From contig PLMU01000004.1 in NCBI GenBank assembly GCA_003142595.1, forward strand, positions 1 through 64,000: a stretch of 64,000 nt of DNA, read 5' to 3'. The notes beneath the pieces were generated by a model. It had not been told where the DNA came from, ran no database searches, and was given only the letters and a program-made list of their open reading frames with translations. Below, in pieces: positions 1 through 64,000 of the stretch. Both the position numbers and the translations under genes were made by a program. Numbering within the stretch: the stretch's first letter is position 1; every line of letters begins with the position of its first letter. This DNA comes from Phycisphaerales bacterium (GTDB taxonomy: Bacteria; Planctomycetota; Phycisphaerae; Sedimentisphaerales; UBA12454).

Positions 1-463
1 CATCGAGGTAACGCAGAACAATTGGATTGCGTACTATAATCTTGGTGCTGCTTACGACAAGCTTGGCCGTCACACCGAGGCGATAGAGGATTTCAGCCAG
101 GCAGTAAGAAGTAAGCCGAATTTTGAAGAAGCATACAATAATCTTGGCGTGGCTTTCGCCGGCCTTGGCCGCTGGCCCGAGGCGATAGATGCCTATAACC
201 AGGCCATAAAAATCAAGCCGGATTTTGCCGAGGCATACACTAATCTTGGCGTTGCTTATTCCGCCCTTGGCCGCTGGCAGATGGCGATAGATGCCTTTAA
301 GCAGGCAATAAGAATTTCCCCGAATTTTGAAGATGCGCACTATAAGCTTGGCGTTGCTTGTCTGGTAGTAGGCGACAAAAATTCCGCTATAGCAGAATAT
401 AATATTCTTAAGTCTTTAAACTCCCAACTCGCAAACGACCTCTTAAGTCAGATTAACAAGTAA
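1..463 (+). CDS. TPR-repeat protein, C-terminal part (truncated by window edge)
   Basis: The open frame runs in from the left edge (first full codon at base 2) and ends in TAA at 461-463. The visible part holds four 34-residue tetratricopeptide repeats with the usual spacing (AYYNLG, EAIEDF, KP at the end of the second helix). Both the entry point (VTQNN before the first repeat) and the tail (GDKNSA, then NILKS near the stop) match the C-terminus of the protein encoded at 3368-5482, which has eight repeats. The missing upstream part is therefore probably the same kind of multi-pass membrane domain. TPRs bind partner proteins, and the partner here is unknown. Repeat number clearly differs between the two paralogues, as expected from expansion and contraction of near-identical repeats. 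Confidence 0.85.
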   Translation, partial: IEVTQNNWIAYYNLGAAYDKLGRHTEAIEDFSQAVRSKPNFEEAYNNLGVAFAGLGRWPEAIDAYNQAIKIKPDFAEAYTNLGVAYSALGRWQMAIDAFKQAIRISPNFEDAHYKLGVACLVVGDKNSAIAEYNILKSLNSQLANDLLSQINK

Positions 464-483
464 AACGCAGGTTCATGTTTAGC

Positions 484-502
484 CCCCGGACCTGTGCCGG
501 GG
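484..502 (+). terminator. Possible hairpin downstream of TPR gene
   Basis: CCCCGG and CCGGGG flank a 7-base loop, 20 bases after the stop codon. No T-run follows, so it is only a weak candidate for transcription termination. A short CCCCTTAA-type repeat follows at 519-537. Confidence 0.3.
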
Positions 503-767
503 AGATTAAAATTGTTTAACCCCTTAACCCCTGAAAAACCTCATTTTTTTTAAAAAAATTCATTTTTTTTCTTGCTTTTTGTTAAAAATATGGTAAAATA
601 CCGGTATAGTTATGCGTTTGCATAACTTTTTCGTTTTTTTCAATTTATCACTTTTCACTTACTTAATGTCTTACATCTCCCTTAAAATCCCTATTCCCAA
701 TACACTGGCTCTTATTGCGCTTGCGCCGATTCTGCTTTACAGGCGTTTGAAGTTTGGGTTTTCATTT

Positions 768-1292
768 ATGCGGATAAAGCTTTCTCGCGGCCTGTTCGCC
801 ATTGTCAATGGCCGGGACTTTCTGAAACTCTATATGTTCAAATGGTTTGCCAAAGGGGACGGCGGCACATTTTACGCGATACGCACTTTTTACGAAAACG
901 GCAGAAAAAAGCAGGTATCTATGCATCGCCAGATTATGAATCCAACTGAAGGCTTTTGTATTGACCACAGAAACCACATCGGCCTTGACAACAGAAGGAT
1001 AAACTTAAGAGAAGCGACACAGACCCAGAACAGTCATAACAGAAGAAAAAGAACCAACTGCTCATCGATATACAAAGGGGTAGTGTGGAAGGAATGTCAT
1101 AAAAAATGGCGTGCTTCTATTAAGGTCAATGGGCAAACGATATCCCTTGGCTATTTTGACAATGAGATTGACGCTGCAAAAGCTTATGACGCCGCTGCCA
1201 AAGAGCATTTTGGCAAATTCGCATCATTAAATTTCGACCCTCTCGCAAACGAAATTTCAGATGAACACAAAAAATTAATCTTTAATCTATAA
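768..1292 (+). CDS. HNH endonuclease-like protein with AP2 DNA-binding domain
   Basis: Counting from the ATG at 768, this is a protein of about 174 residues. The first part matches the usual start of bacterial HNH/AP2 proteins (KLSRGLFAIV, then YAIR). The middle carries an HNH_3-like core: IDH, then LDNRRINLREAT and QNSHNRR. The last 60 residues are an AP2/ERF-type DNA-binding domain (YKGV, W...A.I, LGYF, EIDAAKAYD, FLNFD-like end). Such proteins are homing-endonuclease-like mobile genes. The frame is open back to an ATG at 612, but that extension is hydrophobic, unlike the family and without a ribosome site, so 768 is preferred. Neither start has a clear Shine-Dalgarno sequence. Decayed sequence downstream supports an insertion-prone locus. 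Confidence 0.75.
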   Translation: MRIKLSRGLFAIVNGRDFLKLYMFKWFAKGDGGTFYAIRTFYENGRKKQVSMHRQIMNPTEGFCIDHRNHIGLDNRRINLREATQTQNSHNRRKRTNCSSIYKGVVWKECHKKWRASIKVNGQTISLGYFDNEIDAAKAYDAAAKEHFGKFASLNFDPLANEISDEHKKLIFNL

Positions 1293-1300
1293 AAACGCGA

Positions 1301-1683
1301 TTAATCCTTTTTCTTCTTTTTAGCTTGTATTTCTTCGGTCTTTAAATCTTCTGGATCAATAGATTCAATAAAATTGGAAATACTTTTCCCAATAGTATTT
1401 ATAAAATATATTCGCTTTTTTGCTCTAGTCAGAGCGACAAGCATTTGATAAATCTCACTCTTTGTAGGAGTTGCTTTTTGAGGTAATCTACCTTGATCAA
1501 AACCTATTATATCTTTGAATTGAGTACAAAAGCAACTTTTTCCTTATAAAAGAATTTATGAAATACCTTATTTAAACAAACGACCCAATTTTTCCCCCTA
1601 AAATACATCTTGTCAATTTCCGTAACACTTTTATCCTCTCCGCCAGATATTCCAACTACTTTTTGGTAATCCTGTAAACTCAT
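1301..1683 (-). pseudogene. Remnant of a superfamily I (UvrD-like) helicase C-terminus
   Basis: Two overlapping reverse-strand frames make up this stretch. The frame ending at 1301 encodes VALTRAKKRIYF, the classic motif VI of UvrD/Rep-type helicases, followed by a short charged tail rich in Lys. The upstream 58-codon frame (ATG at 1683, stop at 1507) is in a different register, so a frameshift lies near 1510-1545, where there is an A-rich run. The upstream frame is not recognisable by itself. No Walker A or other helicase motif is present, so this is a decayed tail, not a working gene. It sits beside an HNH/AP2 gene and repeat debris. Confidence 0.55.
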
Positions 1684-1735
1684 ATTTTTCGTTGTTTACC
1701 TATTTTTTTGCCTTTTTCCTCAAAAATAGCATAAA

Positions 1736-1873
1736 TCTTCGTGCCCCTTCTTTCCTTCGTGGTGAACAAAAATCAATGTAATCAGCGTAATCTGCGTCTA
1801 AAATTCGTGTTTATTCGTGGTTAAAAGCAATATTAAGGTTTTTCTTTGTGTCTTAGTGACTTAGTGGCTAAAA
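1736..1873. repeat. Cluster of four short GTG-rich intergenic repeats
   Basis: Four variants of one phrase stand in a row: 1736-1767, 1771-1800, 1803-1826 and 1844-1873. Each has two GTG/GCG-containing halves and ends in a purine-rich TAA-like stretch, for example ATTCGTGTTTATTCGTGG at 1803. The region 1684-1963 has no gene and otherwise reads as AT-rich spacer. A promoter for rpmA must lie here, but I cannot point to a convincing one. Confidence 0.6.
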
Positions 1874-1963
1874 AATTTCTCTTGCCATTATTTTTCATTT
1901 CTGATATAAATCTATGTTCTAAACTTTGGCAAAGATATAACTTATTTATTTAAAGGCACTTAC

Positions 1964-2200
1964 ATGGCACATAAAAAAGGACAAGGTTCGACATCGAACG
2001 GACGCGACAGCAATCCGAAAAACCGCGGCGTTAAGCTTTTTGGCGGTCAGGTTGTAAAAACTGGCGGTATTATAGTTCGCCAGAAGGGCACTATATGGAA
2101 AGCCGGTTTTAACGTTGGTCTTGGCCGGGACTTCACGCTTTTCGCCTTAAAAGACGGCGTAGTAACGTTTAAGGGCAAAAAAGTTCACGTTGAAGTCTAA
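1964..2200 (+). CDS. rpmA: 50S ribosomal protein L27
   Basis: A 78-residue protein with the conserved L27 start [10 protein letters not shown], then NGRDS and a basic, glycine-rich body ([25 protein letters not shown]). L27 sits at the peptidyl transferase centre of the large subunit. It is slightly shorter than the usual 84-90 residues but complete at both ends. Its normal upstream partner rplU (L21) is not in front of it; the space holds mobile-gene debris. obgE follows, as usual, after a terminator-like hairpin. Confidence 0.97.
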
Positions 2201-2228
2201 ATTCTCTTTGTTATTCAATTAAAAATAA

Positions 2229-2254
2229 GGATGGCGATGTGCCATCCTTTTTTT
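2229..2254 (+). terminator. Rho-independent terminator after rpmA
   Basis: GGATGGC and GCCATCC form a perfect 7-bp stem with a 5-base loop, followed directly by seven Ts. It lies 28 bases after the rpmA stop, so at least part of rpmA transcription ends before obgE. Confidence 0.85.
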
Positions 2255-2273
2255 ATATAGTTGTTTTTAAATT

Positions 2274-2306
2274 CTATACCCTGTACCCTAAACCCTATAC
2301 CCTATT
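2274..2306 (+). repeat. Heptanucleotide tandem repeat in the obgE leader
   Basis: Units of the form CTATACC/CTGTACC/CTAAACC run in a 7-base period for more than four copies and end one base before the obgE ATG. It occupies the place where a ribosome binding site would be; no AGGAGG-like sequence is present. Confidence 0.75.
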
Positions 2307-3335
2307 ATGTTTATAGACCAGGCAAAACTTCGAGTCAAAGCCGGCGACGGCGGCGACGGCTGCGTCGCTTTCCGGCGTGAGAAATTTATTCCCAAAGGCG
2401 GCCCTAACGGCGGAGATGGCGGGGCGGGCGGGGATGTATATTTTCAGACCGCTGAGGATGTCGATACGCTTTTGGATTTTTCCGGCAGGGCAATTTGGAA
2501 GGCACAGAACGGTATGCCGGGCGAAGGGTCAAACTGCAGCGGCCTGGACGGCAAAGACCTTATTCTTAAAGTTCCGGTCGGCACACAGATTTACGATGAA
2601 GACCTCGACAGTCTTCTGCTCCAGGATATGGACAAGCCGGGCATGAAAGTTAAAATCTGCCGCGGAGGCAAAGGCGGCAGAGGCAACAAGGCTTTTGCGA
2701 CATCGACCAGACAAACGCCGCGATTTGCTCAAAGCGGCCAACCCGGCAGAGAAAGAAATCTCAAACTTATCTTAAAACTCATTGCCGATGTCGGTCTTGT
2801 AGGTTTACCGAACGCCGGCAAAAGCACAATGCTTTCGCGATGCTCAAAAGCAAGGCCCAAAATAGCCTCTTACCCATTCACCACTCTTGAGCCGGTGCTT
2901 GGAATTGTCGAGCTTACCGGGTATCGGCGGTTTGTGATGGCTGATTTGCCGGGCCTGATTGAAGGCGCTCATAAAGGAGCCGGGCTTGGCGTTGATTTCC
3001 TGCGGCATATTGAAAGAACCAGAATTATCGTTCATATACTCGATATTATGCCGATGGACGAAAGCGACCCGGTAGATAATTACAAGAAAATACGAAAAGA
3101 ACTGCTAAGTTACAGCAAAGCACTGGGCAAAAAGAAAGAAGTAATAGTCCTTAATAAATTAGACCTCGACCCGGACGGAGAAATTCTGAAAAAAATAAAA
3201 AAGAAATTCAAAAAGAAGATATTTACAATATCAGCAGTAACTGGCAAAGGGATAAGAGAACTCTCCGAGGAGCTGTTTAAGCTTGTGCAGAAAGAAAAAG
3301 AGGTTAAAAGCACGAGCAAAATTAAAAAAGATTAA
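2307..3335 (+). CDS. obgE: Obg-family GTPase (ribosome assembly, stress control)
   Basis: A 342-residue Obg/CgtA protein. Residues 1-155 form the glycine-rich Obg fold (AGDGGDG, GGPNGGDGG, GKGGRGN). The G domain follows with P-loop GLPNAGKST (166-174), switch II DLPG (213-216) and NKLD (283-286). The C-terminus is a short Lys-rich tail instead of a defined extra domain. Obg binds the 50S subunit late in assembly and links it to GTP/ppGpp levels. The start at 2307 gives the standard N-terminus (MFIDQAK) even though a heptamer repeat sits where the ribosome site should be. rpmA-obgE order is conserved in bacteria. Confidence 0.96.
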   Translation: MFIDQAKLRVKAGDGGDGCVAFRREKFIPKGGPNGGDGGAGGDVYFQTAEDVDTLLDFSGRAIWKAQNGMPGEGSNCSGLDGKDLILKVPVGTQIYDEDLDSLLLQDMDKPGMKVKICRGGKGGRGNKAFATSTRQTPRFAQSGQPGRERNLKLILKLIADVGLVGLPNAGKSTMLSRCSKARPKIASYPFTTLEPVLGIVELTGYRRFVMADLPGLIEGAHKGAGLGVDFLRHIERTRIIVHILDIMPMDESDPVDNYKKIRKELLSYSKALGKKKEVIVLNKLDLDPDGEILKKIKKKFKKKIFTISAVTGKGIRELSEELFKLVQKEKEVKSTSKIKKD

Positions 3336-3367
3336 AACGAAAACAAAGGACTTAGGAACAAAAATTT

Positions 3368-5482
3368 TCATTTGTTAATTTCCCTGAAGAGATTGTCGGC
3401 GAACTGTGAATTCATAGACTTAAGAATATTGTATTGTGCGAGTGCGGAATTTTTGTCGCCTATCGCCAAATAAGCAAGACCAAGATTATAGTATGCCTCG
3501 GCTAAATCCGGTTTGATTTTTATAGCCTGCTTATAGGCATCTATCGCTTCGGGCCAGCGGTCATTACTGGCGAACATACGGCCAAGATTATTGTGCGCCT
3601 CAGCTAAATCCGGTCTGATTTTTATAGCCTGCTTATAAGCATCTATCGCTTCGATGCCGCGACCGAGTTTGACATAAGCACGACCAAGATTATAGTATGC
3701 CTCGGCATAACTAGGTTTGATATGGATGGCCTGTTTATAGGCATCTATCGCCTCGGTGAGACGGTCAAGTCTGCTGTAAGTAATGCCGAGATTATTATAG
3801 GCCTCGGTATAATCCGGATTGATTTTTATGGCCTGCTTACAGGCTTCTATCGCCTGGGGCCAGCATTCGAGCCTGGCGTAAGCAACGCCAAGATTATTGT
3901 ACGCCTCGGCGTAATCGGGCTTGATTCTTATTGCTTGTTTACAGACTTTTACGGAATCCTGATAGCGGCCAAGTTTGTTGTAAGCATTGCTAAGGGCAAG
4001 GTAAGCATCGGCATAACCGGGCTTTATTCTTATAGCCTGCTTATAGGCCTCTATCGCTTCGGAGAGGCGGCTGAGATTCTCATAATCACGGCCAAGACTA
4101 AAATATGCCTCGGCATAACTAGGTTTGATCTGGATGGCCTGTTTATAGGCATCTATCGCTTCGTCGATGCGACCGAGAGAGCCGTAAGCGGCGCCAAGAC
4201 CATGATAGGCAATATAATTGTTTTGCGTTACCGACAACGCGTGCGAAAAAAGGGTAATACTGTTTTTCCAATAACTTGTCTGCCGATGAGCGCATATTCC
4301 TAAGCCCGTCAGCACAATCACCATCGATACGCCGAGAGCGATTTTACGATAAGGCAGTTTCGAAAGAAGCTGCGGCAAACCCCATGCGAGCATTATGAAC
4401 AGACCTATATATGGGATATAAGTATAACGGTCGGCATAGGCCTGCAAACCAACCTGAATAATACCGATGACGGGTATGAGCGTTCCAAGATACCAGAACC
4501 AGCCCGTAACGAGGTATCGGTGATTTTTGGCGAAACGAATTACGAAAATCGTTACAGCCAATAACAGAATGGCTGATATTACAGCGTATAAAACGGATAC
4601 GTTTCCAACAGGGTGAGGATAAAACGCGGCCATGCCGCCTGGGCGAAACATTTTTTCTATATAAATTAGATAAGAGATAAAGGCATTGCCGATGCGAAAC
4701 TTTAAAGGGAACGCAGCAAATGACGAAATCGAAATGCTGCTTTGCGTGCCAAGAAAGGCGATGACACTTGATACAATCGAAAGAACAATAAAAGGGATTT
4801 TTTCCGCCGTGAGGCGTCCTGCGGACAGAATCAAACGATAGAGTGTTCGCAATTGAAAGCGGCTGATTCGGTCAAGCGGCCAATAGTCCAGCAAAAGCAA
4901 TACGAATGGTAAAGTAACGAGCATAGGCTTGGCCATAAGACCCAAAGCGAAAATTAATAAGACAAGCAGGTAGCGAGCGGCACTGGGCTGTTTGACATAA
5001 CGCAGATATGCAGCCATAGTGAGCAGAAAGAAAAAGGTACTTAAAACATCCTTGCGTTCGGCTATCCAGGCAACCGATTCAACATGCATAGGGTGAAGCG
5101 CAAAGGCGGCAGCGACAAATGTACTCGACCACAGTGAGCCGGTCATTTTTTTTAGAACCGTAAAGAGCAGCAGAGTATTCGCAAGGTGCCAAAACAGATT
5201 TACAAGATGAATCCCGCCTGCATTGGCTCCGAACAACTGGCAATCAAGCATAAGCGAAAGCCAGGTTAAGGCATGCCAGTAGCCGGTGTGAATGGTCGTA
5301 AATGCCCAAATGATATTGTCGAAAGTCAGACCGCTTACAACGTGCTGATTTTCTGTAACGTAAGAAGGATCGTCATAATTGACAAAATCGAAATTCCCGA
5401 CCTGCCAGAAAACCAGCAATGCGCTGACTGTCAGGACGAGATAAATCGAAATGACAAGAGACTTTTTTACCTGTTGGGGCAT
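3368..5482 (-). CDS. TMTC-like membrane protein with eight TPRs
   Basis: About 704 residues. The N-terminal half is a multi-pass membrane domain with motifs shared with TMTC-type (GT-C fold) proteins: NYDDP near residue 36 and HPMHVESVAW followed by ERKDV near 130. The C-terminal part is eight consecutive 34-residue TPRs (from about 426), then the tail GDKNSA...NILKSMNSQ shared with the gene at 1-463. TMTC proteins in eukaryotes transfer mannose to proteins; a glycosyltransferase role is plausible but unproven. The frame is open upstream to 5584, but that would leave 2 bases to the divergent coaX GTG and would overlap its ribosome site. The ATG at 5482 also places the first membrane helix at the N-terminus, so I prefer it. 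Neither start has a clear ribosome site. Confidence 0.85.
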   Translation of the reverse strand: MPQQVKKSLVISIYLVLTVSALLVFWQVGNFDFVNYDDPSYVTENQHVVSGLTFDNIIWAFTTIHTGYWHALTWLSLMLDCQLFGANAGGIHLVNLFWHLANTLLLFTVLKKMTGSLWSSTFVAAAFALHPMHVESVAWIAERKDVLSTFFFLLTMAAYLRYVKQPSAARYLLVLLIFALGLMAKPMLVTLPFVLLLLDYWPLDRISRFQLRTLYRLILSAGRLTAEKIPFIVLSIVSSVIAFLGTQSSISISSFAAFPLKFRIGNAFISYLIYIEKMFRPGGMAAFYPHPVGNVSVLYAVISAILLLAVTIFVIRFAKNHRYLVTGWFWYLGTLIPVIGIIQVGLQAYADRYTYIPYIGLFIMLAWGLPQLLSKLPYRKIALGVSMVIVLTGLGICAHRQTSYWKNSITLFSHALSVTQNNYIAYHGLGAAYGSLGRIDEAIDAYKQAIQIKPSYAEAYFSLGRDYENLSRLSEAIEAYKQAIRIKPGYADAYLALSNAYNKLGRYQDSVKVCKQAIRIKPDYAEAYNNLGVAYARLECWPQAIEACKQAIKINPDYTEAYNNLGITYSRLDRLTEAIDAYKQAIHIKPSYAEAYYNLGRAYVKLGRGIEAIDAYKQAIKIRPDLAEAHNNLGRMFASNDRWPEAIDAYKQAIKIKPDLAEAYYNLGLAYLAIGDKNSALAQYNILKSMNSQFADNLFREINK

Positions 5483-5586
5483 AAGCAGCAATATATTTTC
5501 AGGGATGTTTGCTGTCAAGGAGTAAGTTTTGTGATTGATTCTTCGGCTATTTTGCGATAGTCTTTCGGCGTTTGAAAGGAACATAA

Positions 5587-6384
5587 GTGAATATAATTGC
5601 TATAGATATTGGAAATACCACTATAACAGCAGGGCTTTTCCTCAATGATATTGAAGCGGGGATGGAAAAGGTCAGCGGAGACAATATAGAAGAACTTACA
5701 GAAGTTTTAACCAATCACTGGCAAAGAGTTCCAATTGCCAATGCCAGTAAAGATAAGACGAAACGCGATGGAATTATCGTTGTGGCGAGCGTAAAACCGC
5801 AGTGGATGGAAATAGTTAAAAAAATAGTAAAGGAGAAATTAGGCGAAAAAATTCTTGAAATCGGAGTCGGTAAAGATATCCCGTTGCCGATGGAGCTTGA
5901 GGTTGACCAGCCTGAGCAGGTCGGCGTTGACAGAGTTATGGCGGCTTACGCGGCATACAGCGTCGTTGAAACTGCGGTTATTGTCGCTGATTTCGGCACT
6001 GCGGTAACGATTGATTTCGTTGACGAGCGGGGCGTATTTATGGGCGGCACGATTCTGCCGGGCTTCAATATATCGGCAGACGCTTTGAACAGGCATACGG
6101 CGAGCCTGCCGAAAATAGGCAAAGTAAAAGCTCCTGAAAAACCGTTCGGAAGGAATACAGAAGAGGCGATTAATAACGGATTGTATTTCGCAGCGTTAGG
6201 GGGCCTTGAAATGATTACAAGGCTTTACGCTGAGCATCTTGGCAGATGGCCGCAGACAATTGTGACCGGCGGAAATATGGAAATCATAAAAAGCGGCTGC
6301 GACTTTGCCGATACGTTCGTCGAGGACCTTGTAGTCAAAGGAATTGTCCTTACATATAAAAAATACCTTGGTGAAAAAGAATAA
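5587..6384 (+). CDS. coaX: Type III pantothenate kinase
   Basis: 265 residues, GTG start with ribosome site GAAAGGA 6 bases upstream. It catalyses the first step of coenzyme A synthesis, phosphorylation of pantothenate. Motifs are DIGNTTI at the N-terminus (phosphate loop of the ASKHA fold), the central GVDRVMAAYAA, DFGTAVTIDF and GGTILPGF, and a C-terminal VTGG. Length is typical for CoaX. It heads a tightly packed set with an MnmE-like gene (14-base gap) and mutS. Confidence 0.95.
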   Translation: MNIIAIDIGNTTITAGLFLNDIEAGMEKVSGDNIEELTEVLTNHWQRVPIANASKDKTKRDGIIVVASVKPQWMEIVKKIVKEKLGEKILEIGVGKDIPLPMELEVDQPEQVGVDRVMAAYAAYSVVETAVIVADFGTAVTIDFVDERGVFMGGTILPGFNISADALNRHTASLPKIGKVKAPEKPFGRNTEEAINNGLYFAALGGLEMITRLYAEHLGRWPQTIVTGGNMEIIKSGCDFADTFVEDLVVKGIVLTYKKYLGEKE

Positions 6385-6398
6385 TTTCCCGATTTATT

Positions 6399-7556
6399 AT
6401 GGAAAACAATCGGCAAAATTGTATCGCATCGCTGATGACGGCAAAGACAGCCAGTGCGATATCGAATATCCAGCTTGCTGGCAGCGGGGCAGAGGAAATT
6501 TTAAAAAAGATTTTCAAACCATTAAGCCAAAAGTCTCTGGTTTTTTCTGTCGGTTCAATTCTTCACGGCAATATTTTTAACGGCGATACGCTTATTGACG
6601 AGGTGATAATCGGCTGCGAAGGCAAAGACCTTTTCAGTATAAACTGCCACGGCAATCCACTTATTGTAGAAAATATACTGGAACTGCTGAAAAAACACGG
6701 CGTAAAAATAACTGAACCGCAGGAGATTTTAGTTTTTCTTGGCAAGCAAAAACATGGTGATAATACAATCGCGATTGAAGCTGATATCGTAATGGCACAG
6801 TCAGTAACACTTTATGGGGCAAAAATAATCCGCCATCAAACAAAGATGGGACTAATACAAGCGGCCAACTGGTGGCTCGAAAATCTGAATGCTTTGGAAA
6901 TTGATGATATAATAGTCGGGGCAGAAGAGGTTTTGAGCGATAGTGAAATTTCCAAATATTTTATAAGAGGCGCAAAGATTGTTATCGCCGGTCCGCCCAA
7001 TAGCGGCAAAAGCACATTATTTAATTATCTCTGCGGTAAAGAAAAAGCGATTGTAACGGATATCGCAGGAACGACCCGCGACTGGCTGAGCGCGAAAATC
7101 AGACTAAAAAAGATACAAGCGGAATTTTTTGATACGGCAGGTCTCGATGAAACACTGAGTGAAAAAAATGAAATTGACGCCCAGTCTCAGGCGCAGGCAG
7201 TCGAACTAATTAAAAATGCAGATTTGGTATTGTATGTTGTGGATAGTACAAACCCCGCCAAAGTGTTGGCGGGGCTAACCGAGTCATTAAACAAACTTGT
7301 TGTTATTAATAAATGCGATTTGGCGGGAGATTTATTTGCGGATGGTTTAAAAATCAGCGCAAAAACCGGCAGCGGAATAAAAGAACTTATTGGCGAAATA
7401 GAGCAGAGGCTTGGTGTCGTTGATTTTGATATGAAAAAGACGGTCTGTTTCACCGACAGGCAGACAAATATCCTGGAACAGATTACCGAGGCAAAAACAA
7501 AACAGCAAATTAAGAAGCTTATACAAGAGTTGTTAAAAGGCGAAATTGCTGTATAA
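6399..7556 (+). CDS. MnmE/TrmE-like GTPase, short form without C-terminal Cys motif
   Basis: 385 residues against about 450 for classical MnmE, the GTPase that modifies U34 of certain tRNAs together with MnmG. The N-terminal part resembles the TrmE folate-binding domain, including INCHGNPLI (compare the family CHGG motif). The inserted G domain has GPPNSGKST (198-206), the TDIAGTTRD switch, DTAGLDE and NKCD. The protein stops at KGEIAV and has no FCIGK motif, the essential C-terminal cysteine of MnmE. It also starts without the usual DTIAAI-type sequence. It may be a divergent MnmE or a paralogue with another role. Confidence 0.8.
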   Translation: MENNRQNCIASLMTAKTASAISNIQLAGSGAEEILKKIFKPLSQKSLVFSVGSILHGNIFNGDTLIDEVIIGCEGKDLFSINCHGNPLIVENILELLKKHGVKITEPQEILVFLGKQKHGDNTIAIEADIVMAQSVTLYGAKIIRHQTKMGLIQAANWWLENLNALEIDDIIVGAEEVLSDSEISKYFIRGAKIVIAGPPNSGKSTLFNYLCGKEKAIVTDIAGTTRDWLSAKIRLKKIQAEFFDTAGLDETLSEKNEIDAQSQAQAVELIKNADLVLYVVDSTNPAKVLAGLTESLNKLVVINKCDLAGDLFADGLKISAKTGSGIKELIGEIEQRLGVVDFDMKKTVCFTDRQTNILEQITEAKTKQQIKKLIQELLKGEIAV

Positions 7557-7564
7557 TACCGGCT

Positions 7565-10186
7565 ATGACGCAAGAGCAGGACAAATTAACGCCGGCGATG
7601 AAGCAATATGACAGCTTCAAGAAAAAATACCCTGACTGCATTATGTTTTTCAGGATGGGGGACTTTTACGAGACCTTTTATAAAGACGCACAAATCTGCT
7701 CGCAGGTTTGCGGGCTTACATTAACCAGCAGAAACAAAGGCGATAATCCTGTGCCGCTTGCCGGCATGCCTTTTCACGCGGTTGACGGTTATCTTAAGAA
7801 AATGATAAAGGCGGGCTATAAAGTCGCAATCTGCGAACAAATCGAAAATCCGAAACTTGCACAGGGCGTTGTCAAACGAGATGTAATCCGGATTATCACG
7901 CCCGGCACGCTGACGGACGATATGCTGCTGGAAGCAAAGCAGGATAATTTTCTTTGCGCGGTGAGTCTCAATTCAAAAAGCGCAGCGATAAGCTGGGTCG
8001 ATATTTCGACAGGTCATTTTTTCGCCCGCATTGTTCCCGAGAGCGCAGTAGTCGATGAAATTTTGCGGATTTCGCCGGCGGAATGTATTTTGCCTGATGC
8101 TCGCGGCGAACTTTTCAGCGAGGAGATAAAAAAACTCGCATCGCAGATTCAACAGTCGGGCGGGACAGCGGTAACATACAGGCCGGTGTGGTATTTTGAG
8201 CCTTACGATGCTTATAAGAGGCTGCTTACGCATTTCGGCACGAAGACGCTCGAAGGGTTCGGCATAAAAGACGACAGCAGCGTAATCAGTCCGGCGGGGG
8301 CAGTGATTGAATATCTGAAGGAAACGCAGAAGACGGCGCTGGGGCATATATCGAATATAAAACTTATCGAGCAGAAAAAATTTCTGCAAATTGACCAGAC
8401 GACGCTGCGAAGTCTTGAGGTGCTTTCTACTATTCGCGGGCAAAGCAGCAGAGGTTCGCTGATTGAAAGTATCGATATGACGTTGACCGGAATGGGCGGC
8501 AGGATGTTTCGCCGATGGGTTTGTATGCCATTGTGCGATGCCGGGGCAATCGAATTGAGACAGGACGCAGTCGAGGAATTTCTCGAGAAAAAAAATGTGC
8601 TCGAACAGATGCGCGAAATTTTGAAAAATTTTGCCGATCTTGAAAGAATCGTTGCAAGAATCAGCACATTAAGAGCCGGGCCAAGAGACCTTATTGCTCT
8701 TGCGCAGAGTCTTCAAAAAGCCGGGCCGCTCAAAAAACTGCTTTTGGATTTAAAAGCAGACCTGCCGGTCGGCCTTGCGAAAGATTGCGATACGATGAAT
8801 GAACTTGCAGAACTGCTGGGTTTGGCAATTGAGCCTGAATGTCCGAATCATCTTCGTGACGGCGGAGTTATAAAGGCAGGTTTCAATCCTGAACTTGACG
8901 AACTTCGCAATATTTCGAAAGATGTCAGGACGTGGCTTGCGCAGTATCAGCAAAAAGAGATTGAGCGCACCGGCATAACGAATCTGAAGGTCGGATTTAA
9001 TAATGTTTTCGGATATTATATCGAGATAACTAATTCTTACGCCGACAAAGCGCCTGCCGATTATGTCCGCAAGCAGACGATAAAAAATGCCGAGCGGTAT
9101 ATAACGGACGAATTGAAAAAGTATGAGGAGAAAATTCTTACCGCAGGCGAAAAGAGTCTTGAGCTTGAGCAGCAGCTTTTCGAGCAGCTTCGCAGAAACT
9201 GCGCAGATTTTACTCACAGGATAATGGCCCTTGCGGAAGTTGTTGCCACGTGCGATTGTTTGACGGCATTTGCACAGCTTGCATTTGCGAGAAATTATAC
9301 AAGGCCGAAAATTACAAACGGAACGGAACTGGTAATCCGCGACGGCAAACATCCTGTCCTTGCGGAAATGTTAGGTGCTGAATTTGTGCCCAACGATATC
9401 GAACTTGGCAATGATAGCGGTGATGTTGTGATTATCACAGGCCCCAATATGAGCGGTAAAAGCACATATATCCGGCAAACAGCACTTTTGGTACTTTTGG
9501 CTCAGACGGGAAGTTTTATTCCGGCAAAGCAGGCGACGATAGGATTAGTTGATAAAATTTTTACACGAGTCGGCGCTTCCGATGAAATTATCAGAGGCCA
9601 ATCGACATTTATGGTTGAGATGACCGAGACGGCCAACATCGTCAACAACGCGACAGAAAAATCGCTGGTGATTCTCGACGAAGTCGGCAGGGGGACAAGC
9701 ACTTATGACGGGCTGTCTCTTGCATGGGCGATAACCGAACATATCGCAAATAAAATAAAATGCAGAACACTCTTCGCGACGCATTATCACGAGTTGACAG
9801 CTCTTGCGGAACTTTTAGTCAATGTGAAGAATTGCAACGTCGCGGTTCGCGAATGGATGGACGAGGTGGTGTTTCTGCACAAGATTCTGCCCGGCGGGAC
9901 GGACAAAAGTTACGGCATTCATGTCGCGAAACTTGCCGGTATTCCTAAAACGATTCTCGAACGCAGCAAAGAAATCCTTGCCGAGCTTGAAAATACGTTT
10001 CAAAAGGAAGCAGCCGGCGATAAGCTGACAAAACAGAGGACAAAAGAGCCTGATGCGGCTGTGCTTTTCGACCAGAAGGAAAAAGACGTGCTCGAAAAGC
10101 TCAAAAGTCTTGATGTCAATAATCTTACGCCAATCCAGGCGATAAATCTGCTTAACGAAATAAAAGACTTTTTAAAGAAACAATAG
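7565..10186 (+). CDS. mutS: DNA mismatch repair protein MutS
   Basis: 873 residues, full length. Domain I carries the mismatch-reading motif FFRMGDFYE (the Phe and Glu of the F-x-E finger). Further on are the connector, the lever and clamp regions and the ATPase. Walker A is GPNMSGKST (626-634), Walker B is in VILDEVGRGTSTYDG and a signature-like region follows. It recognises base mismatches and small loops and recruits MutL. The gap to the preceding GTPase gene is 8 bases. A hairpin with a T-run lies 27 bases after the stop. Confidence 0.98.
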   Translation: MTQEQDKLTPAMKQYDSFKKKYPDCIMFFRMGDFYETFYKDAQICSQVCGLTLTSRNKGDNPVPLAGMPFHAVDGYLKKMIKAGYKVAICEQIENPKLAQGVVKRDVIRIITPGTLTDDMLLEAKQDNFLCAVSLNSKSAAISWVDISTGHFFARIVPESAVVDEILRISPAECILPDARGELFSEEIKKLASQIQQSGGTAVTYRPVWYFEPYDAYKRLLTHFGTKTLEGFGIKDDSSVISPAGAVIEYLKETQKTALGHISNIKLIEQKKFLQIDQTTLRSLEVLSTIRGQSSRGSLIESIDMTLTGMGGRMFRRWVCMPLCDAGAIELRQDAVEEFLEKKNVLEQMREILKNFADLERIVARISTLRAGPRDLIALAQSLQKAGPLKKLLLDLKADLPVGLAKDCDTMNELAELLGLAIEPECPNHLRDGGVIKAGFNPELDELRNISKDVRTWLAQYQQKEIERTGITNLKVGFNNVFGYYIEITNSYADKAPADYVRKQTIKNAERYITDELKKYEEKILTAGEKSLELEQQLFEQLRRNCADFTHRIMALAEVVATCDCLTAFAQLAFARNYTRPKITNGTELVIRDGKHPVLAEMLGAEFVPNDIELGNDSGDVVIITGPNMSGKSTYIRQTALLVLLAQTGSFIPAKQATIGLVDKIFTRVGASDEIIRGQSTFMVEMTETANIVNNATEKSLVILDEVGRGTSTYDGLSLAWAITEHIANKIKCRTLFATHYHELTALAELLVNVKNCNVAVREWMDEVVFLHKILPGGTDKSYGIHVAKLAGIPKTILERSKEILAELENTFQKEAAGDKLTKQRTKEPDAAVLFDQKEKDVLEKLKSLDVNNLTPIQAINLLNEIKDFLKKQ

Positions 10187-10213
10187 ATTAATTTGAATTG
10201 AATATTTTTCATT

Positions 10214-10241
10214 GCCATATTACAATAATGGCGGTTTTTTT
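10214..10241 (+). terminator. Terminator-like hairpin after mutS
   Basis: GCCAT and ATGGC pair around an AT-rich centre and are followed by GG and a run of Ts. The stem is short (5 bp plus weak pairs). Confidence 0.5.
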
Positions 10242-10257
10242 AGAATGAGGTGGAAAA

Positions 10258-10992
10258 ATGTATTGTCAGAAATGCGGTTCTGAAAATCTTGAAAACGCTG
10301 CGATGTGCCAAAGCTGCGGCGGAGTGTTTGTTTACAGTAAACCGACGCGGACAAGCGGTATGGCGATTACTTCGATGATATTGAGCATAAGCAGCTTTCC
10401 GCTGCTGGGAGTGTTCGGCATCGTATGGATAATCGGTCTTGTATTCGGAATAATCGCGCTCAATCGCATTAATAAATCCGGCGGCCAACTCAGGGGCAAA
10501 AGCTTTGCTATTACAGGCATCGCAGTCTCGGCGTCGGGCCTTGCGGTTTTGCTGACATTCATAGGCATTCTGCTGCTCTTTAATTCCGCAAAGACAATTT
10601 CACTTAGCAAAAAACTTAAAATGCATACCGCAGCCGCTACGCCGGCAGAAATCGGCCAGAAACCATCTGTTAAGGGATGGGTTTGTATTCAGAATGACAA
10701 AACCAATCCTGCCGATAGCTGTATCGAAGCGTTGTTTACGCCGGGCCAGTTTGAGGCTAATGATTTGGCGATTACAATGAGTATGACGTGCGGCCCGGAA
10801 GGCCAAAAGCCTGTAGAGGCAAGCTGGCAGTTTGCCGGTAAAAAAGGTAAGGCCGATATTTATAACTTTACGATAAAGGTTCCAATCGGCCAAAGCACTC
10901 TAAGCACAAACAGTACAATCATATATGATGGTAAAGAGCAGAAGGTTTTCGAAGATAAGCAGATAAAAATTTATATCAAGCCGGAAAAATGA
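10258..10992 (+). CDS. Zinc-ribbon membrane protein (DUF4190-type)
   Basis: 244 residues; ribosome site GAGGTGG just upstream. The N-terminus is a zinc ribbon with two CxxC pairs (YCQKCGS and MCQSCGG). Two membrane segments follow (about 35-65 and 82-108) with the DUF4190 pattern SGMAITSMILSI...GIIALNRI. The last 130 residues are outside the membrane and begin with two cysteine-containing stretches (WVCIQ, DSCIEALF); I do not recognise this domain. Family members are of unknown function. Transcribed alone, with a convergent neighbour. Confidence 0.8.
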   Translation: MYCQKCGSENLENAAMCQSCGGVFVYSKPTRTSGMAITSMILSISSFPLLGVFGIVWIIGLVFGIIALNRINKSGGQLRGKSFAITGIAVSASGLAVLLTFIGILLLFNSAKTISLSKKLKMHTAAATPAEIGQKPSVKGWVCIQNDKTNPADSCIEALFTPGQFEANDLAITMSMTCGPEGQKPVEASWQFAGKKGKADIYNFTIKVPIGQSTLSTNSTIIYDGKEQKVFEDKQIKIYIKPEK

Positions 10993-10995
10993 AAG

Positions 10996-11493
10996 TTACG
11001 TTTTGTCGGCCGATTGTTTTTTCAGCGACAGCACATACAGAAGAATAAATATCCCCATACAGATAATGCAAATCCATTCTATCTGGTTATGCGAGAGCAG
11101 TCCAAATAAGCAATTTTCCTGCGCAGGCCAGAAAGGCGTTACATCATAATGGTAAATTCCGTCAATCAGAACATGAAACCATATCCCCAGAATTCCTGAG
11201 ATAATCATTTTAATGGCGTTTGTCTGATAGGGTATTCTGATTATTTTCATAAGCCAGGCAAGAATAGGCAATCCAGAATAAGCAACCAGTCCCCAGATTG
11301 CACCTATAGCGGCGCCTATGAGGAAAGTATGGGCGAGCCTGTGTATTGGTCTACCCAGATTCATTAAATCAACCAGCAGGACTTCGACATCAATCACGAC
11401 GTTCGCGAGCACAAACACCGGCAGGTCTATCCATTTTCGGAAAATAAACCCGACAAGTCCGGCCGGTCCAAAATGATAAGGTGTCATTGGCAT
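10996..11493 (-). CDS. YdjM/DUF457-like inner membrane protein, putative metal-dependent hydrolase
   Basis: 165 residues, four predicted membrane helices. The start MTPYHFGPAGL, the IDVE motif and the HRLAHT stretch resemble the YdjM (LexA-binding, putative hydrolase) family, in which His and Asp residues near the membrane are conserved. Function is not established. It ends 3 bases from the convergent gene's stop and is separated from divergent ftsW by about 115 bases. Confidence 0.6.
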   Translation of the reverse strand: MPMTPYHFGPAGLVGFIFRKWIDLPVFVLANVVIDVEVLLVDLMNLGRPIHRLAHTFLIGAAIGAIWGLVAYSGLPILAWLMKIIRIPYQTNAIKMIISGILGIWFHVLIDGIYHYDVTPFWPAQENCLFGLLSHNQIEWICIICMGIFILLYVLSLKKQSADKT

Positions 11494-11608
11494 TTGACCT
11501 ATTGTATATGATATGTGATATTTAGTCCAGATTTATCGGGATTGGACGCTAATGACTTTCGACTTTTCTGATTGATTATTTGTTTCATTTTGCGGATAAT
11601 CTTTTGTC

Positions 11609-12769
11609 GTGAAGATAATACCTGATAATCGGACGATTGCTAATATGGTGGTATGCCTGACGGTTACGCTGATGGCCATTGGGTCGGTCTTCGTCTTCAG
11701 CGCAAGCGCCAGAATCGACATGGAATACGACCTTACCAAATTTTATGCATATCCTGAATTTCGACAGGGGTTGTTTTTCTTCCTGGCAGTTTTTTTTGTA
11801 TTCGGGTTCAGCCTGATGGATTATAGAAAACTGGCCTTCTCCGGCAATACTCTCGGAAGCTGGCTTAAAAACCCTACAGTTTATCTTGTCGTGGTCAGCG
11901 TTATATTACTTGTATTGGTGCTTATTCCCGGTATAGGAGTGGAAATAAACAATGCCCGGCGGTGGCTGAGAATTCCACTTGGGCCTGCGTCAATCAGCTT
12001 TCAGCCGTCTGAACTGGCGAAATGGTCGATGATTTTGTTTATTCCTGCCGTTTCAGTTATGCTCGGCGAAAAATTAAAACTCTTTTTCAAAGGTTTTGTG
12101 CCGCTGTGTATGCTTATCGGCGTTGTAACTGCACTTATTTTAAAAGAGGATTTCGGCACCGCTTTGTTTGTTGCCTTTACAGGTTTTGTGCTTTTGTTCG
12201 TGGCGGGCGGCAAATGGTGGCATTTTCTTACGCCAATACCGATTCTGATTATTGGCTTTGCATTAGCGATATATACTTCTCCTGTAAGGATGGAAAGGAT
12301 AAAAACGTTTCTGGAGCCGGGCGACTCGACTTCGCAGACTTCCGGCTATCAAATCAGACAGTCTCTTATCGCCGTTTCGACCGGCGGCATTACGGGCAAA
12401 GGTCTGGGCAGAGGCATCAGCAAGTATGGCCATTTGCCGGAGGATACAACCGATTTTATTTTTTCGATAATTGCCGAGGAGCTTGGTTTTGTCGGCGCCG
12501 CGGCTATCGTGCTGCTTTTTATGCTTTATATAGTCCTTGGAATAATTATCATTTATAGATGTCCGGATGATTTTGGGAAATTGATAGCGTTTGGAATTGT
12601 TCTTGCGATTGCCCTGCAGGCAGCGGTAAATCTGGGTGTAGTAACCCGTCTTTTACCGACAAAGGGAATCGCACTTCCTTTCTTAAGTGCCGGCGGAACA
12701 CATTTACTCCTCACCGCCTCTGTTGCCGGAATACTTGCTTCCGTAGCACGAAGGAGTCAGGTGAAATGA
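11609..12769 (+). CDS. ftsW: FtsW/RodA/SpoVE-family peptidoglycan glycosyltransferase
   Basis: 386 residues, ten or so membrane helices, SEDS family. Diagnostic parts are QPSELAKW, the segment GYQIRQSLIAVSTGGITGKGLGRG, DFIFSIIAEELGF and the C-terminal PFLSAGGTHLL. SEDS proteins polymerise lipid II into glycan strands. The 4-base ATGA overlap with murG points to the divisome member FtsW instead of RodA. The start given is a GTG; an in-frame ATG lies at 11645, and neither has a clear ribosome site. Confidence 0.92.
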   Translation: MKIIPDNRTIANMVVCLTVTLMAIGSVFVFSASARIDMEYDLTKFYAYPEFRQGLFFFLAVFFVFGFSLMDYRKLAFSGNTLGSWLKNPTVYLVVVSVILLVLVLIPGIGVEINNARRWLRIPLGPASISFQPSELAKWSMILFIPAVSVMLGEKLKLFFKGFVPLCMLIGVVTALILKEDFGTALFVAFTGFVLLFVAGGKWWHFLTPIPILIIGFALAIYTSPVRMERIKTFLEPGDSTSQTSGYQIRQSLIAVSTGGITGKGLGRGISKYGHLPEDTTDFIFSIIAEELGFVGAAAIVLLFMLYIVLGIIIIYRCPDDFGKLIAFGIVLAIALQAAVNLGVVTRLLPTKGIALPFLSAGGTHLLLTASVAGILASVARRSQVK

Positions 12770-13872
12770 AACATTTTTATTTTGCCGGCGGCGGTACCGG
12801 AGGCCATATTTATCCAGCAGTTACGGTGGCTGAGGAGCTTTTGAAGAAAGAGCCGTCCTGCAAAATAACATTTTTTTGCAGCAGCCGGCCTATAGACGCC
12901 AGGATTCTTGAAGGGACGGGCTTTGATTTTATTCCTCTGCCTGCGAGGGGATTTTCAATGAATCCATTTCAGTTTCTTCTGTTTTTAAGGTCTATTTTTG
13001 CGGCAAAAAAAATAGTTAAACAGAAGATTCTTGGCGACAAGCCGCAAAATGCGGTCCTGTTCAGTATGGGAGGGTTTGTTTCCGCCGGCGCTGTTTTGGC
13101 GGCCAAAAGTTTAAATATTCCGGTTGCGATGCTTAATATAGACGCCGTGCCGGGCAAAGCGAATTCTTTTCTTGCCCGTTACGCAAAAGATATCTTTGTT
13201 CAGTTTGAAAAAACCAGCAATTATTTCGGCCTGAACAACAAAAAGGTGACGGTAACAGGCTGTCCATTGCGCGAGGCCTTTTTTAATCCTGATAAAGATA
13301 AGATTATCGAGCAGTTCAGTTTAAGTCCGAAAAAGAATATTCTTCTTATTACCGGCGCATCGGGCGGAGCGGCGAATATAAACAATGTAATAGGATTCCT
13401 ACTGGACCGGCTTGAAGCTTTTGCGTCAGTCTGGCAGATTGTTCATTTGGCCGGTATCGCTCATTATGATACTGTCCGGACGCTTTATAAGAAGACAGAG
13501 ATAACATACAAAGTTCTGGATTATTACGATGATATGCCGAATCTCCTTGCCGCGGCGGACCTTGTTATCGGCAGGGCGGGAGCGATGAGTATTGCCGAGT
13601 TTGCCGCCTCAGGAACCCCTGCGATATGTCTGCCTTATCCTTATCATCATGACCAGCATCAAAAGCTCAATGCCCAGCTTCTTACCGAGGCAGGCGGCGG
13701 AGTTATTGTTGAAGATTTATGCGATACGGAAAAGACCGCAAAGCTTTTATGGCCGGTTCTTTGCGAGCTAATCAGTTCGGACGAGAAACGCTTACTGATG
13801 AGGCAGAATTGTGCCGGGCTGGCGCATCCTGATGCAGCGGCTAAAATCGCGCAGATTCTGTTAAATTATTAA
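12766..13872 (+). CDS. murG: MurG, lipid II-forming N-acetylglucosaminyltransferase
   Basis: 368 residues, GT28 family. The N-terminal glycine loop AGGGTGGHIYPA and the acceptor-side MGGFVSAGAVLAA are present, followed by the UDP-GlcNAc-binding half with TGASGGA and GRAGAMSIAEFAASGTPAICLPYP. It adds GlcNAc to lipid I on the inner membrane face. Its start overlaps the ftsW stop (ATGA), so the two are translationally coupled. The rest of the division/cell wall cluster (murC, ftsQ, ftsZ) is not here. Confidence 0.96.
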   Translation: MKHFYFAGGGTGGHIYPAVTVAEELLKKEPSCKITFFCSSRPIDARILEGTGFDFIPLPARGFSMNPFQFLLFLRSIFAAKKIVKQKILGDKPQNAVLFSMGGFVSAGAVLAAKSLNIPVAMLNIDAVPGKANSFLARYAKDIFVQFEKTSNYFGLNNKKVTVTGCPLREAFFNPDKDKIIEQFSLSPKKNILLITGASGGAANINNVIGFLLDRLEAFASVWQIVHLAGIAHYDTVRTLYKKTEITYKVLDYYDDMPNLLAAADLVIGRAGAMSIAEFAASGTPAICLPYPYHHDQHQKLNAQLLTEAGGGVIVEDLCDTEKTAKLLWPVLCELISSDEKRLLMRQNCAGLAHPDAAAKIAQILLNY

Positions 13873-13928
13873 TTATTTTCTTTTTATTTGCATTACTTGA
13901 CGCTGAACATAAAATACTACTAAAGCGT

Positions 13929-16229
13929 ATGTCCAAAAAAGGACGAATTAAGATTATGAGCCTTGATTACCCCAAAAAACTGAATACAAGAGATATAATT
14001 TTATCGATATTCATAGTTATATGTCTTAATCCTTTTCTCTGCCCGGCCTTTGGCGATACCAAAGAAGATTCGGGCGGCCAGTTGAAAATTAATCGCTGGA
14101 CACTTTTCAATTCAACTGATGAGCAAATACGGATAGATACCGCAACTGAGCTGTTGAAAAACTCTGATGACCAGTCAAGAAAAATCCTTATAGAGGCTCT
14201 GGCCTCGTCCGATAATTCTGCAGCGCAAAGCTCTGTCTGCAAGGCAATAGCCAACTTTAGAAACCAGTCTCAGCTTATTCCTAATAGAAGTGATTTTATC
14301 GGACCTCTGATGAATATCATCAAGGGGCAAAACGCTGACGCTGCAAAACTTGCCGCACAAGGGTCTTTGGTTTTTAGTTTCAGAGAGGTCAAGAACCATT
14401 TAGATGAAATAATAAAAAATCGTGCTCTGCCGGCAGCGGCCAAAAAGAATGTGATTTACGCCCTTCAGATTCGTCCTGACAGAGAGGTTGTTCTGATGCT
14501 TATAGATTTACTGGACAACGATGACAAGGCAGTTGCATCTGCAGCGGCCGATGCTCTGCAGGAATGGATGCCGATAGGAAAAGATATTCAGCAGTGGCAG
14601 AAGATTCGCAGGGACATCGAAAGAGGCCGGCTGGATATTGTTCGCGAAAAGCTGCTTACGCAGCAGGACAAGATACGCCAGCTCAATGATGATGTTGCAA
14701 AATGGCAAAAAAGGTATCTCGCATCGCTGGATAATATCTATCAAGCAACGACGGATGATAATGCCAGGGCAAAATTTGTCGCTGAAAATCTTCTTTTCGA
14801 GCACAGTTCTGTCAGGCTTTGGGCAATCGAAAAAATTAATATGTGGCAAAAAAGCGGCAAACCTTTGCCTATTGATACACTGCAAAAACCTCTTATTCTG
14901 CTCATTTCTGCCCCCGACCCGGCCATAAGGCTTGCCACAGTGAAATTGCTTGGATTGCTGACCAATGTCAATTCCGCCAACGCATTGCTTGAGCAGCTTA
15001 AGGTGGAAACAGATACGAATGTTAAAACCGAGATTCTTATTGCGCTTGGGCATGTATGTAATTTTGCTCTTTCGCCCGGGGCCGAAGTCAAAATAAGCCC
15101 GCAGGTCAGGATTGAAACTTTGAATATCGCTTCCGATTTCTTCAAGGACGCCAATAGCGTGATAGCTGCCGAGGTTATACGGAATTTGCTTATGCAGGGT
15201 GGTCTTGAGAAGGCTGCGGTTAAACCTTATTTTGAGCTTATCGCCGCCAATTACCGCAAATCAAAGGACGAACAAATCAGGGCTCGACTTCTGGAAGAAA
15301 TGGCTCGATTGTGTGGCAACGACAGCTTTTACAAAGCTATTGCCGGCGAAGTCTTCAAGGATATTTTCATTGCCGCAATAGATAATAAAAACGAGCAGAT
15401 TGCCTCACCTGCCGTTACAGGCCTTATCAGAATTGACCAGGCTGGTGTGTTTGAAATGCTTAAACAAAAGGGCTTTGCCAGTCATTCGAGCGCCAAAATA
15501 CGCGCCGAACTAATTACTGCAGCCGGTCAAATCGGCACCCAGCAGGACCTTGACTGGCTCGGCGCTCTAACTATTAGCGCAGGTACGGATGAAGAACGAC
15601 AGCATGCTGCCGATTCAATGATGAATATCTTCCAGTATTGCAAAACTGAGGTTTTGATTTCATGGGCACAGCAGTTATCCGGCCGGGCCAAATCGAAGAA
15701 GGATGAGTTTCTTCTTACAAGAGCCAGGATAATGTTCGAAGCAGCGGAGAAAAAAGCCGAAGCCGAAAAGGATACCGCTACGCTTTTGTCTCTGCGGCGT
15801 ATGCTTGCCGACCAATATGCCGCCACTTCTCTTTATGGATTGGCCGCTAAATATTATGGAATGCTTCTGCTTGCCGCTACGGACCCGAATGAAAAGGAGC
15901 AGTTGACCGCCAAACTGCTCGATGTGGATTTGCGTTCAGGTCAGATAGAGTCCGCCAAACAGCTTTTGGCCAATGTCCTGCTTTCTTCTGATATTCTTCC
16001 GGATACGGCAGAGGCGAAAATTCTCAATAATTATTTTTCGCAAAGTCAGGATGCGCAGATGGCAAAGCAGATGTTTCTTTCTTTTGCCGCGATTAATATT
16101 GCCCCCGATAATCCGCGTCCGCAGTGGTCCGGCCAGCTCGAAAACTGGCAAAAACTTCTGGCAGTTGCTTCTGCCGCTGTCGCAGAGTCAAATATACCGG
16201 CAGATCATAACTCAAAAACGACAAAATAA
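13929..16229 (+). CDS. Exported HEAT-repeat protein
   Basis: 766 residues. A hydrophobic segment near residues 24-44 ends at CPAFGD, consistent with a signal peptide; an alternative ATG at 13956 would make the N-region shorter and more typical. The mature protein is nearly all alpha-helical, with repeated HEAT/armadillo-like units such as VLMLIDLLDNDDKAVASAAADAL and PAIRLATVKLLGLLTN, and more TPR-like helices in the last 150 residues. A likely periplasmic scaffold of unknown partner. It follows murG by 56 bases and may share its transcript. Confidence 0.75.
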   Translation: MSKKGRIKIMSLDYPKKLNTRDIILSIFIVICLNPFLCPAFGDTKEDSGGQLKINRWTLFNSTDEQIRIDTATELLKNSDDQSRKILIEALASSDNSAAQSSVCKAIANFRNQSQLIPNRSDFIGPLMNIIKGQNADAAKLAAQGSLVFSFREVKNHLDEIIKNRALPAAAKKNVIYALQIRPDREVVLMLIDLLDNDDKAVASAAADALQEWMPIGKDIQQWQKIRRDIERGRLDIVREKLLTQQDKIRQLNDDVAKWQKRYLASLDNIYQATTDDNARAKFVAENLLFEHSSVRLWAIEKINMWQKSGKPLPIDTLQKPLILLISAPDPAIRLATVKLLGLLTNVNSANALLEQLKVETDTNVKTEILIALGHVCNFALSPGAEVKISPQVRIETLNIASDFFKDANSVIAAEVIRNLLMQGGLEKAAVKPYFELIAANYRKSKDEQIRARLLEEMARLCGNDSFYKAIAGEVFKDIFIAAIDNKNEQIASPAVTGLIRIDQAGVFEMLKQKGFASHSSAKIRAELITAAGQIGTQQDLDWLGALTISAGTDEERQHAADSMMNIFQYCKTEVLISWAQQLSGRAKSKKDEFLLTRARIMFEAAEKKAEAEKDTATLLSLRRMLADQYAATSLYGLAAKYYGMLLLAATDPNEKEQLTAKLLDVDLRSGQIESAKQLLANVLLSSDILPDTAEAKILNNYFSQSQDAQMAKQMFLSFAAINIAPDNPRPQWSGQLENWQKLLAVASAAVAESNIPADHNSKTTK

Positions 16230-16299
16230 TTTTGCTGCCGTTTCGCAGTCGATAATATCCTTGAATTACTTCGTCATATCTGTAAAAATCTTCTAACTA

Positions 16300-16953
16300 A
16301 TGGTTCTGAATTTAACAAAATATAAGCATATTATCTGGGACTGGAACGGGACTTTGCTTGACGATGCCTGGCTTTGCGTCCAAATCCTTAACCGGATGCT
16401 GTCTGACCGCCAAATGAAAACTACGACACTGGCGCAGTATCAGATAGATTTTGATTTCCCTGTAATCAGCTATTATGTAAAGCTCGGTTTCGATTTTAAA
16501 AAAGAGTCCTTCGACGATATTGCTCGTGAGTATATCAGTGCTTATAAATCCGGGCAGGTAAAATGCCGCCTGCGAGATGGGGTTGTCGATATTATTAAAG
16601 CTTTAAGGGATAAAGGTTTTTCGCAATCCGTTCTTTCCGCTTCCCAGAAATCTTCTTTAATCGAGGCGCTGGGGATGTTCGGTTTGAAGGATTTTTTTGA
16701 GAATATCGAGGGCCTTGACGACTATTACGCGCACAGCAAAATCGACATTGGCAGAAAACTTATGGAAAATCTTTCGGTTGGCGGCGAAGAAGTACTTCTG
16801 GTGGGAGATACGACACACGATTATGAAGTTGCCTGCCGGTTGGGTGCCGATTGCCTGCTTTTACCTGCCGGCCATCAATCCAAAGAAAGACTTATAGCCT
16901 GCGGTGCAAAGGTATGTGATAGTCTCAACGAGGCTTTTAAAGGTTTATTTTAG
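16300..16953 (+). CDS. HAD-superfamily phosphatase (phosphoglycolate phosphatase-like)
   Basis: 217 residues. Motif I is DWNGTLLDD (Asp nucleophile, with Asn in the +2 spacing position), motif II is in SVLSASQKS and motif III/IV is LLVGDTTHDYEVA. An alpha-helical cap lies between motifs I and II. This subgroup hydrolyses small phosphate esters; the substrate cannot be told from sequence. The stop overlaps the convergent MBL-fold gene by 4 bases. Confidence 0.85.
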   Translation: MVLNLTKYKHIIWDWNGTLLDDAWLCVQILNRMLSDRQMKTTTLAQYQIDFDFPVISYYVKLGFDFKKESFDDIAREYISAYKSGQVKCRLRDGVVDIIKALRDKGFSQSVLSASQKSSLIEALGMFGLKDFFENIEGLDDYYAHSKIDIGRKLMENLSVGGEEVLLVGDTTHDYEVACRLGADCLLLPAGHQSKERLIACGAKVCDSLNEAFKGLF

Positions 16954-17594
16954 TGCAGATAGGGGTTGTGTAATTTTTCCTTGCCGATTGTGGAAGTCGG
17001 CCCGTGCCCAGGCAAAACGGCGGTATCATCAGGCAGAATAAGAAGTTTTGTTTTAATATTATTAATGAGCTGCTCGGAACATTTTTCAACATCATAACCG
17101 GGGAAGTCTGTTCTTCCGACCGAACCTGCAAAAAGTGTATCACCCGTAAAGAGAATTTTTTCGTCGCTGTTATAGAGACAAATTCCTCCGGGGGTATGGC
17201 CGGGAGTGTGCAGAATTGCAAATTTCAAATCTGCGAATTCAACCTGACCTTCATTTTCAAAAATTATATCTGCCGGGAAACTATCTATCTTCCTGCCAAG
17301 ATATTTGGAAAAATTACTTACAGAATCGGCGAGCATAAATGAATCGGCTTTATGGATACAAATTTTGATATTGCTGAAGTTTTTTAGCAGCAGTGCTGCG
17401 CCAGCTATATGGTCGGCATGCCCGTGAGTGAGAATCAGTGCCAAGGGATTGAGATTTTTTTGCTTTAGAAAATCAATCAAAGGTTCAACGATTAAACCAG
17501 TATCGATTACGATACAATCTGTTGTTTTTTTATCTTTGCGAACTATATATGAGTTGTTCTCATATTCGCCTAAAACTATTCTGTCAATCTGCAT
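16950..17594 (-). CDS. Metallo-beta-lactamase-fold hydrolase (glyoxalase II-like)
   Basis: 214 residues, start with ribosome site GGAG 7 bases upstream. The metal-binding motif THGHADHIAGA is intact, followed by HTPGHTPGG, FTGDTLFAGSVGRTD and a C-terminal LPGHGPTSTI. This is the arrangement of YcbL/GloB-like hydrolases that cleave thioesters such as S-lactoylglutathione. The short form without the extra C-terminal glutathione domain fits a general thioesterase. Confidence 0.88.
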   Translation of the reverse strand: MQIDRIVLGEYENNSYIVRKDKKTTDCIVIDTGLIVEPLIDFLKQKNLNPLALILTHGHADHIAGAALLLKNFSNIKICIHKADSFMLADSVSNFSKYLGRKIDSFPADIIFENEGQVEFADLKFAILHTPGHTPGGICLYNSDEKILFTGDTLFAGSVGRTDFPGYDVEKCSEQLINNIKTKLLILPDDTAVLPGHGPTSTIGKEKLHNPYLH

Positions 17595-17788
17595 CTATTG
17601 CTCCATTTTAAAAAGAGAAATATATCAGGATAAAAGATTTTGTCAAATTTAATGAAAAATTTACGATTTATTTAACGCATTTTATCGGACCTGTAATATA
17701 ATTAACAGGTTAGTCCTATAACTTTCTTTAATTAACTGTATCCAGCTTCAGTGATGTTCATTTTTAGCCGAATAAATTTATGGAAGTT

Positions 17789-17798
17789 TTTGCGCAAA
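17789..17798. promoter_or_regulatory. Perfect palindrome TTTGCGCAAA upstream of GH130 gene
   Basis: A 10-base palindrome 35 bases before the GH130 start, in a 238-base spacer that otherwise shows nothing distinct apart from a TATAAG just downstream. The same palindrome, with two more shared Ts, lies at 49075-49086 before the PEP-CTERM gene. Confidence 0.35.
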
Positions 17799-17832
17799 CT
17801 CTGTTTTTAGTATAAGTTTAAAGGAACGTTTA

Positions 17833-18795
17833 ATGGCCGATGTATCTCGAGAGCGGCTTGCTTGTGACCTTTTCAGAAGGTATGAGGGCAACCCTATACT
17901 CGAAGCCAATGACTGGCCTTATCCTGTCAATTCGGTTTTTAACCCCGCCGCGATTAAATTGCCTGATGGAACATTATTGCTCGCACGTGTGGAGGATATG
18001 AGGGGTTTTTCGCATCTGACTTTGTGCAAAAGCAAAGACGGTCTTACAAACTGGCAGATTGACGACAAGCCTACTATGGAGGCCGACCACGACTCGCGAG
18101 AGGAGCGATGGGGACTTGAGGATCCGCGGATAGTCTGGCTTGAGGAGCAGGGTCATTTCGCAATTACTTACGTTTCGTTTAGTGAAGGCGGCCCTCTTGT
18201 TTCGCTTGCGATTACCAAAAATTTTCACACTTTTGCAAGAATGGGCGCGATGCTGCCGCCGGAGGACAAAGATGCATGTCTTTTCCCTCGCAGATTCAAC
18301 GGCCGCTTTGCTCTTATTCATCGCCCCATTGTGCAGGGCGAAGCGCACATTTGGCTTAGTATGTCGCCTGATTTGAAACACTGGGGCGACCACAGGGTTC
18401 TGATGAGAACTCGCCACGCTTTCTGGGACGGCCAGCGGATAGGTCTTGCCTGTCAGCCGATTGAAATTCCCGAAGGCTGGCTGATTTTCTATCACGGTGT
18501 AAGAGCTACCTCTGCAGGGCAGATATACAGGATTGGTATGGCCTTGCTTGACCTTGAGGAGCCATGGAAGGTTCTCCGCAGGAGCGAAGAATGGGTTCTC
18601 GGCCCTCGTGCCGATTATGAAAGAATAGGCGATGTAAGCGATGTCGTTTTCGTCACCGGTGCAACGGTCAATGAGGAAAATAACCGCCTCTATCTTTATT
18701 ATGGCGCAGCGGATGACAAAATCGCGGTTGCAATGGCTAATATGGACGCAATTCGTGAATATATCATGATGTGCCCGGAAGTGGACAACGATTAA
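17833..18795 (+). CDS. Glycoside hydrolase family 130 protein (beta-mannoside phosphorylase-like)
   Basis: 320 residues; ribosome site AAAGGA upstream. GH130 features are RYEGNPIL, SVFNPAAIKL, LLARVEDMRGFSHLTLCKS, WGLEDPRIVWLE and a late FYHGV. These form the five-bladed propeller active site of mannosyl phosphorylases and hydrolases that act on beta-mannosides, often from N-glycans or mannans. The catalytic Asp candidate is in the GLEDPRI stretch. It stands alone, with no transporter or epimerase beside it, so the natural substrate is open. Confidence 0.88.
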   Translation: MADVSRERLACDLFRRYEGNPILEANDWPYPVNSVFNPAAIKLPDGTLLLARVEDMRGFSHLTLCKSKDGLTNWQIDDKPTMEADHDSREERWGLEDPRIVWLEEQGHFAITYVSFSEGGPLVSLAITKNFHTFARMGAMLPPEDKDACLFPRRFNGRFALIHRPIVQGEAHIWLSMSPDLKHWGDHRVLMRTRHAFWDGQRIGLACQPIEIPEGWLIFYHGVRATSAGQIYRIGMALLDLEEPWKVLRRSEEWVLGPRADYERIGDVSDVVFVTGATVNEENNRLYLYYGAADDKIAVAMANMDAIREYIMMCPEVDND

Positions 18796-18905
18796 ACAAT
18801 TCCTTATACCAGGCTCAGTTTAACATTTCCGATAATCCGCGGGTAACACCTTCTAAAGTAAGAAGTTGCTATTTTCATCGCGGAAATTTCTTACCCTTAA
18901 GGGTA

Positions 18906-19634
18906 TTATTTTTGCGTTTGCGCAAAATCAGCGGGTATAACCACATCGAATACGGATTTTTCAACAGCTTTTGAAGTTTCGATTTGAGTTAATTTTATTG
19001 TAATCTTCTCATCGTCGCTGGTCTGAGCCGTAAAATCAAATGGAAGAAAATTCGCAGAGTTTATCACTATATCAATCTGTTTATATATTTTAAAAAACTT
19101 TGAATTTTCTTTTGGTATCAGCCGCATAGTGTTTTTCGAAACAGTAATATTGAACTGCCCGGTCATTTCATCCGGCTTTGCCAGGCCGATAATGGGAAAA
19201 TATTCCTGCACAAGCTCGAAAGGTTCAATGGGTTTGTCTTTGGCAATCTGTTCTGTTGTCGCTGATTTGCCCTGATAGTCGATTTTCGTTATTTTTCTTC
19301 CGTCGAAGATATAATCTTCCCTGTAGTTCTGTTTTTCAGATGTGTCTTGTTTTATGGTCAAAAAATTTATTCTTAGTGCGGTAAAATTAGCGTCTTTAAC
19401 ATAAAAAACTTTGCCTGTTCGGACTGTCTGCGTTTCGAACAAAGGCTGAGCGTGCGTATATTCAATTTGAGCGGTTAATTGCTTGAGTTTGCCGACCGCA
19501 GAATTTAATTTTTCTATGGTTTTAATTACCTCTTTTGACACCGGCACATTGCCGTCGGCAGGTTCACCGGCCAGAACAACACCCTGACATATAAGAAGAA
19601 CATTAAAAATAAGTATTACGATTTTATTTTTCAT
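18906..19634 (-). CDS. LolA-like outer-membrane lipoprotein carrier/sorting protein
   Basis: 242 residues with a clear signal peptide ending VVLAG. The body has the beta-rich LolA/LolB fold pattern: short helix KLNSAVGKLKQLTAQIEY, GKVFYVKDANFTALRINF, DYIFDGRKITKID and a hydrophobic core near NFLPFDFTAQ. LolA carries lipoproteins across the periplasm. Several planctomycete paralogues of this kind are not the main LolA, so the role is tentative. Its ATG overlaps the stop of the upstream HAD gene (ATGA), so they are coupled. Confidence 0.7.
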   Translation of the reverse strand: MKNKIVILIFNVLLICQGVVLAGEPADGNVPVSKEVIKTIEKLNSAVGKLKQLTAQIEYTHAQPLFETQTVRTGKVFYVKDANFTALRINFLTIKQDTSEKQNYREDYIFDGRKITKIDYQGKSATTEQIAKDKPIEPFELVQEYFPIIGLAKPDEMTGQFNITVSKNTMRLIPKENSKFFKIYKQIDIVINSANFLPFDFTAQTSDDEKITIKLTQIETSKAVEKSVFDVVIPADFAQTQK

Positions 19635-20215
19635 ATTTTATTTATTATATCGATTATTTTTGTCAGGCTGTCAATGGTGAAATCAGCAAAGCGGGAAAAT
19701 TGCTCGGATTTTTCATTATTTTTCATTAAAACCGCGATTGCCCCGGCCGCTTTTGCGCATTGCAGGTCGAAAAGATAATCTCCCACGACCAAAGTCTGCT
19801 GCGGTTTAACTTTGAAATGTTCGCAGAGCCTTTTCACTCCGAAGGGGTCCGGTTTTACCGGCCCGTCATCTCTGTCAACAATTGCATCAAATTTAATGTT
19901 GTGTTTTTTTGCAACTGCCGAGGCGTTTGAACGGGTGTTTCGCGTCAGGACTCCGATATGTATTTTCATTTGGCTTAGCCGTTTAAGTGTTTGGGCAGCG
20001 CCTTTATTAAGAGTGGAATGCTCAATTGCCGCCTGTTCGTATTTGTATAGAATTTTTTCCGCTTTTTTTCTCTCGGCAGGATTCATCCTTTCCATTACTT
20101 CAAGAAGCGGCCCGGTATCGGCGGGGAGTCCTATTTCTTCCCTTATCCTGTCGAAGTTAAGGAACGGCTCTGTTATTGTGCCGTCAAGGTCGAATATTAC
20201 TGCTTTTATATTCAT
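19631..20215 (-). CDS. HAD-superfamily hydrolase
   Basis: 194 residues. Motif I is VIFDLDGTITEP, motif II is GVLTRNTRS, the motif III lysine is in PVKPDPFG, and motif IV is VVGDYLFDLQCAKAAGA. A small helical cap lies between motifs I and II. Likely a small-molecule phosphatase. First gene of a two-gene unit with the LolA-like gene. No ribosome site is visible. Confidence 0.85.
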   Translation of the reverse strand: MNIKAVIFDLDGTITEPFLNFDRIREEIGLPADTGPLLEVMERMNPAERKKAEKILYKYEQAAIEHSTLNKGAAQTLKRLSQMKIHIGVLTRNTRSNASAVAKKHNIKFDAIVDRDDGPVKPDPFGVKRLCEHFKVKPQQTLVVGDYLFDLQCAKAAGAIAVLMKNNEKSEQFSRFADFTIDSLTKIIDIINKI

Positions 20216-20251
20216 ATATATAATTTACACGAAAAATTAAAAAAGTTAAAC

Positions 20252-20278
20252 AAAAAGGCCGTTTATCGCGGCCTTTTT
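20252..20278. terminator. Strong hairpin terminator, usable on both strands
   Basis: AAAAAGGCCG pairs with CGGCCTTTTT around a 7-base loop, with a T-run on the plus side and an A-run on the other, so it works in both directions. It lies downstream of the reverse-strand rhodanese gene and upstream of the HAD/LolA-like pair. Confidence 0.85.
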
Positions 20279-20305
20279 TTACAGCTGGTTTCAGTTTTTG
20301 GAGCT

Positions 20306-20668
20306 TTACCTCTCAATCCACAGGCCTCTTCTCTCCCATTCCTCAAAACCGCCAATCAATTCCATCATTGGAAAGTCATTCAGAGAGAATTCTTTAGCAG
20401 CTTTTGTGGAAAGCAGGCAGGTTATTCCATAACAATAAACGACGTTTGGCCTCTCATGGGTAAGTCCTTCAAAGGTATCCCATCTCTCTCTCGGGAGGTT
20501 TATCGCCGTTGGTATATGTCCCTTTTTGTAATCCTTTTCATCGCGGACATCGATAATATTGACTTCCCTGTTCTTGATTGCCTCGTTTAATCCCACAGGG
20601 TCAATTGTAAACTCCAGTTTGTTCTCAAAATATTCTAATGCTTTATGTGGACTTGTAACTGTTAGCAT
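20306..20668 (-). CDS. Single-domain rhodanese-like protein
   Basis: About 120 residues. The rhodanese fold shows as NIIDVRDEKDYKKGHIPTAINLPRERW and ending WERRGLWIE. The active-site loop reads YCYGITCLLS, so a cysteine is available for persulfide transfer, though the loop lacks the Arg of classical sulfurtransferases. The ATG at 20668 has AAGGGG 9 bases upstream; the TTG at 20677 lies directly against that site and is not used. Confidence 0.85.
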   Translation of the reverse strand: MLTVTSPHKALEYFENKLEFTIDPVGLNEAIKNREVNIIDVRDEKDYKKGHIPTAINLPRERWDTFEGLTHERPNVVYCYGITCLLSTKAAKEFSLNDFPMMELIGGFEEWERRGLWIER

Positions 20669-20842
20669 AAATATCAACCCCTTTCAGTTATCTCTTATTT
20701 ACTTTTCTAAGTATACATACGTTCGTGCTGCATAGCTGGTGCGTTTGCGGATGTAGAATTAACCGGTAGGATTTTGCTCGAATGTGATAAGCAATTTGCT
20801 CTTAAGGATTTTTTTTGCCTTTGTTTTTATACCCCAATTGTC

Positions 20843-21727
20843 TTATTTACGAAGCAATTCGATAAAAGCTTTTAAATTATCGTTCATAGCCCGGTTTTTC
20901 CTGATTATTATGCCGGTCTGCCTTTTGAATCTTGACGATTCGGGATTATAGAATGGTATTGTTTTTAATGTTCCGTTTGTCAATTCATTTTTTATTGTTG
21001 TTTCGGGCATTATACTCACGCCTGCGTTTATTTCCACAACGCGTTTAATTATTTCTACGTTGTCGAATTCCATTACAGGTTTTACTGCTACATTATATCG
21101 CAGCAAAAACTGGTCAATGCAGTTTCTCGTCGGCAGGTTTCTGCCAAACGCGATGAAAGGCTGATATTGCAGCATATAAACATCTACGGAACTTTTTTTC
21201 GCAAACGAATGCTGCGGACTGCAAACGAATACGAGCGGCTCGGAAACGAAATCAAATACCTGAATGTCAGGATTGGTTCTCGGCACAGCAACCAATCCGA
21301 CGTCGATTTTGCCCAGCAGCAGTCTGTTATAAATCTCTGCATCGTCGAGATATTCGATGTCCAGATGAACCTCGGGATGAATCGCGATGAATTTCTTAAC
21401 GTAACTCTGGAGACTATACATGCCTATGCTGTAAATAGCCGCTATGCTGATTTTGCTTTTAGCCGAATTTTTCAGATAATTTAAACTGCTCTGGAAATTT
21501 TCATATCGGCTCAGCATATCTTTGCTCGTGTTATAAAATAGTTCCCCGGCCGGAGTCAGGCCGAACGATTTTTTATGCCGGTCGATTAAAGGCGTATTAA
21601 ATGATTTTTCAAGCTGTGCCAGCTGCTGCGAGACTGCGGACTGGCTTATCATATTTTTCTCAGCCGCGCGGGAAAAACTTTTCAGCTCCGCTAAATCGCA
21701 AAAAATTTGTAATGAGTCTATATGCAT
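20843..21727 (-). CDS. LysR-family transcriptional regulator
   Basis: 294 residues. The N-terminal winged helix-turn-helix is typical: LQIFCDLAELKSFSRAAE, SQSAVSQQLAQLEK, then LTPAGELFY. The substrate-binding domain follows (KISIAAIYSIGMYSL, LVFVCSPQHSFAKK, GVSIMPETTI). It resembles the CysB/CbbR type; the effector is unknown. It lies one base after the stop of the PEP-binding fusion gene, so both are made from one transcript starting near gdhA. An inverted repeat of LysR type lies in that shared promoter region. Confidence 0.93.
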   Translation of the reverse strand: MHIDSLQIFCDLAELKSFSRAAEKNMISQSAVSQQLAQLEKSFNTPLIDRHKKSFGLTPAGELFYNTSKDMLSRYENFQSSLNYLKNSAKSKISIAAIYSIGMYSLQSYVKKFIAIHPEVHLDIEYLDDAEIYNRLLLGKIDVGLVAVPRTNPDIQVFDFVSEPLVFVCSPQHSFAKKSSVDVYMLQYQPFIAFGRNLPTRNCIDQFLLRYNVAVKPVMEFDNVEIIKRVVEINAGVSIMPETTIKNELTNGTLKTIPFYNPESSRFKRQTGIIIRKNRAMNDNLKAFIELLRK

Positions 21728-21728
21728 A

Positions 21729-24338
21729 TTATTTACAATAACAAATGAATTTTTGTTCTATGGCGTTGGCATAAAGATTTATTTTTTTACCCGGACAGGC
21801 CTGCTGCGGGTCGATTACCTTTAATACATTTGTCCAGATACTCGCTTCAGGAAAGATTTCAGTCAGCTTATTGAGCGAATTTTCAAAGAAATCCGTCCTG
21901 AAAGTATTAGTCTGCCTGTGCGGCAATAGGCCAAGATACAGCGTATCGCTTTCAATCAGGTCGTTGAAGAAATGTGTGCCCAGCGAAATATCCGCCGACA
22001 TTTCCTTGTTAAGCATTACTATTTCCACGAGCACACTGATTGTGTTTATTTCCGGATATGATACCGGCACTCCCAGCGACGGTGTGCTTGTGCCCCATCT
22101 GCCCGGACCCAGCAGCATTATCGTCTTGTCTTTCTCAGTTTCTATATGGCTCAATTTTCCGATGAGTCTTGCAATCGCATATCTGTCGGAAATTTTAAGT
22201 TTTGTATATTGCTCCGGCGAAATATAAATCACCTGGTCTATTATAATATTTCTGTTTTGTCCCACGACCGGTCCCGAAGCGTCGATAATCAAATCCTTAG
22301 ATTCTTTTTTCATAGCCGGGTCGATTATTGCTCCGCCTCCTTTATGTTCCAGCGGCCTGCACTGGAGAATGTTTATTTTATAATCGGTTTCATTCAAAAA
22401 GTTTACCGTAAATTCCACGTCCACCGGCGATTCGTAAATACCCTGGAGAATTTTCAGTATTTCCTGCATATCTTTTGCGAAATTGGTTTTTGTCAGAAGT
22501 TTTTCAAAAGTTAACGATTGGCTGAAAATCTCTTTTCGTCCTAATTGCGCCGCCCGTTTTTCCATTTCCCTGTCGCGCGGCGCGAAAAGTTCCAGCAGCA
22601 GTTTATCGTCCGTCGCAGCGGCTGCTACTTCCGCGAAAGGCCTTGAAACAAACTCCTTTGCTTCGAGGTCTATGCAATCGACCTTTTGCTGGGTGTATTT
22701 TCGTGCGGTTTCGCTCGATTCCGGCCTTCTTGCCGGCGCGTTCAGAGCCACGATTCTGGCGTAATCGTCGTCGTGCCTGTCAACAGCTCTTGTGCCCAGT
22801 CCGAAGACAAGTCTTATCATTCCGGCTTTGGGGTCGATATTTTCATTCCATACGTAAGGATTGAACGAAAGGGCGACGCCCGCCGCCTGCGGGAAAAAGT
22901 ATCTGCCGTGCGGTGCGCCGGAAACCCGCTGTACCAAAAGTCCCATCGGCTCATCTTTTTCCAGAAGTCCCCATTTCGCCCTATACATCAGGGCATCTTC
23001 GCTCATACTGCTTGCGTATATTTTTCTTACAGCGTCGGTAAATTCCGCAAGTCTTTGCTGTCTTGTTCCCTGGTTTGTGCAGAAAAAGCTTTCGTATTTG
23101 CCCGCGAAGGCATTTCCATAATTATCTTCGAGCAGCGAGCTTGAGCGGACGATAATCGGGCTTTGTCCGAAGTAATCGAGCACATCGCTGAACTGCTTTA
23201 TGATATAATCCGGAAAATCTCCCTGAAGGATTCTTTGCCTGCCTTCTGCCGCTCCGTCCAGAAAGTTGGTGCTGATTCGCTGCTTCTGTCTTATCCACCA
23301 GATTTTATTTCTTACAAGGTATGTATAAAAAACATCCGAGCCGATGAAGAATGAATCGTGCGCTTCGAGAACCTGTTTGAATCTGCTGTCTGTTTTTTCG
23401 AGTATCGCCCGCGCCAGCAGCATACCGACGCTCTTGCCGCCTATCAGACCCGTGCCGAGCATTCTATTCCTTATGCGTATAATGTCCGCAATATTCAGGT
23501 ATTTCCTGATCATCTTCATAATTCGCTCGTCCCGCGATACAGCCATCCTGGCGACCTGCTCGAATTTTTTGGCAAGGTCGCTGTCGCTGCATTTCCCCTT
23601 TTCATGATCATTTAAAAGCTGCTCTGCCTCGTGGAATGTCTTTGCCCAGAATCCGAGTCTTTCATTTGCGACATCGAGCTCGACGCCGCTGACGTTTGTC
23701 AGGATTTCGGTAATCGTTCCGCTATCGCGCACCGGCAGAAAATCGTCTTCCTTCCACAAATGTATCGTATTCATTGTGGTCGAGTACCTGGCGTCCACTT
23801 TCAGCGGATGAACATATATATCGCCCTTATATTTATAAACATTGGAGACAATCTGCGCCGTCTCGAGTATTGGTCTTGTGGCGTGGTTAGAATGATGATT
23901 CCGCAGCAGGGCGAATGTCGTTACGGTCTGGGCATAATACAAATACGGGCAGACCTGCATAAAGAAATTGCCCAGCATCCTGTCGTTGCACCATGCCGGC
24001 GCAAGTTCGCTCAGGCAGTCGAAAAGATAATAATGTCCTTTGCCGAACTGATTTATTACGTTGTGAACTTTTGTAGTGAATGTTTCGAATCCCTGTTCTG
24101 CATCCAGCTCAATCACATTTGCTCCCTGCTCTGCGGTTACAAACGGTGCATGTTTGCCGAATCTGAAATAAACAAGCTCCCATCCGCTGCTCAGGGCGTT
24201 TTCGCAGTAAGCTTCCACGATAGGTCTGAAATCGTCGAGGCTGTCCACCAGCCAGACGATATTATCGCCGGGCAAGACCTGTTTGATTATCTTGTCAAAC
24301 CCCGGCAAACCTGTGCTTAATCTTTCGTTCGGCTTCAT
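21729..24338 (-). CDS. KaiC-like domain fused to PEP/pyruvate-binding (PPDK-type) ATP-grasp domain
   Basis: 869 residues. Residues 1-200 look like a RecA/KaiC-type domain (STGLPGFDKII at the start), but the P-loop position reads VDSLDDFRP, so it cannot bind ATP in the usual way. From about 290 come PPS/PPDK nucleotide-binding sequences: GGKSVGMLLARA, the core RSSSLLEDNYGNAFAGKYES near 400, and LQCRPLE near 680. The last 150 residues have GPGRWGTSTPSLGVPV, seen in PEP/pyruvate-binding-domain proteins. I see no swivelling phospho-His domain, so it is probably not a complete PEP synthase. It may be a regulatory or partial phosphotransfer enzyme. Transcribed away from gdhA and together with the LysR gene. 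Confidence 0.8.
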   Translation of the reverse strand: MKPNERLSTGLPGFDKIIKQVLPGDNIVWLVDSLDDFRPIVEAYCENALSSGWELVYFRFGKHAPFVTAEQGANVIELDAEQGFETFTTKVHNVINQFGKGHYYLFDCLSELAPAWCNDRMLGNFFMQVCPYLYYAQTVTTFALLRNHHSNHATRPILETAQIVSNVYKYKGDIYVHPLKVDARYSTTMNTIHLWKEDDFLPVRDSGTITEILTNVSGVELDVANERLGFWAKTFHEAEQLLNDHEKGKCSDSDLAKKFEQVARMAVSRDERIMKMIRKYLNIADIIRIRNRMLGTGLIGGKSVGMLLARAILEKTDSRFKQVLEAHDSFFIGSDVFYTYLVRNKIWWIRQKQRISTNFLDGAAEGRQRILQGDFPDYIIKQFSDVLDYFGQSPIIVRSSSLLEDNYGNAFAGKYESFFCTNQGTRQQRLAEFTDAVRKIYASSMSEDALMYRAKWGLLEKDEPMGLLVQRVSGAPHGRYFFPQAAGVALSFNPYVWNENIDPKAGMIRLVFGLGTRAVDRHDDDYARIVALNAPARRPESSETARKYTQQKVDCIDLEAKEFVSRPFAEVAAAATDDKLLLELFAPRDREMEKRAAQLGRKEIFSQSLTFEKLLTKTNFAKDMQEILKILQGIYESPVDVEFTVNFLNETDYKINILQCRPLEHKGGGAIIDPAMKKESKDLIIDASGPVVGQNRNIIIDQVIYISPEQYTKLKISDRYAIARLIGKLSHIETEKDKTIMLLGPGRWGTSTPSLGVPVSYPEINTISVLVEIVMLNKEMSADISLGTHFFNDLIESDTLYLGLLPHRQTNTFRTDFFENSLNKLTEIFPEASIWTNVLKVIDPQQACPGKKINLYANAIEQKFICYCK

Positions 24339-24392
24339 TTATTACCCTGCGTATAAGCTGTTTTTTGGAATAATCCTGTTTTTTGTGCCTAT

Positions 24393-24409
24393 TATAAGTT
24401 TTACTTATA
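24393..24409. promoter_or_regulatory. Inverted repeat, candidate LysR operator between PEP-binding gene and gdhA
   Basis: TATAAGT-TTT-ACTTATA is a perfect 7+7 inverted repeat containing a T-N11-A core, the hallmark of LysR-type sites. It lies 55 bases upstream of the reverse-strand fusion gene and about 150 bases before gdhA. A TATAAT follows at 24415-24420 and could be the -10 of gdhA. Confidence 0.5.
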
Positions 24410-24485
24410 GAAAGTATAATCTTTTAAAGTTTGATTTATGCACTTTTAAGGCTTAGCATCAGGCTATCACAGCTTGATTAGTTAA

Positions 24486-25904
<1,419 letters not shown>

Positions 25905-25925
25905 AAATTTTAATGCTTTAACTTC

Positions 25926-25961
25926 AAAAGGGCGTTTACCTTACGGCAGACGCCCTTTTTT
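25926..25961 (+). terminator. Rho-independent terminator after gdhA
   Basis: AAAAGGGCGT pairs with ACGCCCTTTT around a 14-base loop and runs into Ts, 21 bases past the gdhA stop. Confidence 0.85.
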
Positions 25962-25999
25962 ATTGCTCATCGGCAGGTTTTCCATTACAATCCCTGCCT

Positions 26000-26743
26000 A
26001 TGAAGGAAGAGAGAAATCTACGGAAGGTATTTGACCAGCATGTGAAGCTGGAGGAATTTTTTACAGGCTTTTCTGTTAAATCCCAAAAGCCTGTCCAGCC
26101 TCAGCAACCGCAAAATAACGACATTATCGCTGAACTTAAACAACTTGCTAAAGAGGTCGATGCCTGTCGAAAATGTGTGCTTGGCACTACTCGCACAAAT
26201 GCCGTTCCCGGCGAAGGTAATCCCAATGCCGATATAGTTTTTGTCGGCGAAGGTCCCGGTGCAGATGAAGATGCCCAGGGCAGGCCGTTTGTCGGCAGGT
26301 CAGGCCAGCTTTTGGATAAGATTATTATCGCTATGGGGTTAAAGAGAAGCGATGTTTATATATGTAATATTGTAAAGTGCAGACCGCCTGAAAATCGTGA
26401 GCCAAGACCGGAGGAGATTATAAGCTGCCTGCCGTTTTTAAAGAGGCAGCTTTCGCTAATCAGGCCGCAGGTTATCGTTTGTCTTGGAGCGCCGGCAACA
26501 AGAACACTTTTGGAAACAAATAAGCCGATTGGTCAGCTTCGCGGCAAATTTTACGATTTTAATTTCGATGATTTTTCGCCGCCGATAAAACTTATGCCGA
26601 CTTTCCACCCGGCATATCTGCTTAGAAATTATTCCGATGAAAACCGCCGAAAAGTCTGGGAAGATATGAAAACCGTCCTTGCCGAACTCGGCCTGCCGGT
26701 CGGGGCGAAGCATAGCGAAGACCGGCCGGTACCGAAAAAATAG
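26000..26743 (+). CDS. Family 4 uracil-DNA glycosylase (Fe-S type)
   Basis: 247 residues. Removes uracil from DNA. Active-site motifs are GEGPGADED (83-91) and FHPAYLLRN near the C-terminus. Four cysteines fit the [4Fe-4S] cluster of this family: C56 and C59 (CRKC), C127 (IVKCRPP) and C143. About 40 residues at the N-terminus are extra and not conserved (Gln/Pro-rich). It is followed within 25 bases by addB, making a repair gene block. Confidence 0.93.
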   Translation: MKEERNLRKVFDQHVKLEEFFTGFSVKSQKPVQPQQPQNNDIIAELKQLAKEVDACRKCVLGTTRTNAVPGEGNPNADIVFVGEGPGADEDAQGRPFVGRSGQLLDKIIIAMGLKRSDVYICNIVKCRPPENREPRPEEIISCLPFLKRQLSLIRPQVIVCLGAPATRTLLETNKPIGQLRGKFYDFNFDDFSPPIKLMPTFHPAYLLRNYSDENRRKVWEDMKTVLAELGLPVGAKHSEDRPVPKK

Positions 26744-26767
26744 AGGTTAATAATAGAGCCTGCAAAA

Positions 26768-29700
26768 ATGGCAATACAATTTGTATTAGGAAGAAGCGGA
26801 ACAGGCAAGACAACGCTTTGCATAAAGCAGATTATAGATTCTCTGCTTAATGGCAAAAGCGAACAAAACCTTGTCTTTCTTGTTCCTGAACAGGCTACAT
26901 ACCAGGCCGAAAGGGCGATTCTGGCCGACAGCAAAATAAAAGGTTACAGCCGACTGCATGTTTTGTCTTTTCAGCGGCTTTGTTATCTGATTTTCGGCAA
27001 GAATCTTGCAGCAAGGCCTCTTACGACACAAGCAAGAGATATGATTGTTCACAGATTGCTTTGTGAAAATGCCGAGAAGTTGTCGATTTTTTCTTCCATT
27101 GCATCGGCCGGTGTTGCAAACGCCATCACCGAACTTCAGGAATACGGCAAATCTCCTGACGATGTTGATAAACTTATCGGGCAGTTCCAAAATTCTTCAC
27201 AATTAACGGCGAGCAAACTTGCCGATATTAATCTGATTTACAAACAGTATCTTGCCTTTGTCGAAGGAAATTTCCTCAATAACGATAATCAGCTTAATCT
27301 GGCCAGAGACGCGGTTGCCGGCACGCCATTTTTGAAAAATTGTTTGCTGTGGGTTGATGGCTTTGCGGGCTTTACTGCTTCGGAATCGCTTTTGCTGACT
27401 GAACTTTTAAAAGTTTCTTCATCGTCCAAGATTGCACTTTGTCTTGACTCTACGACGACAAATGAAGACTGGGCAGGAATTTTTGAGCCAACCCAAAAAA
27501 CTTATAATGACCTTCTTGTGCTTATTAAGTTGCTTAATTTGAATGTTGAAAAACCTGCTGTTTTAAGTCAGCCGGCTCGTTTCAAAAATTCAAAAGCACT
27601 GGCTCATCTTGAAAAGAACATTTTCAGCTTTGAAAATGTTCCGCCGATTTCCTGCGAGGGCAATATTAAAATTACCGCCTGTGCAAAGACAAGGCTTGAA
27701 GTAGATTACGTCGCCCGGCAGATTTGCTCTCTTGTCAGAGACAAAGGGTTTCGCTGGCGTGATATTGCCGTTATCGCCTCTGATATTGACCAATATCGGC
27801 ATTTCATCCAGGCGATTTTCAGTGATTTTAACATTCCTTTCTTTATTGACCGCAGGCGCGATTTACAACAGTATCCAGCCGTGGAGCTGATAACCAGTGC
27901 GATTAAGATTGCGACCGACAGATTTACTACTAACGATGTAATAAATTATTTAAAGAGCGACCTTGTGCCTGTCAGTCGGGACGATGTTGACCTGCTTGAA
28001 AATTACTGTCTTGCCTTTGGCGTCCAGGGAGATGACTGGCTGCGGGCAGAGGTCTGGGATTTCGCACCGGCCGGCGATGATTTTGACAACAGAAAAATAG
28101 AAAAAATCCGCCATAGTGCCGCAGAACATCTTTTGCAATTTAGAACTTTGATACAAAGCGCCGCGTCATTTACCGCGGAACAATTTTGTGCCTCACTTTT
28201 TACATTTTTGGACAGTCTTAATGTAAGAGGGCAGTTGGCCGATTGGACAAAAGCAGCGTTTGAGCAGAAAAAATTTGATGAAGCCCAATTGCATCAGCAA
28301 TTTTTCGCGCAATTTACGCAGTTAATGGACGATTTTGTTTTTATTTATAAAAACGCCTCATTTTCCGCAAAGCAGTATGCCTCGATAATCAGTTCCGCTT
28401 TTTCCGATATGACGGTAGCATTGATTCCGCCCGCGATTGACCAGGTTTTGGTTGGTTCGATTGAAAGAAGCCGTCATCCCGACTTGAAAGCTGTTTTTCT
28501 AATCGGCGCAACTCAGCAGCAATTCCCCATTCCGGTTTTCTACGATAATATTCTTAATGACAGCGACCGAAAAATTACGTCTGACGCCGGTTTCGAATTA
28601 TCGCGCATCGGCTCATCGCAGCTTATCGAACGCAGATATCTTGCTTACATCGCTTTTACCCGTCCGGGCAATAATTTATGCATCACGTATCCTCTGGCCG
28701 ACGAAAAAGGCTCTGAAATTCAGCCCAGTTTTCTTGTCAGCCAGTTAAAATCCCTGTTTATCGACCTTAAAGAAGAAAAATATTTCGGCAGCGCGGCTTT
28801 TGAGAATTTATATAGCTTTTCCGATTTTACCGCTCTGCTTTCTCAGCGGCTCGGCAGAGATAATTTAATGCCTGATGATTCTTTGGACGCCAAATGTAAA
28901 TGGCTTCTTGATACCGCGTCAAAAGATTATAACCTTGCCGCGATTAAGTCTGCGATTAATTATAATAATATCGCCCGGCTCGAAAGTGTGCCCCAGCAAA
29001 ATGTGCTTTACGCAAGCGCAACGAAATTGAAATCTTTTGCCAGTTGCCCTTATCAGCATTTTGCAAGACATATCCTTAAGCTCCGAGAAAGACAGATTTT
29101 CGAATTGGAGCCTTTCAGCCTGGGCCTTTTCTATCATAAGGTTCTTGAATTATTATTTAACAGCTTAAAAAGTAGTAATCTGGCTTTTTCAACCGCAGGA
29201 GCCGACTTGCTCAGTCAATTTACCGACCGCGCGGTTGAAAAACTCCTTATAGAAGATTCATTCCTGAAAAGTTTCAGTAACAGAACAAGGCATAATTATT
29301 TTATTATTCTTTCAGCTGCGCAAATGGTTAAAGATGCCGTTTTGGAGTTTTCCAAAATTGCCTCTGCCGGAAGTTTTTCTCAGATTGCATCTGAAATTGG
29401 TTTTGGCGATAAATTTCCTTTGCCTGCGATTGAAATTAAGCTGCCCGGAGATAAAAAACTTCACATCGAAGGCAAAATCGACAGGGTTGATATTGCGACT
29501 AATGCCGGCGTAACCTATTGTTTGGTAATAGATTACAAAACATCACAAGCCTCGATTAACTGGTCGTTATTCTCCGCAGGCCTCGATTTGCAATTGCCGA
29601 TTTATCTTCTGGCTGTAAAAAATCGGAGCATCGACAAATTTAAAAACCTTGTTCCTTTAGGTGCGTTTTATTTACAGATACAAACATTTGCCAAATCTTC

Positions 29701-30109
29701 GGCTTTAAATGATTTTGAGGAAAAATCTGGAAAAATCGTAAGAAAGCCCAAAGGTATTTTCAATGGCGAATTTTTTAATCTTATAGATGATAAAAAAGAT
29801 AATGGCTACAGCCCATTTTACAATTTCAGGATAACCCAGAAGGAAAAACAATTCGGTGTCTACGAATATAGTTCACTTTTAAAAGATGAGCATTTTTCAG
29901 CCGTTTTATCTTTCGCAGAAAATAAGCTTAAAGAGCTTGCCAACAGGATTTTCTCTGGCGAAATTGAGGTAAAGCCTTACAGGTTTGTCAAGGGAATCGC
30001 CTGTACGTATTGTCCGTATAAATCGCTTTGCCGGTTCGACTGGCAGATAAACGATTACGCTGAGAAAAATAAAATTTCTAAAAATGAATTTTTGCAGGCA
30101 ATTGAATGA
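26768..30109 (+). CDS. addB: AddB-like subunit of helicase-nuclease (inactivated helicase plus nuclease)
   Basis: 1113 residues. P-loop GRSGTGKT (8-15) at the N-terminus, then VFLVPEQATYQAERAI and the long superfamily I-like body. The C-terminal RecB-type nuclease has GKIDRVD and VIDYKTS (catalytic Asp and Lys), and cysteines for an Fe-S cluster: FASCPYQHF upstream and CTYCPYKSLC at the end. With AddA it processes double-strand breaks for recombination and recognises Chi-like sites. The stop overlaps the addA ATG by 4 bases. Confidence 0.92.
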   Translation: MAIQFVLGRSGTGKTTLCIKQIIDSLLNGKSEQNLVFLVPEQATYQAERAILADSKIKGYSRLHVLSFQRLCYLIFGKNLAARPLTTQARDMIVHRLLCENAEKLSIFSSIASAGVANAITELQEYGKSPDDVDKLIGQFQNSSQLTASKLADINLIYKQYLAFVEGNFLNNDNQLNLARDAVAGTPFLKNCLLWVDGFAGFTASESLLLTELLKVSSSSKIALCLDSTTTNEDWAGIFEPTQKTYNDLLVLIKLLNLNVEKPAVLSQPARFKNSKALAHLEKNIFSFENVPPISCEGNIKITACAKTRLEVDYVARQICSLVRDKGFRWRDIAVIASDIDQYRHFIQAIFSDFNIPFFIDRRRDLQQYPAVELITSAIKIATDRFTTNDVINYLKSDLVPVSRDDVDLLENYCLAFGVQGDDWLRAEVWDFAPAGDDFDNRKIEKIRHSAAEHLLQFRTLIQSAASFTAEQFCASLFTFLDSLNVRGQLADWTKAAFEQKKFDEAQLHQQFFAQFTQLMDDFVFIYKNASFSAKQYASIISSAFSDMTVALIPPAIDQVLVGSIERSRHPDLKAVFLIGATQQQFPIPVFYDNILNDSDRKITSDAGFELSRIGSSQLIERRYLAYIAFTRPGNNLCITYPLADEKGSEIQPSFLVSQLKSLFIDLKEEKYFGSAAFENLYSFSDFTALLSQRLGRDNLMPDDSLDAKCKWLLDTASKDYNLAAIKSAINYNNIARLESVPQQNVLYASATKLKSFASCPYQHFARHILKLRERQIFELEPFSLGLFYHKVLELLFNSLKSSNLAFSTAGADLLSQFTDRAVEKLLIEDSFLKSFSNRTRHNYFIILSAAQMVKDAVLEFSKIASAGSFSQIASEIGFGDKFPLPAIEIKLPGDKKLHIEGKIDRVDIATNAGVTYCLVIDYKTSQASINWSLFSAGLDLQLPIYLLAVKNRSIDKFKNLVPLGAFYLQIQTFAKSSALNDFEEKSGKIVRKPKGIFNGEFFNLIDDKKDNGYSPFYNFRITQKEKQFGVYEYSSLLKDEHFSAVLSFAENKLKELANRIFSGEIEVKPYRFVKGIACTYCPYKSLCRFDWQINDYAEKNKISKNEFLQAIE

Positions 30110-33100
30110 ATTGGACTAAAGGACAAAAGCAGGCAATTGAATCTCACAGCGGCGACATAACCGTTGCTGCCTCGGCCGGCACGGGCAAAACGACCGTGCT
30201 TTCCCAGCGTGCCGTCAGGATACTTGGTTTGCCTGATTTATGCCCTGATGTATCTGATATTCTTGTTTTGACATTTACAGATGCTGCCGCGGGCGAAATG
30301 AAACAGCGTATAACTCAAAATCTAAATGACGTTGCGCACCAGAAAAAAGATGTTCACCTTCGCAAGCAGCTTTTGATGCTCGACAGTGCCGACATAAGTA
30401 CGATTCATTCATTTTGCAAACGTATTATCTCCCAGCATTTTCATCGTCTTGGCCTTGACCCCGCATTTCGGGTAATGGACGCCGATGAGAGCAAACTTAT
30501 AAAAGCCGAAATTCTCCAGCAGACTATCGAACATGCCTGGCTTGATTTCCCGCAGGGTATGGTTCAGCTTTTGCAGGGCAGGGCGGTTTCGAATCCTAAA
30601 AATAATTTCCTCAACTGCATTATCGACATCAGCGATTTTCTTGATACTGTCGTATCGCGACAAAACTGGTGTGACCGCGCGGCAATTCTCAATGATGCGG
30701 TGATTTCTGTTTCGTCCGAAGCTGTTAAGAATCAAATGCGGATTATTCTCGATAAACTCAAAACCTTCAAAGAGCAGTTCGAATGGTCTTTGAAACTCGA
30801 TGAAAAAATTACCAATGGCCATTGGAAACAGCAGATTGAAGGTGAATGCCTGCCGACAATGACGCTGGCGATTGATTTTCTCCAAAAGGACGATTTAAAT
30901 GCCTTTATTGAGCTTTTAAATAGTTTCGATGGTTTCAGATGGATAAACAGGCCCAAAGACCTTAAAGAGGAAGTTAAAGACCTTGTTTTATCTGCCGCCA
31001 AAAATGCAATCAGCGGTTTTAAATATTTATCATCTCTTGCGATTTTGAATCCTGATTATGAGCGTCTTGTCGCGGGCGCCAGTTCTAATCAGATGAAAGT
31101 CCTGATTGAGCTTGTCAAAAAATTCGATTTCGCCTATCAGCAGCGGAAACAGCAGCTAAGTTCCGTAGATTTTGCCGACCTTGAAAAATTTATGCTGAAA
31201 TTGTTGTCGGAAAATGGCGATGTTGACAGCGGCAAGCCTTCCGATATCGCTTTACAGCTGCAGAAAAAGTATAAATATATTTTTATCGATGAATATCAGG
31301 ATATAAATCCTGTTCAGCAGAGGATTATAGACCTTCTTTCCGGCAGCGCGAAGGTTTTTGTTGTCGGCGATGTAAAACAAAGCATTTATGCCTGGCGCGG
31401 CGCCGATTGTAACCTGTTTGTCAGCCGTTTGAAAAGTGCCGGAACGGATGAAATAAAATCTCGCGTCGATTTGAATGAAAATTTCCGCTCCCGGCCCGGC
31501 ATTTTGAATTTCGTCAACGAAGTTTTTTCCCGTATTATGACCGAATCTGTCGCGGCGGTAGATTACGACGAAAACGCCGCACTAAAACCTTTCAGCGGCT
31601 CGACGGATGAAACTGAAAAACCTGATGTGGAATTAATTATCGTTAACGAAGATGCCGCAGAAGAAATTCAGGATTCCGATGAAGAGGAAAATAATGAAAC
31701 TGCCGGTGTTTCTACAGATGCGATAAATCGCAGGGCTCTTGTCGTTGCCCATCGGATAAAAGAGCTTGTCCAGACCGAAAAATTTCCGGTCTATGACAAA
31801 ACCCTCGCGGCTCGTCGGCCTTGTCGATGGAATGATTTTGTAATTTTGACGCGGGCTTTCGAACGGCGAGCCAACAATTATGTCCAGATACTGCGATGTG
31901 CAAATATTCCCGTCGTCAGTGACAGCTCCGCTGGCTATTTCGCCGCCACCGAAATTAACGATATGCTTTCATTGCTGCAGGTTCTTGATAATCCTCGCCA
32001 GGATATACCTCTTGCATCTGTGTTGAGAAGCCCGCTTTTCAGCATTAGCGACACGGAGCTTGCGATAATAAAAAGTTGTCAAAAAGATGAAACCGACTTT
32101 TATTCACTGCTCGAATCTGTTGCTAAGTCTTCCGACAATAAAGAGTTGCGCTGTAAAATTTCTAACGTTATTCAAAAGCTCAATATTTGGCGAACGCTTG
32201 CCCGCCGCGGTTCTTTGGCCGATTTAATCTGGCAAATTTATTCTCAAACTGATTATCTGGCTTTCGTTTCCGCGATGCCCGGCGGATCGCAGCGCAGGGC
32301 AAACCTCCTCAAGCTTCACCATCGCGCGATACAATTTGAAAATTTCGCTTCAAGTTTTAATGTGATTTCTCTTTCCCGATTTGTAGATTTTCTGCAGAAA
32401 CTTCTCGATGCCGGCGGAGACTGGGCACCGGCAGAGCCTGACAGTTCTGCCGCAAACGCGGTCAGAGTAATGAGTGTTCATAAAAGTAAAGGCCTGGAAT
32501 TTCCCATTGTAATTTTAGCCGAAACTAACAGAGAATTTCAGGGCGGTTTTAATTCTGCTGATTGTATTATGGACGGCAGGGACACCATCGGCATTAAAAT
32601 TATAGATGAAAACAGCGGCACAAAGCTGCCTTCGCTTACTTGGCAGGTAATAAGAGAAAAACAAAGAAAACAAAATCTTGCTGAGGAAATAAGAATTTTA
32701 TATGTCGCTATGACACGTGCGAAAGACAAATTGATTTTGTCCGGTTCAGCGGAATCAAAGGAGACTGTCTCGCTGTTAAACTCAGCTGTTCTTTGCGATT
32801 CGGATAAATCACCTTCTTTTATGATAGAAGAGGCCAAAAGCGAGCTTGACTGGATTTTGCTGTCTCTTGCCAAATACAAAAAACTGCATACTTATTTTAA
32901 ATTGCCTGTGGAAGTCGCCGGCAAAGATGACAATCTTTTTGATTTAAAAGTTTACCGGCCTGATGAAATTTTGCGACTCGGAGGAAATCTGCTCCAAAAA
33001 CGTTCTGTGAGCAGATATGAAAATATTAAATCGCCTTTGTCTGATAAACCTTTGCTTGAAAATATTGAGAAAAATTTGAATTGGCAGTACCAATTTAAAG

Positions 33101-33759
33101 ATTGCGCATCGATAAAAGCAAAACAGTCTGTTTCTTCTCTTGTTTATACTGGCGAGCAGTTTGCCGAGGCTGATTTTAAATTTTCTTTTGAGTCTTTTGA
33201 AAATGCTGCTGATAAAACCAACGGCCTTGTTGTCGGCAGCGCGACTCACCTTATTATGCAGAGCATCGATTTAAAGCAAACTGTTAATGAAAGTGTGATT
33301 CGTAACCTGATAAGTGATTTAGTTAAAAAAAGATGTCTGACGAAACCGACCACAGAGAAGATAAATATTTCATCAATTATGAAATTTTTAAATAGTGATT
33401 TAGGCAGGCTGATTCAGAATAGTAATAATACTGTAATGAAAGAATGGCCGTTTACTTACGCTACTCCTGTATCGGATATTTATCCCAATTTAAAAAATTG
33501 CGGCGATGAAAAAATTATTGTTCAGGGCATTATTGATATGCTGATAAAGACGCCCGATGCAGCGATAATAATTGATTTTAAGACTGACCATATCAGCTCC
33601 GGGCAGATGCAGCAAAGGGCCGAACTTTATTTGCCGCAGATAAAATGGTACTGCAAAGCGGCAGGGGATATACTTAATGTTAAAAATGTTTCCGGCTGGC
33701 TGTATTTTCTTGCGCCGGCTGCCGCTGTGCGGGTTTACCCTATATTGGGTTCAATATGA
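30106..33759 (+). CDS. addA: AddA helicase-nuclease subunit
   Basis: 1217 residues. UvrD-type helicase: Walker A AASAGTGKT (21-29), DILVLTFTDAAAGEMKQR, FIDEYQDINPVQQRI, GDVKQSIYAWRGAD, MSVHKSKGLEFPIVILAE and LYVAMTRAKDKLILSG. The C-terminal nuclease has VGSATHLIMQSID and VQGIIDMLIKTPDAAIIIDFKTD. It unwinds and cuts DNA ends together with AddB. Its last 25 bases overlap the 3' end of the convergent cation efflux gene. Confidence 0.96.
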   Translation: MNWTKGQKQAIESHSGDITVAASAGTGKTTVLSQRAVRILGLPDLCPDVSDILVLTFTDAAAGEMKQRITQNLNDVAHQKKDVHLRKQLLMLDSADISTIHSFCKRIISQHFHRLGLDPAFRVMDADESKLIKAEILQQTIEHAWLDFPQGMVQLLQGRAVSNPKNNFLNCIIDISDFLDTVVSRQNWCDRAAILNDAVISVSSEAVKNQMRIILDKLKTFKEQFEWSLKLDEKITNGHWKQQIEGECLPTMTLAIDFLQKDDLNAFIELLNSFDGFRWINRPKDLKEEVKDLVLSAAKNAISGFKYLSSLAILNPDYERLVAGASSNQMKVLIELVKKFDFAYQQRKQQLSSVDFADLEKFMLKLLSENGDVDSGKPSDIALQLQKKYKYIFIDEYQDINPVQQRIIDLLSGSAKVFVVGDVKQSIYAWRGADCNLFVSRLKSAGTDEIKSRVDLNENFRSRPGILNFVNEVFSRIMTESVAAVDYDENAALKPFSGSTDETEKPDVELIIVNEDAAEEIQDSDEEENNETAGVSTDAINRRALVVAHRIKELVQTEKFPVYDKTLAARRPCRWNDFVILTRAFERRANNYVQILRCANIPVVSDSSAGYFAATEINDMLSLLQVLDNPRQDIPLASVLRSPLFSISDTELAIIKSCQKDETDFYSLLESVAKSSDNKELRCKISNVIQKLNIWRTLARRGSLADLIWQIYSQTDYLAFVSAMPGGSQRRANLLKLHHRAIQFENFASSFNVISLSRFVDFLQKLLDAGGDWAPAEPDSSAANAVRVMSVHKSKGLEFPIVILAETNREFQGGFNSADCIMDGRDTIGIKIIDENSGTKLPSLTWQVIREKQRKQNLAEEIRILYVAMTRAKDKLILSGSAESKETVSLLNSAVLCDSDKSPSFMIEEAKSELDWILLSLAKYKKLHTYFKLPVEVAGKDDNLFDLKVYRPDEILRLGGNLLQKRSVSRYENIKSPLSDKPLLENIEKNLNWQYQFKDCASIKAKQSVSSLVYTGEQFAEADFKFSFESFENAADKTNGLVVGSATHLIMQSIDLKQTVNESVIRNLISDLVKKRCLTKPTTEKINISSIMKFLNSDLGRLIQNSNNTVMKEWPFTYATPVSDIYPNLKNCGDEKIIVQGIIDMLIKTPDAAIIIDFKTDHISSGQMQQRAELYLPQIKWYCKAAGDILNVKNVSGWLYFLAPAAAVRVYPILGSI

Positions 33760-34622
33760 ATGACAATATTTACCGGCTGAGGAATTTGCCGGTGAAGCTC
33801 GTTTTCAAGCGTTTCCGCGATGTCGTGTGCCTCTGTTATTTTCAAATCAGGGTCTACAAGAATATGCAAATCCATAAATAATTCTCTGCCGACCGTTCTT
33901 GTCCGCAGTTTATGCCAGCTTCGGATTTGCTTTTGCGCGGCAATAATTTGTTTTATTTGCTCATTAGTTTTTTTGTCCACCGCTTTTGCCGTAAACTGGC
34001 CTGTGGCATCGAGCAGTATTTTAACTGCCACAAACACAATCATAAGACCAACGACAATTGTTGCTATCTGGTCAGCGTAATCCACGCCGAGTAGCGAGGC
34101 AACTGCTCCGATAGCTACAGCCAGCGAGCTTAAGGCGTCTGACCGATGGTCCCAGGCGTTGGCGTAAAGCATAGAACTGGACAGTCTGACAGCAACTCTT
34201 CTTGTGATAACAAATGAATATTCTTTTAGGATAATCGCGATTACGGCAACAATCAAAACCGGATACCCGATTTTTGTCATTCTGTGGTCTGCGATGCTGT
34301 GAATAGCATTGATGACCATATATCCGCCCGCCGCCGCCAGCGGAACCGCCGTAAAAAAGGTTATGAAGTTTTCCGCCCACCCGTGGCCGTAAGGATGGTC
34401 CTCATCCGGCTCTTTTTTGCTTATGTGAACTCCGAAAATAATCGCAAAGTCTGTTATGAGGTCGGAGAGAGAATGAAAACCGTCGGCTATCATCGCCATC
34501 GAAGATACCAGTAAGCCCGTAATGATTTTGGCTATCACAAGGATAACGTTGATAAATATCCCAAGCCACGTAACCTTTATGATTTGGTCGAATGCCTCGT
34601 TATTTTTTTGCTCTTTAGACAT
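33735..34622 (-). CDS. Cation diffusion facilitator (CDF) metal efflux protein
   Basis: 295 residues, six membrane helices followed by a cytoplasmic domain. The metal site is visible as MIADGFHSLSDLITD in helix II and the paired HxxxD-like residues in WDHRSDALSS in helix V. The HPYGHG motif precedes helix III. The C-terminal domain (MDLHILVDPDLKITEAHDIAETLE) is the usual ferredoxin-like metal sensor. Exports Zn, Fe, Mn or similar. Third gene in the top6B-phosphohexomutase operon (3-base gap). Confidence 0.92.
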   Translation of the reverse strand: MSKEQKNNEAFDQIIKVTWLGIFINVILVIAKIITGLLVSSMAMIADGFHSLSDLITDFAIIFGVHISKKEPDEDHPYGHGWAENFITFFTAVPLAAAGGYMVINAIHSIADHRMTKIGYPVLIVAVIAIILKEYSFVITRRVAVRLSSSMLYANAWDHRSDALSSLAVAIGAVASLLGVDYADQIATIVVGLMIVFVAVKILLDATGQFTAKAVDKKTNEQIKQIIAAQKQIRSWHKLRTRTVGRELFMDLHILVDPDLKITEAHDIAETLENELHRQIPQPVNIVIHIEPNIG

Positions 34623-34625
34623 TTC

Positions 34626-36002
34626 TCAGCTTGTAATTTTTTCTATTATAGCTGTAATTTTATCCAGATATTTTTCCGGCTCCGTATCTTCCTTAAATTC
34701 CGCGATCATTCTCATTACCGGCTCTGTATTGCTTGTTCGCAGGTGAATCCAGCCGTCCTCAAAATCGAATCTGCACCCATCGCTTTCATCGATTTTTGCC
34801 TTTTTGAATGATTTCTTAGCCTGTGTAATGATTTTCTCAGCCTGTTTTTTGTCGGCGTTAAATTTCTGTTTTGTCATCTGATAAGCCGGCATCTCATCGA
34901 CAAGCTGACTTATTTTTTTGCCTGTCTCGGCGCAGAGCTGAAGGATAAATGCCATCGCGACCAGACTGTCTCGAATAGGTCCTACTCGCAGGTCGATAAC
35001 GCCGCCGTTGCCTTCGCCGCCGATTACGCAATTGTTTTTTATCATTGCTTGTGCAACATTTGCCTCGCCGACAGGTGTGCGTATAACCGTGCATCCTGCC
35101 GCTTGTGCGACATCATCTATCATTCGCGATGAAGAAAGGTTTGCCGCAACGGGCCCTTGTTTATGGCTTAAAATAAATTTTGCCGCCAGAGCCAGGGTAT
35201 ATTCTTCGCCGATATATCTGCCGTTTTCATCGACGATTGCCAGCCTGTCGCCGTCAGGGTCCTGCGCAAAGCCGATATCAGCGCCGGTTTTTTGGACCAC
35301 CTCGCAAAGTTGTGTCAGATTTTCCGCCAATGGTTCCGGCTTATGTGTAAACAAACCGGTCGGTGCGTCGTTTATCGCCACGACATGACAGCCGAGCATC
35401 GCCAGAAGTCTTTTTCCCGGCCTTGCCCCCGCGCCGTTTACGCTGTCCAGGGCAACTTTGAATCTTTTCGAAGCTATTGTGCTTCTGTTTATACAGGCAA
35501 AAACATTTTTAAGATGAACCGTATCGCCGCTGTAGTCTATTACTATTCTGCCGCAGTCTTTTGAGGAGACGAAACTGAAATCCGGTTTGGTAAAAAGTGC
35601 CTTTACTTTTTCAGCCATTCCAGCAGGCGGCGCGATTCCTTTACTTGTCAGCAGTTTGATTCCGTTGTATTCGATTGGATTATGAGAAGCGGTAATAACT
35701 ATGCCGCCGTCGCATTCCAGGTGCCTGACCATAATGCCTACCGTAGGCGTAATTACCAGTCCGAAATCGATTACATTTACGCCTATCGAGCACAATCCGG
35801 CCTCTATGGCCGATTTGAGCATATCGCCGCTGGGCCTGCTGTCTGTGCCTATGCCGATAGTAAGTTTACTTTTGCCTTTTGATTTCTTAAGAAATGTTCC
35901 AAACGCGCACGCGTAGTTTACCGCCGTTATCGCGTTTAAATTTTCTCCGACAATTCCACGCATTCCGCTTATCGATATAATCAATTCTTCTGCCATTTTC
36001 AT
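34626..36002 (-). CDS. glmM: Phosphohexomutase (phosphoglucosamine/phosphomannomutase)
   Basis: 458 residues, alpha-D-phosphohexomutase superfamily. Motifs are ISGMRGIVGE, the phosphoserine loop TASHNP (104-109), the metal loop DPDGDR and the C-terminal phosphate-binding RTSNTEPVMRMIAE. The start pattern EELIISISGMRGIVGENL and the length suit GlmM-like enzymes of the archaeal/planctomycete type, which interconvert glucosamine-6-P and -1-P for cell wall sugars, but glucose or mannose mutase activity cannot be excluded. Five bases separate it from top6B. Confidence 0.82.
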   Translation of the reverse strand: MKMAEELIISISGMRGIVGENLNAITAVNYACAFGTFLKKSKGKSKLTIGIGTDSRPSGDMLKSAIEAGLCSIGVNVIDFGLVITPTVGIMVRHLECDGGIVITASHNPIEYNGIKLLTSKGIAPPAGMAEKVKALFTKPDFSFVSSKDCGRIVIDYSGDTVHLKNVFACINRSTIASKRFKVALDSVNGAGARPGKRLLAMLGCHVVAINDAPTGLFTHKPEPLAENLTQLCEVVQKTGADIGFAQDPDGDRLAIVDENGRYIGEEYTLALAAKFILSHKQGPVAANLSSSRMIDDVAQAAGCTVIRTPVGEANVAQAMIKNNCVIGGEGNGGVIDLRVGPIRDSLVAMAFILQLCAETGKKISQLVDEMPAYQMTKQKFNADKKQAEKIITQAKKSFKKAKIDESDGCRFDFEDGWIHLRTSNTEPVMRMIAEFKEDTEPEKYLDKITAIIEKITS

Positions 36003-36007
36003 CCTAT

Positions 36008-37804
36008 TTAAACTTTTCTTGATTTTTCAAGTACGTCTTTAAGTCTTATTAATATGGTTTTTACCTGTTCGTTTTTAAGTGAAAGTATTTCCTGCAGTGC
36101 CTCTCCGATATACGGCAGATAAGTTTCTATATAGCCCCTTTTGGCCAATTCCTGCTTGATTCTGTTTTGTCTTCTCAGGTGCATCCCCAGTTTACGTCCG
36201 CATTCCTGGGCTGCAAGTTTTATTTCTTTTATAATTTCCGGATAATGAGCTATTGCTTCTTTGCTCTCGGAAGTAAACGGCACCCAAACCGATGCGATAT
36301 GAACCATCAGGACAATCGGTCCCATCGGCAAAGCGCCCTTTGACTGCGAAAGACTGTAGTTTCGCCAGTTGATTTCGACAACCGCCTTATGAATAGCGCA
36401 CGCTCCCTGCTGATACAACAGGGGCACGCGGTTGGCCAGCCGTTTAAGTTCCATTTGCGCCTGTTTGTCTTCGTCGTCGCCGCCGTCGCTGTCGTTATTT
36501 TTGTCCTGCTCAGTTTTAAAACCGTATGCGATTGCCGCCTCGATAAGAAACGGGTTGCCGCGGTAAACGGTTGGCTTTCTCGTGCACGAAGCATAAAATT
36601 CCGCTTCGATGGTTCTTTTCAATCCCTGTTCGAGCTCCTTTTCTCCAATTGGCCCGATACAGTTTACAGGAGGTGACATTATTTTTGTTTCATTTATTAC
36701 GGTATGCAGCGCTTCAGCTTCTTTTAAAGTCATCGCCGCCGGCCGCATATTTTTGGAAAGTTTTGCCTTCTTGCACATTTCGCCGGCCATAGGGGAGCTT
36801 ACCCGCGAAAAATCATTGTGCAAAAATGCCGAAAGGTGCTTCGCCGTGCTTTCTCTTGCCATCTGGAAGAACATACCCAGTTCAACGCCGTATGGATGCG
36901 GCTTTATCTCAACCGGTATAAACGGCAACTGTTTTGTCTGCCGTTCGTATGTGTATGTTTGTCCGTCCGGTGCGTTATATATTATTGCCGTGTGCGGATT
37001 TGCCATTGCCGTCAGGGCTATATATTCATCGACAGATTGTTTTCCCTTCTGGTATTTTCCTTCCAGCGTTATGATTACCTGTGTTCCTGTAGGCAGTTCG
37101 AAATCGCAGTCCTCGTCGAGGACGACCATCGGTTTGTTTTTACTCGTATCAATCTGTACATGGAAATGCGATGCTTTTTTTCTTTTGTCAGTTCTGGAGA
37201 TAATCTGCACCGGTTCGCCTGTCGTCATAAGTCCATACATTCCCGCAGCCGATATTCCGATTCCCTGCTGGCCTCTGGACATTTTTAAACTGTGAAACTT
37301 GCTGCCGTAAAGGAGCTTGGCGAATATATTGGGAATTTGCTTCTCGACGATGCCCGGCCCGTTGTCTCGAACTATTATAGTAAACTTTTTCTCGGTAAGC
37401 TGTTTTATAGTTACTACTATTTCTGGCAGGATGTGTGCCTCTTCGCATGCATCCAGCGAATTATCGACCGCCTCTTTTATCGCCGTCAGCAGAGCCTTTC
37501 TCGGATTGTCGAACCCCAGCAGGTGCCTGTTTTTGGCAAAGAATTCGCTTACGCTGATATCTCGCTGCTTGGCAGCCATTGATTCTGCCGTTGCCGCCGT
37601 TGACAGTCTGGTTTTTTCCCTGGGTGTTTCTTCCTGATGCTGTTTTGAAACACTTTTAGCGTCTTTTTCTGCTTTTCGAGTCTTTTTTGCTTTTATTTTT
37701 TTCGTATTCGGCTCCGGCTTGTCCGCAATTGCTGTTGCGGAGGCGGACTCTCCGCCAAAATCAAGATTCATTTGATTCGTCTGACGTGTTATCTTTGCTG
37801 GCAT
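36008..37804 (-). CDS. top6B: DNA topoisomerase VI subunit B
   Basis: 598 residues. A GHKL ATPase: EAVDNSLDA (111-119) for Mg binding, DNGPGI (147-152) and SRGQQGIGISAAGMYG (176-191) as the ATP lid. Then come the H2TH region, the transducer domain with NWRNYSLSQSKGALPMGP near 480-500, and a helical C-terminus. The first 75 residues are a charged Lys/Glu-rich extension. Topoisomerase VI passes one duplex through another and needs the catalytic A subunit (Spo11-like). No A subunit is next to it or anywhere in this window, unlike the usual B-A pair. It leads an operon with a phosphohexomutase and a CDF transporter. Confidence 0.93.
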   Translation of the reverse strand: MPAKITRQTNQMNLDFGGESASATAIADKPEPNTKKIKAKKTRKAEKDAKSVSKQHQEETPREKTRLSTAATAESMAAKQRDISVSEFFAKNRHLLGFDNPRKALLTAIKEAVDNSLDACEEAHILPEIVVTIKQLTEKKFTIIVRDNGPGIVEKQIPNIFAKLLYGSKFHSLKMSRGQQGIGISAAGMYGLMTTGEPVQIISRTDKRKKASHFHVQIDTSKNKPMVVLDEDCDFELPTGTQVIITLEGKYQKGKQSVDEYIALTAMANPHTAIIYNAPDGQTYTYERQTKQLPFIPVEIKPHPYGVELGMFFQMARESTAKHLSAFLHNDFSRVSSPMAGEMCKKAKLSKNMRPAAMTLKEAEALHTVINETKIMSPPVNCIGPIGEKELEQGLKRTIEAEFYASCTRKPTVYRGNPFLIEAAIAYGFKTEQDKNNDSDGGDDEDKQAQMELKRLANRVPLLYQQGACAIHKAVVEINWRNYSLSQSKGALPMGPIVLMVHIASVWVPFTSESKEAIAHYPEIIKEIKLAAQECGRKLGMHLRRQNRIKQELAKRGYIETYLPYIGEALQEILSLKNEQVKTILIRLKDVLEKSRKV

Positions 37805-37840
37805 ATCCTTGTCTATATTTAATATTTTTTTTATTTATAT

Positions 37841-37872
37841 TTCAGCCCCCAAATAAAAATTCGGAGGCTGAA
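37841..37872. terminator. Inverted repeat between serA and top6B
   Basis: TTCAGCC (37841-37847) and GGCTGAA (37866-37872) form a 7-bp stem after the serA stop. No T-run follows on the reverse strand, so it may be a weak or factor-assisted terminator. Confidence 0.35.
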
Positions 37873-37884
37873 TCTTAATGCTTT

Positions 37885-39477
37885 TTAGCTAAGTTTGCAT
37901 ACAAAAACTTCATTAACAAACTCAAGCCCTTTAATATCTTTTATTACTTTTTCATTCGGCATCGCATCCAGGCTGACAGCAAGTATCGCCTTTTTCTCAG
38001 CGTCTTTTTGTCCTACGCCCATTGTCTGGATATTAATGCCGTGTTTCCCCATAACCGTGCCGACCGCGCCGATAACTCCCGGCTTGTCGTCGTTGAAAAT
38101 TATCATAATGTTATCAGCGGGCGTCAATTCCACGTCGAAACCGTTGATTTCGATAATTCGCATTATCTTATCGCTGAATACTGTACCTGTGAAACTGCAT
38201 TCGCCCTTGGCCGTTGTAACTTTGGCTCCGAATCCGGATGCTACGTTCTTGGCTTCAGGATTTTTTATCACATCGATGCTGATGCCTTTTTCCTTAGCCA
38301 AAGACGTTGCGTTTACCATATTGACAGGGTCATCCGAAAACGGCTGAAGCAGCCCGATTTGGAACGAAGAGGTTATCAAACCGACGCTGTGTTCCGCGAT
38401 TGCCCCGCGATACTGCAACTCTACCTTTTTGATTTGTCCTTCTGCCAGTGCGCTGCTAAGTGTTCCGATTTTCTTTGCCAGTGTCGCGTATAGAGTTACG
38501 ACAGGGGGTATTGCTCCGCTGCTCGACGGTGCGTTAACTGCGTTTTTGATTGTTCCGGTTCTAAGATAATCGGCCAGAATTTGTGCGCCCTCGACTGCCA
38601 CTTCGATTTGTGCTTCAACTGTGCTTGCTCCGAGGTGCGGCGTAACAAGCAGATTGGGGGTTTTTTCATATCGTTTGTTTTTCACCGGCGGCTCTTCCGT
38701 AAATACGTCAAGCGCTGCCGCCGCGATGGTCTTATTCTCAAGTGCGTCATACAGTGCGTCTTCATTAATAATTCCGCCGCGTGCGCAGTTGATTAGCCTT
38801 GTCGTCGGCTTCATCATCTTTAGCTGTGCTTCGCCTATCATATTCAGCGTCTTGTCGTTCTTGGGAACGTGCACTGTGATATAGTCTGCTTCCTTGAATA
38901 TTTTCTCGAGGTTATCGGTGATTTCGATTCCTAATTTTTCCGCGTCCGGCGGCGTTGCGACAGGGTCGTATCCGAGGATTTTCATATTGAATCCCGTTGA
39001 CATCTTTGCTACTGCCATTCCGATTCGTCCCAGCCCTATAATGCCCAGAACTTTATTATTAAGCTGGTTGCCCATAAAGCTTTTCTTGTCCCATTCTCCG
39101 CCTTTAAATTTAGTGCTTGCCGGAGCGATATGTCTGCTCATCCCAAGCATCAATGCCATTGTATGTTCTGCCGCGCTGAGCGTATTTCCGCCCGGCGTGT
39201 TCATTACAAGTATGCCTTTTTTCGTTGCTGCCGGCACATCGATATTATCAACGCCTGCTCCGGCTCGCGCGATACCTTTGAGTTTGCCCGGCTTTTCGAG
39301 AACTTTAGCCGTTACTTTTGTCTCGCTTCTGACAATCAGCCCGTCATATTCACCAATTATGGAGATTAGTTCCTCCGGACTGATTCCGGTTTTTACCACC
39401 GGCTCCACATCTTTCATCGATTTGAGCAGGTCAATGCCTTCTTTTGCCAGCTTGTCTGTAATCAGAATCTTTATCAT
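37885..39477 (-). CDS. serA: D-3-phosphoglycerate dehydrogenase
   Basis: 530 residues, the long form of SerA. First step of serine synthesis, oxidation of 3-phosphoglycerate with NAD. Catalytic and NAD motifs are GLGRIGMAVAK, the ARGGIINEDAL loop and PHLGASTVEAQ. The intervening ASB domain and C-terminal ACT domain (NIMIIFNDDKPGVIGAVG, GINIQTMGVGQ) support allosteric control by serine. The ATG at 39477 has AAAGGAG 7 bases upstream and the canonical N-terminus MIKILITDKL; the longer frame to 39618 is not coding. Confidence 0.97.
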   Translation of the reverse strand: MIKILITDKLAKEGIDLLKSMKDVEPVVKTGISPEELISIIGEYDGLIVRSETKVTAKVLEKPGKLKGIARAGAGVDNIDVPAATKKGILVMNTPGGNTLSAAEHTMALMLGMSRHIAPASTKFKGGEWDKKSFMGNQLNNKVLGIIGLGRIGMAVAKMSTGFNMKILGYDPVATPPDAEKLGIEITDNLEKIFKEADYITVHVPKNDKTLNMIGEAQLKMMKPTTRLINCARGGIINEDALYDALENKTIAAAALDVFTEEPPVKNKRYEKTPNLLVTPHLGASTVEAQIEVAVEGAQILADYLRTGTIKNAVNAPSSSGAIPPVVTLYATLAKKIGTLSSALAEGQIKKVELQYRGAIAEHSVGLITSSFQIGLLQPFSDDPVNMVNATSLAKEKGISIDVIKNPEAKNVASGFGAKVTTAKGECSFTGTVFSDKIMRIIEINGFDVELTPADNIMIIFNDDKPGVIGAVGTVMGKHGINIQTMGVGQKDAEKKAILAVSLDAMPNEKVIKDIKGLEFVNEVFVCKLS

Positions 39478-39496
39478 TTCTTTCTCCTTTGTTTGG

Positions 39497-40192
39497 TTAC
39501 CATTTTTCTGACTCCTGTTCAATTTCCCTTTTTTCTTCTGGAATACGGAAGTGGTCTTTTTTGCAGTTGTAGAAATATCGTGTAATGCAAAATGCCGCAG
39601 CATCCGAAAGTTTCCCAACAGCCGATTCTACTGTCCCTTTTTCATTTTCAATCTCAACGCTGGTCAGGCAGTAATCCTCGCCTTCCTTTTTAGGCCAAAG
39701 TTTGACGCCATTGCTGTCCGTTATGCAGGACTTTACTGCCATAATCCCATTGTAAAAATCTTTTTCTGCGAATGTGCTTAAATCGAAATCCTGCACTTCG
39801 ACGGTCAGCACATATTTCGCGTTAAGTTTTTTTGCGATTTCGATTGGGTTCTTTCCCTTGTCTTCCGGCAGACTCATTCGGATTTTCATTACCTCTGAGT
39901 ATGCGATCAGCCGTTGTTTTTTTATTTCCGCTTTTATTTCAAGTGCGGCATTGAGCGAATTTGTCAATTCATTTCGCAAATCCATTGGGCTTTTTATCCA
40001 CGCCGGCTGAGTAACAACGACAACAATTTTTCCTTCTGTTGGACGCAGTTTGAATTCCGCCGGTATCTCTTTTTCGGATGGAGTTTCCGACGAGAGATTT
40101 CCCACAATTTCGCCGGCTCCGCACCCTGACCACATCGCCGCAACTACCCCGATACATATTGTTATTAATATATTTTTTATATTCACGTTCAT
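39497..40192 (-). CDS. Putative lipoprotein
   Basis: 231 residues. A hydrophobic N-terminus ends in WSGCGAG, a lipobox-like site with Cys at residue 24. The mature part contains VVVVTQPAWIK, then LPEDKGKNPIEIAKKLNAKYVLTVEVQDFDL, a pattern seen in small envelope proteins that gather stress or assembly factors, but I recognise no family. Ends 19 bases before the serA start and is probably on the same transcript. Confidence 0.65.
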   Translation of the reverse strand: MNVNIKNILITICIGVVAAMWSGCGAGEIVGNLSSETPSEKEIPAEFKLRPTEGKIVVVVTQPAWIKSPMDLRNELTNSLNAALEIKAEIKKQRLIAYSEVMKIRMSLPEDKGKNPIEIAKKLNAKYVLTVEVQDFDLSTFAEKDFYNGIMAVKSCITDSNGVKLWPKKEGEDYCLTSVEIENEKGTVESAVGKLSDAAAFCITRYFYNCKKDHFRIPEEKREIEQESEKW

Positions 40193-40226
40193 TTTTAATT
40201 TTTGGTTATCGCTATGACAGGGTTTT

Positions 40227-40688
40227 TTATGGCGTTCCTGTCAAAGCTCTTGCCATTGTTACCGCCCAGCCGGCCGCGAGAATTATTCCGCCTGCTATCA
40301 GTATATATTTTAATTGCCACATTCTTATTGGCGGCAGGAAAGAGAAGTTTATCCCTATTACGGCGCTAAGTAAAGAAAAAAACGCTGTCCAGATTAAGAT
40401 AAAGCAGCCGGTCGTCGCAGCAGGCTGAATATAGAAAGCGTTTATTATCCTGCCTTTCACAAAAGCCTTTATTGCTGTTGTGAATCCGCACGTCGGGCAG
40501 GGGATTCCGTAATTTCTTTTCAGTGCGCATTCGCCGTAAGAACCCGGATTTATTACTCCTTTTTCCAGCAGCCAGAACATTGCAAAAATGGCACAAATGA
40601 CCAGAAAAATCGCTAAAAATGCGATTCTGTCTACCCGCTCTGCCTCGGCATACCATTTCGAGCTTTTTGGCTTTTTCTGTTCTTCCAT
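40227..40688 (-). CDS. DUF2752 membrane protein
   Basis: About 153 residues from the ATG at 40688; the frame is open further to 40844 but that part is unlike the family. Three membrane helices. The DUF2752 signature is the cysteine pair in GIPCPTCGFTTAIKAFVKG, which lies between helices one and two. Function unknown. The gene probably shares a transcript with the lipoprotein and serA. Confidence 0.75.
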   Translation of the reverse strand: MEEQKKPKSSKWYAEAERVDRIAFLAIFLVICAIFAMFWLLEKGVINPGSYGECALKRNYGIPCPTCGFTTAIKAFVKGRIINAFYIQPAATTGCFILIWTAFFSLLSAVIGINFSFLPPIRMWQLKYILIAGGIILAAGWAVTMARALTGTP

Positions 40689-40865
40689 TGAGATTTTCGC
40701 CTTTTTCTGTGCGATTATTGTGCCAGGCAGGTATAAAATATCCTGCCTATAAAGTAAATCTTTCACATTAATAATAAAACTTATATTTTTTCCAATTTTT
40801 TTTCTATGGCACTGATTCCCGCAATATGTTATCAAGTTACGCACGGATAGAGAAAGGTTTTTCTG

Positions 40866-41681
40866 ATGACTTTTGACAATAAAAATTTAAGCCGGTTTTT
40901 AGAGGTAGCCGTTGCCGCTGCCCATCAGGCCGGCCGGCTTGCCCTTGACGATATAGACAGTGTAAAAACTCACGAAAAAAGTCCCACTGAACTTGTTACC
41001 GATGCAGACCCGAAGTGCCAAAAAATTATAATTGATGCTATTGCACAAAATTTTCCCCGGCACGGCTTTGTAGCCGAAGAGGGCAACGATGGCAAACTTT
41101 TCAAACAATCTCCACAAGGCGAGGATTTTTGGTGGGTCATAGACCCCATTGACGGCACGAACAATTTTTCCCAGCGGGTAATGAGTTTTGCCGTCAGTAT
41201 TGGCTTAATCCATCATGGCCGTCCTGTGCTTGGCGTTATTTTCGACCCTTCGACCGATTCGATGTTCACCGCCGCAGGCGATTTGCCGCCCCGATATAAC
41301 GGCACAAATATTTCGGTAAGCGACAAAGATATCCAGTTTTTCCAGACCATTGGCATTGAGAGCATTTTCATCGAAGGCGTTCCATCGTGGATAACATATT
41401 TAATGAAAACTCTTCGCTGCCGAAGCCTTGGCACAACTGCTTTGCATCTTGCTTATGTCGCCAAAGGCTCTTTTGTTGCCGCCGTAATGGACAAGCCAAA
41501 ACTCTGGGACATCGCGGCAGGGGCCTTTTTGGTCGAATCTGCCGGCGGAATCGTTACTAATTGGAAAGGCAATTCTCTTTGGCCGGTTGATATGCAAAAA
41601 TACAGCGGCCAAACTTTTAACACTTTGGCCGCAAACAAAATTGTCCACAAAAAATTTGTAGATATTATTGCCGCAAAATAA
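40866..41681 (+). CDS. suhB: Inositol monophosphatase-family protein
   Basis: 271 residues. Li-sensitive phosphatase family: metal ligands in EEGND (71-75) and DPIDGTNNF (93-101), and the C-terminal WDIAAGAFLVESAGG. Hydrolyses inositol phosphates or related sugar/nucleotide phosphates; some members are instead 3'-phosphoadenosine or fructose-1,6-bisphosphatases. The gene is isolated by a terminator. Confidence 0.9.
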   Translation: MTFDNKNLSRFLEVAVAAAHQAGRLALDDIDSVKTHEKSPTELVTDADPKCQKIIIDAIAQNFPRHGFVAEEGNDGKLFKQSPQGEDFWWVIDPIDGTNNFSQRVMSFAVSIGLIHHGRPVLGVIFDPSTDSMFTAAGDLPPRYNGTNISVSDKDIQFFQTIGIESIFIEGVPSWITYLMKTLRCRSLGTTALHLAYVAKGSFVAAVMDKPKLWDIAAGAFLVESAGGIVTNWKGNSLWPVDMQKYSGQTFNTLAANKIVHKKFVDIIAAK

Positions 41682-41715
41682 AAAGAACCGCATTGTGAGG
41701 TGCGGTTCTTTTTTT
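41682..41715. terminator. Bidirectional terminator between convergent genes
   Basis: AAAGAACCGCA pairs with TGCGGTTCTTT and continues into Ts on the plus strand. It separates the phosphatase gene from the reverse-strand SH3 gene. Confidence 0.9.
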
Positions 41716-41736
41716 GTTTGTTAAGTTATTTCTTAT

Positions 41737-43002
41737 TTATTCTTTCGGCTTATTCGGCTCTGTTGGTTTTGGCTCTTGATTCTTAGGTTCTTCTTTCTTT
41801 TGCTCTTCAGGCGGGTAGAGCGATATTTCACTGAACTTTATCAGCGCCGAACTGCTCAGACTGTCATCGGTGATTTCGCCAACCAGTCCGACCTGTTTGC
41901 CGATATATTCTGCATAATTGGCGTCTGCCGGTGCGTTAGGAGTATTGGCCGGCTCCGCATAGCAGATTGGTATATTATTGGCATCGGTAATCAAAAACCG
42001 TTTTGTCGGCCGGTTTTCATATACGGCTGACGGCTTGAATATCCCGATAATCGCGAATTTGCTGTTGTTTGTCAGGCTCTTGACTTTTTCCTGATGGGTT
42101 TTATCAATTTCCACAAGTTGTTTTTGCAGTTCGGCTTTTTGATTTTCGACTGTGCCTGCCGATTCTTTGGCAAGTTCGCATCTGGCCACATCTCTAAGGA
42201 TATATTTCGCGTAATCGGCTGCTTTGCCGCTATTGGAATCTGCCACAAGTGCTTCCAGCCCGGCCCTTATTTTCGAATAATCCTGCTCAGCGAGCGGTTT
42301 TTTCTTTTCATCATCGAATTGTTTTACGATTGTGTAATATTGTTCGAGCTGTCTGCTGTTGGCATCCACCTGTTCCATAACAACGCCCGGCTTTGCGCCT
42401 AGCGAGTTTGCCTCGATACCGCTCTTTGGAACTTTAGCATCTATTCCATCTGCCTTGCGGATGAATTTTATATATTGGCTGCTCGTCCACAGGCTCGCTC
42501 CTTCCGGCGGCACGATTTTATAATAATCGCCCACTGCCGCGCCCATTATGCGAACCTTCAGGCCTTTATTGATTGTCAGTTGAACGCTGTCGCTCACCAT
42601 TGGGTCTCTGTCGTCTGCCCCTGCGTAAACTCGCACATTATCGCCGCTGACTACGCCGACTCCGGGTTTATTGACGTCTGTCTGAACATATTGTTTAAAA
42701 ATCCATGAAAAGCTGCCCGGCGGCGGCAGTATCTGCGACCAACTGAACTTTTGTCCGACGACAACCACCTTGGCAGGACTGCTGATTTTGCCGCAGCCAT
42801 AGTAATTCATCCCAGGCCCTGACCGGATATTCAGTTCTGTGCCGGTTATTTCCCCGACGTATGGGAACTGTGCCTGGTTCACTTCCGCTGCTTGTTCCGG
42901 AGCCCCAAGCGCCACAGGTCTTTTTTCTTGTGCCGCTGATACAATTGCGCATATCGCGATTGTTAGTATTATTGCAGACTGGATAAGTCTAATTCGTTTC
43001 AT
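41737..43002 (-). CDS. Exported protein with bacterial SH3 domains
   Basis: 421 residues, signal peptide ending IVSAAQE. Two SH3b-like domains: residues 45-110 (GTELNIRSGPGMNYYGCGKI) and 115-185 (GDNVRVYAGADDRDP). After that a mostly helical stretch (240-310, with LQKQLVEIDKTHQEK), then a small beta domain and a Pro/Lys-rich tail. SH3b domains bind cell wall peptides in secreted proteins. Ribosome site AAAGGGAA. The role is otherwise unknown. Confidence 0.8.
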   Translation of the reverse strand: MKRIRLIQSAIILTIAICAIVSAAQEKRPVALGAPEQAAEVNQAQFPYVGEITGTELNIRSGPGMNYYGCGKISSPAKVVVVGQKFSWSQILPPPGSFSWIFKQYVQTDVNKPGVGVVSGDNVRVYAGADDRDPMVSDSVQLTINKGLKVRIMGAAVGDYYKIVPPEGASLWTSSQYIKFIRKADGIDAKVPKSGIEANSLGAKPGVVMEQVDANSRQLEQYYTIVKQFDDEKKKPLAEQDYSKIRAGLEALVADSNSGKAADYAKYILRDVARCELAKESAGTVENQKAELQKQLVEIDKTHQEKVKSLTNNSKFAIIGIFKPSAVYENRPTKRFLITDANNIPICYAEPANTPNAPADANYAEYIGKQVGLVGEITDDSLSSSALIKFSEISLYPPEEQKKEEPKNQEPKPTEPNKPKE

Positions 43003-43083
43003 ATTCTTCCCTTTCCTAGGATTTTATTTGGTTTTTCCATCGCCCAATTATCGCAAACGCCGGATTATTGTCAATTATTTCTT

Positions 43084-44256
43084 TTACGATTCCAGACGTT
43101 TAATTTCGTCCTCGCACATCTTTTTCTGGCCCGGGTCGTTAAGCTTGACAACGGCTTTTTTGAGGTAATTTAGCGATTTCTCCTTGTCCGGCAGATACCT
43201 TGCGTAAATAATGCCAAGCATAAGCAGGACCTGCCCTGAATATTCGTATCCGCCGTAAAATGACAGATATTTTTCGTATGCCGCTGCCGATTCCGCCCAT
43301 TTGCCCATCGACATAAACTGATTTGCGATATCGAGCAATGACTGTTTCGGTAAAGGCTGCACCACATCCTCTTTTATCAGCTCAAGGTATAAATCTGCTG
43401 CCTGCGCAAGGTTGCCCTGCGTTATCAGCGTCATAATTTGCTGACGCAAAGAAGCAATCCTCTCTTCTGCCAGTTTTTGCTCTTCGGTTTTTACTTCTGT
43501 CACTTCTATTTTTTTGCTGATTTTGCCTGCGTAAGGGTCTATCCCCTCGGCAGTCATGTTCCGGTATAGGTTTCTGTGCCGCCATCGTTTTATCATCGAC
43601 CACAAGTCGAACTGGTCGCCCTCCACCAGCCCGATTATTCGCAGCAGAAGTATACTTATAATTCCGAAGGCGTAACCGGAAAGATGAGCGTCGTATGCGA
43701 CGTTCGCTGCGCTTCTCGAAATGATATTATCGAAGAAAATCATTTTGATAATTATCAGATAGATTGCTGGAATTTCCATTGTTCCTATGAAGAATAACCA
43801 ATAGACAATAGTTATAAGAGTCTGCGGATACAGGACAAGGTATGCTCCAATTACAGCGGAAATCGCTCCGCTTGCGCCAAGCACCGGCGTTGCTATGGTG
43901 TTTCCGAAAAGCGATGCCGCAAGAATATGGCCCAATGCGCTGAAGACTCCTCCGGCCAGATAGAATATCAGGTAGCCGATATGCCCGAGCCGGTCGTTTA
44001 CGTTATTTCCGAAAAGATAAAGGAAAAACATATTACCAAGAAGGTGCATTAGGCTGCCGTGAAGAAACGCGTAAGTGATAAATTGCCACAGAAACGGATA
44101 CGCCGGCGTCAGCATATAAATATCCGCCCATTTCTGCGATGCCTTTGCTCCGCTGGCATACATTAAAATGAAGATTATCACGTTCACGACGATCAGCGCG
44201 TAATTCATATATGGCGTCCGCCACGGCTGAACGTTTGTCCTTAGGGGTAAAATCAT
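43084..44256 (-). CDS. Rhomboid-family intramembrane serine protease with TPR-like C-terminus
   Basis: 390 residues. Six or seven membrane helices with HGSLMHLLGNMFFLYLFG (oxyanion and structural residues), catalytic Ser129 in LGASGAI, and His191 in DAHLSGYAFG. A cytoplasmic or periplasmic C-terminal part from about 250 holds helical repeats (ADLYLELIKED..., WAESAAAYEKYLSFYGG) of TPR type. Rhomboids cut helices within membranes; the repeats may choose substrates. Confidence 0.92.
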   Translation of the reverse strand: MILPLRTNVQPWRTPYMNYALIVVNVIIFILMYASGAKASQKWADIYMLTPAYPFLWQFITYAFLHGSLMHLLGNMFFLYLFGNNVNDRLGHIGYLIFYLAGGVFSALGHILAASLFGNTIATPVLGASGAISAVIGAYLVLYPQTLITIVYWLFFIGTMEIPAIYLIIIKMIFFDNIISRSAANVAYDAHLSGYAFGIISILLLRIIGLVEGDQFDLWSMIKRWRHRNLYRNMTAEGIDPYAGKISKKIEVTEVKTEEQKLAEERIASLRQQIMTLITQGNLAQAADLYLELIKEDVVQPLPKQSLLDIANQFMSMGKWAESAAAYEKYLSFYGGYEYSGQVLLMLGIIYARYLPDKEKSLNYLKKAVVKLNDPGQKKMCEDEIKRLES

Positions 44257-44315
44257 ATCCTAATCTTTATAAAAAAGTCTCGAAATATTGGTTAAAAGTG
44301 GTATTCTAATCCTTT

Positions 44316-45407
44316 ATGGTATCGGATACAAGTATTTTAAAAGACCGGATAAGAAATGTCAGGGCAAAACTTCAGTCCGAAAAAGCGGATGCCCTTATAG
44401 TAACAGTTGACTCGAATGTCTCGTATCTAAGCATGTTTACCGGCGACGACAGTTGGCTGATTTTAACAGCCGGGCAGGTTTTCCTTGTTACCGACAGCAG
44501 ATATACTCTCCAGGCAAAAAACCAGTGTCCCGCCTGCAAAATTTACCAGCGCAAAGGCTCGATGATTGATGCCGTTGCCGATATATTCAAAAAACTTCCC
44601 AAAATCAAAACGATTGCCGTCGAAGATAGAATCGAACTAGCAGTTTTTAAAATGCTGCGAAAAAAACTTCCCGCCCGCATTAAGCCTGTAAAAAATCTTG
44701 TCCAGTCCGTCAGGCAGATAAAAGACCCCTCTGAGATCGCTGCGATAAAAAAAGCGATTGATATTTCTCAAAAATCCCTTGCCAAAGTTCTGTCCAAAAT
44801 TCGCGTTGGTGTCAGCGAGAGCACTTTAGCCGCAATGCTCGATTTTGAAATGAAAAAAGCCGGCGCAAATCCCGCCTTTGAAACTATAGTTGCCTTCGGA
44901 AACAATTCCGCGATGCCGCATCATCGCCCGTCGGCCACTAAACTGAAAAAAGTTGATACTATTCTTTTTGATTTCGGCGCAAAATTTAATGGTTATTGTG
45001 CTGATTTAACAAGATGTTTTGCGACAGGGCGGGTAACTGATTTTTACGCCAAAGTTTACAAAACAGTTCTTGATGCGCAAACTGCCGCGATAAACATTTT
45101 AAAATCCGACATAAAAGCCAAAGCCGCCGATGCCGCCGCAAAAGAGATTATCAAAGCAGCGAAATTGCCTCCTTATGGCCACGGCCTCGGCCATGGCATA
45201 GGTTTGGATGTCCACGAACAGCCTGCCGTTTCTGTGATTTCAAAGGCTTCTTTGCAAGGCGGCAATGTAATTACTGTTGAACCGGCAATTTATCTCGATG
45301 GCAAATTCGGCGTAAGAATAGAGGATGATGTGCTGATTACCGAATCCGGCTGCGAAATTCTAACTTCTCTGCTCAAAAGCGATGAAGTCCCGTTGCTGAA
45401 ACTTTGA
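44316..45407 (+). CDS. Xaa-Pro aminopeptidase-like M24 metallopeptidase
   Basis: 363 residues. An N-terminal creatinase-like domain (ADALIVTVDSNVSYLSMFTGDDSW) precedes the pita-bread domain with FDFGAKFNGYCADLTR (two metal Asp ligands), HGLGHGIGLDVHEQP (His ligands) and VEPAIY and RIEDD near the end (Glu ligands). Cleaves N-terminal residues ahead of proline. Divergent from rhomboid; no clear ribosome site. Confidence 0.92.
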   Translation: MVSDTSILKDRIRNVRAKLQSEKADALIVTVDSNVSYLSMFTGDDSWLILTAGQVFLVTDSRYTLQAKNQCPACKIYQRKGSMIDAVADIFKKLPKIKTIAVEDRIELAVFKMLRKKLPARIKPVKNLVQSVRQIKDPSEIAAIKKAIDISQKSLAKVLSKIRVGVSESTLAAMLDFEMKKAGANPAFETIVAFGNNSAMPHHRPSATKLKKVDTILFDFGAKFNGYCADLTRCFATGRVTDFYAKVYKTVLDAQTAAINILKSDIKAKAADAAAKEIIKAAKLPPYGHGLGHGIGLDVHEQPAVSVISKASLQGGNVITVEPAIYLDGKFGVRIEDDVLITESGCEILTSLLKSDEVPLLKL

Positions 45408-45439
45408 TTTTTATCCCTCCTCACCTCAGGCGGATTAGC

Positions 45440-45461
45440 CACGAATTTTATCGTGTTTTTT
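45440..45461 (+). terminator. Short hairpin terminator
   Basis: CACGA and TCGTG form a 5-bp stem around six A/T bases, followed by six Ts, 33 bases after the peptidase stop. Confidence 0.5.
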
Positions 45462-45535
45462 CTTTGCTTATCTGAGCAAAAGCCGATAGTATTTTTCTAA
45501 ATCAATTTCGGAGCGGGCTTTGAGAGGTGCAAAAA

Positions 45536-46189
45536 ATGACTAAAATTATTTCTTACATTCATCTTTTGGCGTGTATAGGTTTGTCAATTTTCATGTTTTA
45601 TGTTGTTTTAATGACGGACCCCGAGCTTATAATGGTATTTTTTGCCGTGCTTGCAATAACTGCCAGTGGGATTTATTTATTTATAATCGGACGCAAGAGA
45701 CAACTGGAGGATATTAAGACCTCAAATGTAACTAAAATTATTTCTTACTTTCATCTTTTGGGTTGCTTCAGCTGGTCAATTTTCTTATTTTGGTCTTTTA
45801 TGGATGGGAGAATCAGTCCGAGGGATAATGTTGAGATATTTGTATTTTCTGCCCTATTTGCACCAACTGTTAGCGGGATTTATTTGTTCATAGTCCAGTC
45901 TGTAATCTGCAGACAATGTCTTGTTCGGCTTTGGAAAGTAAAAAAACTAACTATTCTCTGGACTGGCATTTTTGTTATCGTTGCTATGTGTCTTTTCCCA
46001 CCTTGGGTTGATAAATATGGCAAGATTGCGGGGTATGCCTTTCTGTTCTCTGACGGGGGATATCCTTTTAGCAAAAAAGCTCATATTGATTTTGTTCGCC
46101 TTATAATCCAATGCGTCATAGCGGGCGTAATTGCAGGAGCATTGCTTTACACTCTGAACGATAAAAAAGCTCAAAGGGACGGAAAATGA
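45536..46189 (+). CDS. Multi-pass membrane protein with internal duplication
   Basis: 217 residues. The ATG at 45536 has GAGAGGTG 7 bases upstream; a GTG at 45527 is part of that ribosome site. Six membrane helices. The first two units repeat each other: TKIISYIHLLACIG...SGIYLFI (about 2-50) and TKIISYFHLLGCFS...SGIYLFIV (about 66-123). The last third differs. No known family is recognised. Followed closely by another unrecognised gene; the pair looks like an accessory patch between conserved genes. Confidence 0.65.
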   Translation: MTKIISYIHLLACIGLSIFMFYVVLMTDPELIMVFFAVLAITASGIYLFIIGRKRQLEDIKTSNVTKIISYFHLLGCFSWSIFLFWSFMDGRISPRDNVEIFVFSALFAPTVSGIYLFIVQSVICRQCLVRLWKVKKLTILWTGIFVIVAMCLFPPWVDKYGKIAGYAFLFSDGGYPFSKKAHIDFVRLIIQCVIAGVIAGALLYTLNDKKAQRDGK

Positions 46190-46259
46190 AGCGGTGCGGT
46201 GATGTTAAGAAATGCCCTGAAACATTACAATGAACAAGATAAGCATGGTGAGGTAGGAC

Positions 46260-46964
46260 ATGGATAGGAAAGTTTGTGGTGAATTCCCCGAGGTTTGCTA
46301 CAAGGCGTTCGAGCACGAAGAGCACGCCAAACAATTCATAGATAACGGTACTTTTCGCATGGGCTGTCTTCGTTCCTATAGAGGAATTGAAGATGAATCT
46401 CGCCGTGATCAGACTGAAGGCTCTGGACATACAAAAGAACCCGGTATCGTGACCGTAGGTTGGGTTTCTCCAAATCCTGCAGAGAAAACTATCTGGACTG
46501 GAGAACAGGGTTTCCAAGAACATCACACTGAATACGGTAATGCAATATTTCTCTTTTGTGCGTGTTTGCCGGATGTAAACCTCGATCATATGAAAGATGA
46601 GTTCGGTAGATATATCGTTAAGGTCGATGATCCAAGAAAATTGGCAGAGGATATCAATGACTACCTTATTGGCAAGGGGCAGAGATTTCTAATCGAGGGC
46701 TGTAAGGTCGTTTATAACAAGGGAAAGAAGTTGGAAAAGAAACTTACAGACAATGAAAGATTGGATATGGCTTATAAGCAGAAACCAAAAAGTTTTAACC
46801 TCGAACATGAGTTTCGCATTGTTGCTATAAAATTCGGTGAGCCATGCACTGAGGAATGTAAATTCCTCAGTGGGCAATTTGAGCAGGTTGAGCCGAAGTG
46901 TAAATTTATCGAAGTGAACTTAGGGAGACAATTGGACTATCTCAGCTTTGTGACTCTTAAATGA
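46260..46964 (+). CDS. Unrecognised soluble protein, DUF2971-like in outline
   Basis: 234 residues, ribosome site GAGGTA. The opening YKAFEHEEHAKQFIDNGTFRMGCLRSYRGIEDESRRDQTEG follows the pattern of small uncharacterised proteins in defence and accessory islands (short strand, then a G.LR..R..EDE.R.D.EG motif, as in DUF2971). The rest is alpha/beta with FEHEF-like charged segments and several Cys. The comparison is by pattern only. Probably co-transcribed with the membrane gene 70 bases upstream. Confidence 0.6.
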   Translation: MDRKVCGEFPEVCYKAFEHEEHAKQFIDNGTFRMGCLRSYRGIEDESRRDQTEGSGHTKEPGIVTVGWVSPNPAEKTIWTGEQGFQEHHTEYGNAIFLFCACLPDVNLDHMKDEFGRYIVKVDDPRKLAEDINDYLIGKGQRFLIEGCKVVYNKGKKLEKKLTDNERLDMAYKQKPKSFNLEHEFRIVAIKFGEPCTEECKFLSGQFEQVEPKCKFIEVNLGRQLDYLSFVTLK

Positions 46965-47049
46965 ACTTTGAACCAATCAATCCGATGAACGGATGGTGTG
47001 AAATAAACTGTGTAAATGGCCAAGGCCTGTGACAGATTAAATGGTGTGG

Positions 47050-47077
47050 ATTGCTTCGCCCCAAAGGTGTTCGCAAT
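47050..47077. repeat. REP-like short hairpin element
   Basis: ATTGC and GCAAT frame a TTCGC-rich centre in the spacer between the unrecognised gene and ettA. It has the look of a widespread REP-type phrase, but only one copy is seen here. Confidence 0.4.
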
Positions 47078-47101
47078 GACAAGTTTTCAATAGAGCAAAA
47101 C

Positions 47102-48775
47102 CTATCTCAATTTTAGCTGTTTATATTTTCCGCGGCGATGGGCCAGGCGGTCGGGATTCTCGGCCTGTATCTTTTCCTCATAAGCGGCAAAATTGCCCAC
47201 AAACCACTGTGTTTTGCCATTGCCTTCAAAAACAAGCAAATGCGTACATATTCTATCGAGGAAAAATCTGTCGTGGCTGATTACCATCGCGCAACCTTGG
47301 AAATTTATTATCGACTGCTCAAGAATCCGCATAGTGCTGACGTCGAGGTCGTTTGTCGGCTCATCGAGCAGTAAAAGGTTTCCGCCGCGGCGGAGCATTT
47401 TGGCCAGATGGATTCTGTTTCGCTCGCCGCCTGAGCATTGGGAAACTATTTTCTGCTGTTGCGTGCCTGAGAAATTATATTTGGCCACATAGGCGCGTGA
47501 TGCGACAGAAACCCCGCCGACAACGATAGAATCCTTGCCATCGGAAATTTCCTCGAAGATTGTTTTGCTGTCATCGAGCGCATCGCGGTGCTGGTCAACA
47601 TAGCCTACTGAAACGGTTGCGCCGATTTCGATTTTGCCGCTATCGGGTTTTTCCTGGCCGGCTATCAGGTTGAAGAGCGTTGTTTTGCCGATGCCGTTTG
47701 GACCGATTACGCCGACAATTGCGTTTACGGGCAGTTCAAATGAGCAGTCGTCGATGAGCGGGCTATCGCCGAATTTTTTACAGACCCCGGCAAACGAAAT
47801 TACTTTATCGCCGAGCCGCTGGCCTGACGGGATTTGTATCAGTATTTCGTTTTGCCTGTCTTCGTCGGATTGGCCGACCAAATCGCCGTAAGCATTTATA
47901 CGTGCCTGGCTTTTCTTATTGCGTGCCCTGGCAGAGGTGTTAATCCATTCAAGTTCGCGGGCCAGAGTTTTCTGACGCTGCGATTCCCTCTTTTCTGTTA
48001 CGCGGAGAAGCTCGGCCTTTTGCTTTAACCATGACGAATAATTCCCCTCGAACGGCAGCCCTCTGCACTTATCGAGTTCGAGAATCCATTTTGTAATGTT
48101 GTCGAGAAAATACCGGTCGTGAGTTACGATAATTACTGTGCCGTGATATTCGCGGAGGGCCGTTTCGAGCCATTGGATAGTTTCAGCGTCAAGGTGGTTT
48201 GTCGGCTCGTCGAGCAGGAGCAAATCCGGTTTTTCCAGCAGGGCCATACACAGCGCAACTCGTCTTCGCTCACCGCCGGACAATCTGCCCACCGGCGTAT
48301 CATCGGGCGGCAGGACCATCGCGTCGGAAACAATATCAATGAGCCTGTCGGTTTCCCAGCCTTCGCAGGCATCGATTTTATCCTGATAAACGGCCAGTTC
48401 CTCGAGCAGTTTATTCATTTTCTCATCGGACTGCGGCTCGGCAAGCTGTTGGGAAATTTCGTTGAACCGCTCGACCATATCGAGCGTTGGCTTTATTGCG
48501 GTTAGAAGATTTTCCCTAACGGTCTTTTCCAGTTCAAGCTGCGGTTCCTGTGCGACGTATCGCAGTTTCATATTTGCGGCAAGTTTCGTCTCGCCCTGAA
48601 AATCTTTGTCTAACCCTGCCATTATTTTCAGCAGTGTGCTTTTGCCTGAGCCGTTTTCACCGATAACCCCGATTTTCGCGCCGTAAAAAAACGACAGCGA
48701 AATATTTTTTAGAACTTCCTGTTTGCCGAAGCTCTTGCTGACATCGTTCATTTCAAATATAAATTTTGGCGGCAT
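47102..48775 (-). CDS. ettA: ABC-F translation factor EttA
   Basis: 557 residues, the EttA length (about 555). Two ABC ATPase cassettes: Walker A GENGSGKST (39-47) with signature LSGGERRRVALC, and a second GPNGIGKTT with signature CSGGERNRIHLAKML. An arm/linker lies between them. It binds the ribosomal E site and throttles elongation when the ATP/ADP ratio is low. No membrane domain, as for all ABC-F proteins. The start is MPPKFIFEMNDVSK. Confidence 0.96.
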   Translation of the reverse strand: MPPKFIFEMNDVSKSFGKQEVLKNISLSFFYGAKIGVIGENGSGKSTLLKIMAGLDKDFQGETKLAANMKLRYVAQEPQLELEKTVRENLLTAIKPTLDMVERFNEISQQLAEPQSDEKMNKLLEELAVYQDKIDACEGWETDRLIDIVSDAMVLPPDDTPVGRLSGGERRRVALCMALLEKPDLLLLDEPTNHLDAETIQWLETALREYHGTVIIVTHDRYFLDNITKWILELDKCRGLPFEGNYSSWLKQKAELLRVTEKRESQRQKTLARELEWINTSARARNKKSQARINAYGDLVGQSDEDRQNEILIQIPSGQRLGDKVISFAGVCKKFGDSPLIDDCSFELPVNAIVGVIGPNGIGKTTLFNLIAGQEKPDSGKIEIGATVSVGYVDQHRDALDDSKTIFEEISDGKDSIVVGGVSVASRAYVAKYNFSGTQQQKIVSQCSGGERNRIHLAKMLRRGGNLLLLDEPTNDLDVSTMRILEQSIINFQGCAMVISHDRFFLDRICTHLLVFEGNGKTQWFVGNFAAYEEKIQAENPDRLAHRRGKYKQLKLR

Positions 48776-48970
48776 ATACCGTTAGTCCTATATTATTCCT
48801 GGCAGAGATTATGAGATTTTTATAGACAATTCAACTGCATAAAATCCCAGGCTCAAATACCTACCTCTTTAGGGATTATTTTTCAAGAAGATATTTTAGC
48901 TGTGAAAGTTTGAGTTCGCTTTTACGCTATTTTACCGCAAAAACCCGTATATTAAAAAACCATTTTTTTC

Positions 48971-48998
48971 TTGATTACAAACAGGAAATGTCTATAAT
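48971..48998 (+). promoter_or_regulatory. Sigma70-type promoter upstream of the PEP-CTERM locus
   Basis: TTGATT (48971-48976) and TATAAT (48993-48998) are separated by 16 bases. It lies 30 bases before a small ORF at 49028. The rest of the 252-base spacer 48776-49027 is AT-rich and shows nothing else. Confidence 0.65.
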
Positions 48999-49027
48999 AA
49001 TGCGGTTATTAACGGAGAAGGAAGAAA

Positions 49028-49141
49028 ATGCAAAGTTATTTTGAGACTCTCCAGCTATTTTTAATCCAGCGGTATTTTTGCGCAAATTATTCAAAGACAT
49101 CATCAAACATTAACAGTTTTGGGGAAAGAAGAAGAAAATGA
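49028..49141 (+). CDS. Small ORF with a ribosome site, upstream of the PEP-CTERM gene
   Basis: 37 codons starting 30 bases after the TATAAT box, with GGAGAAGGAAG upstream. Its TGA overlaps the ATG of the frame at 49138 (ATGA). The product is polar with no family match. It could be a leader peptide or a chance frame inside the 5' leader. Confidence 0.35.
   Translation: MQSYFETLQLFLIQRYFCANYSKTSSNINSFGERRRK
49077..49086. promoter_or_regulatory. Perfect palindrome TTTGCGCAAA
   Basis: The 10-base palindrome sits in the leader of the PEP-CTERM gene, 166 bases before the start at 49252, and extends to a 12-base identity with 17787-17798. Confidence 0.35.
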
Positions 49142-49251
49142 AAAAAGCAGAAATTACAATTTGTTTAGCGGTAGTAAAGAGTTTTGTAAAAGGCCAGGTT
49201 AGTGTCCTGCTCGTTGCTCGACGCCCCCGGCACAGCGACAAGGAGAATATC

Positions 49252-49764
49252 ATGAGGATGAATCGAGCAATCATGGCAATGGGTCTTATTTGTTTGCTTA
49301 CGTGTGTACACCAAGTTGACGCCAGTACGGTGGTGGCATGGGGAGATAACAGATGGGGGCAGGTTTCCAACGCGCCGACGGGGACGGGGTTCACCGCTAT
49401 TGCGGCCGGGGACGCTACCGTTTATGCTCTTAGAGCCAATGGGTCTATCGTGGCATGGGGAGAAAACTGGGATGGGGAGGTTTCCAACGCACCGACAGGG
49501 ACGGGATTCACCGCTATTGCAGGCGGGATGTTTAACGGCTATGCCCTTAGAGCCAATGGGTCTATCGTGGCATGGGGAGGTTCCGAATTCGGAAATGTTT
49601 CCAACGCACCGACAGGGACGGGGTTCACCGCTATTGCGGGCGGGGGTGCTACCACCGGCTATGCCCTTTCGCCCGTGCCCGAACCCGCCACGCTTTTACT
49701 GCTCGGCTTTGGCGGATTAACCCTTCGACTCCGCCCAGGACAGGTTTTGGGAAAAATAAAATAA
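49252..49764 (+). CDS. PEP-CTERM exported protein with RCC1-like repeats
   Basis: 170 residues from the ATG at 49252, which has AAGGAG 7 bases upstream. An upstream in-frame ATG at 49138 lacks the signal peptide context. Signal peptide: basic start, hydrophobic core LICLLTCV, cleavage around VDAS. Three 39-residue repeats follow (VVAWGDN..., VSNAPTGTGFTAIAAG..., YALRANGSI), resembling RCC1/beta-propeller blades. The C-terminus has the sorting tag VPEPATLLLL and LTLRLR. A normal tag ends soon after; here ten extra residues (RPGQVLGKIK) follow. Such proteins are cut and anchored by exosortase in species with extracellular matrix. Confidence 0.82.
   Translation: MRMNRAIMAMGLICLLTCVHQVDASTVVAWGDNRWGQVSNAPTGTGFTAIAAGDATVYALRANGSIVAWGENWDGEVSNAPTGTGFTAIAGGMFNGYALRANGSIVAWGGSEFGNVSNAPTGTGFTAIAGGGATTGYALSPVPEPATLLLLGFGGLTLRLRPGQVLGKIK
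49333..49670 (+). repeat. 117-bp tandem repeats within the PEP-CTERM gene
   Basis: Units start at 49333, 49450 and 49567, an exact 117-base period, and each opens with GTGGCATGGGGA. They encode the three RCC1-like repeats and are highly alike at DNA level, so copy number may vary by slippage or unequal exchange. Confidence 0.85.
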
Positions 49765-49785
49765 TATATTTGTCATATGATATTT

Positions 49786-51090
49786 TTATTTTTTGCCGTA
49801 TATTTTCGTCAATTCTTTATTTATTCTCAAACTGCACCAATCTTTGCCGCACATTGTGCAGAAATCGTCATTCGTACCGGCCTTGCCGCTCTTGGCGCAG
49901 GCCTGTTCGTGAAATTTTTTCGCGGTTTTCGGGTCCAGCGAAAGGGCTATATGATTTTTCCAATCAAAACTTGCCCTGGCGATACTTAATCTTTTGTCTC
50001 TGTCTGCGGAATTTAAAAATCCTCTTGCTACATCTGCTGCGTGAGCTGCGATTTTCGCCGCGACAACGCCTTGCCTTACATCTTCAACATCCGGCAGGCC
50101 CAAATGCTCCTTCGGCGTAACATAGCATAAAAACGATGCGCCCCAGTATCCTGCCGCTGTTCCGCCTATTGCGCTTGTTATATGGTCGTATCCCGGCGCG
50201 ATATCCGTTACCAGCGGCCCCAGCACATAAAACGGCGCATTATGACAGTATTTCTGCTGGAGTTTCATATTTTTTTCTATCTGGTTAAATGGAATATGCC
50301 CCGGGCCTTCCACCATAACCTGGCAATTTTTTTCTTTCGCCCGCAAAACAAGTTCGCCCAGCGTTTTCAGCTCTGCGATTTGCGCTTTATCTGTCGCGTC
50401 TGCGATACATCCCGGCCGAAGTCCGTCCCCAAGTGAAAAGCAAACGTCATATTCTGCCATAATGTCGCAGATATCGTCGAACAATTCATAAAATGGATTT
50501 TGCTTATTTTTCAGTGTCATCCATTTTGCTATTAGCGCTCCGCCTCTGCTTACGATTCCGCAAACTCTTTTTACGGCTGCAGGCAGATATTCTTTAAGTA
50601 CGCCCGCGTGAATGGTGAAGAAATCGACGCCTTGTTTTGCCTGTTTTTCAATTGTTTCGAGGATTATTTTGGGATTTATATCTTCGACATCTCTGCCGAT
50701 TATCATTTCATAAACAGGAACAGTTCCGAACGCCACAGGGCAGTTATCGATAATTTCTGCGCGGATTTTGTCGAGGTTTCCGCCGGTGCTCAAGTCCATC
50801 ATGGCATCGGCGCCGGCATCAAGAGCCGCGGCAAGTTTTTTAAGCTCGTTTTTAACTGATGAGCTTGCGCTGCTTGTTCCGATATTGGCGTTGACTTTTA
50901 TGCTTACTGCTCGGCCGATTCCGATTGGCTTTAGATTATTTTTCAGATGTATCTTATTTGCAGGTATGACGAGTTTTCCCGCGGCGATTTCTTTGCGGAC
51001 AATCTCCGGCCTGATTCCCTCATTTTTTGCGACGATTTTCATTTCTTTCGTAATTTTGCCGTCGCGAGCCGATTTAATTTGTGTCGTCAT
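49786..51090 (-). CDS. thiC: Phosphomethylpyrimidine synthase (thiamine synthesis)
   Basis: 434 residues, the short ThiC form without the extra N-terminal domain of E. coli. Radical SAM enzyme converting AIR to HMP-P. Its cluster-binding motif is C-terminal: C411, C414 and C419 (CTMCGKDWC). Also KVNANIGTS, MDLSTGG, TIHAGVL, SRGG and EGPGHIPF. Controlled by a TPP riboswitch and terminator upstream. Convergent with the PEP-CTERM gene, about 20 bases apart. Confidence 0.97.
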   Translation of the reverse strand: MTTQIKSARDGKITKEMKIVAKNEGIRPEIVRKEIAAGKLVIPANKIHLKNNLKPIGIGRAVSIKVNANIGTSSASSSVKNELKKLAAALDAGADAMMDLSTGGNLDKIRAEIIDNCPVAFGTVPVYEMIIGRDVEDINPKIILETIEKQAKQGVDFFTIHAGVLKEYLPAAVKRVCGIVSRGGALIAKWMTLKNKQNPFYELFDDICDIMAEYDVCFSLGDGLRPGCIADATDKAQIAELKTLGELVLRAKEKNCQVMVEGPGHIPFNQIEKNMKLQQKYCHNAPFYVLGPLVTDIAPGYDHITSAIGGTAAGYWGASFLCYVTPKEHLGLPDVEDVRQGVVAAKIAAHAADVARGFLNSADRDKRLSIARASFDWKNHIALSLDPKTAKKFHEQACAKSGKAGTNDDFCTMCGKDWCSLRINKELTKIYGKK

Positions 51091-51106
51091 TTTTTTTCCA
51101 ATAAAA

Positions 51107-51135
51107 AAAGGTCGCCTCTGTTGAAAGCGACCTTT
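51107..51135 (-). terminator. Leader terminator for thiC (riboswitch expression platform)
   Basis: Reading the reverse strand, AAAGGTCGC pairs with GCGACCTTT around an 11-base loop and runs into T7. It stands between the TPP aptamer and the thiC start (13 bases before the ATG), so with TPP bound it would stop transcription. Confidence 0.85.
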
Positions 51136-51161
51136 AAAAATCTTTTTTATATCGCTTCCTA

Positions 51162-51239
51162 CGCAGGCATTCCCATAAAGGGATAATCCTGTTCAGGTTC
51201 AAAGGGTATTTTCTCAGGCCTTTATTAGCCACCCCTGCG
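51162..51239 (-). ncRNA. TPP riboswitch (THI box) upstream of thiC
   Basis: On the reverse strand the P1 stem CGCAGG/CCTGCG closes the element at 51234-51239 and 51162-51167. Inside are the invariant CTGAGA (51212-51217) and ACCCTTTGAACCTGA, with the second arm ending in ATCCC and GGGAATGCC. This is the normal TPP aptamer. A terminator hairpin follows at 51107-51135. Confidence 0.93.
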
Positions 51240-51349
51240 AAAATAAGTATAAACCTGTATATTAAGCCGGTCAAGAGTAAATATATGTTGCAATTTTATA
51301 TAACTTCTGGCATATTCCTGACTTTTGCAGTTTTGGAGGTATTTCTTAG

Positions 51350-51916
51350 ATGTTGGTATGGAAAATAGTTTATCTTCTCAGAGGCTTTCTGGTCGGCATA
51401 CCGCTGATTTTTGCTGCTTTTTGGTTTCACGGCGAAACAGAGAATGTTTACGTTATCTGGCCGGTTGGTTTATTTGTTTTTTTCATTGGTATGGCCATTC
51501 GTATCTGGGCTCAACAGCATTTGCGATATCGTCTGAAGATTCACAAGGAATTGACCCTCACCGGCCCATATCAATTTGTCAGAAATCCCGTCTATATCGG
51601 CACCATTACGATTTTTTTGGGGATGACAATATTGTTTGAACTTCCCTGGCTGGTTCCTGTAACTTTGGTTTGGAGCGCGGCGATATATTCTTTAGTCGTT
51701 CATTATGAGGAGATGCATCTTCTTGCCCGTTACGGCGAGCCTTATAAAAAATTTATGTCTGATATTCCCCGTTGGATTCCGCGAAATCTGTCTTTGGGAA
51801 ATTTGGGTCTGAAAAACGAATATTTTACCGCATCGGTTGTCGCCGAACTTTTTTGTCTTATGTACTTAGTGCCTTGTGTTCTAAAGGAATTGATATCAGT
51901 TTGGTTTAAAATTTAA
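51350..51916 (+). CDS. Isoprenylcysteine methyltransferase-like membrane protein
   Basis: 188 residues, about five membrane helices. The C-terminal pattern of ICMT/PEMT-like enzymes is present: LTLTGPYQFVRNPVYIGTITIFLG, then HYEEMHLLARYGEPYKKFMSDIPRWIPR. In bacteria these methylate lipids or small thiols; the substrate is unknown. Ribosome site GGAGGT. Stop overlaps the convergent AsmA-like gene by 4 bases. Confidence 0.82.
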   Translation: MLVWKIVYLLRGFLVGIPLIFAAFWFHGETENVYVIWPVGLFVFFIGMAIRIWAQQHLRYRLKIHKELTLTGPYQFVRNPVYIGTITIFLGMTILFELPWLVPVTLVWSAAIYSLVVHYEEMHLLARYGEPYKKFMSDIPRWIPRNLSLGNLGLKNEYFTASVVAELFCLMYLVPCVLKELISVWFKI

Positions 51917-54900
51917 TTTCTTTTCTTCTTTTTCGTTCCTAACATTTCGAACGATTGTTTAAGAATCGGCAGCGGCTCAACTTTTATTTCCGGCTTTTCG
52001 AGTGAACCTGTAACTTGAACCTTTAAAAATGCCGCCCCAAGTCCTGCAGTCATAGAATCAAAGAATCCCGGATTTTCTTTGCCTGCCGCGCCGTATCCCA
52101 CAAAGTTAATATTGATTGAATCGCTCGCCGGCTCATAAGTGCCTGTTCCTCTCAATGATGCAGTCGAACCATAGAGGTCCAGTCTGCTTATCTGTAAGAT
52201 TTTGCCATTTATTACCGCCTGGATTTTTATATTGTCGAATGCCATATCCTTGTTGATTGCTTTGAGTATCGCGGTTCTTATTTGTTCCAGAAGTCCCGTT
52301 TGTAGCGGCTGGATACCTGTTGCCTGCCCGACGAGTATTCCTCGTGCAATTTGCGGCTGCTGCATATCTCCCTCAATATGAAATTCGCCGTTTATTGTTC
52401 CGCCGCTGTTTTCTGCTTTTTCTGATTTGCCTGCCGAGACGAATTTTTCTGTTCCGACCCGTACTATCGCTATGTCGACCTTATAGTTTGAAAAGTTACT
52501 ATTGCTGTCGGTTTCGAATAACGCATTGCCCATAATTCTCCCACCCAGGAATTCCCCTACGAATTGTTTGATCGCTATTTTCGGGTCATTACTATCGAAT
52601 GGAATCGTAAGTTTGAGATTCTTGATAGGTCTGTCTTTGATTGAAAAACTTCTCACATCCAGATTGAGTTTGCTGTTTCGCGGACCTTTTCCAATATCGT
52701 ATTTTGTGTTGATATTCAGCAGCGCATATATATTGGAAATTAGTTTTGTTTTTCCGATTGAGCATCCCTTGAATAGAGCCGAACCGCTAAGGTCAAGCGT
52801 TTTGTCTCCCGTTTCGGTTTTGTATAGTTTGACTTTGTCGAAATTCAGGTCGAATCTGCCTGCAGGCTTAAGTTTCGTATAATAGCTTTCAAGTTTTTCC
52901 GGCAGCGTAATAAAAATATGTTCAAAACTCAAATCGACGGCCTTAAATTTAAGGTCTGCTGAATTGATGTCCTGCTGCGACATTTTTATTTGCCCGTCCA
53001 GAGTGATTCTGGCCGGATTGTTGGGTTCATTTTTCTCGGCAGGACTGGCTGACAGAGATACCAGTTCGATATTTTCAGGATTGATTATTATCTTTCCCGT
53101 TATGTTTTCCAGCCCAAGGTCAAGGCCGCTCAAATATGCCGCGTCATTCCGGCAATCGACGCTGATTTCATATTCGGGGCATTTTATCTTCGAATTTTTA
53201 CCCATCGTTACATCGAGATTTACCGGCCCTTCGAACTGATAATCTTTGAGCATTTTTGCGCTGTTAGGGCCCAGCACCGGCTTGACCATATTGCTGTCCA
53301 ATAAAAGGTCTTGCGCCTTCAATCGCATACAGTAGCCCATCGGCTCTTTTTCAGAACCGGTCCATATTGTTCCTGTCGCGCTGATGGGACTGCTGTTGAA
53401 ATCCGCTTTGAAGCTTTTCACCTCAAGCTTCACCGGCGTAAGATTTGCGTCCAGCCTTATATTTTTCAAAGGCTGCTCCAGCATCGGATGTTTTATCATT
53501 TCGCTCTTTAAATCGAGCTTTGCAAGGTAATCGATTGGCATTTCATTGGCGTCAGCTTTTCCCGGCCGCTTTGCCACGGAGTGAAGGTAAATATCCGCAT
53601 CGCCTCTGGCATTATGTATTTCAAAATTGTTGAATAATTTTTTCTGCTCGGCTGGAAAAGCGCTTATTAGTTTATTATCGATAGCGACATTACTGGCCAG
53701 TATTTTAAAGTCGTATACCGGGTCTGGCGTATACGTATCGGTAATTTTTCCCTGCATCTTTATTGTTCCGCCGCTTTGTTTGCTTACGACGTCTTTTAAT
53801 TCTAAGACTCCGCTGTCAACGGCGAGTTTGCCGCTGATTCCTGTTATCGGGTATGGAAAATACTGGCACATAATCCCTACATCGAGCAGATTTGCGTATA
53901 GTCTGAATATTCTTGTGTTAGGCGGTTTTGCCGCGTAAATAAAATCGCCCGACACCATTCCGGACGGCGAAAAAATATACCACAGCTTTTTATGATATTC
54001 CAGCAGCGCCGCGTAAAGGTCGTTATCCAATAGCATATTATTGCTCGACATGATTACGTTGCTGTCCATTGTCTCCCCGAACCCGTTGCAGTATCCCCTC
54101 ATTGTGATATCGACTTTGCCGTGCGCGGCCTTGAGTTCTTTCATTGTCATACTGGTTTCGGTTACATCGATTCTTCCCGCCAGATGTTCTACAAGGTATG
54201 GAAACTCGAAGTATCGCATAGATATATCTTTGCAGCCTAAGTATCCTTTGCAGTGCGTCTTGGATATTTGTGTCGCTTTTCCCGTCAGCACTACATCCAG
54301 GTCTAATAGTCCCTGCGGACTGAAATTATCGAAAAATACCTGCAGCAGGGGGATGAAGCTTTCGAAAATCCTGCTTCCGTATGCGAAACTGTTATCGACA
54401 GGCTCCTCTCTGACATTCAGGTCTTTTATTCTTACCCCGAATACAAACTGGGGGTCTGAAAAATCTCGTATTACTCCGTTGAAGTCTATCACCGTTTCCG
54501 GACCGATTGCGATTGTTGCTTTTTCAAAATTTATCTTTTCCTTGTCTGAAGTGATTTTAGAATAAAAACTGTTTATATTGCATTTGCTGCCGAACAGTGT
54601 CATATCCAGTCTCGGCAGATACCCTTCAATCTCAATTTCCTGTGTTTCTTTCTTTGTCCATTTGACCAGTATCCTGTTGCCCTTATTTTCATTTTGACTA
54701 TTTTCTGTTATCGCAAAGCGGTAAACTCCGTTCTCGCTGGTTGTCTTGGCGTTGCCGCCCTGGATATTGCACGATGTGGTCTTGACTTCCACGCCTTTGT
54801 TGATTTGCGCGAACTTGATTTCTCCCTGTTTAAATCTCAGTTCCGGCTGCATTTCTCCCTTGGCTCCCGTTGGTAATTTCAGTGCTGCTACGTTCCATTG

Positions 54901-55263
54901 TTTTGTATCGCCGTTGTATTGGATATTAAGGCTGAAATCTTCAATGTTGAGTCTTTTTAATTGTGGCTTGAATTTCAGGAAACTTGCAGGTGAGAAATAT
55001 GCGTCAAGTTTTTTGGCCGTTAGTATTGCGTTATCCGGCGTTGCCTTTTCCAATGGCCCAATGCGTATATTTTTTAGACTGATTTTTCCGCTCAGGCGAA
55101 ATTCGATGGATTCAATATCTACTCTTGCCCCCGTCAGTTGCTTTATCTGGTTTATCGCGATTGGCTTGAGAAGGTTTCCGCCCAGGTTATACAAAAACCA
55201 CAGCACCAATGCCGTAATAATTGTGATTATCCATCGAATTATTATTTTATTTTTTATCGTCAC
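51913..55263 (-). CDS. AsmA/TamB-like envelope protein
   Basis: 1116 residues, GTG start. One N-terminal membrane helix, then long beta-strand-rich sequence of the AsmA type: GARVDIESIEFRLSGKISLKNIRIG at the start, repeated amphipathic strands throughout, and SASPAEKN/DLSFEH-like segments. The C-terminal part (LQIQAV..., ISRLDLYGSTASLRGTGTYEPA, PEIKVEPLP) matches the end of AsmA_2/DUF3971-like proteins. The family bridges the periplasm and moves phospholipids or helps outer-membrane assembly. Transcribed with purD, 3 bases downstream of it. Confidence 0.85.
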   Translation of the reverse strand: MTIKNKIIIRWIITIITALVLWFLYNLGGNLLKPIAINQIKQLTGARVDIESIEFRLSGKISLKNIRIGPLEKATPDNAILTAKKLDAYFSPASFLKFKPQLKRLNIEDFSLNIQYNGDTKQWNVAALKLPTGAKGEMQPELRFKQGEIKFAQINKGVEVKTTSCNIQGGNAKTTSENGVYRFAITENSQNENKGNRILVKWTKKETQEIEIEGYLPRLDMTLFGSKCNINSFYSKITSDKEKINFEKATIAIGPETVIDFNGVIRDFSDPQFVFGVRIKDLNVREEPVDNSFAYGSRIFESFIPLLQVFFDNFSPQGLLDLDVVLTGKATQISKTHCKGYLGCKDISMRYFEFPYLVEHLAGRIDVTETSMTMKELKAAHGKVDITMRGYCNGFGETMDSNVIMSSNNMLLDNDLYAALLEYHKKLWYIFSPSGMVSGDFIYAAKPPNTRIFRLYANLLDVGIMCQYFPYPITGISGKLAVDSGVLELKDVVSKQSGGTIKMQGKITDTYTPDPVYDFKILASNVAIDNKLISAFPAEQKKLFNNFEIHNARGDADIYLHSVAKRPGKADANEMPIDYLAKLDLKSEMIKHPMLEQPLKNIRLDANLTPVKLEVKSFKADFNSSPISATGTIWTGSEKEPMGYCMRLKAQDLLLDSNMVKPVLGPNSAKMLKDYQFEGPVNLDVTMGKNSKIKCPEYEISVDCRNDAAYLSGLDLGLENITGKIIINPENIELVSLSASPAEKNEPNNPARITLDGQIKMSQQDINSADLKFKAVDLSFEHIFITLPEKLESYYTKLKPAGRFDLNFDKVKLYKTETGDKTLDLSGSALFKGCSIGKTKLISNIYALLNINTKYDIGKGPRNSKLNLDVRSFSIKDRPIKNLKLTIPFDSNDPKIAIKQFVGEFLGGRIMGNALFETDSNSNFSNYKVDIAIVRVGTEKFVSAGKSEKAENSGGTINGEFHIEGDMQQPQIARGILVGQATGIQPLQTGLLEQIRTAILKAINKDMAFDNIKIQAVINGKILQISRLDLYGSTASLRGTGTYEPASDSININFVGYGAAGKENPGFFDSMTAGLGAAFLKVQVTGSLEKPEIKVEPLPILKQSFEMLGTKKKKRN

Positions 55264-55266
55264 TTT

Positions 55267-56544
55267 TTACTTTTTCATTTTTATCGCTTTGTCGGCAATA
55301 TCTTTTCTGTAGTATGCCTTCTCGAATTTTATTTTTTCGACTGCCTCGTATGCTTTTGCCTTTGCATCGGCGATATTATTCCCAAGTCCCGTAACGCCCA
55401 GCACTCTTCCGCCTGCCGTTACGATTTGTCCGTTTTTCTCTGCCGTTCCTGCATGAAATACGATGACATCATCGATTTTATCTGCTTCTTCAAGGCCGGT
55501 TATTACTTTTCCTTTTTCATATTCGTCTGGGTATCCGCCTGACGCCATAACGACGCATACCGCCGGCCGATTGTCCCATTCGAGCGTGATTTTATCTAAC
55601 GTTCCGTCGCAGGTCGCCAGCATCGCTTCCAGCAAATCGCTTTTTAATCTTGCAAGTATCGGCTGTGTTTCCGGGTCTCCGAATCGAACATTATATTCGA
55701 GTACTCTCGGCCCGCCTTGTGTTATCATTACCCCCGCATACAAAACACCTCTGTATGGTGTGCCGTTTCTGTTCATTCCATCGACGGTCGGCACAAGTAT
55801 CTCTTTTACAATCTGGTCCATCATTTTTTCAGTAACAATCGGGGCAGGGCAGTAAGCTCCCATCCCGCCGGTATTTGGCCCGGTGTCTCCGTCTCCAATT
55901 GCCTTATGGTCCTGCGCCGGCTCAAGAACATAAATATTTCTTCCATCGACAAGAGCTAATATTGACGCTTCCTGTCCGAGCAGTTTATCTTCGACAAGGA
56001 TTTTTTCGCCCGCTTTGCCGAATATCTTCCCTTCCATAATTTTTTCAGCCGCGATAATTCCTTCCGCAGGCTCATTGCACACAAAAACCCCTTTTCCTTT
56101 GGCAAGTCCCGTAGCTTTTATCACTACCGCTTCATCTCTGCTTGCGATATAGGTTTTTGCGTCCTGAAAATTGTCGAATGTTTGGCTTTCCGCCGTGGGT
56201 ATCGAGTTTGCCTTCATTATTTGTTTTGAAAATGCCTTATCTGCCTCAAGTTGTGCCGCCGCTCCGCTTGGTCCGAACGCCTTTATGCCGGCATTCTCGA
56301 ATCTATCGACAATTCCCTCTGCCAGAGGGTCTTCCGGCCCGATTACAGCCAGTCCGACTTTATTTTCTTTGGCAAAAGCCAGAAGTTTATCGTATTCATC
56401 CGCTTTTATGTCGATATTTATGCCGCACTTAGCGGTTCCCGGGTTCCCGGGCGCTATGAAAAGTTTTTTTAATTCCTTGGATTGTGCCAGTTTCCACGCG
56501 ATTGCGTGTTCACGTCCCCCGTTTCCGACCAGCAATACGTTCAT
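55267..56544 (-). CDS. purD: Phosphoribosylamine-glycine ligase
   Basis: 425 residues. Second step of purine synthesis. ATP-grasp enzyme starting MNVLLVGNGGREHAIAWKL, with EDPLAEGIVDRFENAGIKAFGP, the ATP-binding segment AVVIKATGLAKGKGVFVC, DTGPNTGGMGAYCPAP and VLEYNVRFGDPETQ. Ribosome site GAGGT. Other purine genes are not nearby; the AsmA-like gene follows directly. Confidence 0.96.
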   Translation of the reverse strand: MNVLLVGNGGREHAIAWKLAQSKELKKLFIAPGNPGTAKCGINIDIKADEYDKLLAFAKENKVGLAVIGPEDPLAEGIVDRFENAGIKAFGPSGAAAQLEADKAFSKQIMKANSIPTAESQTFDNFQDAKTYIASRDEAVVIKATGLAKGKGVFVCNEPAEGIIAAEKIMEGKIFGKAGEKILVEDKLLGQEASILALVDGRNIYVLEPAQDHKAIGDGDTGPNTGGMGAYCPAPIVTEKMMDQIVKEILVPTVDGMNRNGTPYRGVLYAGVMITQGGPRVLEYNVRFGDPETQPILARLKSDLLEAMLATCDGTLDKITLEWDNRPAVCVVMASGGYPDEYEKGKVITGLEEADKIDDVIVFHAGTAEKNGQIVTAGGRVLGVTGLGNNIADAKAKAYEAVEKIKFEKAYYRKDIADKAIKMKK

Positions 56545-56723
56545 TTTTACCTCATTTGCAAAGTATAGTATATTTTAGCTGTTTTTTGTGCCGTTAATCT
56601 ACCATAGCTTTTTGGTTTTCTCAAGCTTCTTTGTATCTCAAATTTGTTGTTGATTGCGTATTTTTTTATGCTAAACTACTAACTTTGATTTTTTATAGCC
56701 AATTACAGATAAGGAGCAAGATT

Positions 56724-57815
56724 ATGAACAAAAGATTTTATTATTTTATAATTTTTGTTGTTGTATCGCAGCTTTTGTTTTGTTCAGCGGTTTTTGCGAA
56801 GTCTGACAAGCCGAAAAAACAGGCTAATCCTCCTAAAAATGAAGTCAACCAGCCTGCAACTGCGACTCCTGCGCAAAAAGAGGAGTCGACGGTTTCTCCG
56901 CCTTCCAACGCCAGGATTAAGTTTGATGCTCTTTCACACGATTTTGGCAAGATTGGCCCGGAGACTAATAATGTCTGCAAATTTAAGTTTACCAACGTCG
57001 GAAAAGACGTTCTTAAGATTGACCACCTTCAGGGCTCCTGCAAATGCACTGTTCCGGATTTACAAAAGAAGGAATATGCTCCCGGCGAATCTGGTGAAAT
57101 CACTGTTCAGTTTCACTCTCCGAAGTTCCAGGGCGACACTTCGCAGCATGTTATGGTTTTCAGTAATGACCCTAATGATCCCAGGGCTGAGCTGGAAATC
57201 AAAGCCTATGTGCAGCTTCTGGTTCAGGTTACTCCGGACCCGATGACTTTATCACTTGTCGCACCCAATGGCGGTGCTTCTCCCATTATGATTACCAGTC
57301 TTGATGGTGAAAAATTTGCAGTAACAAAAGTCGAATCTTTCGGCAATGTAATTTCTATGTCTTTAGACCCCAACAAAATTGCTGACAAGCACATCTTTAA
57401 TCCTGTGGTAGATATTAATAATCTCCGCAAAAATTTAAACGGTGCTGTGCTTTTTACTATTACTCACACCAGATGCAGCGAAATCAGAATGCCGTATTCC
57501 TGCCTCAAGGAGTATGCGGCTACTCCTTCTGTACTTATCGTACGAAACGCCGTTGTCGGCGAAATCCAAAAACGCACCATATATCTCACCAGCAATTACA
57601 ATCAGCCTATTGAGATTGAATCCGTTTCTTCTGAAAAAGGCGTTATCAAGGTGATTAATCAGAAGCAGACGGAGAACAGCTTCGAATTTGATATTGAAAT
57701 TGCCCCGCCTCTGCCCGAAGCGAAGTCGAGGGTTTTCTCTGATAATCTGCGTATCAAAATTAAAGGTAAGCAGCAAATCGACGTTGCCTGCCGCGGCTTT
57801 TATAAAGCCGGCTAA
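56724..57815 (+). CDS. Exported DUF1573 protein
   Basis: 363 residues. The ATG at 56724 has AAGGAG 7 bases upstream; an earlier in-frame ATG at 56631 lacks one and gives an unlikely N-terminus. A signal peptide ends SAVFAKS. A Pro/Thr linker follows, then the DUF1573 Ig-like domain (FDALSHDFGKIGPETNNVCKFKFTN, GSCKCTVPD, YAPGESGEI) near 70-175. DUF1573 repeats are common in planctomycete exported proteins; function is unknown. Next to mltA, 24 bases away. Confidence 0.85.
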   Translation: MNKRFYYFIIFVVVSQLLFCSAVFAKSDKPKKQANPPKNEVNQPATATPAQKEESTVSPPSNARIKFDALSHDFGKIGPETNNVCKFKFTNVGKDVLKIDHLQGSCKCTVPDLQKKEYAPGESGEITVQFHSPKFQGDTSQHVMVFSNDPNDPRAELEIKAYVQLLVQVTPDPMTLSLVAPNGGASPIMITSLDGEKFAVTKVESFGNVISMSLDPNKIADKHIFNPVVDINNLRKNLNGAVLFTITHTRCSEIRMPYSCLKEYAATPSVLIVRNAVVGEIQKRTIYLTSNYNQPIEIESVSSEKGVIKVINQKQTENSFEFDIEIAPPLPEAKSRVFSDNLRIKIKGKQQIDVACRGFYKAG

Positions 57816-57839
57816 TAATTTTTTAAGAATAGGATTTCT

Positions 57840-59030
57840 ATGAAAAAAACAATTCTTGTTGTCGAACTTATTTTGATTGCACTGTTTTCTGCAAGTTGCC
57901 AGAAGCACAGAAGGATTGAGCCTGTCAAGGCCCAGCCTCAGTATGACAGGCCTTTACCGCCCGGCCAACTTGCCTTGCGAAAGATTACAAATCCCGCCGA
58001 TATCCCGGATTTCACTTTCGCCTGCTACGACCTGTCGAATCTTAAAACCGCCGTAGCCAATAGTCTCAACTATATGAAGAAACCTTCCAGCAATCAGTAT
58101 TATCCTTATGGCGACATAACTCACGCCAAAGCCGTTGATAGTCTCAAGGCCTTCGAAGATTTATTGAATTCCAAAATGTCCGCCGCCCAGATGAACGAAA
58201 CGATTCGTCAGAAGTTTGACGTTTACATCTCCGTTGGCTGCGACGACAGGGGCACCGTATTATTTACAGGTTATTATACTCCGATTTTCGACGGCTCACT
58301 CACCAAAACCGATCGTTTCAAGTATCCTCTTTATAAACAGCCTTCTGACCTCGTAAAAGGTTCCAAAGGCGAAATCCTCGGCAGAAAAACCGCGTCAGGC
58401 GTTGAACCTTATCCCACAAGACAGCAGCTTGAATCTTCCAGTTCTCTCGCCGGCACTGAGTTGATTTGGCTTGGCGACCCGTTTGAAGTTTACATCGCCC
58501 ACGTTCAGGGCTCTGCAAAAATCAGGCTGCCCGACGGCACACTTACAGGCGTCGGCTACACTGCCAGCAATGGTCAGGAATACAAAAGCGTTTCAAAGGC
58601 GATGCTCGACCAGGGCAAACTTAACGGCCAGCAGATGAGTTTATCGGGGATGATTGCGTATTTCAAACAGCATCCCGGCGAAGTTTCAGGCTACACCCAG
58701 ATGAATCCCCGTTTTGTATTTTTCCAAATTGAAAAAGGCGAGCCTCGCGGCAGTATAAATGAAGAAGTAACTCCATACAGGAGCATTGCCACCGACAAGA
58801 CGATTTTCCCGCCCGCCTGCGTTGCTTTTCTCTCGACCAAGCTGCCATTTGAAAAAGACGGCTCGATTTCCCAAAGACCTTACACTGGTTTCGCTCTCGA
58901 CCAGGACACCGGCGGCGCAATCAGGGCTGCAGGCAGATGCGATATCTATATCGGCCAGGGCGACAAGGCCGGCACTCTCGCAGGCAGAACGTATGAAGAA
59001 GGCCGTTTGTATTATCTGTTCTTGAAGTAA
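57840..59030 (+). CDS. mltA: MltA lytic murein transglycosylase (lipoprotein)
   Basis: 396 residues. Lipobox FSASC with Cys20. The MltA barrel domain runs through GDDRG-like segments (TGYYTPIFDG, RYPLYKQP-type stretch, RKTASGVEPYPTR) and ends in the 3D domain ALDQDTGGAIRAAGRCDIYIGQG, which holds the catalytic Asp. It cleaves peptidoglycan to anhydromuropeptides from the outer membrane. A good terminator follows. Confidence 0.93.
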   Translation: MKKTILVVELILIALFSASCQKHRRIEPVKAQPQYDRPLPPGQLALRKITNPADIPDFTFACYDLSNLKTAVANSLNYMKKPSSNQYYPYGDITHAKAVDSLKAFEDLLNSKMSAAQMNETIRQKFDVYISVGCDDRGTVLFTGYYTPIFDGSLTKTDRFKYPLYKQPSDLVKGSKGEILGRKTASGVEPYPTRQQLESSSSLAGTELIWLGDPFEVYIAHVQGSAKIRLPDGTLTGVGYTASNGQEYKSVSKAMLDQGKLNGQQMSLSGMIAYFKQHPGEVSGYTQMNPRFVFFQIEKGEPRGSINEEVTPYRSIATDKTIFPPACVAFLSTKLPFEKDGSISQRPYTGFALDQDTGGAIRAAGRCDIYIGQGDKAGTLAGRTYEEGRLYYLFLK

Positions 59031-59052
59031 TGAATTAAAAATCTTGAAATTT

Positions 59053-59094
59053 AAAATCCCGCTCTTGATTAATTTCAGGTGCGGGATTTTTTTT
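59053..59094 (+). terminator. Rho-independent terminator after mltA
   Basis: AAAATCCCGC pairs with GCGGGATTTT and continues into Ts, 23 bases past the stop; it also overlaps the stop of the convergent gene. Confidence 0.85.
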
Positions 59095-60127
59095 AATGAC
59101 CTCTCGTAAAGTACAGAAATTCTATAACCAGCAGTGCAAACCATCCCACCTGCAGAATAAAAAATAAAATAATCTGAATCCACTCTGCGCGGTGTTTGGC
59201 CGAGACCGTGAAATTTTCTACTACCACCGTGTATGTATCTTCCAGCGATTCCAGTTTGCCGCGGATACTTTTTCTCCAGTCTTCGATTTTGAATTTCGTC
59301 GCCGCAAGTTCATAAAATCTCGCCGAGTACCAGTCCCCGATAAGTTTTATATCCCGCTCCAGCCTTTGCAGTTCCGAAATGGAGACCATTCGTATTTCCA
59401 TCGTCTCTTTCAGTCTCTCCGTCAAATCTTTGCCCTTCAAACTCCCGCCCACCGGAATATTGTGTACCATTTCTACCATTCTCTCAAGTCTGCCGTCGAG
59501 CTGATGATCCAGAATCCTATATCGCAATAGCTGCAGGTTCGCCAGCGTCAAAAGCTCCAAATCCTCTTCGATGTCGTCATTCGGGTCGAAAAGAAACGCT
59601 CCGTCCCAGTCGATTATCGACAAATCGTTATTGCTGTATTTTATTCTGCTGCTCTGCGTATATTCTATTTCCTGCGGGTCCAGCTGCAGCATCTCTTCCG
59701 ATTTCAAAAGCGATGCGATAACATCCTGATGGCTGAAGAACTGTTCCGGGTCGCCTTCGTAATTGGTCACCGCGAAAACCGAATACTCCTCGCTGAACAG
59801 TAAATCTCCGCCATACTCTTTCAGAATTCGCAGCGAGTGTTCGTATGATTGCTTTTCCAGCGCAAATATGCTCTTATGAAATATATCCTCAACCTCTATC
59901 GTCGTCTGAATCAAAAGCACGTCAGGCTGATATCCCCGCAGATGAAACGTTACGTTTTGCCCGGCGATAGTAAAGTTTTGTTGTCCGACTATTACCTGCC
60001 TGGGCACAGCGGACTTGTAATACACAGGCGAGCTTTTAATAACTGCCGGATTAAACACCTCGCCGGCAAGTTCCCGCGTAACCTTTCCCAACACCATCGT
60101 TATCAGTCTCTGTTTTATTTTAGCCAT
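59093..60127 (-). CDS. RMD1/DUF155-like protein with C-terminal membrane helix
   Basis: 344 residues. The central and C-terminal layout resembles RMD1/YagE (DUF155) proteins: a charged alpha/beta middle with LLFSEEYSVFAVTNYEGD, long helices (RILDHQLDGRLERMVEMV, ISELQRLERDIKLIGDWYSARFYELAATKF, WRKSIRGKLESLEDTYTVV), then one C-terminal membrane helix (WIQIILFFILQVGWFALLVIEFLYF). Eukaryotic RMD1 acts in mitochondrial and division processes; bacterial members are uncharacterised. The match is by pattern, not by a signature motif. Confidence 0.55.
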   Translation of the reverse strand: MAKIKQRLITMVLGKVTRELAGEVFNPAVIKSSPVYYKSAVPRQVIVGQQNFTIAGQNVTFHLRGYQPDVLLIQTTIEVEDIFHKSIFALEKQSYEHSLRILKEYGGDLLFSEEYSVFAVTNYEGDPEQFFSHQDVIASLLKSEEMLQLDPQEIEYTQSSRIKYSNNDLSIIDWDGAFLFDPNDDIEEDLELLTLANLQLLRYRILDHQLDGRLERMVEMVHNIPVGGSLKGKDLTERLKETMEIRMVSISELQRLERDIKLIGDWYSARFYELAATKFKIEDWRKSIRGKLESLEDTYTVVVENFTVSAKHRAEWIQIILFFILQVGWFALLVIEFLYFTRGH

Positions 60128-60171
60128 AAATTAAATTATATCCGCCTTTTTTATTTTTTGCCACTGTGTTT

Positions 60172-60825
60172 TTAAGACCGTTTTTTCGGGCTGGTGACAA
60201 ATCCGATAACCGCCGGGCTAACTGCAATAACGACAATAGCGATAATTACCCAAACAAAATTTTCTTTCACCGCCGGCACTTTGCCGAAAAAATACCCGCC
60301 CAGTGTAAACACGCTCACCCAAAGCACCGACCCGAGAGTGCTGAATATAAAAAACCTGCCGTATTGCATCCTGCTGATGCCCCCGACGAATGGAATAAAC
60401 GTCCGCGGCCCGTGCAGAAACCGTGCTATTACTAATGTCGTGCCGCCGTATTTTTCATAAAACCTGTGAGCCATACCGATATACCACCCGTAGATTGCGG
60501 CAATCTTTTTATTGGCCAGCAGTTCTTTTCCGATGAACCTGCCGATCCAGTAATTGCTGTTATTGCCCAGTATCGCCGCCGCAAGCAGCACAAGAAAAAC
60601 AACCCAAATTTCAAGTTCGCTGTTTTCCGCCGCCGCCAAAGCTCCTGCCGTAAACAGCACAGAATCCGCCGGCAGAATCAGCAGCACAACAGTTCCAATT
60701 TGGCAGAATATCACCGTGAACATAATCAAATATACATAGTTATGATAATTCGCAGCAGCAGATTGGAGCGCCGTATCAAGGTGCAGGAAAAGCTCTGTAA
60801 AGTTTATATTTGCGATTATACCCAT
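60172..60825 (-). CDS. DedA/VTT-family membrane protein
   Basis: 217 residues, ribosome site GGAG 5 bases upstream. VTT (SNARE-associated) domain motifs: an acidic glycine-rich start, GRFIGKELLANKK, RFLHGPRTFIPFVGG, MQYGRFFIFSTLGSVLWV. DedA proteins move undecaprenyl phosphate or phospholipids. Stop is 44 bases from the RMD1-like gene start. Confidence 0.9.
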   Translation of the reverse strand: MGIIANINFTELFLHLDTALQSAAANYHNYVYLIMFTVIFCQIGTVVLLILPADSVLFTAGALAAAENSELEIWVVFLVLLAAAILGNNSNYWIGRFIGKELLANKKIAAIYGWYIGMAHRFYEKYGGTTLVIARFLHGPRTFIPFVGGISRMQYGRFFIFSTLGSVLWVSVFTLGGYFFGKVPAVKENFVWVIIAIVVIAVSPAVIGFVTSPKKRS

Positions 60826-60880
60826 CGTTTCTCCATAGCGTTTACCTTAGCCTTTATTTCCTTAATGTCAATCGGGCTTT

Positions 60881-60915
60881 TTCACTTTTCACTTTTCACT
60901 TAATTATGGTATAAT
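60881..60915 (+). promoter_or_regulatory. Heptamer repeat joined to a -10 box upstream of DUF6941 gene
   Basis: TTTTCAC repeats three times at 60881-60902, followed by TATAAT at 60910-60915. The repeat lies where a -35 element would be. The same phrase appears twice at 647-661. Confidence 0.5.
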
Positions 60916-60941
60916 CCTTAGAATATTTAAAGGGAATCAAA

Positions 60942-61361
60942 ATGGAAATCGAAGCTTTTCTGTTATGTGACGCCGCAACCGACCAGCAGGGCAAGTTAAA
61001 TGTTTTGGGGGCCTTTGATAATCTTTGGGTTCGCCAAATCCCCGTAAAGCATCCTCAGTGTTCGATTGCCGCAAGGGTTCGTTTCGACCAGATTGAAGCG
61101 GGCAATCATTCCGTCAAAATTCAGATAATTGACGAGGACGGCCAGAACATCGCCCCGAAACTTGAAGGCTCGCTATCTATTCACCCCGCCCCTGGAATAA
61201 ATTCTGCCATTGCCAATCTTATTCTTAATATACAGGGTTTGGAGTTTAAGCGGTATGGCAGCTACCAGATAGATTTAGCCATCGACGGCCAATTGCAGGC
61301 CTCATTGCCTCTCCGCGTAAGTGAAATTCCAAAACAACCCGAATTCCCTCGCCCAATGTAA
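60942..61361 (+). CDS. Small DUF6941-type protein
   Basis: 139 residues, ribosome site AAAGGG 6 bases upstream. It matches the outline of the small DUF6941 family: MEIEAFLLCDAAT, KLNVLGAFDNLW, then a beta-sandwich ending with a hydrophobic strand and LPLRVSEI. Function unknown. Confidence 0.65.
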   Translation: MEIEAFLLCDAATDQQGKLNVLGAFDNLWVRQIPVKHPQCSIAARVRFDQIEAGNHSVKIQIIDEDGQNIAPKLEGSLSIHPAPGINSAIANLILNIQGLEFKRYGSYQIDLAIDGQLQASLPLRVSEIPKQPEFPRPM

Positions 61362-61425
61362 AAATTTTCTGCTTCAACGACGTCATTGCCAAATCGCTTC
61401 GGCCTGAACAAGTGAATCGAAGATG

Positions 61426-61683
61426 TTACATTGTTTTTATTTTCTCATCGGCTTCCAGCCACTCCGATTGGTTCTTCAGTTCCTGTTCGGCTTGCTGCCA
61501 ATTCTGTTTACATTGGCCTTCCTTGCCGCCATTCCTGACGTAAATTTCATACGCCCGCTTGGAAATCTCTTCATGCGTCAGAATGCCGGTAGCTGTGGCG
61601 ACCTGCCCCGGATGCGGATCTTTGTGCGCCTGTTGCATATCAGACATTTGCTTTGCTTTCGATCTGGTCATATACTTACTCAT
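61426..61683 (-). CDS. DUF2934 protein
   Basis: 85 residues, ribosome site AAAGGAAG. The DUF2934 core HEEISKRAYEIYVRNGGKEGQ then NWQQAEQEL is present. These are small soluble proteins of unknown function common in planctomycetes and acidobacteria. Last gene of the operon with the YXWGXW protein (39-base gap). Confidence 0.85.
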   Translation of the reverse strand: MSKYMTRSKAKQMSDMQQAHKDPHPGQVATATGILTHEEISKRAYEIYVRNGGKEGQCKQNWQQAEQELKNQSEWLEADEKIKTM

Positions 61684-61722
61684 AGAATCTTCCTTTAATA
61701 ATCATAGATTTGAGCCGTGGAC

Positions 61723-63462
61723 TCATTTATTTCTATTACTGCCTTTATCCTTATTATCCTTGTTATTGTCCCTGCTGTCATCGACTTGCTTGCGTTCTTC
61801 AGTGGGTTTTGATGGCGGACCTGCATTCGACTTATCCGAAGAGACAGACTTGCCTTCAACAGGAGACTTGGGAATTGTGACCTTCTCTGATCCAGTCGCA
61901 CGGACCTTTCGCGGCGGAACAAACGCTGGAGCGTTATCGGCTTGTTGCGTCACAGACACTTTATGCTCTTGGGGCGCAGATATCTGCTTATTCTCAGTTG
62001 GCTGTGTCACAGAGCCTTTGCGCTCCGCAGGCGCAGTTACGGACTCTTTATGTTCAGTTGGCTGCGTCACAGAACCTTTGCGCTCCACAGGCGCAGTTAC
62101 CGATTCTTTATGTTCAGTTGGCTGCGTCACAGAACCTTTGCGCTCCACAGGCGCAGTTACCGATTCTTTATGTTTAGCAGGCTGCACAACAGTCTCCTTA
62201 TGTTCAGCCGGCTTGGTAAAAACTTTGCTTGGCTGAGCTGTCTTCCCAGTGGTTGGCGCAGACTCCCACTGGTTGCGTTTATCGCTAAACTTGGATACCT
62301 CGGTTGCCTTTGTTGTAATCTGCCGTTGCGTTTTGGTATTGACTTGCTGGAACTTCATCGTCGCTCTGTTTGCAGAGGCCTCAGTTATTGGATGGGCTAC
62401 ACGAAAGTTCTTTCGCTGATCTTCAGACATCCCGGCCTGCCGGGTTTCCATCTCGCGATACGTCCTCGGCGGACGAAGGTTCTTGTCGTTGCGGCGGAGG
62501 TCATACTCGTGCTGCTCGTGCTCCTCCCAGCGAGGTTCGCTATGTCGATTATTCCATCGGTCATACACATATATTGGGTCATACCATAAATGGATACGCT
62601 CGCTTCTAAACTGCGGAAAAATGCCGATACCCAGATACACATTATCATAGTAATCGCCGAAGTAGTAGTGGCTGTAACGCGGGCAGGTAAATAGATTCAC
62701 CTGCAGCATGCCGATGCTTATGACGATACTGGGCGAGAAAGTAAACCCTGCCCGAAAATGAAATCCACGTGAAAAATAAACCGGCGCAAACAGCACGCCG
62801 CGCCGTTCCAGCGAGTAGTCCCAATAACCAGCTGAGAAAACATATCCTCGCGGCGTCCAAATGTAGTGAGATGGCGACCACACCCATCCCTGCCGCGCTA
62901 CCAGCCAGTATCCCGACCGAACGATATAATGGTCGTGAGACCAGTATTGACATGAGGGCACCCAGATTTGGTCTTCCGATGGCGGCGAACCTACCGGCTC
63001 CACGTCTTCTAACGCCGGAGGAGCGGGCAGATATTCGATTACATTACTGCCGGACTGTGCCCAGAATCCCGCTACCCATTCCCAGCCTTCATCAACCTTG
63101 GCCCAGTATCCCGGCACCCAATAAGTATTTGGCGGAGCCGCTCGCCAGCATGCGCTGATCCATATATAATCGTTGCGGTCAGTATCCCATGCCCAGTATC
63201 CCGGAATAAGGACGAATTGATCGCCTTGGGGCCTTTGCGATGGCGCGTTTTCCACGATATTAGCTGGTGGCGCTTTCGTAGCCACTAACCCTGCTTGCAC
63301 CTGAAGGTTAACAGGTTCGGCAAAAGCCTCATGAACAGGCCCGCTTGTCAAAACCTCGGGTTGTTCCTGCGATGGCACCGGTGGCGGCTCGTCAGCGGCC
63401 TTGATATAAACCGGACAAACGCACAAAACCAGCATTGTTACTATCATAATTGTAGTTTTCAT
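61723..63462 (-). CDS. Exported YXWGXW-type tryptophan-rich protein
   Basis: 579 residues, signal peptide ending YIKAADE, ribosome site GGAG. The middle (about 90-260) is a series of W/Y-rich strands: GYWAWD, GYWAKVDEGWEWVAGFWA, SGYWLVARQGWVWSP, GYWDYSLERRG, which is the YXWGXW-like arrangement. After about 330 the sequence is low-complexity, Gln/Lys/Thr-rich, with a 20-residue tandem repeat (KESVTAPVERKGSVTQPTEH). Likely extracellular or wall-associated. Function unknown. Confidence 0.78.
   Translation of the reverse strand: MKTTIMIVTMLVLCVCPVYIKAADEPPPVPSQEQPEVLTSGPVHEAFAEPVNLQVQAGLVATKAPPANIVENAPSQRPQGDQFVLIPGYWAWDTDRNDYIWISACWRAAPPNTYWVPGYWAKVDEGWEWVAGFWAQSGSNVIEYLPAPPALEDVEPVGSPPSEDQIWVPSCQYWSHDHYIVRSGYWLVARQGWVWSPSHYIWTPRGYVFSAGYWDYSLERRGVLFAPVYFSRGFHFRAGFTFSPSIVISIGMLQVNLFTCPRYSHYYFGDYYDNVYLGIGIFPQFRSERIHLWYDPIYVYDRWNNRHSEPRWEEHEQHEYDLRRNDKNLRPPRTYREMETRQAGMSEDQRKNFRVAHPITEASANRATMKFQQVNTKTQRQITTKATEVSKFSDKRNQWESAPTTGKTAQPSKVFTKPAEHKETVVQPAKHKESVTAPVERKGSVTQPTEHKESVTAPVERKGSVTQPTEHKESVTAPAERKGSVTQPTENKQISAPQEHKVSVTQQADNAPAFVPPRKVRATGSEKVTIPKSPVEGKSVSSDKSNAGPPSKPTEERKQVDDSRDNNKDNKDKGSNRNK
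61992..62184 (-). repeat. 60-bp tandem repeats in the YXWGXW gene
   Basis: About three copies of a 60-base unit (20 codons), two nearly identical at 62041-62160. They encode the repeating KESVTAPVERKGSVTQPTEH segment and would tolerate changes in copy number. Confidence 0.85.
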
Positions 63463-63493
63463 ATTTTCTCCATTTCTTAAATTTAAAAAATAG

Positions 63494-64000
63494 TTATTTT
63501 TCCGATGGTCCGACTATCAGCAATTCGAACGTTCCTGGCTCATAGCTTTTTTTGCGGCTCTGTTCCTGTCCCGGAACTGGCGGTTTAAGTTTTGCCGTCA
63601 CAAGATAAACCAGATGAGTTTTAGAATTCACTGCCATCGTTCTGGCCAAAGGTGCAGTCGTTACCGTTTGTACAACCTTGAATTGCATCGGCGTCTCTTC
63701 ATTGACGATTGTCAGCGTTCCATCCTGCCCGTTGGAGCTGAATGCAAGTCCCGCCTCATGGTCAAACCCCGCGGCATCAGGCCCTTTGCCGATTTCCGGC
63801 GTCGCGATGACTTTGCCGCTGTTGTAATCGACCACCACCATCTTGCCGTTAGCGCAGACAGAAAACAGCCGCATATTTTTGCGGTCTATCGCCAATCCCG
63901 TTGGTGCTTCGCCCGGTGCAATCGACCATCTGTTTGTTACAACCATTTTCTGGGCATCTATCACTGCGATTTCGCTCTTGTCTTCGAGATTGACGAACAC
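63494..64000 (-). CDS. Beta-propeller (YncE-like) protein, C-terminal part
   Basis: At least 168 residues; the start lies beyond the right edge. Repeating propeller blades: IAVIDAQKMVVTNRWSIAPG, LAIDRKNMRLFSVCANGKMVVVDYNSGKVIATPEIGKGPDAAGFD. This is the YVTN/YncE pattern of surface or periplasmic propellers. First gene, in this direction, of an operon leading to the YXWGXW gene 31 bases later. Confidence 0.8.
   Translation of the reverse strand: MFVNLEDKSEIAVIDAQKMVVTNRWSIAPGEAPTGLAIDRKNMRLFSVCANGKMVVVDYNSGKVIATPEIGKGPDAAGFDHEAGLAFSSNGQDGTLTIVNEETPMQFKVVQTVTTAPLARTMAVNSKTHLVYLVTAKLKPPVPGQEQSRKKSYEPGTFELLIVGPSEK

Follow-up and report, generated by a model that had tools for sequence, protein, structure and literature searches.

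The window, the whole stretch of 64,000 nucleotides of Phycisphaerales DNA analyzed here, contains at positions 21729 to 24338 of the minus strand an open reading frame for a protein of 869 amino acids with KaiC-like, ATP-grasp, and swivel-like parts, as judged from the open reading frame, its homologues, and an AlphaFold2 model. Of 59 related genomes, most carry a stop-free homologue, and at least 547 stretches encoding homologues are found among the GTDB species genomes, in bacteria and in a few archaeal MAGs; the frame is thus a real gene under selection. Divergent from it lies gdhA (24561 to 25904, plus strand), encoding an NADP-specific glutamate dehydrogenase (GDH) (NF006929, 769 bits with a cutoff of 536) that is the sole ELFV dehydrogenase match of the genome (a single PF00208 match). 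The promoter region common to both genes comprises 222 bp. On the other side, a gene for a LysR-type regulator (20843 to 21727, minus strand; PF00126 and PF03466) starts 1 base downstream of the 869-residue frame on the same strand, and the two are probably cotranscribed. The divergent promoter region holds an inverted repeat resembling a LysR box, TATAAG-N5-CTTATA (24393 to 24409), which is nearly invariant across 8 related genomes. Together with the adjoining LysR gene and the common promoter region, the conservation of this candidate site suggests that the regulator may jointly control gdhA and the gene of the 869-residue protein. The LysR gene also adjoins the gene in family-level relatives; it is a local partner within the window's order and not a constant one. 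The sole Rfam match in the window is a TPP riboswitch (RF00059, 61 bits) at positions 51139 to 51246 of the minus strand.

The only significant Pfam family of the protein is PPDK_N (PF01326), which matches residues 298 to 667 with an E value of 1.8e-47. KaiC, PEP-utilizers (PF00391), and PEP-utilizers_C (PF02896) show no match at E values up to 1, and NCBIfam gives only partial matches below threshold to PEP synthases, rifampin phosphotransferases (RPH), and similar ATP-grasp enzymes. The AlphaFold2 model, built on 77 sequences, shows a mean pLDDT of 86 and a pTM of 0.83. The PEP/pyruvate TIM barrel (PF02896) is missing, with the protein stopping after the C-terminal GPGRWG domain, and the genome carries a separate PPDK of 917 amino acids. 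These two findings support the view of the first-pass annotation that the protein does not make PEP; a role as the PEP-making enzyme of its genome is ruled out by the separate PPDK.

Residues 3 to 216 (23691 to 24332, minus strand) form a degenerate KaiC-like domain with a RecA fold, assigned with VIA-align and by checks of motifs and conservation. Alignment of the AlphaFold2 model with the CII domain of KaiC gives a Z score of about 20 and an rmsd of about 3.2 Å, with 195 to 205 residues aligned. The domain shares with KaiC the RecA fold and a Walker-B-like aspartate, the invariant D107 in the sequence FDCLS, but differs from it in the loss of Walker A. No P-loop is present at the expected position in the 104 KaiC-type sequences checked, where GDN(V/I)VWQVDS is found instead; three matches to the Walker A pattern elsewhere in these sequences are due to chance. 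Furthermore, the CI-CII tandem of ATPase domains typical of KaiC is not found in the model, which shows a single KaiC-like copy fused to the ATP-grasp module that follows it. The RecA/KaiC-like nature of the N-terminal part and the loss of its P-loop, both proposed in the first-pass annotation, are thereby confirmed.

The ATP-grasp (PPDK_N) domain extends over residues 263 to 668 (22335 to 23552, minus strand) and is assigned by the Pfam match and by structural comparison. With VIA-align, it reaches Z scores of 21 to 25 with the ATP domains of RPH and PEP synthase, the top match being the rifampin phosphotransferase 5hv1 (Z 25), while PEP synthase 2ols gives a Z score of 23. The 869-residue protein differs from RPH in having no rifampin-binding domain and in its gene context. 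K302 (GGK), R398 (VRSSS), E642, and Q659 and R661 (LQCR) do not vary among 77 KaiC-type sequences, 75 of which also retain D640; from established knowledge of PPDK, we take these six residues to be those of the ATP site. True PPDKs of related genomes carry the same motifs. The similarity to PPDK and PEP synthase comprises the GGK, VRS, DxEF, and LQCR residues and, by a weak structural match, a swivel-like domain after the ATP-grasp domain, whereas the PEP/pyruvate barrel and the canonical GGxTSHAA sequence are absent. PPDK_N, the part that is retained, is the domain for binding ATP/AMP and not PEP. A PEP-binding module, as originally annotated, is ruled out, since the PEP barrel is the part that is missing.

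Residues 670 to 869 (21732 to 22331, minus strand) form the GPGRWG domain, which is described from a separate model of residues 665 to 869 (pLDDT 87) and its weak structural matches. No sequence link to PPDK His domains is found with hhalign, a profile search of the PDB gives no match, a Foldseek search with the model gives none under an E value of 0.001, and the canonical phosphohistidine motif GGxTSHAA is absent. VIA-align returns weak matches with Z scores of 4 to 6 (at most 5.8), unrelated entries among them. Besides the unrelated entries, the matches include the phosphoryl carrier domain of PPDK (2fm4; 118 residues, Z 5.4), the His domain of RPH (5fbu, residues 755 to 867; Z 5.4), C-terminal domains of pyruvate kinases, LD-carboxypeptidases, and apical domains of chaperonins, all of which we take to be swivelling β/β/α domains. 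The separate model shows the order β, β, α, β, α, β, loop, α, β, and a final β pair, presumably in agreement with the PPDK His domain. H789, proposed as the phospho-acceptor because of its conservation (codon at 21972 to 21974, minus strand), lies in the loop before the helix after the third core strand, which we assume to be the position of the phosphohistidine in PPDK. This residue is invariant in all 77 KaiC-type proteins and in 20/20 sequences of a set with core-only relatives (see below), in which the GRWG motif and E772 are likewise fully conserved. The strand and helix order, the several weak matches of the same fold, and the invariant H789 suggest that the domain is a strongly diverged swivelling phosphohistidine domain, an assignment that is likely but unproven. 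These three features make the earlier statement that a phospho-His domain is lacking doubtful, although Pfam and profile searches give no match.

The coupling of the family to nitrogen metabolism is strong. In a sample of 80 KaiC-type loci with flanks of up to 8 kb, GDH is found within 8 kb in 34, NrpR (called by PF01995) in 12, and GltB (called by its four Pfam domains) in 11; any of the nitrogen assimilation genes sought lies near 44 of the loci, and near 26 of the 38 with at least 10 kb of total flank. GDH occurs in four arrangements, upstream or downstream and on the same or the opposite strand (17, 9, 5, and 3 loci), and the GDH-linked loci span at least 13 named phyla, mostly by MAG assignments. 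Within the window's order, gdhA lies within 5 kb of the gene in 21 of the 35 genomes having both, and NifA (4 proteins) and Amt (2 proteins) score above curated cutoffs among the neighbors at several loci with no adjacent GDH. As a control, 33 PtsI/PPDK-type PF00391 matches from 13 genomes were compared with GDH positions, and no GDH is found within 5 kb of any of them. Genomes with the gene carry NADP-GDH in 35 of 40 cases, against 9 of 19 for those lacking the gene (Fisher P value of 0.003, relatedness ignored). The 9 of 59 related genomes that carry gdhA without this gene indicate that GDH does not require the 869-residue protein. No diagnostic GDH residues distinguish genomes with the gene from those without it, the latter being represented by only six sequences, and no second theme is obvious by eye among the neighbors of loci without nitrogen genes. 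At two such loci of related genomes (L163 and L167), a thiC-like neighbor of 438 to 452 amino acids was recognized by eye. In a spirochaete MAG (L108, positions 10768 to 15354, minus strand), a 1,529-residue fusion of two flavoprotein/ferredoxin units, one GltD-like and a second with an FAD/4Fe-4S part, lies near the homologue.

With gene order conserved and the N-terminal part RecA-like in the structural model, the original observation stands, and the link to nitrogen metabolism that it proposed extends far outside the Phycisphaerae. Of the control link drawn at that time from both gdhA and LysR, the tie to nitrogen metabolism is supported by the conserved gdhA linkage; LysR is a local partner within the window's order.

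Among 392 genomes searched within the phylum, there are also proteins that have only the ATP-grasp and GPGRWG core in common. Their N termini are short and helical, receiver-like (weakly, by PF00072), or GAF-like (by eye). GDH lies beside the core-only gene in 16 of 20 stretches, and ten of these 16 GDHs belong to a second subfamily with about 32% identity to the window's GdhA; the GDH at L113 scores highest with archaeal-type GdhA, below the cutoff. Two further phyla also have the core, one in 33 of 174 genomes and the other in 37 of 198; in these phyla, 29 of 39 loci lie near GDH and 2 have GltB at 46 to 64 bp (31/39 together). In a FastTree tree of the core, the KaiC, receiver, and GAF types form one group each, and GDH adjacency requires 20 changes, which indicates that the pairing has often been rearranged and yet kept or remade. 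The GAF-type proteins of L123 and L132, both encoded beside GDH, carry a nucleotidyltransferase domain after the core (NTP_transf_2, E value of 4e-6 in L123), which recalls the uridylyltransferases of nitrogen control. Several core-family copies per genome occur in G451 (C184, L272) and G597, with three copies within 7 kb of one another in G451.

The invariant ATP-site residues, H789, the GDH linkage, and the precedent of VadK lead us to favor, with some reserve, a function of the 869-residue protein as a regulatory phosphotransferase for GDH or ammonium assimilation. The ATP-grasp domain would bind ATP and pass phosphate to a histidine of the swivel-like domain at the C terminus, most likely H789; once phosphorylated or bound to nucleotide, the protein would then act on GDH or a partner through phosphate transfer or binding, so that glutamate synthesis would be matched to energy and nitrogen supply. 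The KaiC-like, receiver-like, GAF-like, and short helical N-terminal modules would be interchangeable and form the input side, where they may sense or assemble. The domain architecture, the invariant residues, and the coupling across phyla to GDH, GOGAT, NrpR, NifA, and Amt genes are demonstrated here; ATP-driven catalysis, H789 as the acceptor, GDH as the direct target, and a sensed signal are what we infer. Several observations speak against such a phosphotransferase: the weak likeness of the C-terminal domain to the phosphohistidine domain, which sequence comparison does not support, the absent GGxTSHAA motif, the lack of diagnostic GDH residues, the nine genomes that have gdhA but not this gene, and loci without a nearby nitrogen gene.

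VadK (Rv1127c) of mycobacteria is a PPDK-derived histidine kinase without a PEP domain, which autophosphorylates at His422 and interacts with enzymes of the methylcitrate cycle (PMC13400623). Both proteins show an ATP-grasp domain followed by a His-bearing domain (here from a weak structural match), the loss of the PEP/pyruvate domain, and an association with metabolic enzymes that are apparently regulated (here judged from gene linkage). Contrary to VadK, which retains the PPDK-type His domain, the 869-residue protein has a strongly diverged one and an additional N-terminal sensor-like domain, and its association is with GDH, GOGAT, and nitrogen regulator genes in many phyla instead of the methylcitrate cycle. 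The protein would function in the manner of VadK but, since its His domain is unrecognizable by sequence, is kept out of the VadK group.

Of the alternatives to a regulatory phosphotransferase, a noncatalytic energy sensor is the likeliest, although it too is unlikely. Here, the ATP-grasp domain would bind ATP, ADP, or AMP and control the GDH hexamer through direct binding without phosphate transfer, and the KaiC-like domain might, with the same low probability, serve as an assembly platform. A KaiC domain without a P-loop, the missing canonical phospho-His motif, and a GDH linkage suited to a binding partner are all consistent with this; however, K302, R398, E642, Q659, R661, and H789 are invariant across many phyla, and nucleotide binding alone needs less. 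The invariance of the catalytic residues likewise makes the sensing or tethering without catalysis suggested in the first-pass annotation less likely than phosphotransfer. It is improbable that the protein is a metabolic enzyme, namely a new dikinase or ligase for a small molecule of glutamate metabolism (2-oxoglutarate, glutamate, or ammonia) with its acceptor site elsewhere in the protein. Sequence and fold comparisons lead to PEP synthases and rifampin phosphotransferases as the solved relatives, enzymes whose phosphate acceptors are small molecules, and the neighbors are enzymes of glutamate metabolism, but the domain with the acceptor site of PPDK and RPH is missing, the N-terminal domains vary by subfamily so that no conserved third site is visible, and GDH is present in other genomes without the 869-residue protein. 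An incidental adjacency, in which an operon was inherited together or a gene pair moved horizontally with no functional tie, is highly improbable: the linkage is missing in some loci and genomes and MAG binning can misplace contigs, but the genes stand in four arrangements, the core comes in four architectures, the GDHs belong to two subfamilies, the partner shifts in places to GltB, NrpR, NifA, or Amt, and the 20 adjacency changes on the core tree show a pairing broken and then kept or remade many times.

To our knowledge, few model bacteria have been studied closely enough to show in detail how GDH and GOGAT are controlled. The open literature, to which the search was confined, yielded no description of a PPDK_N family linked to GDH, and automatic annotation conceals the family under PEP-synthase-like names. 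A broader reading, held only tentatively and with more doubt than confidence, is that of a cross-phylum signaling superfamily in which ATP-driven histidine phosphorylation, with swappable sensors including a dead KaiC, would act directly on GDH or glutamate synthase. As a regulatory phosphotransferase, the family would extend the idea introduced with VadK, that of PPDK-type enzymes turned into regulatory kinases, and the one named histidine, H789, offers a simply testable site. A widespread uncharacterized protein tied to GDH and GOGAT genes in many phyla points to a general layer of control.

Follow-up and report, generated by a model that had tools for sequence, protein, structure and literature searches.

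The closest described setting for accessory genes of the kind considered here is the cos-proximal interval between gpA and gpQ of P2-like phages. In the passages that Rousset et al. 2022 (PMC9122126) devote to it, this interval is a hotspot of anti-phage systems; old and tin of phage P2 sit in it, and several antiviral systems found there have been tested. The same passages also mention non-defence cargo in the interval (partition genes; a toxin in ~2%) and describe transmembrane proteins as believed suicide effectors. A second point of comparison is the protein family DUF2971 (PF11185), a name for which open full text yielded one paper (PMC5552945).

We analysed two adjacent genes, gene 1 and gene 2, in a 64,000-nucleotide stretch of DNA, here called the window, from a planctomycete genome of 2,278,388 bases (~2.28 Mb). 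Relatives of gene 2 resemble the accessory genes of the gpA-gpQ interval (old, tin and a DUF4238 single gene) in that they lie in the same interval and are mostly single genes, whereas gene 2 of the window is itself chromosomal, has chromosomal genes as neighbours and lies outside the hotspot. The locus likewise resembles the small defence modules that combine a membrane protein with a soluble protein, in that the gene for a soluble accessory protein is immediately preceded by a membrane gene. It differs from them in that the pairing is not conserved and neither protein matches a defence model.

Our main reading, to which we give a probability of about 0.5, is that gene 2 is a horizontally spread single-gene effector in phage competition and that gene 1 is an incidental neighbour. 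The gene 2 product would be a soluble, probably enzymatic single-protein effector in conflicts between mobile elements. It would protect the host or a resident element against incoming phages, and the gene would move among genomes and elements through the advantage that it gives its carrier in competition with other phages. The features of the locus are collected in Table 1.

Table 1. Positions of the genes, gene modules and palindrome at the locus, in window coordinates.
Feature	Position	Strand	Evidence or remark
Left anchor: M24 metallopeptidase with creatinase-type N-terminal domain	44316-45407	+	PF00557 E 4.4e-61, PF01321 E 2.6e-21
Gene 1: ~217-aa membrane protein, two tandem hairpin modules and a C-terminal module	45536-46189	+	
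Gene 1, first hairpin copy	45536-45688	+	residues 4-54 of the 220-aa frame, internal alignment
Gene 1, second hairpin copy	45728-45895	+	residues 68-123; internal alignment, DNA repeat families D1 and D2
Gene 1, C-terminal membrane module	45911-46186	+	WTGIF..MCLFPPW..GYAFLF..ID..RLI.Q pattern
Gene 2: 234-aa soluble protein, phrog_13198 family	46260-46964	+	PHROGs v4, E 1.6e-14, residues 5-188 on profile positions 13-200 of 230
Short palindrome, taken as the REP-like hairpin of the earlier note	47048-47080	+	single copy
Right anchor: ABC-F ATPase, transcribed towards the patch	47102-48775	-	PF00005 E 1.1e-53, PF12848 E 1.3e-9

Turnover at the site between the M24 and ABC-F genes

An earlier note on this DNA had described genes 1 and 2 as an accessory patch of two unrecognised genes between conserved genes. 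We verified that both open reading frames exist. They lie on the same strand, separated by a 70-bp gap, between the convergent M24 peptidase and ABC-F genes, and this tandem arrangement allows co-expression. The flanking genes have ordinary functions and are conserved, as had been claimed: the M24 peptidase gene was found in 11 of the 13 genomes of the family (the window's own counted), and a close copy of the ABC-F gene (at least 84% identity) in 9 of the 13, with a relative of any kind at E<=1e-80 in 12. The GC content is 0.374 in gene 1 and 0.42 in gene 2, and 0.445 over the whole window.

The M24 and ABC-F genes are adjacent on one contig in seven of the 13 family genomes, the window's included, and we compared the coordinates of the site among these seven. 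The gap between the two genes is 1694 bp in the window and, in the relatives, 1954 bp (G006), 1266 bp (G009), 1184 bp (G007), 1138 bp (G012), 471 bp (G011) and 81 bp (G008). Its content is different each time: two ORFs without known function in G006, one such ORF in G012, an aldo/keto reductase in G009, a DeoC/LacD-family aldolase in G007 and, judged by eye, a lipoprotein-like ORF in G011, while in G008 the site is near-empty. Comparison of the window insert with the inserts of the other six genomes gave no blastn match at E<=0.01. Gene 2 had no relative in the other 12 family genomes, and gene 1 had weak matches in G012 and G009, on contigs other than those of the M24/ABC-F site. These data mark the patch as a place where inserts vary, bounded by two conserved genes that converge on it. 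The presence/absence comparison that had been proposed in the earlier note was thereby run, and the pair is not conserved at this site in all relatives. The description of the patch as accessory holds, both from the turnover at the site and from the occurrence of the gene 2 family on phages, prophages and small plasmids, in part at a known antiviral hotspot (see below).

The presence of metabolic cargo (the aldo/keto reductase and the aldolase) at the same site indicates that the site does not select for defence; it accepts inserts, defence or other. The same cargo would fit a neutral or metabolic passenger role for gene 2, in a gap between convergent genes that tolerates any insert. We consider this improbable. 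The gene 2 family is maintained on phages and on plasmids of 2.5-5 kb from different phyla, and its D, C, Y, E and R residues do not vary, which argues for a selected function that is useful to mobile elements.

Four of the ORFs inserted at the M24/ABC-F site in relatives (L045:416-1093 and L045:1225-1770 of G006, L044:536-1264 of G012, L048:177-599 of G011) matched neither Pfam nor PADLOC at E<=0.01. These are possibly further unrecognised accessory genes. A resemblance of one of the two G006 proteins to DNA glycosylases was considered; Pfam gave no credible match and the idea was dropped.

The patch had also been said to lie next to a REP-like hairpin. REP elements are expected in many dispersed copies, and a search of the 2,278,388 bases for exact copies of the palindrome listed in Table 1 found the pattern once. 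Terminator-like hairpins in the patch were no commoner than in shuffled sequence (2 found, against a mean of 1.7 in shuffles). On the strength of the single exact copy, we have abandoned the assignment of 47048-47080 as a REP element.

Beyond the ABC-F gene, a TPP riboswitch (Rfam RF00059, 61.3 bits) lies at 51139-51246 on the minus strand, just upstream of an ORF at 49786-51090 on the same strand which we take to be ThiC-like; this is an ordinary arrangement. The plus strand at 49138-49764 encodes an RCC1-repeat protein (PF13540, E 4.2e-9) with a terminal PEP-CTERM motif (PF07589, E 3e-4), which is probably exported.

Gene 1 and its relation to gene 2

The reading frame of gene 1 is open from a GTG at 45527, which gives a frame of 220 aa. 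Since the ATG at 45536 is preceded by GAGAGG, a stretch resembling a ribosome-binding site, gene 1 probably starts at this ATG, as first annotated. The earlier note had called the product a membrane protein made of duplicated halves. The duplication was confirmed: local alignment of the halves scored 118, where the best of 1,000 shuffles reached 47, and the repeat is visible in the DNA with 77-79% identity over 60-68 nt. That description overlooked a third module at the C-terminus. No Pfam family matched gene 1 above the cut-off, and neither NCBIfam nor PADLOC gave a match at E<=1.

The modules of gene 1 also occur apart from one another. Using the module alignment A10 as query, the C-terminal module was found in 35 of 161 genomes of the order at E<=1e-3. 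It stands alone in open frames of 91-116 aa in three loci (L018, L003, L014) and is fused after other N-terminal regions in two (L002, L016), and a single hairpin makes up a 103-aa open frame in G075 (L010). The closest relative with the full architecture is a 261-aa protein of G272 (L008). The ORF that follows it there (158 aa from an internal start) is not gene 2 and had no Pfam or PADLOC match. Gene 1 looks like a mosaic of membrane modules typical of the lineage, and is probably an independent protein assembled from them.

The note had further suggested that the membrane protein and the soluble protein form a small defence or toxin module. In such a module the two genes would be co-transcribed, gene 2 would sense or act in the cytoplasm and gene 1 would be the membrane effector or the antidote. 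The common strand and the 70-bp gap fit this, as do the unrelated same-strand neighbours with a TM-like segment that adjoin family genes in L061, L067, L085, L093 and L119, and the belief, in the part of PMC9122126 cited above, that transmembrane proteins act as suicide effectors. If the module were real, the two genes should travel together. Among the genomes searched, the pair occurs in the window genome only. No tblastn match to gene 1 at E<=1 was found in 22 other loci of the gene 2 family plus two wider stretches (24 stretches, 205,825 bases). Conversely, an HMM of the gene 2 family found no relative at E<=0.1 in 26 loci with gene 1 modules (some of them overlapping), and the same HMM recovered the window's own gene 2. 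The wide occurrence of the C-terminal module of gene 1 in the order also speaks against a dedicated partner.

We also surveyed the neighbours of family genes at 23 hand-picked loci, using crude ORF calls; the set excluded the near-identical loci L082, L083, L086-L090, L092 and L094 as well as two distant ones, L064 and L065. At 10 of the 23 loci no same-strand ORF lies within 150 bp of the family gene. A TM-like segment was present in 6 of the 17 close same-strand neighbours, gene 1 among them, compared with 33 of the 170 ORFs of the loci, a background that includes the 17 (P 0.094, binomial; 0.083, Fisher). Membrane neighbours of the gene 2 family are thus not clearly above background; there is a mild tendency at most, and a fixed partnership was not seen. 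Neither protein has a PADLOC match. Because genes 1 and 2 do not co-occur outside the window genome among those searched, we rejected them as a conserved pair, and we regard a two-gene defence or toxin module as quite improbable. In our preferred reading, gene 1 is probably independent of gene 2 and not a required partner.

The gene 2 family and its kinship to DUF2971

Gene 2 belongs to phrog_13198 (Table 1), which has no functional annotation in PHROGs, and a PHROG scan placed its relatives L056, L059, L061, L080, L085 and L086 in the same family. Gene 2 itself had no Pfam, NCBIfam or PADLOC match at E<=1, and 15 family members including gene 2 had no PADLOC match at E<=0.1. The few Pfam and NCBIfam rows obtained with single members were chance-like, and no function was taken from them. 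A search of open full text, with subscription papers and supplements outside its reach, found no paper that names phrog_13198.

The distribution of gene 2 is sporadic. With the window's own genome counted, it was found in 1 of 13 family genomes; a protein search of class genomes gave 3 of 298, and the PHROG model 10 of 397. In their best segments, three relatives from named records share 52-72% identity with gene 2, and the surroundings of the three differ: the neighbours, judged by eye, are a dihydroorotate-dehydrogenase-like ORF, an ArfB-like ORF and an integrase-like ORF, the last confirmed by Pfam (PF00589, E 2e-20). When gene 2 and its flanks were compared by blastn with four planctomycete relatives, DNA similarity was essentially confined to the ORF, and a shared mobile unit larger than the gene 2 ORF was rejected on this basis. 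In a quick tree, which has long branches and was used for this grouping only, gene 2 falls within a five-row planctomycete clade (SH-aLRT 99). Its identity to the members of phrog_13198 on phages, prophages and plasmids is only 16-26%, and it differs from them, by eye, in a longer C-terminal tail. Together with the locations described below, this makes it most likely that gene 2 is cargo, a gene of phrog_13198 that spreads horizontally and usually stands alone.

Two neighbours of relatives were observed in passing. The phage-integrase-type ORF at L006:2273-2731, downstream of a gene 2 relative and found at the same place in L058, encodes 152 aa (PF00589 profile positions 27-169), which is short for a complete integrase. 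At L066:349-1398 a DUF4062 protein (E 6e-18) is encoded 39 bp upstream of a distant relative of gene 2.

Five residues, D50, C100, Y152, E184 and R186, are invariant in all 24 rows of the family alignment, which includes near-copies (hhalign counted 20 rows) and has L064 and L065 outside it. E53 is present in 22 of the 24 rows, and the other two have gaps there. The five invariant residues were also found in a separate 9-row alignment that includes L066 and L068. The conservation of acidic, Tyr and Arg residues suggests catalysis, and D50, E53, Y152, E184 and R186 could together build the active site.

The earlier note had called gene 2 DUF2971-like. Taken as membership, this failed: no Pfam match to DUF2971 was found at E<=1 for gene 2, nor for any of the 15 family members including it. 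Taken as remote kinship, it stood. We collected 24 DUF2971 loci of the phylum, 19 of which gave an ORF and 16 of which were kept after filtering, and aligned these 16 proteins with the 24 family rows by hhalign. The local alignment had a probability of 90.7%, a P of 1.3e-6 and a score of 49.8; none of 200 column shuffles scored as high (maximum 19.3), and the reversed alignment scored 11.4. In global mode the score was 45.1, a value equalled or exceeded by 1 of 200 shuffles. A previous profile comparison with a 2-row DUF2971 alignment had given no match.

The motifs of the two families were compared along these alignments. Their order is the same by eye, with a YKY-like start, D, a C or S after a strand, V.Y and E-x-R. 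All 16 DUF2971 rows have N-D, Y, K, E-x-E and R, and nearly all have W-x-H-Y (W in 15, H in 13 and Y in 16 of the 16). In the gene 2 family D, Y and E-x-R are retained, the N of N-D-P is missing, and W-x-H-Y is absent from the phrog_13198 rows. Where DUF2971 has E-x-E-W-R the window protein has E-x-E-F-R, and most of the other rows aligned carry D or Q in place of this first E. On these sequence grounds we read the gene 2 family as a divergent sister of DUF2971 and not as a member of it.

An AlphaFold2 prediction of gene 2 from four sequences had a mean pLDDT of 31.1. With 14 sequences the mean pLDDT rose to 68.1 (pTM 0.71), giving a confident core, with 76 of the 234 residues below 50. This model had no Foldseek match at E<=0.001 in PDB or BFVD, and its best VIA-align row had a Z of 4.1 over 70 residues. 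Sequence searches of the PDB returned no rows for the window protein and chance-level rows only for a 9-row profile. Given the lack of a structural match at the threshold and the best Z of 4.1, we claim no fold for gene 2, known or new. Identities as an ADP-ribosyltransferase or as a nuclease were considered; they found no support and were set aside.

Relatives of gene 2 on plasmids, phages and at the P2-like hotspot

Used directly as query, the window protein had no match in the plasmid or phage collections, and L061 as query had none in plasmids. In viral contigs, none of the queries A1, the window protein, L061 and A6 gave a confirmed relative. The link to plasmids and phages was made through an intermediate, L059, a class relative of gene 2 that belongs to the same PHROG (E 6.8e-19). 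With L059 as query, 15 of 72,556 plasmid records and 11 of 50,697 phage records matched. All 11 are Klebsiella phages, and 10 of these records, having one length and position, are apparent copies.

The plasmids that carry a family gene include minimal ones, on which it lies alongside replication genes. A Klebsiella plasmid of 2,509 bp has the gene 2 relative as the largest of the three genes listed in a gene table that may be incomplete; further small plasmids with a family gene come from Psychrobacter (4.4 kb) and Acinetobacter (5.3 kb). The stretch of K. pneumoniae pVA126-339 around the relative also contains a recombinase gene and, 3 kb on, a phage tail gene. In Klebsiella phage 1 LV-2017 the relative is unannotated and lies, in reversed orientation, between the genes for a lytic enzyme and the terminase small subunit.

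Some of these neighbourhoods would suit another selfish role for gene 2, such as counter-defence of an anti-restriction-like kind, maintenance of a plasmid or prophage, or a lysogenic conversion unrelated to phage resistance. Such a role is consistent with the minimal plasmids on which the relatives accompany replication genes, with the ArdC-like gene that adjoins the relative in L059, and with the ArdA and toxin-antitoxin genes near the relative on an Acinetobacter plasmid. The Klebsiella phage points the other way, as an orientation opposite to the late genes would suit expression in the lysogen, and so does the location of the E. coli relatives described next. We regard another selfish role as rather unlikely, without being far-fetched.

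Each of the seven P2-like viral contigs that we fetched (L080-L085, L093) carries the family gene between the A and portal genes; in L093 several other genes also lie within this interval. The A and portal genes were identified by PHROGs 91 and 68 in L080, L081, L084 and L093, and PHROG scans of both were also made for L119; the portal of L085, and L082 and L083, were checked by tblastn with L081 proteins. Phage and plasmid collections can show mobile relatives only, and E. coli chromosomes are a less biased sample. There, the L081 gene as DNA query had matches in 3 of 5,426 genomes, and the L086 member as DNA query had none.

All three E. coli copies lie between the replication endonuclease and portal genes, that is, where P2 has old and tin and where, in the passages of PMC9122126 on this interval, several antiviral systems have been tested. 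The family gene is nearly identical in two of the three genomes. The RM8082 member lies at NZ_CP043825.1 1008302-1009027, the portal gene of ZH142 is interrupted by IS1, and the EC-1639 copy, whose DNA match covers half of the query only, encodes a clear member of the family. Since relatives are thus available ready-made in P2-like prophages of E. coli, at a proven antiviral hotspot, a plaque assay could decide the function.

A more far-reaching version of our preferred reading, that of gene 2 as a single-gene effector, would make phrog_13198 as a whole an unrecognised single-gene anti-phage system, common to planctomycetes, to P2-like and other prophages of enterobacteria and to minimal plasmids. 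Such a system would be catalytic, a sister of DUF2971 and without a recognised solved relative. We advance this tentatively, as possible and not as probable. If it is true, DUF2971 itself would come under suspicion as a family of enzymes acting in conflicts of phage and host. The profile link would extend whatever function gene 2 has to DUF2971, a name that is scarce in open full text. An anonymous planctomycete ORF thereby becomes a testable candidate.

Membrane proteins were also seen beside family genes at the hotspot. In two of the P2-like contigs, unrelated membrane proteins follow the gene 2 relative (L093:5682-6704 and L085:5740-7731), and the L093 protein had weak matches to PADLOC PbeC (E 2.2e-4), perhaps through a coiled-coil part only. 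In E. coli EC-1639, the family gene in the A-Q hotspot is immediately preceded by the gene for a 243-aa phrog_3403 protein with one TM-like segment (L119:5128-5859).
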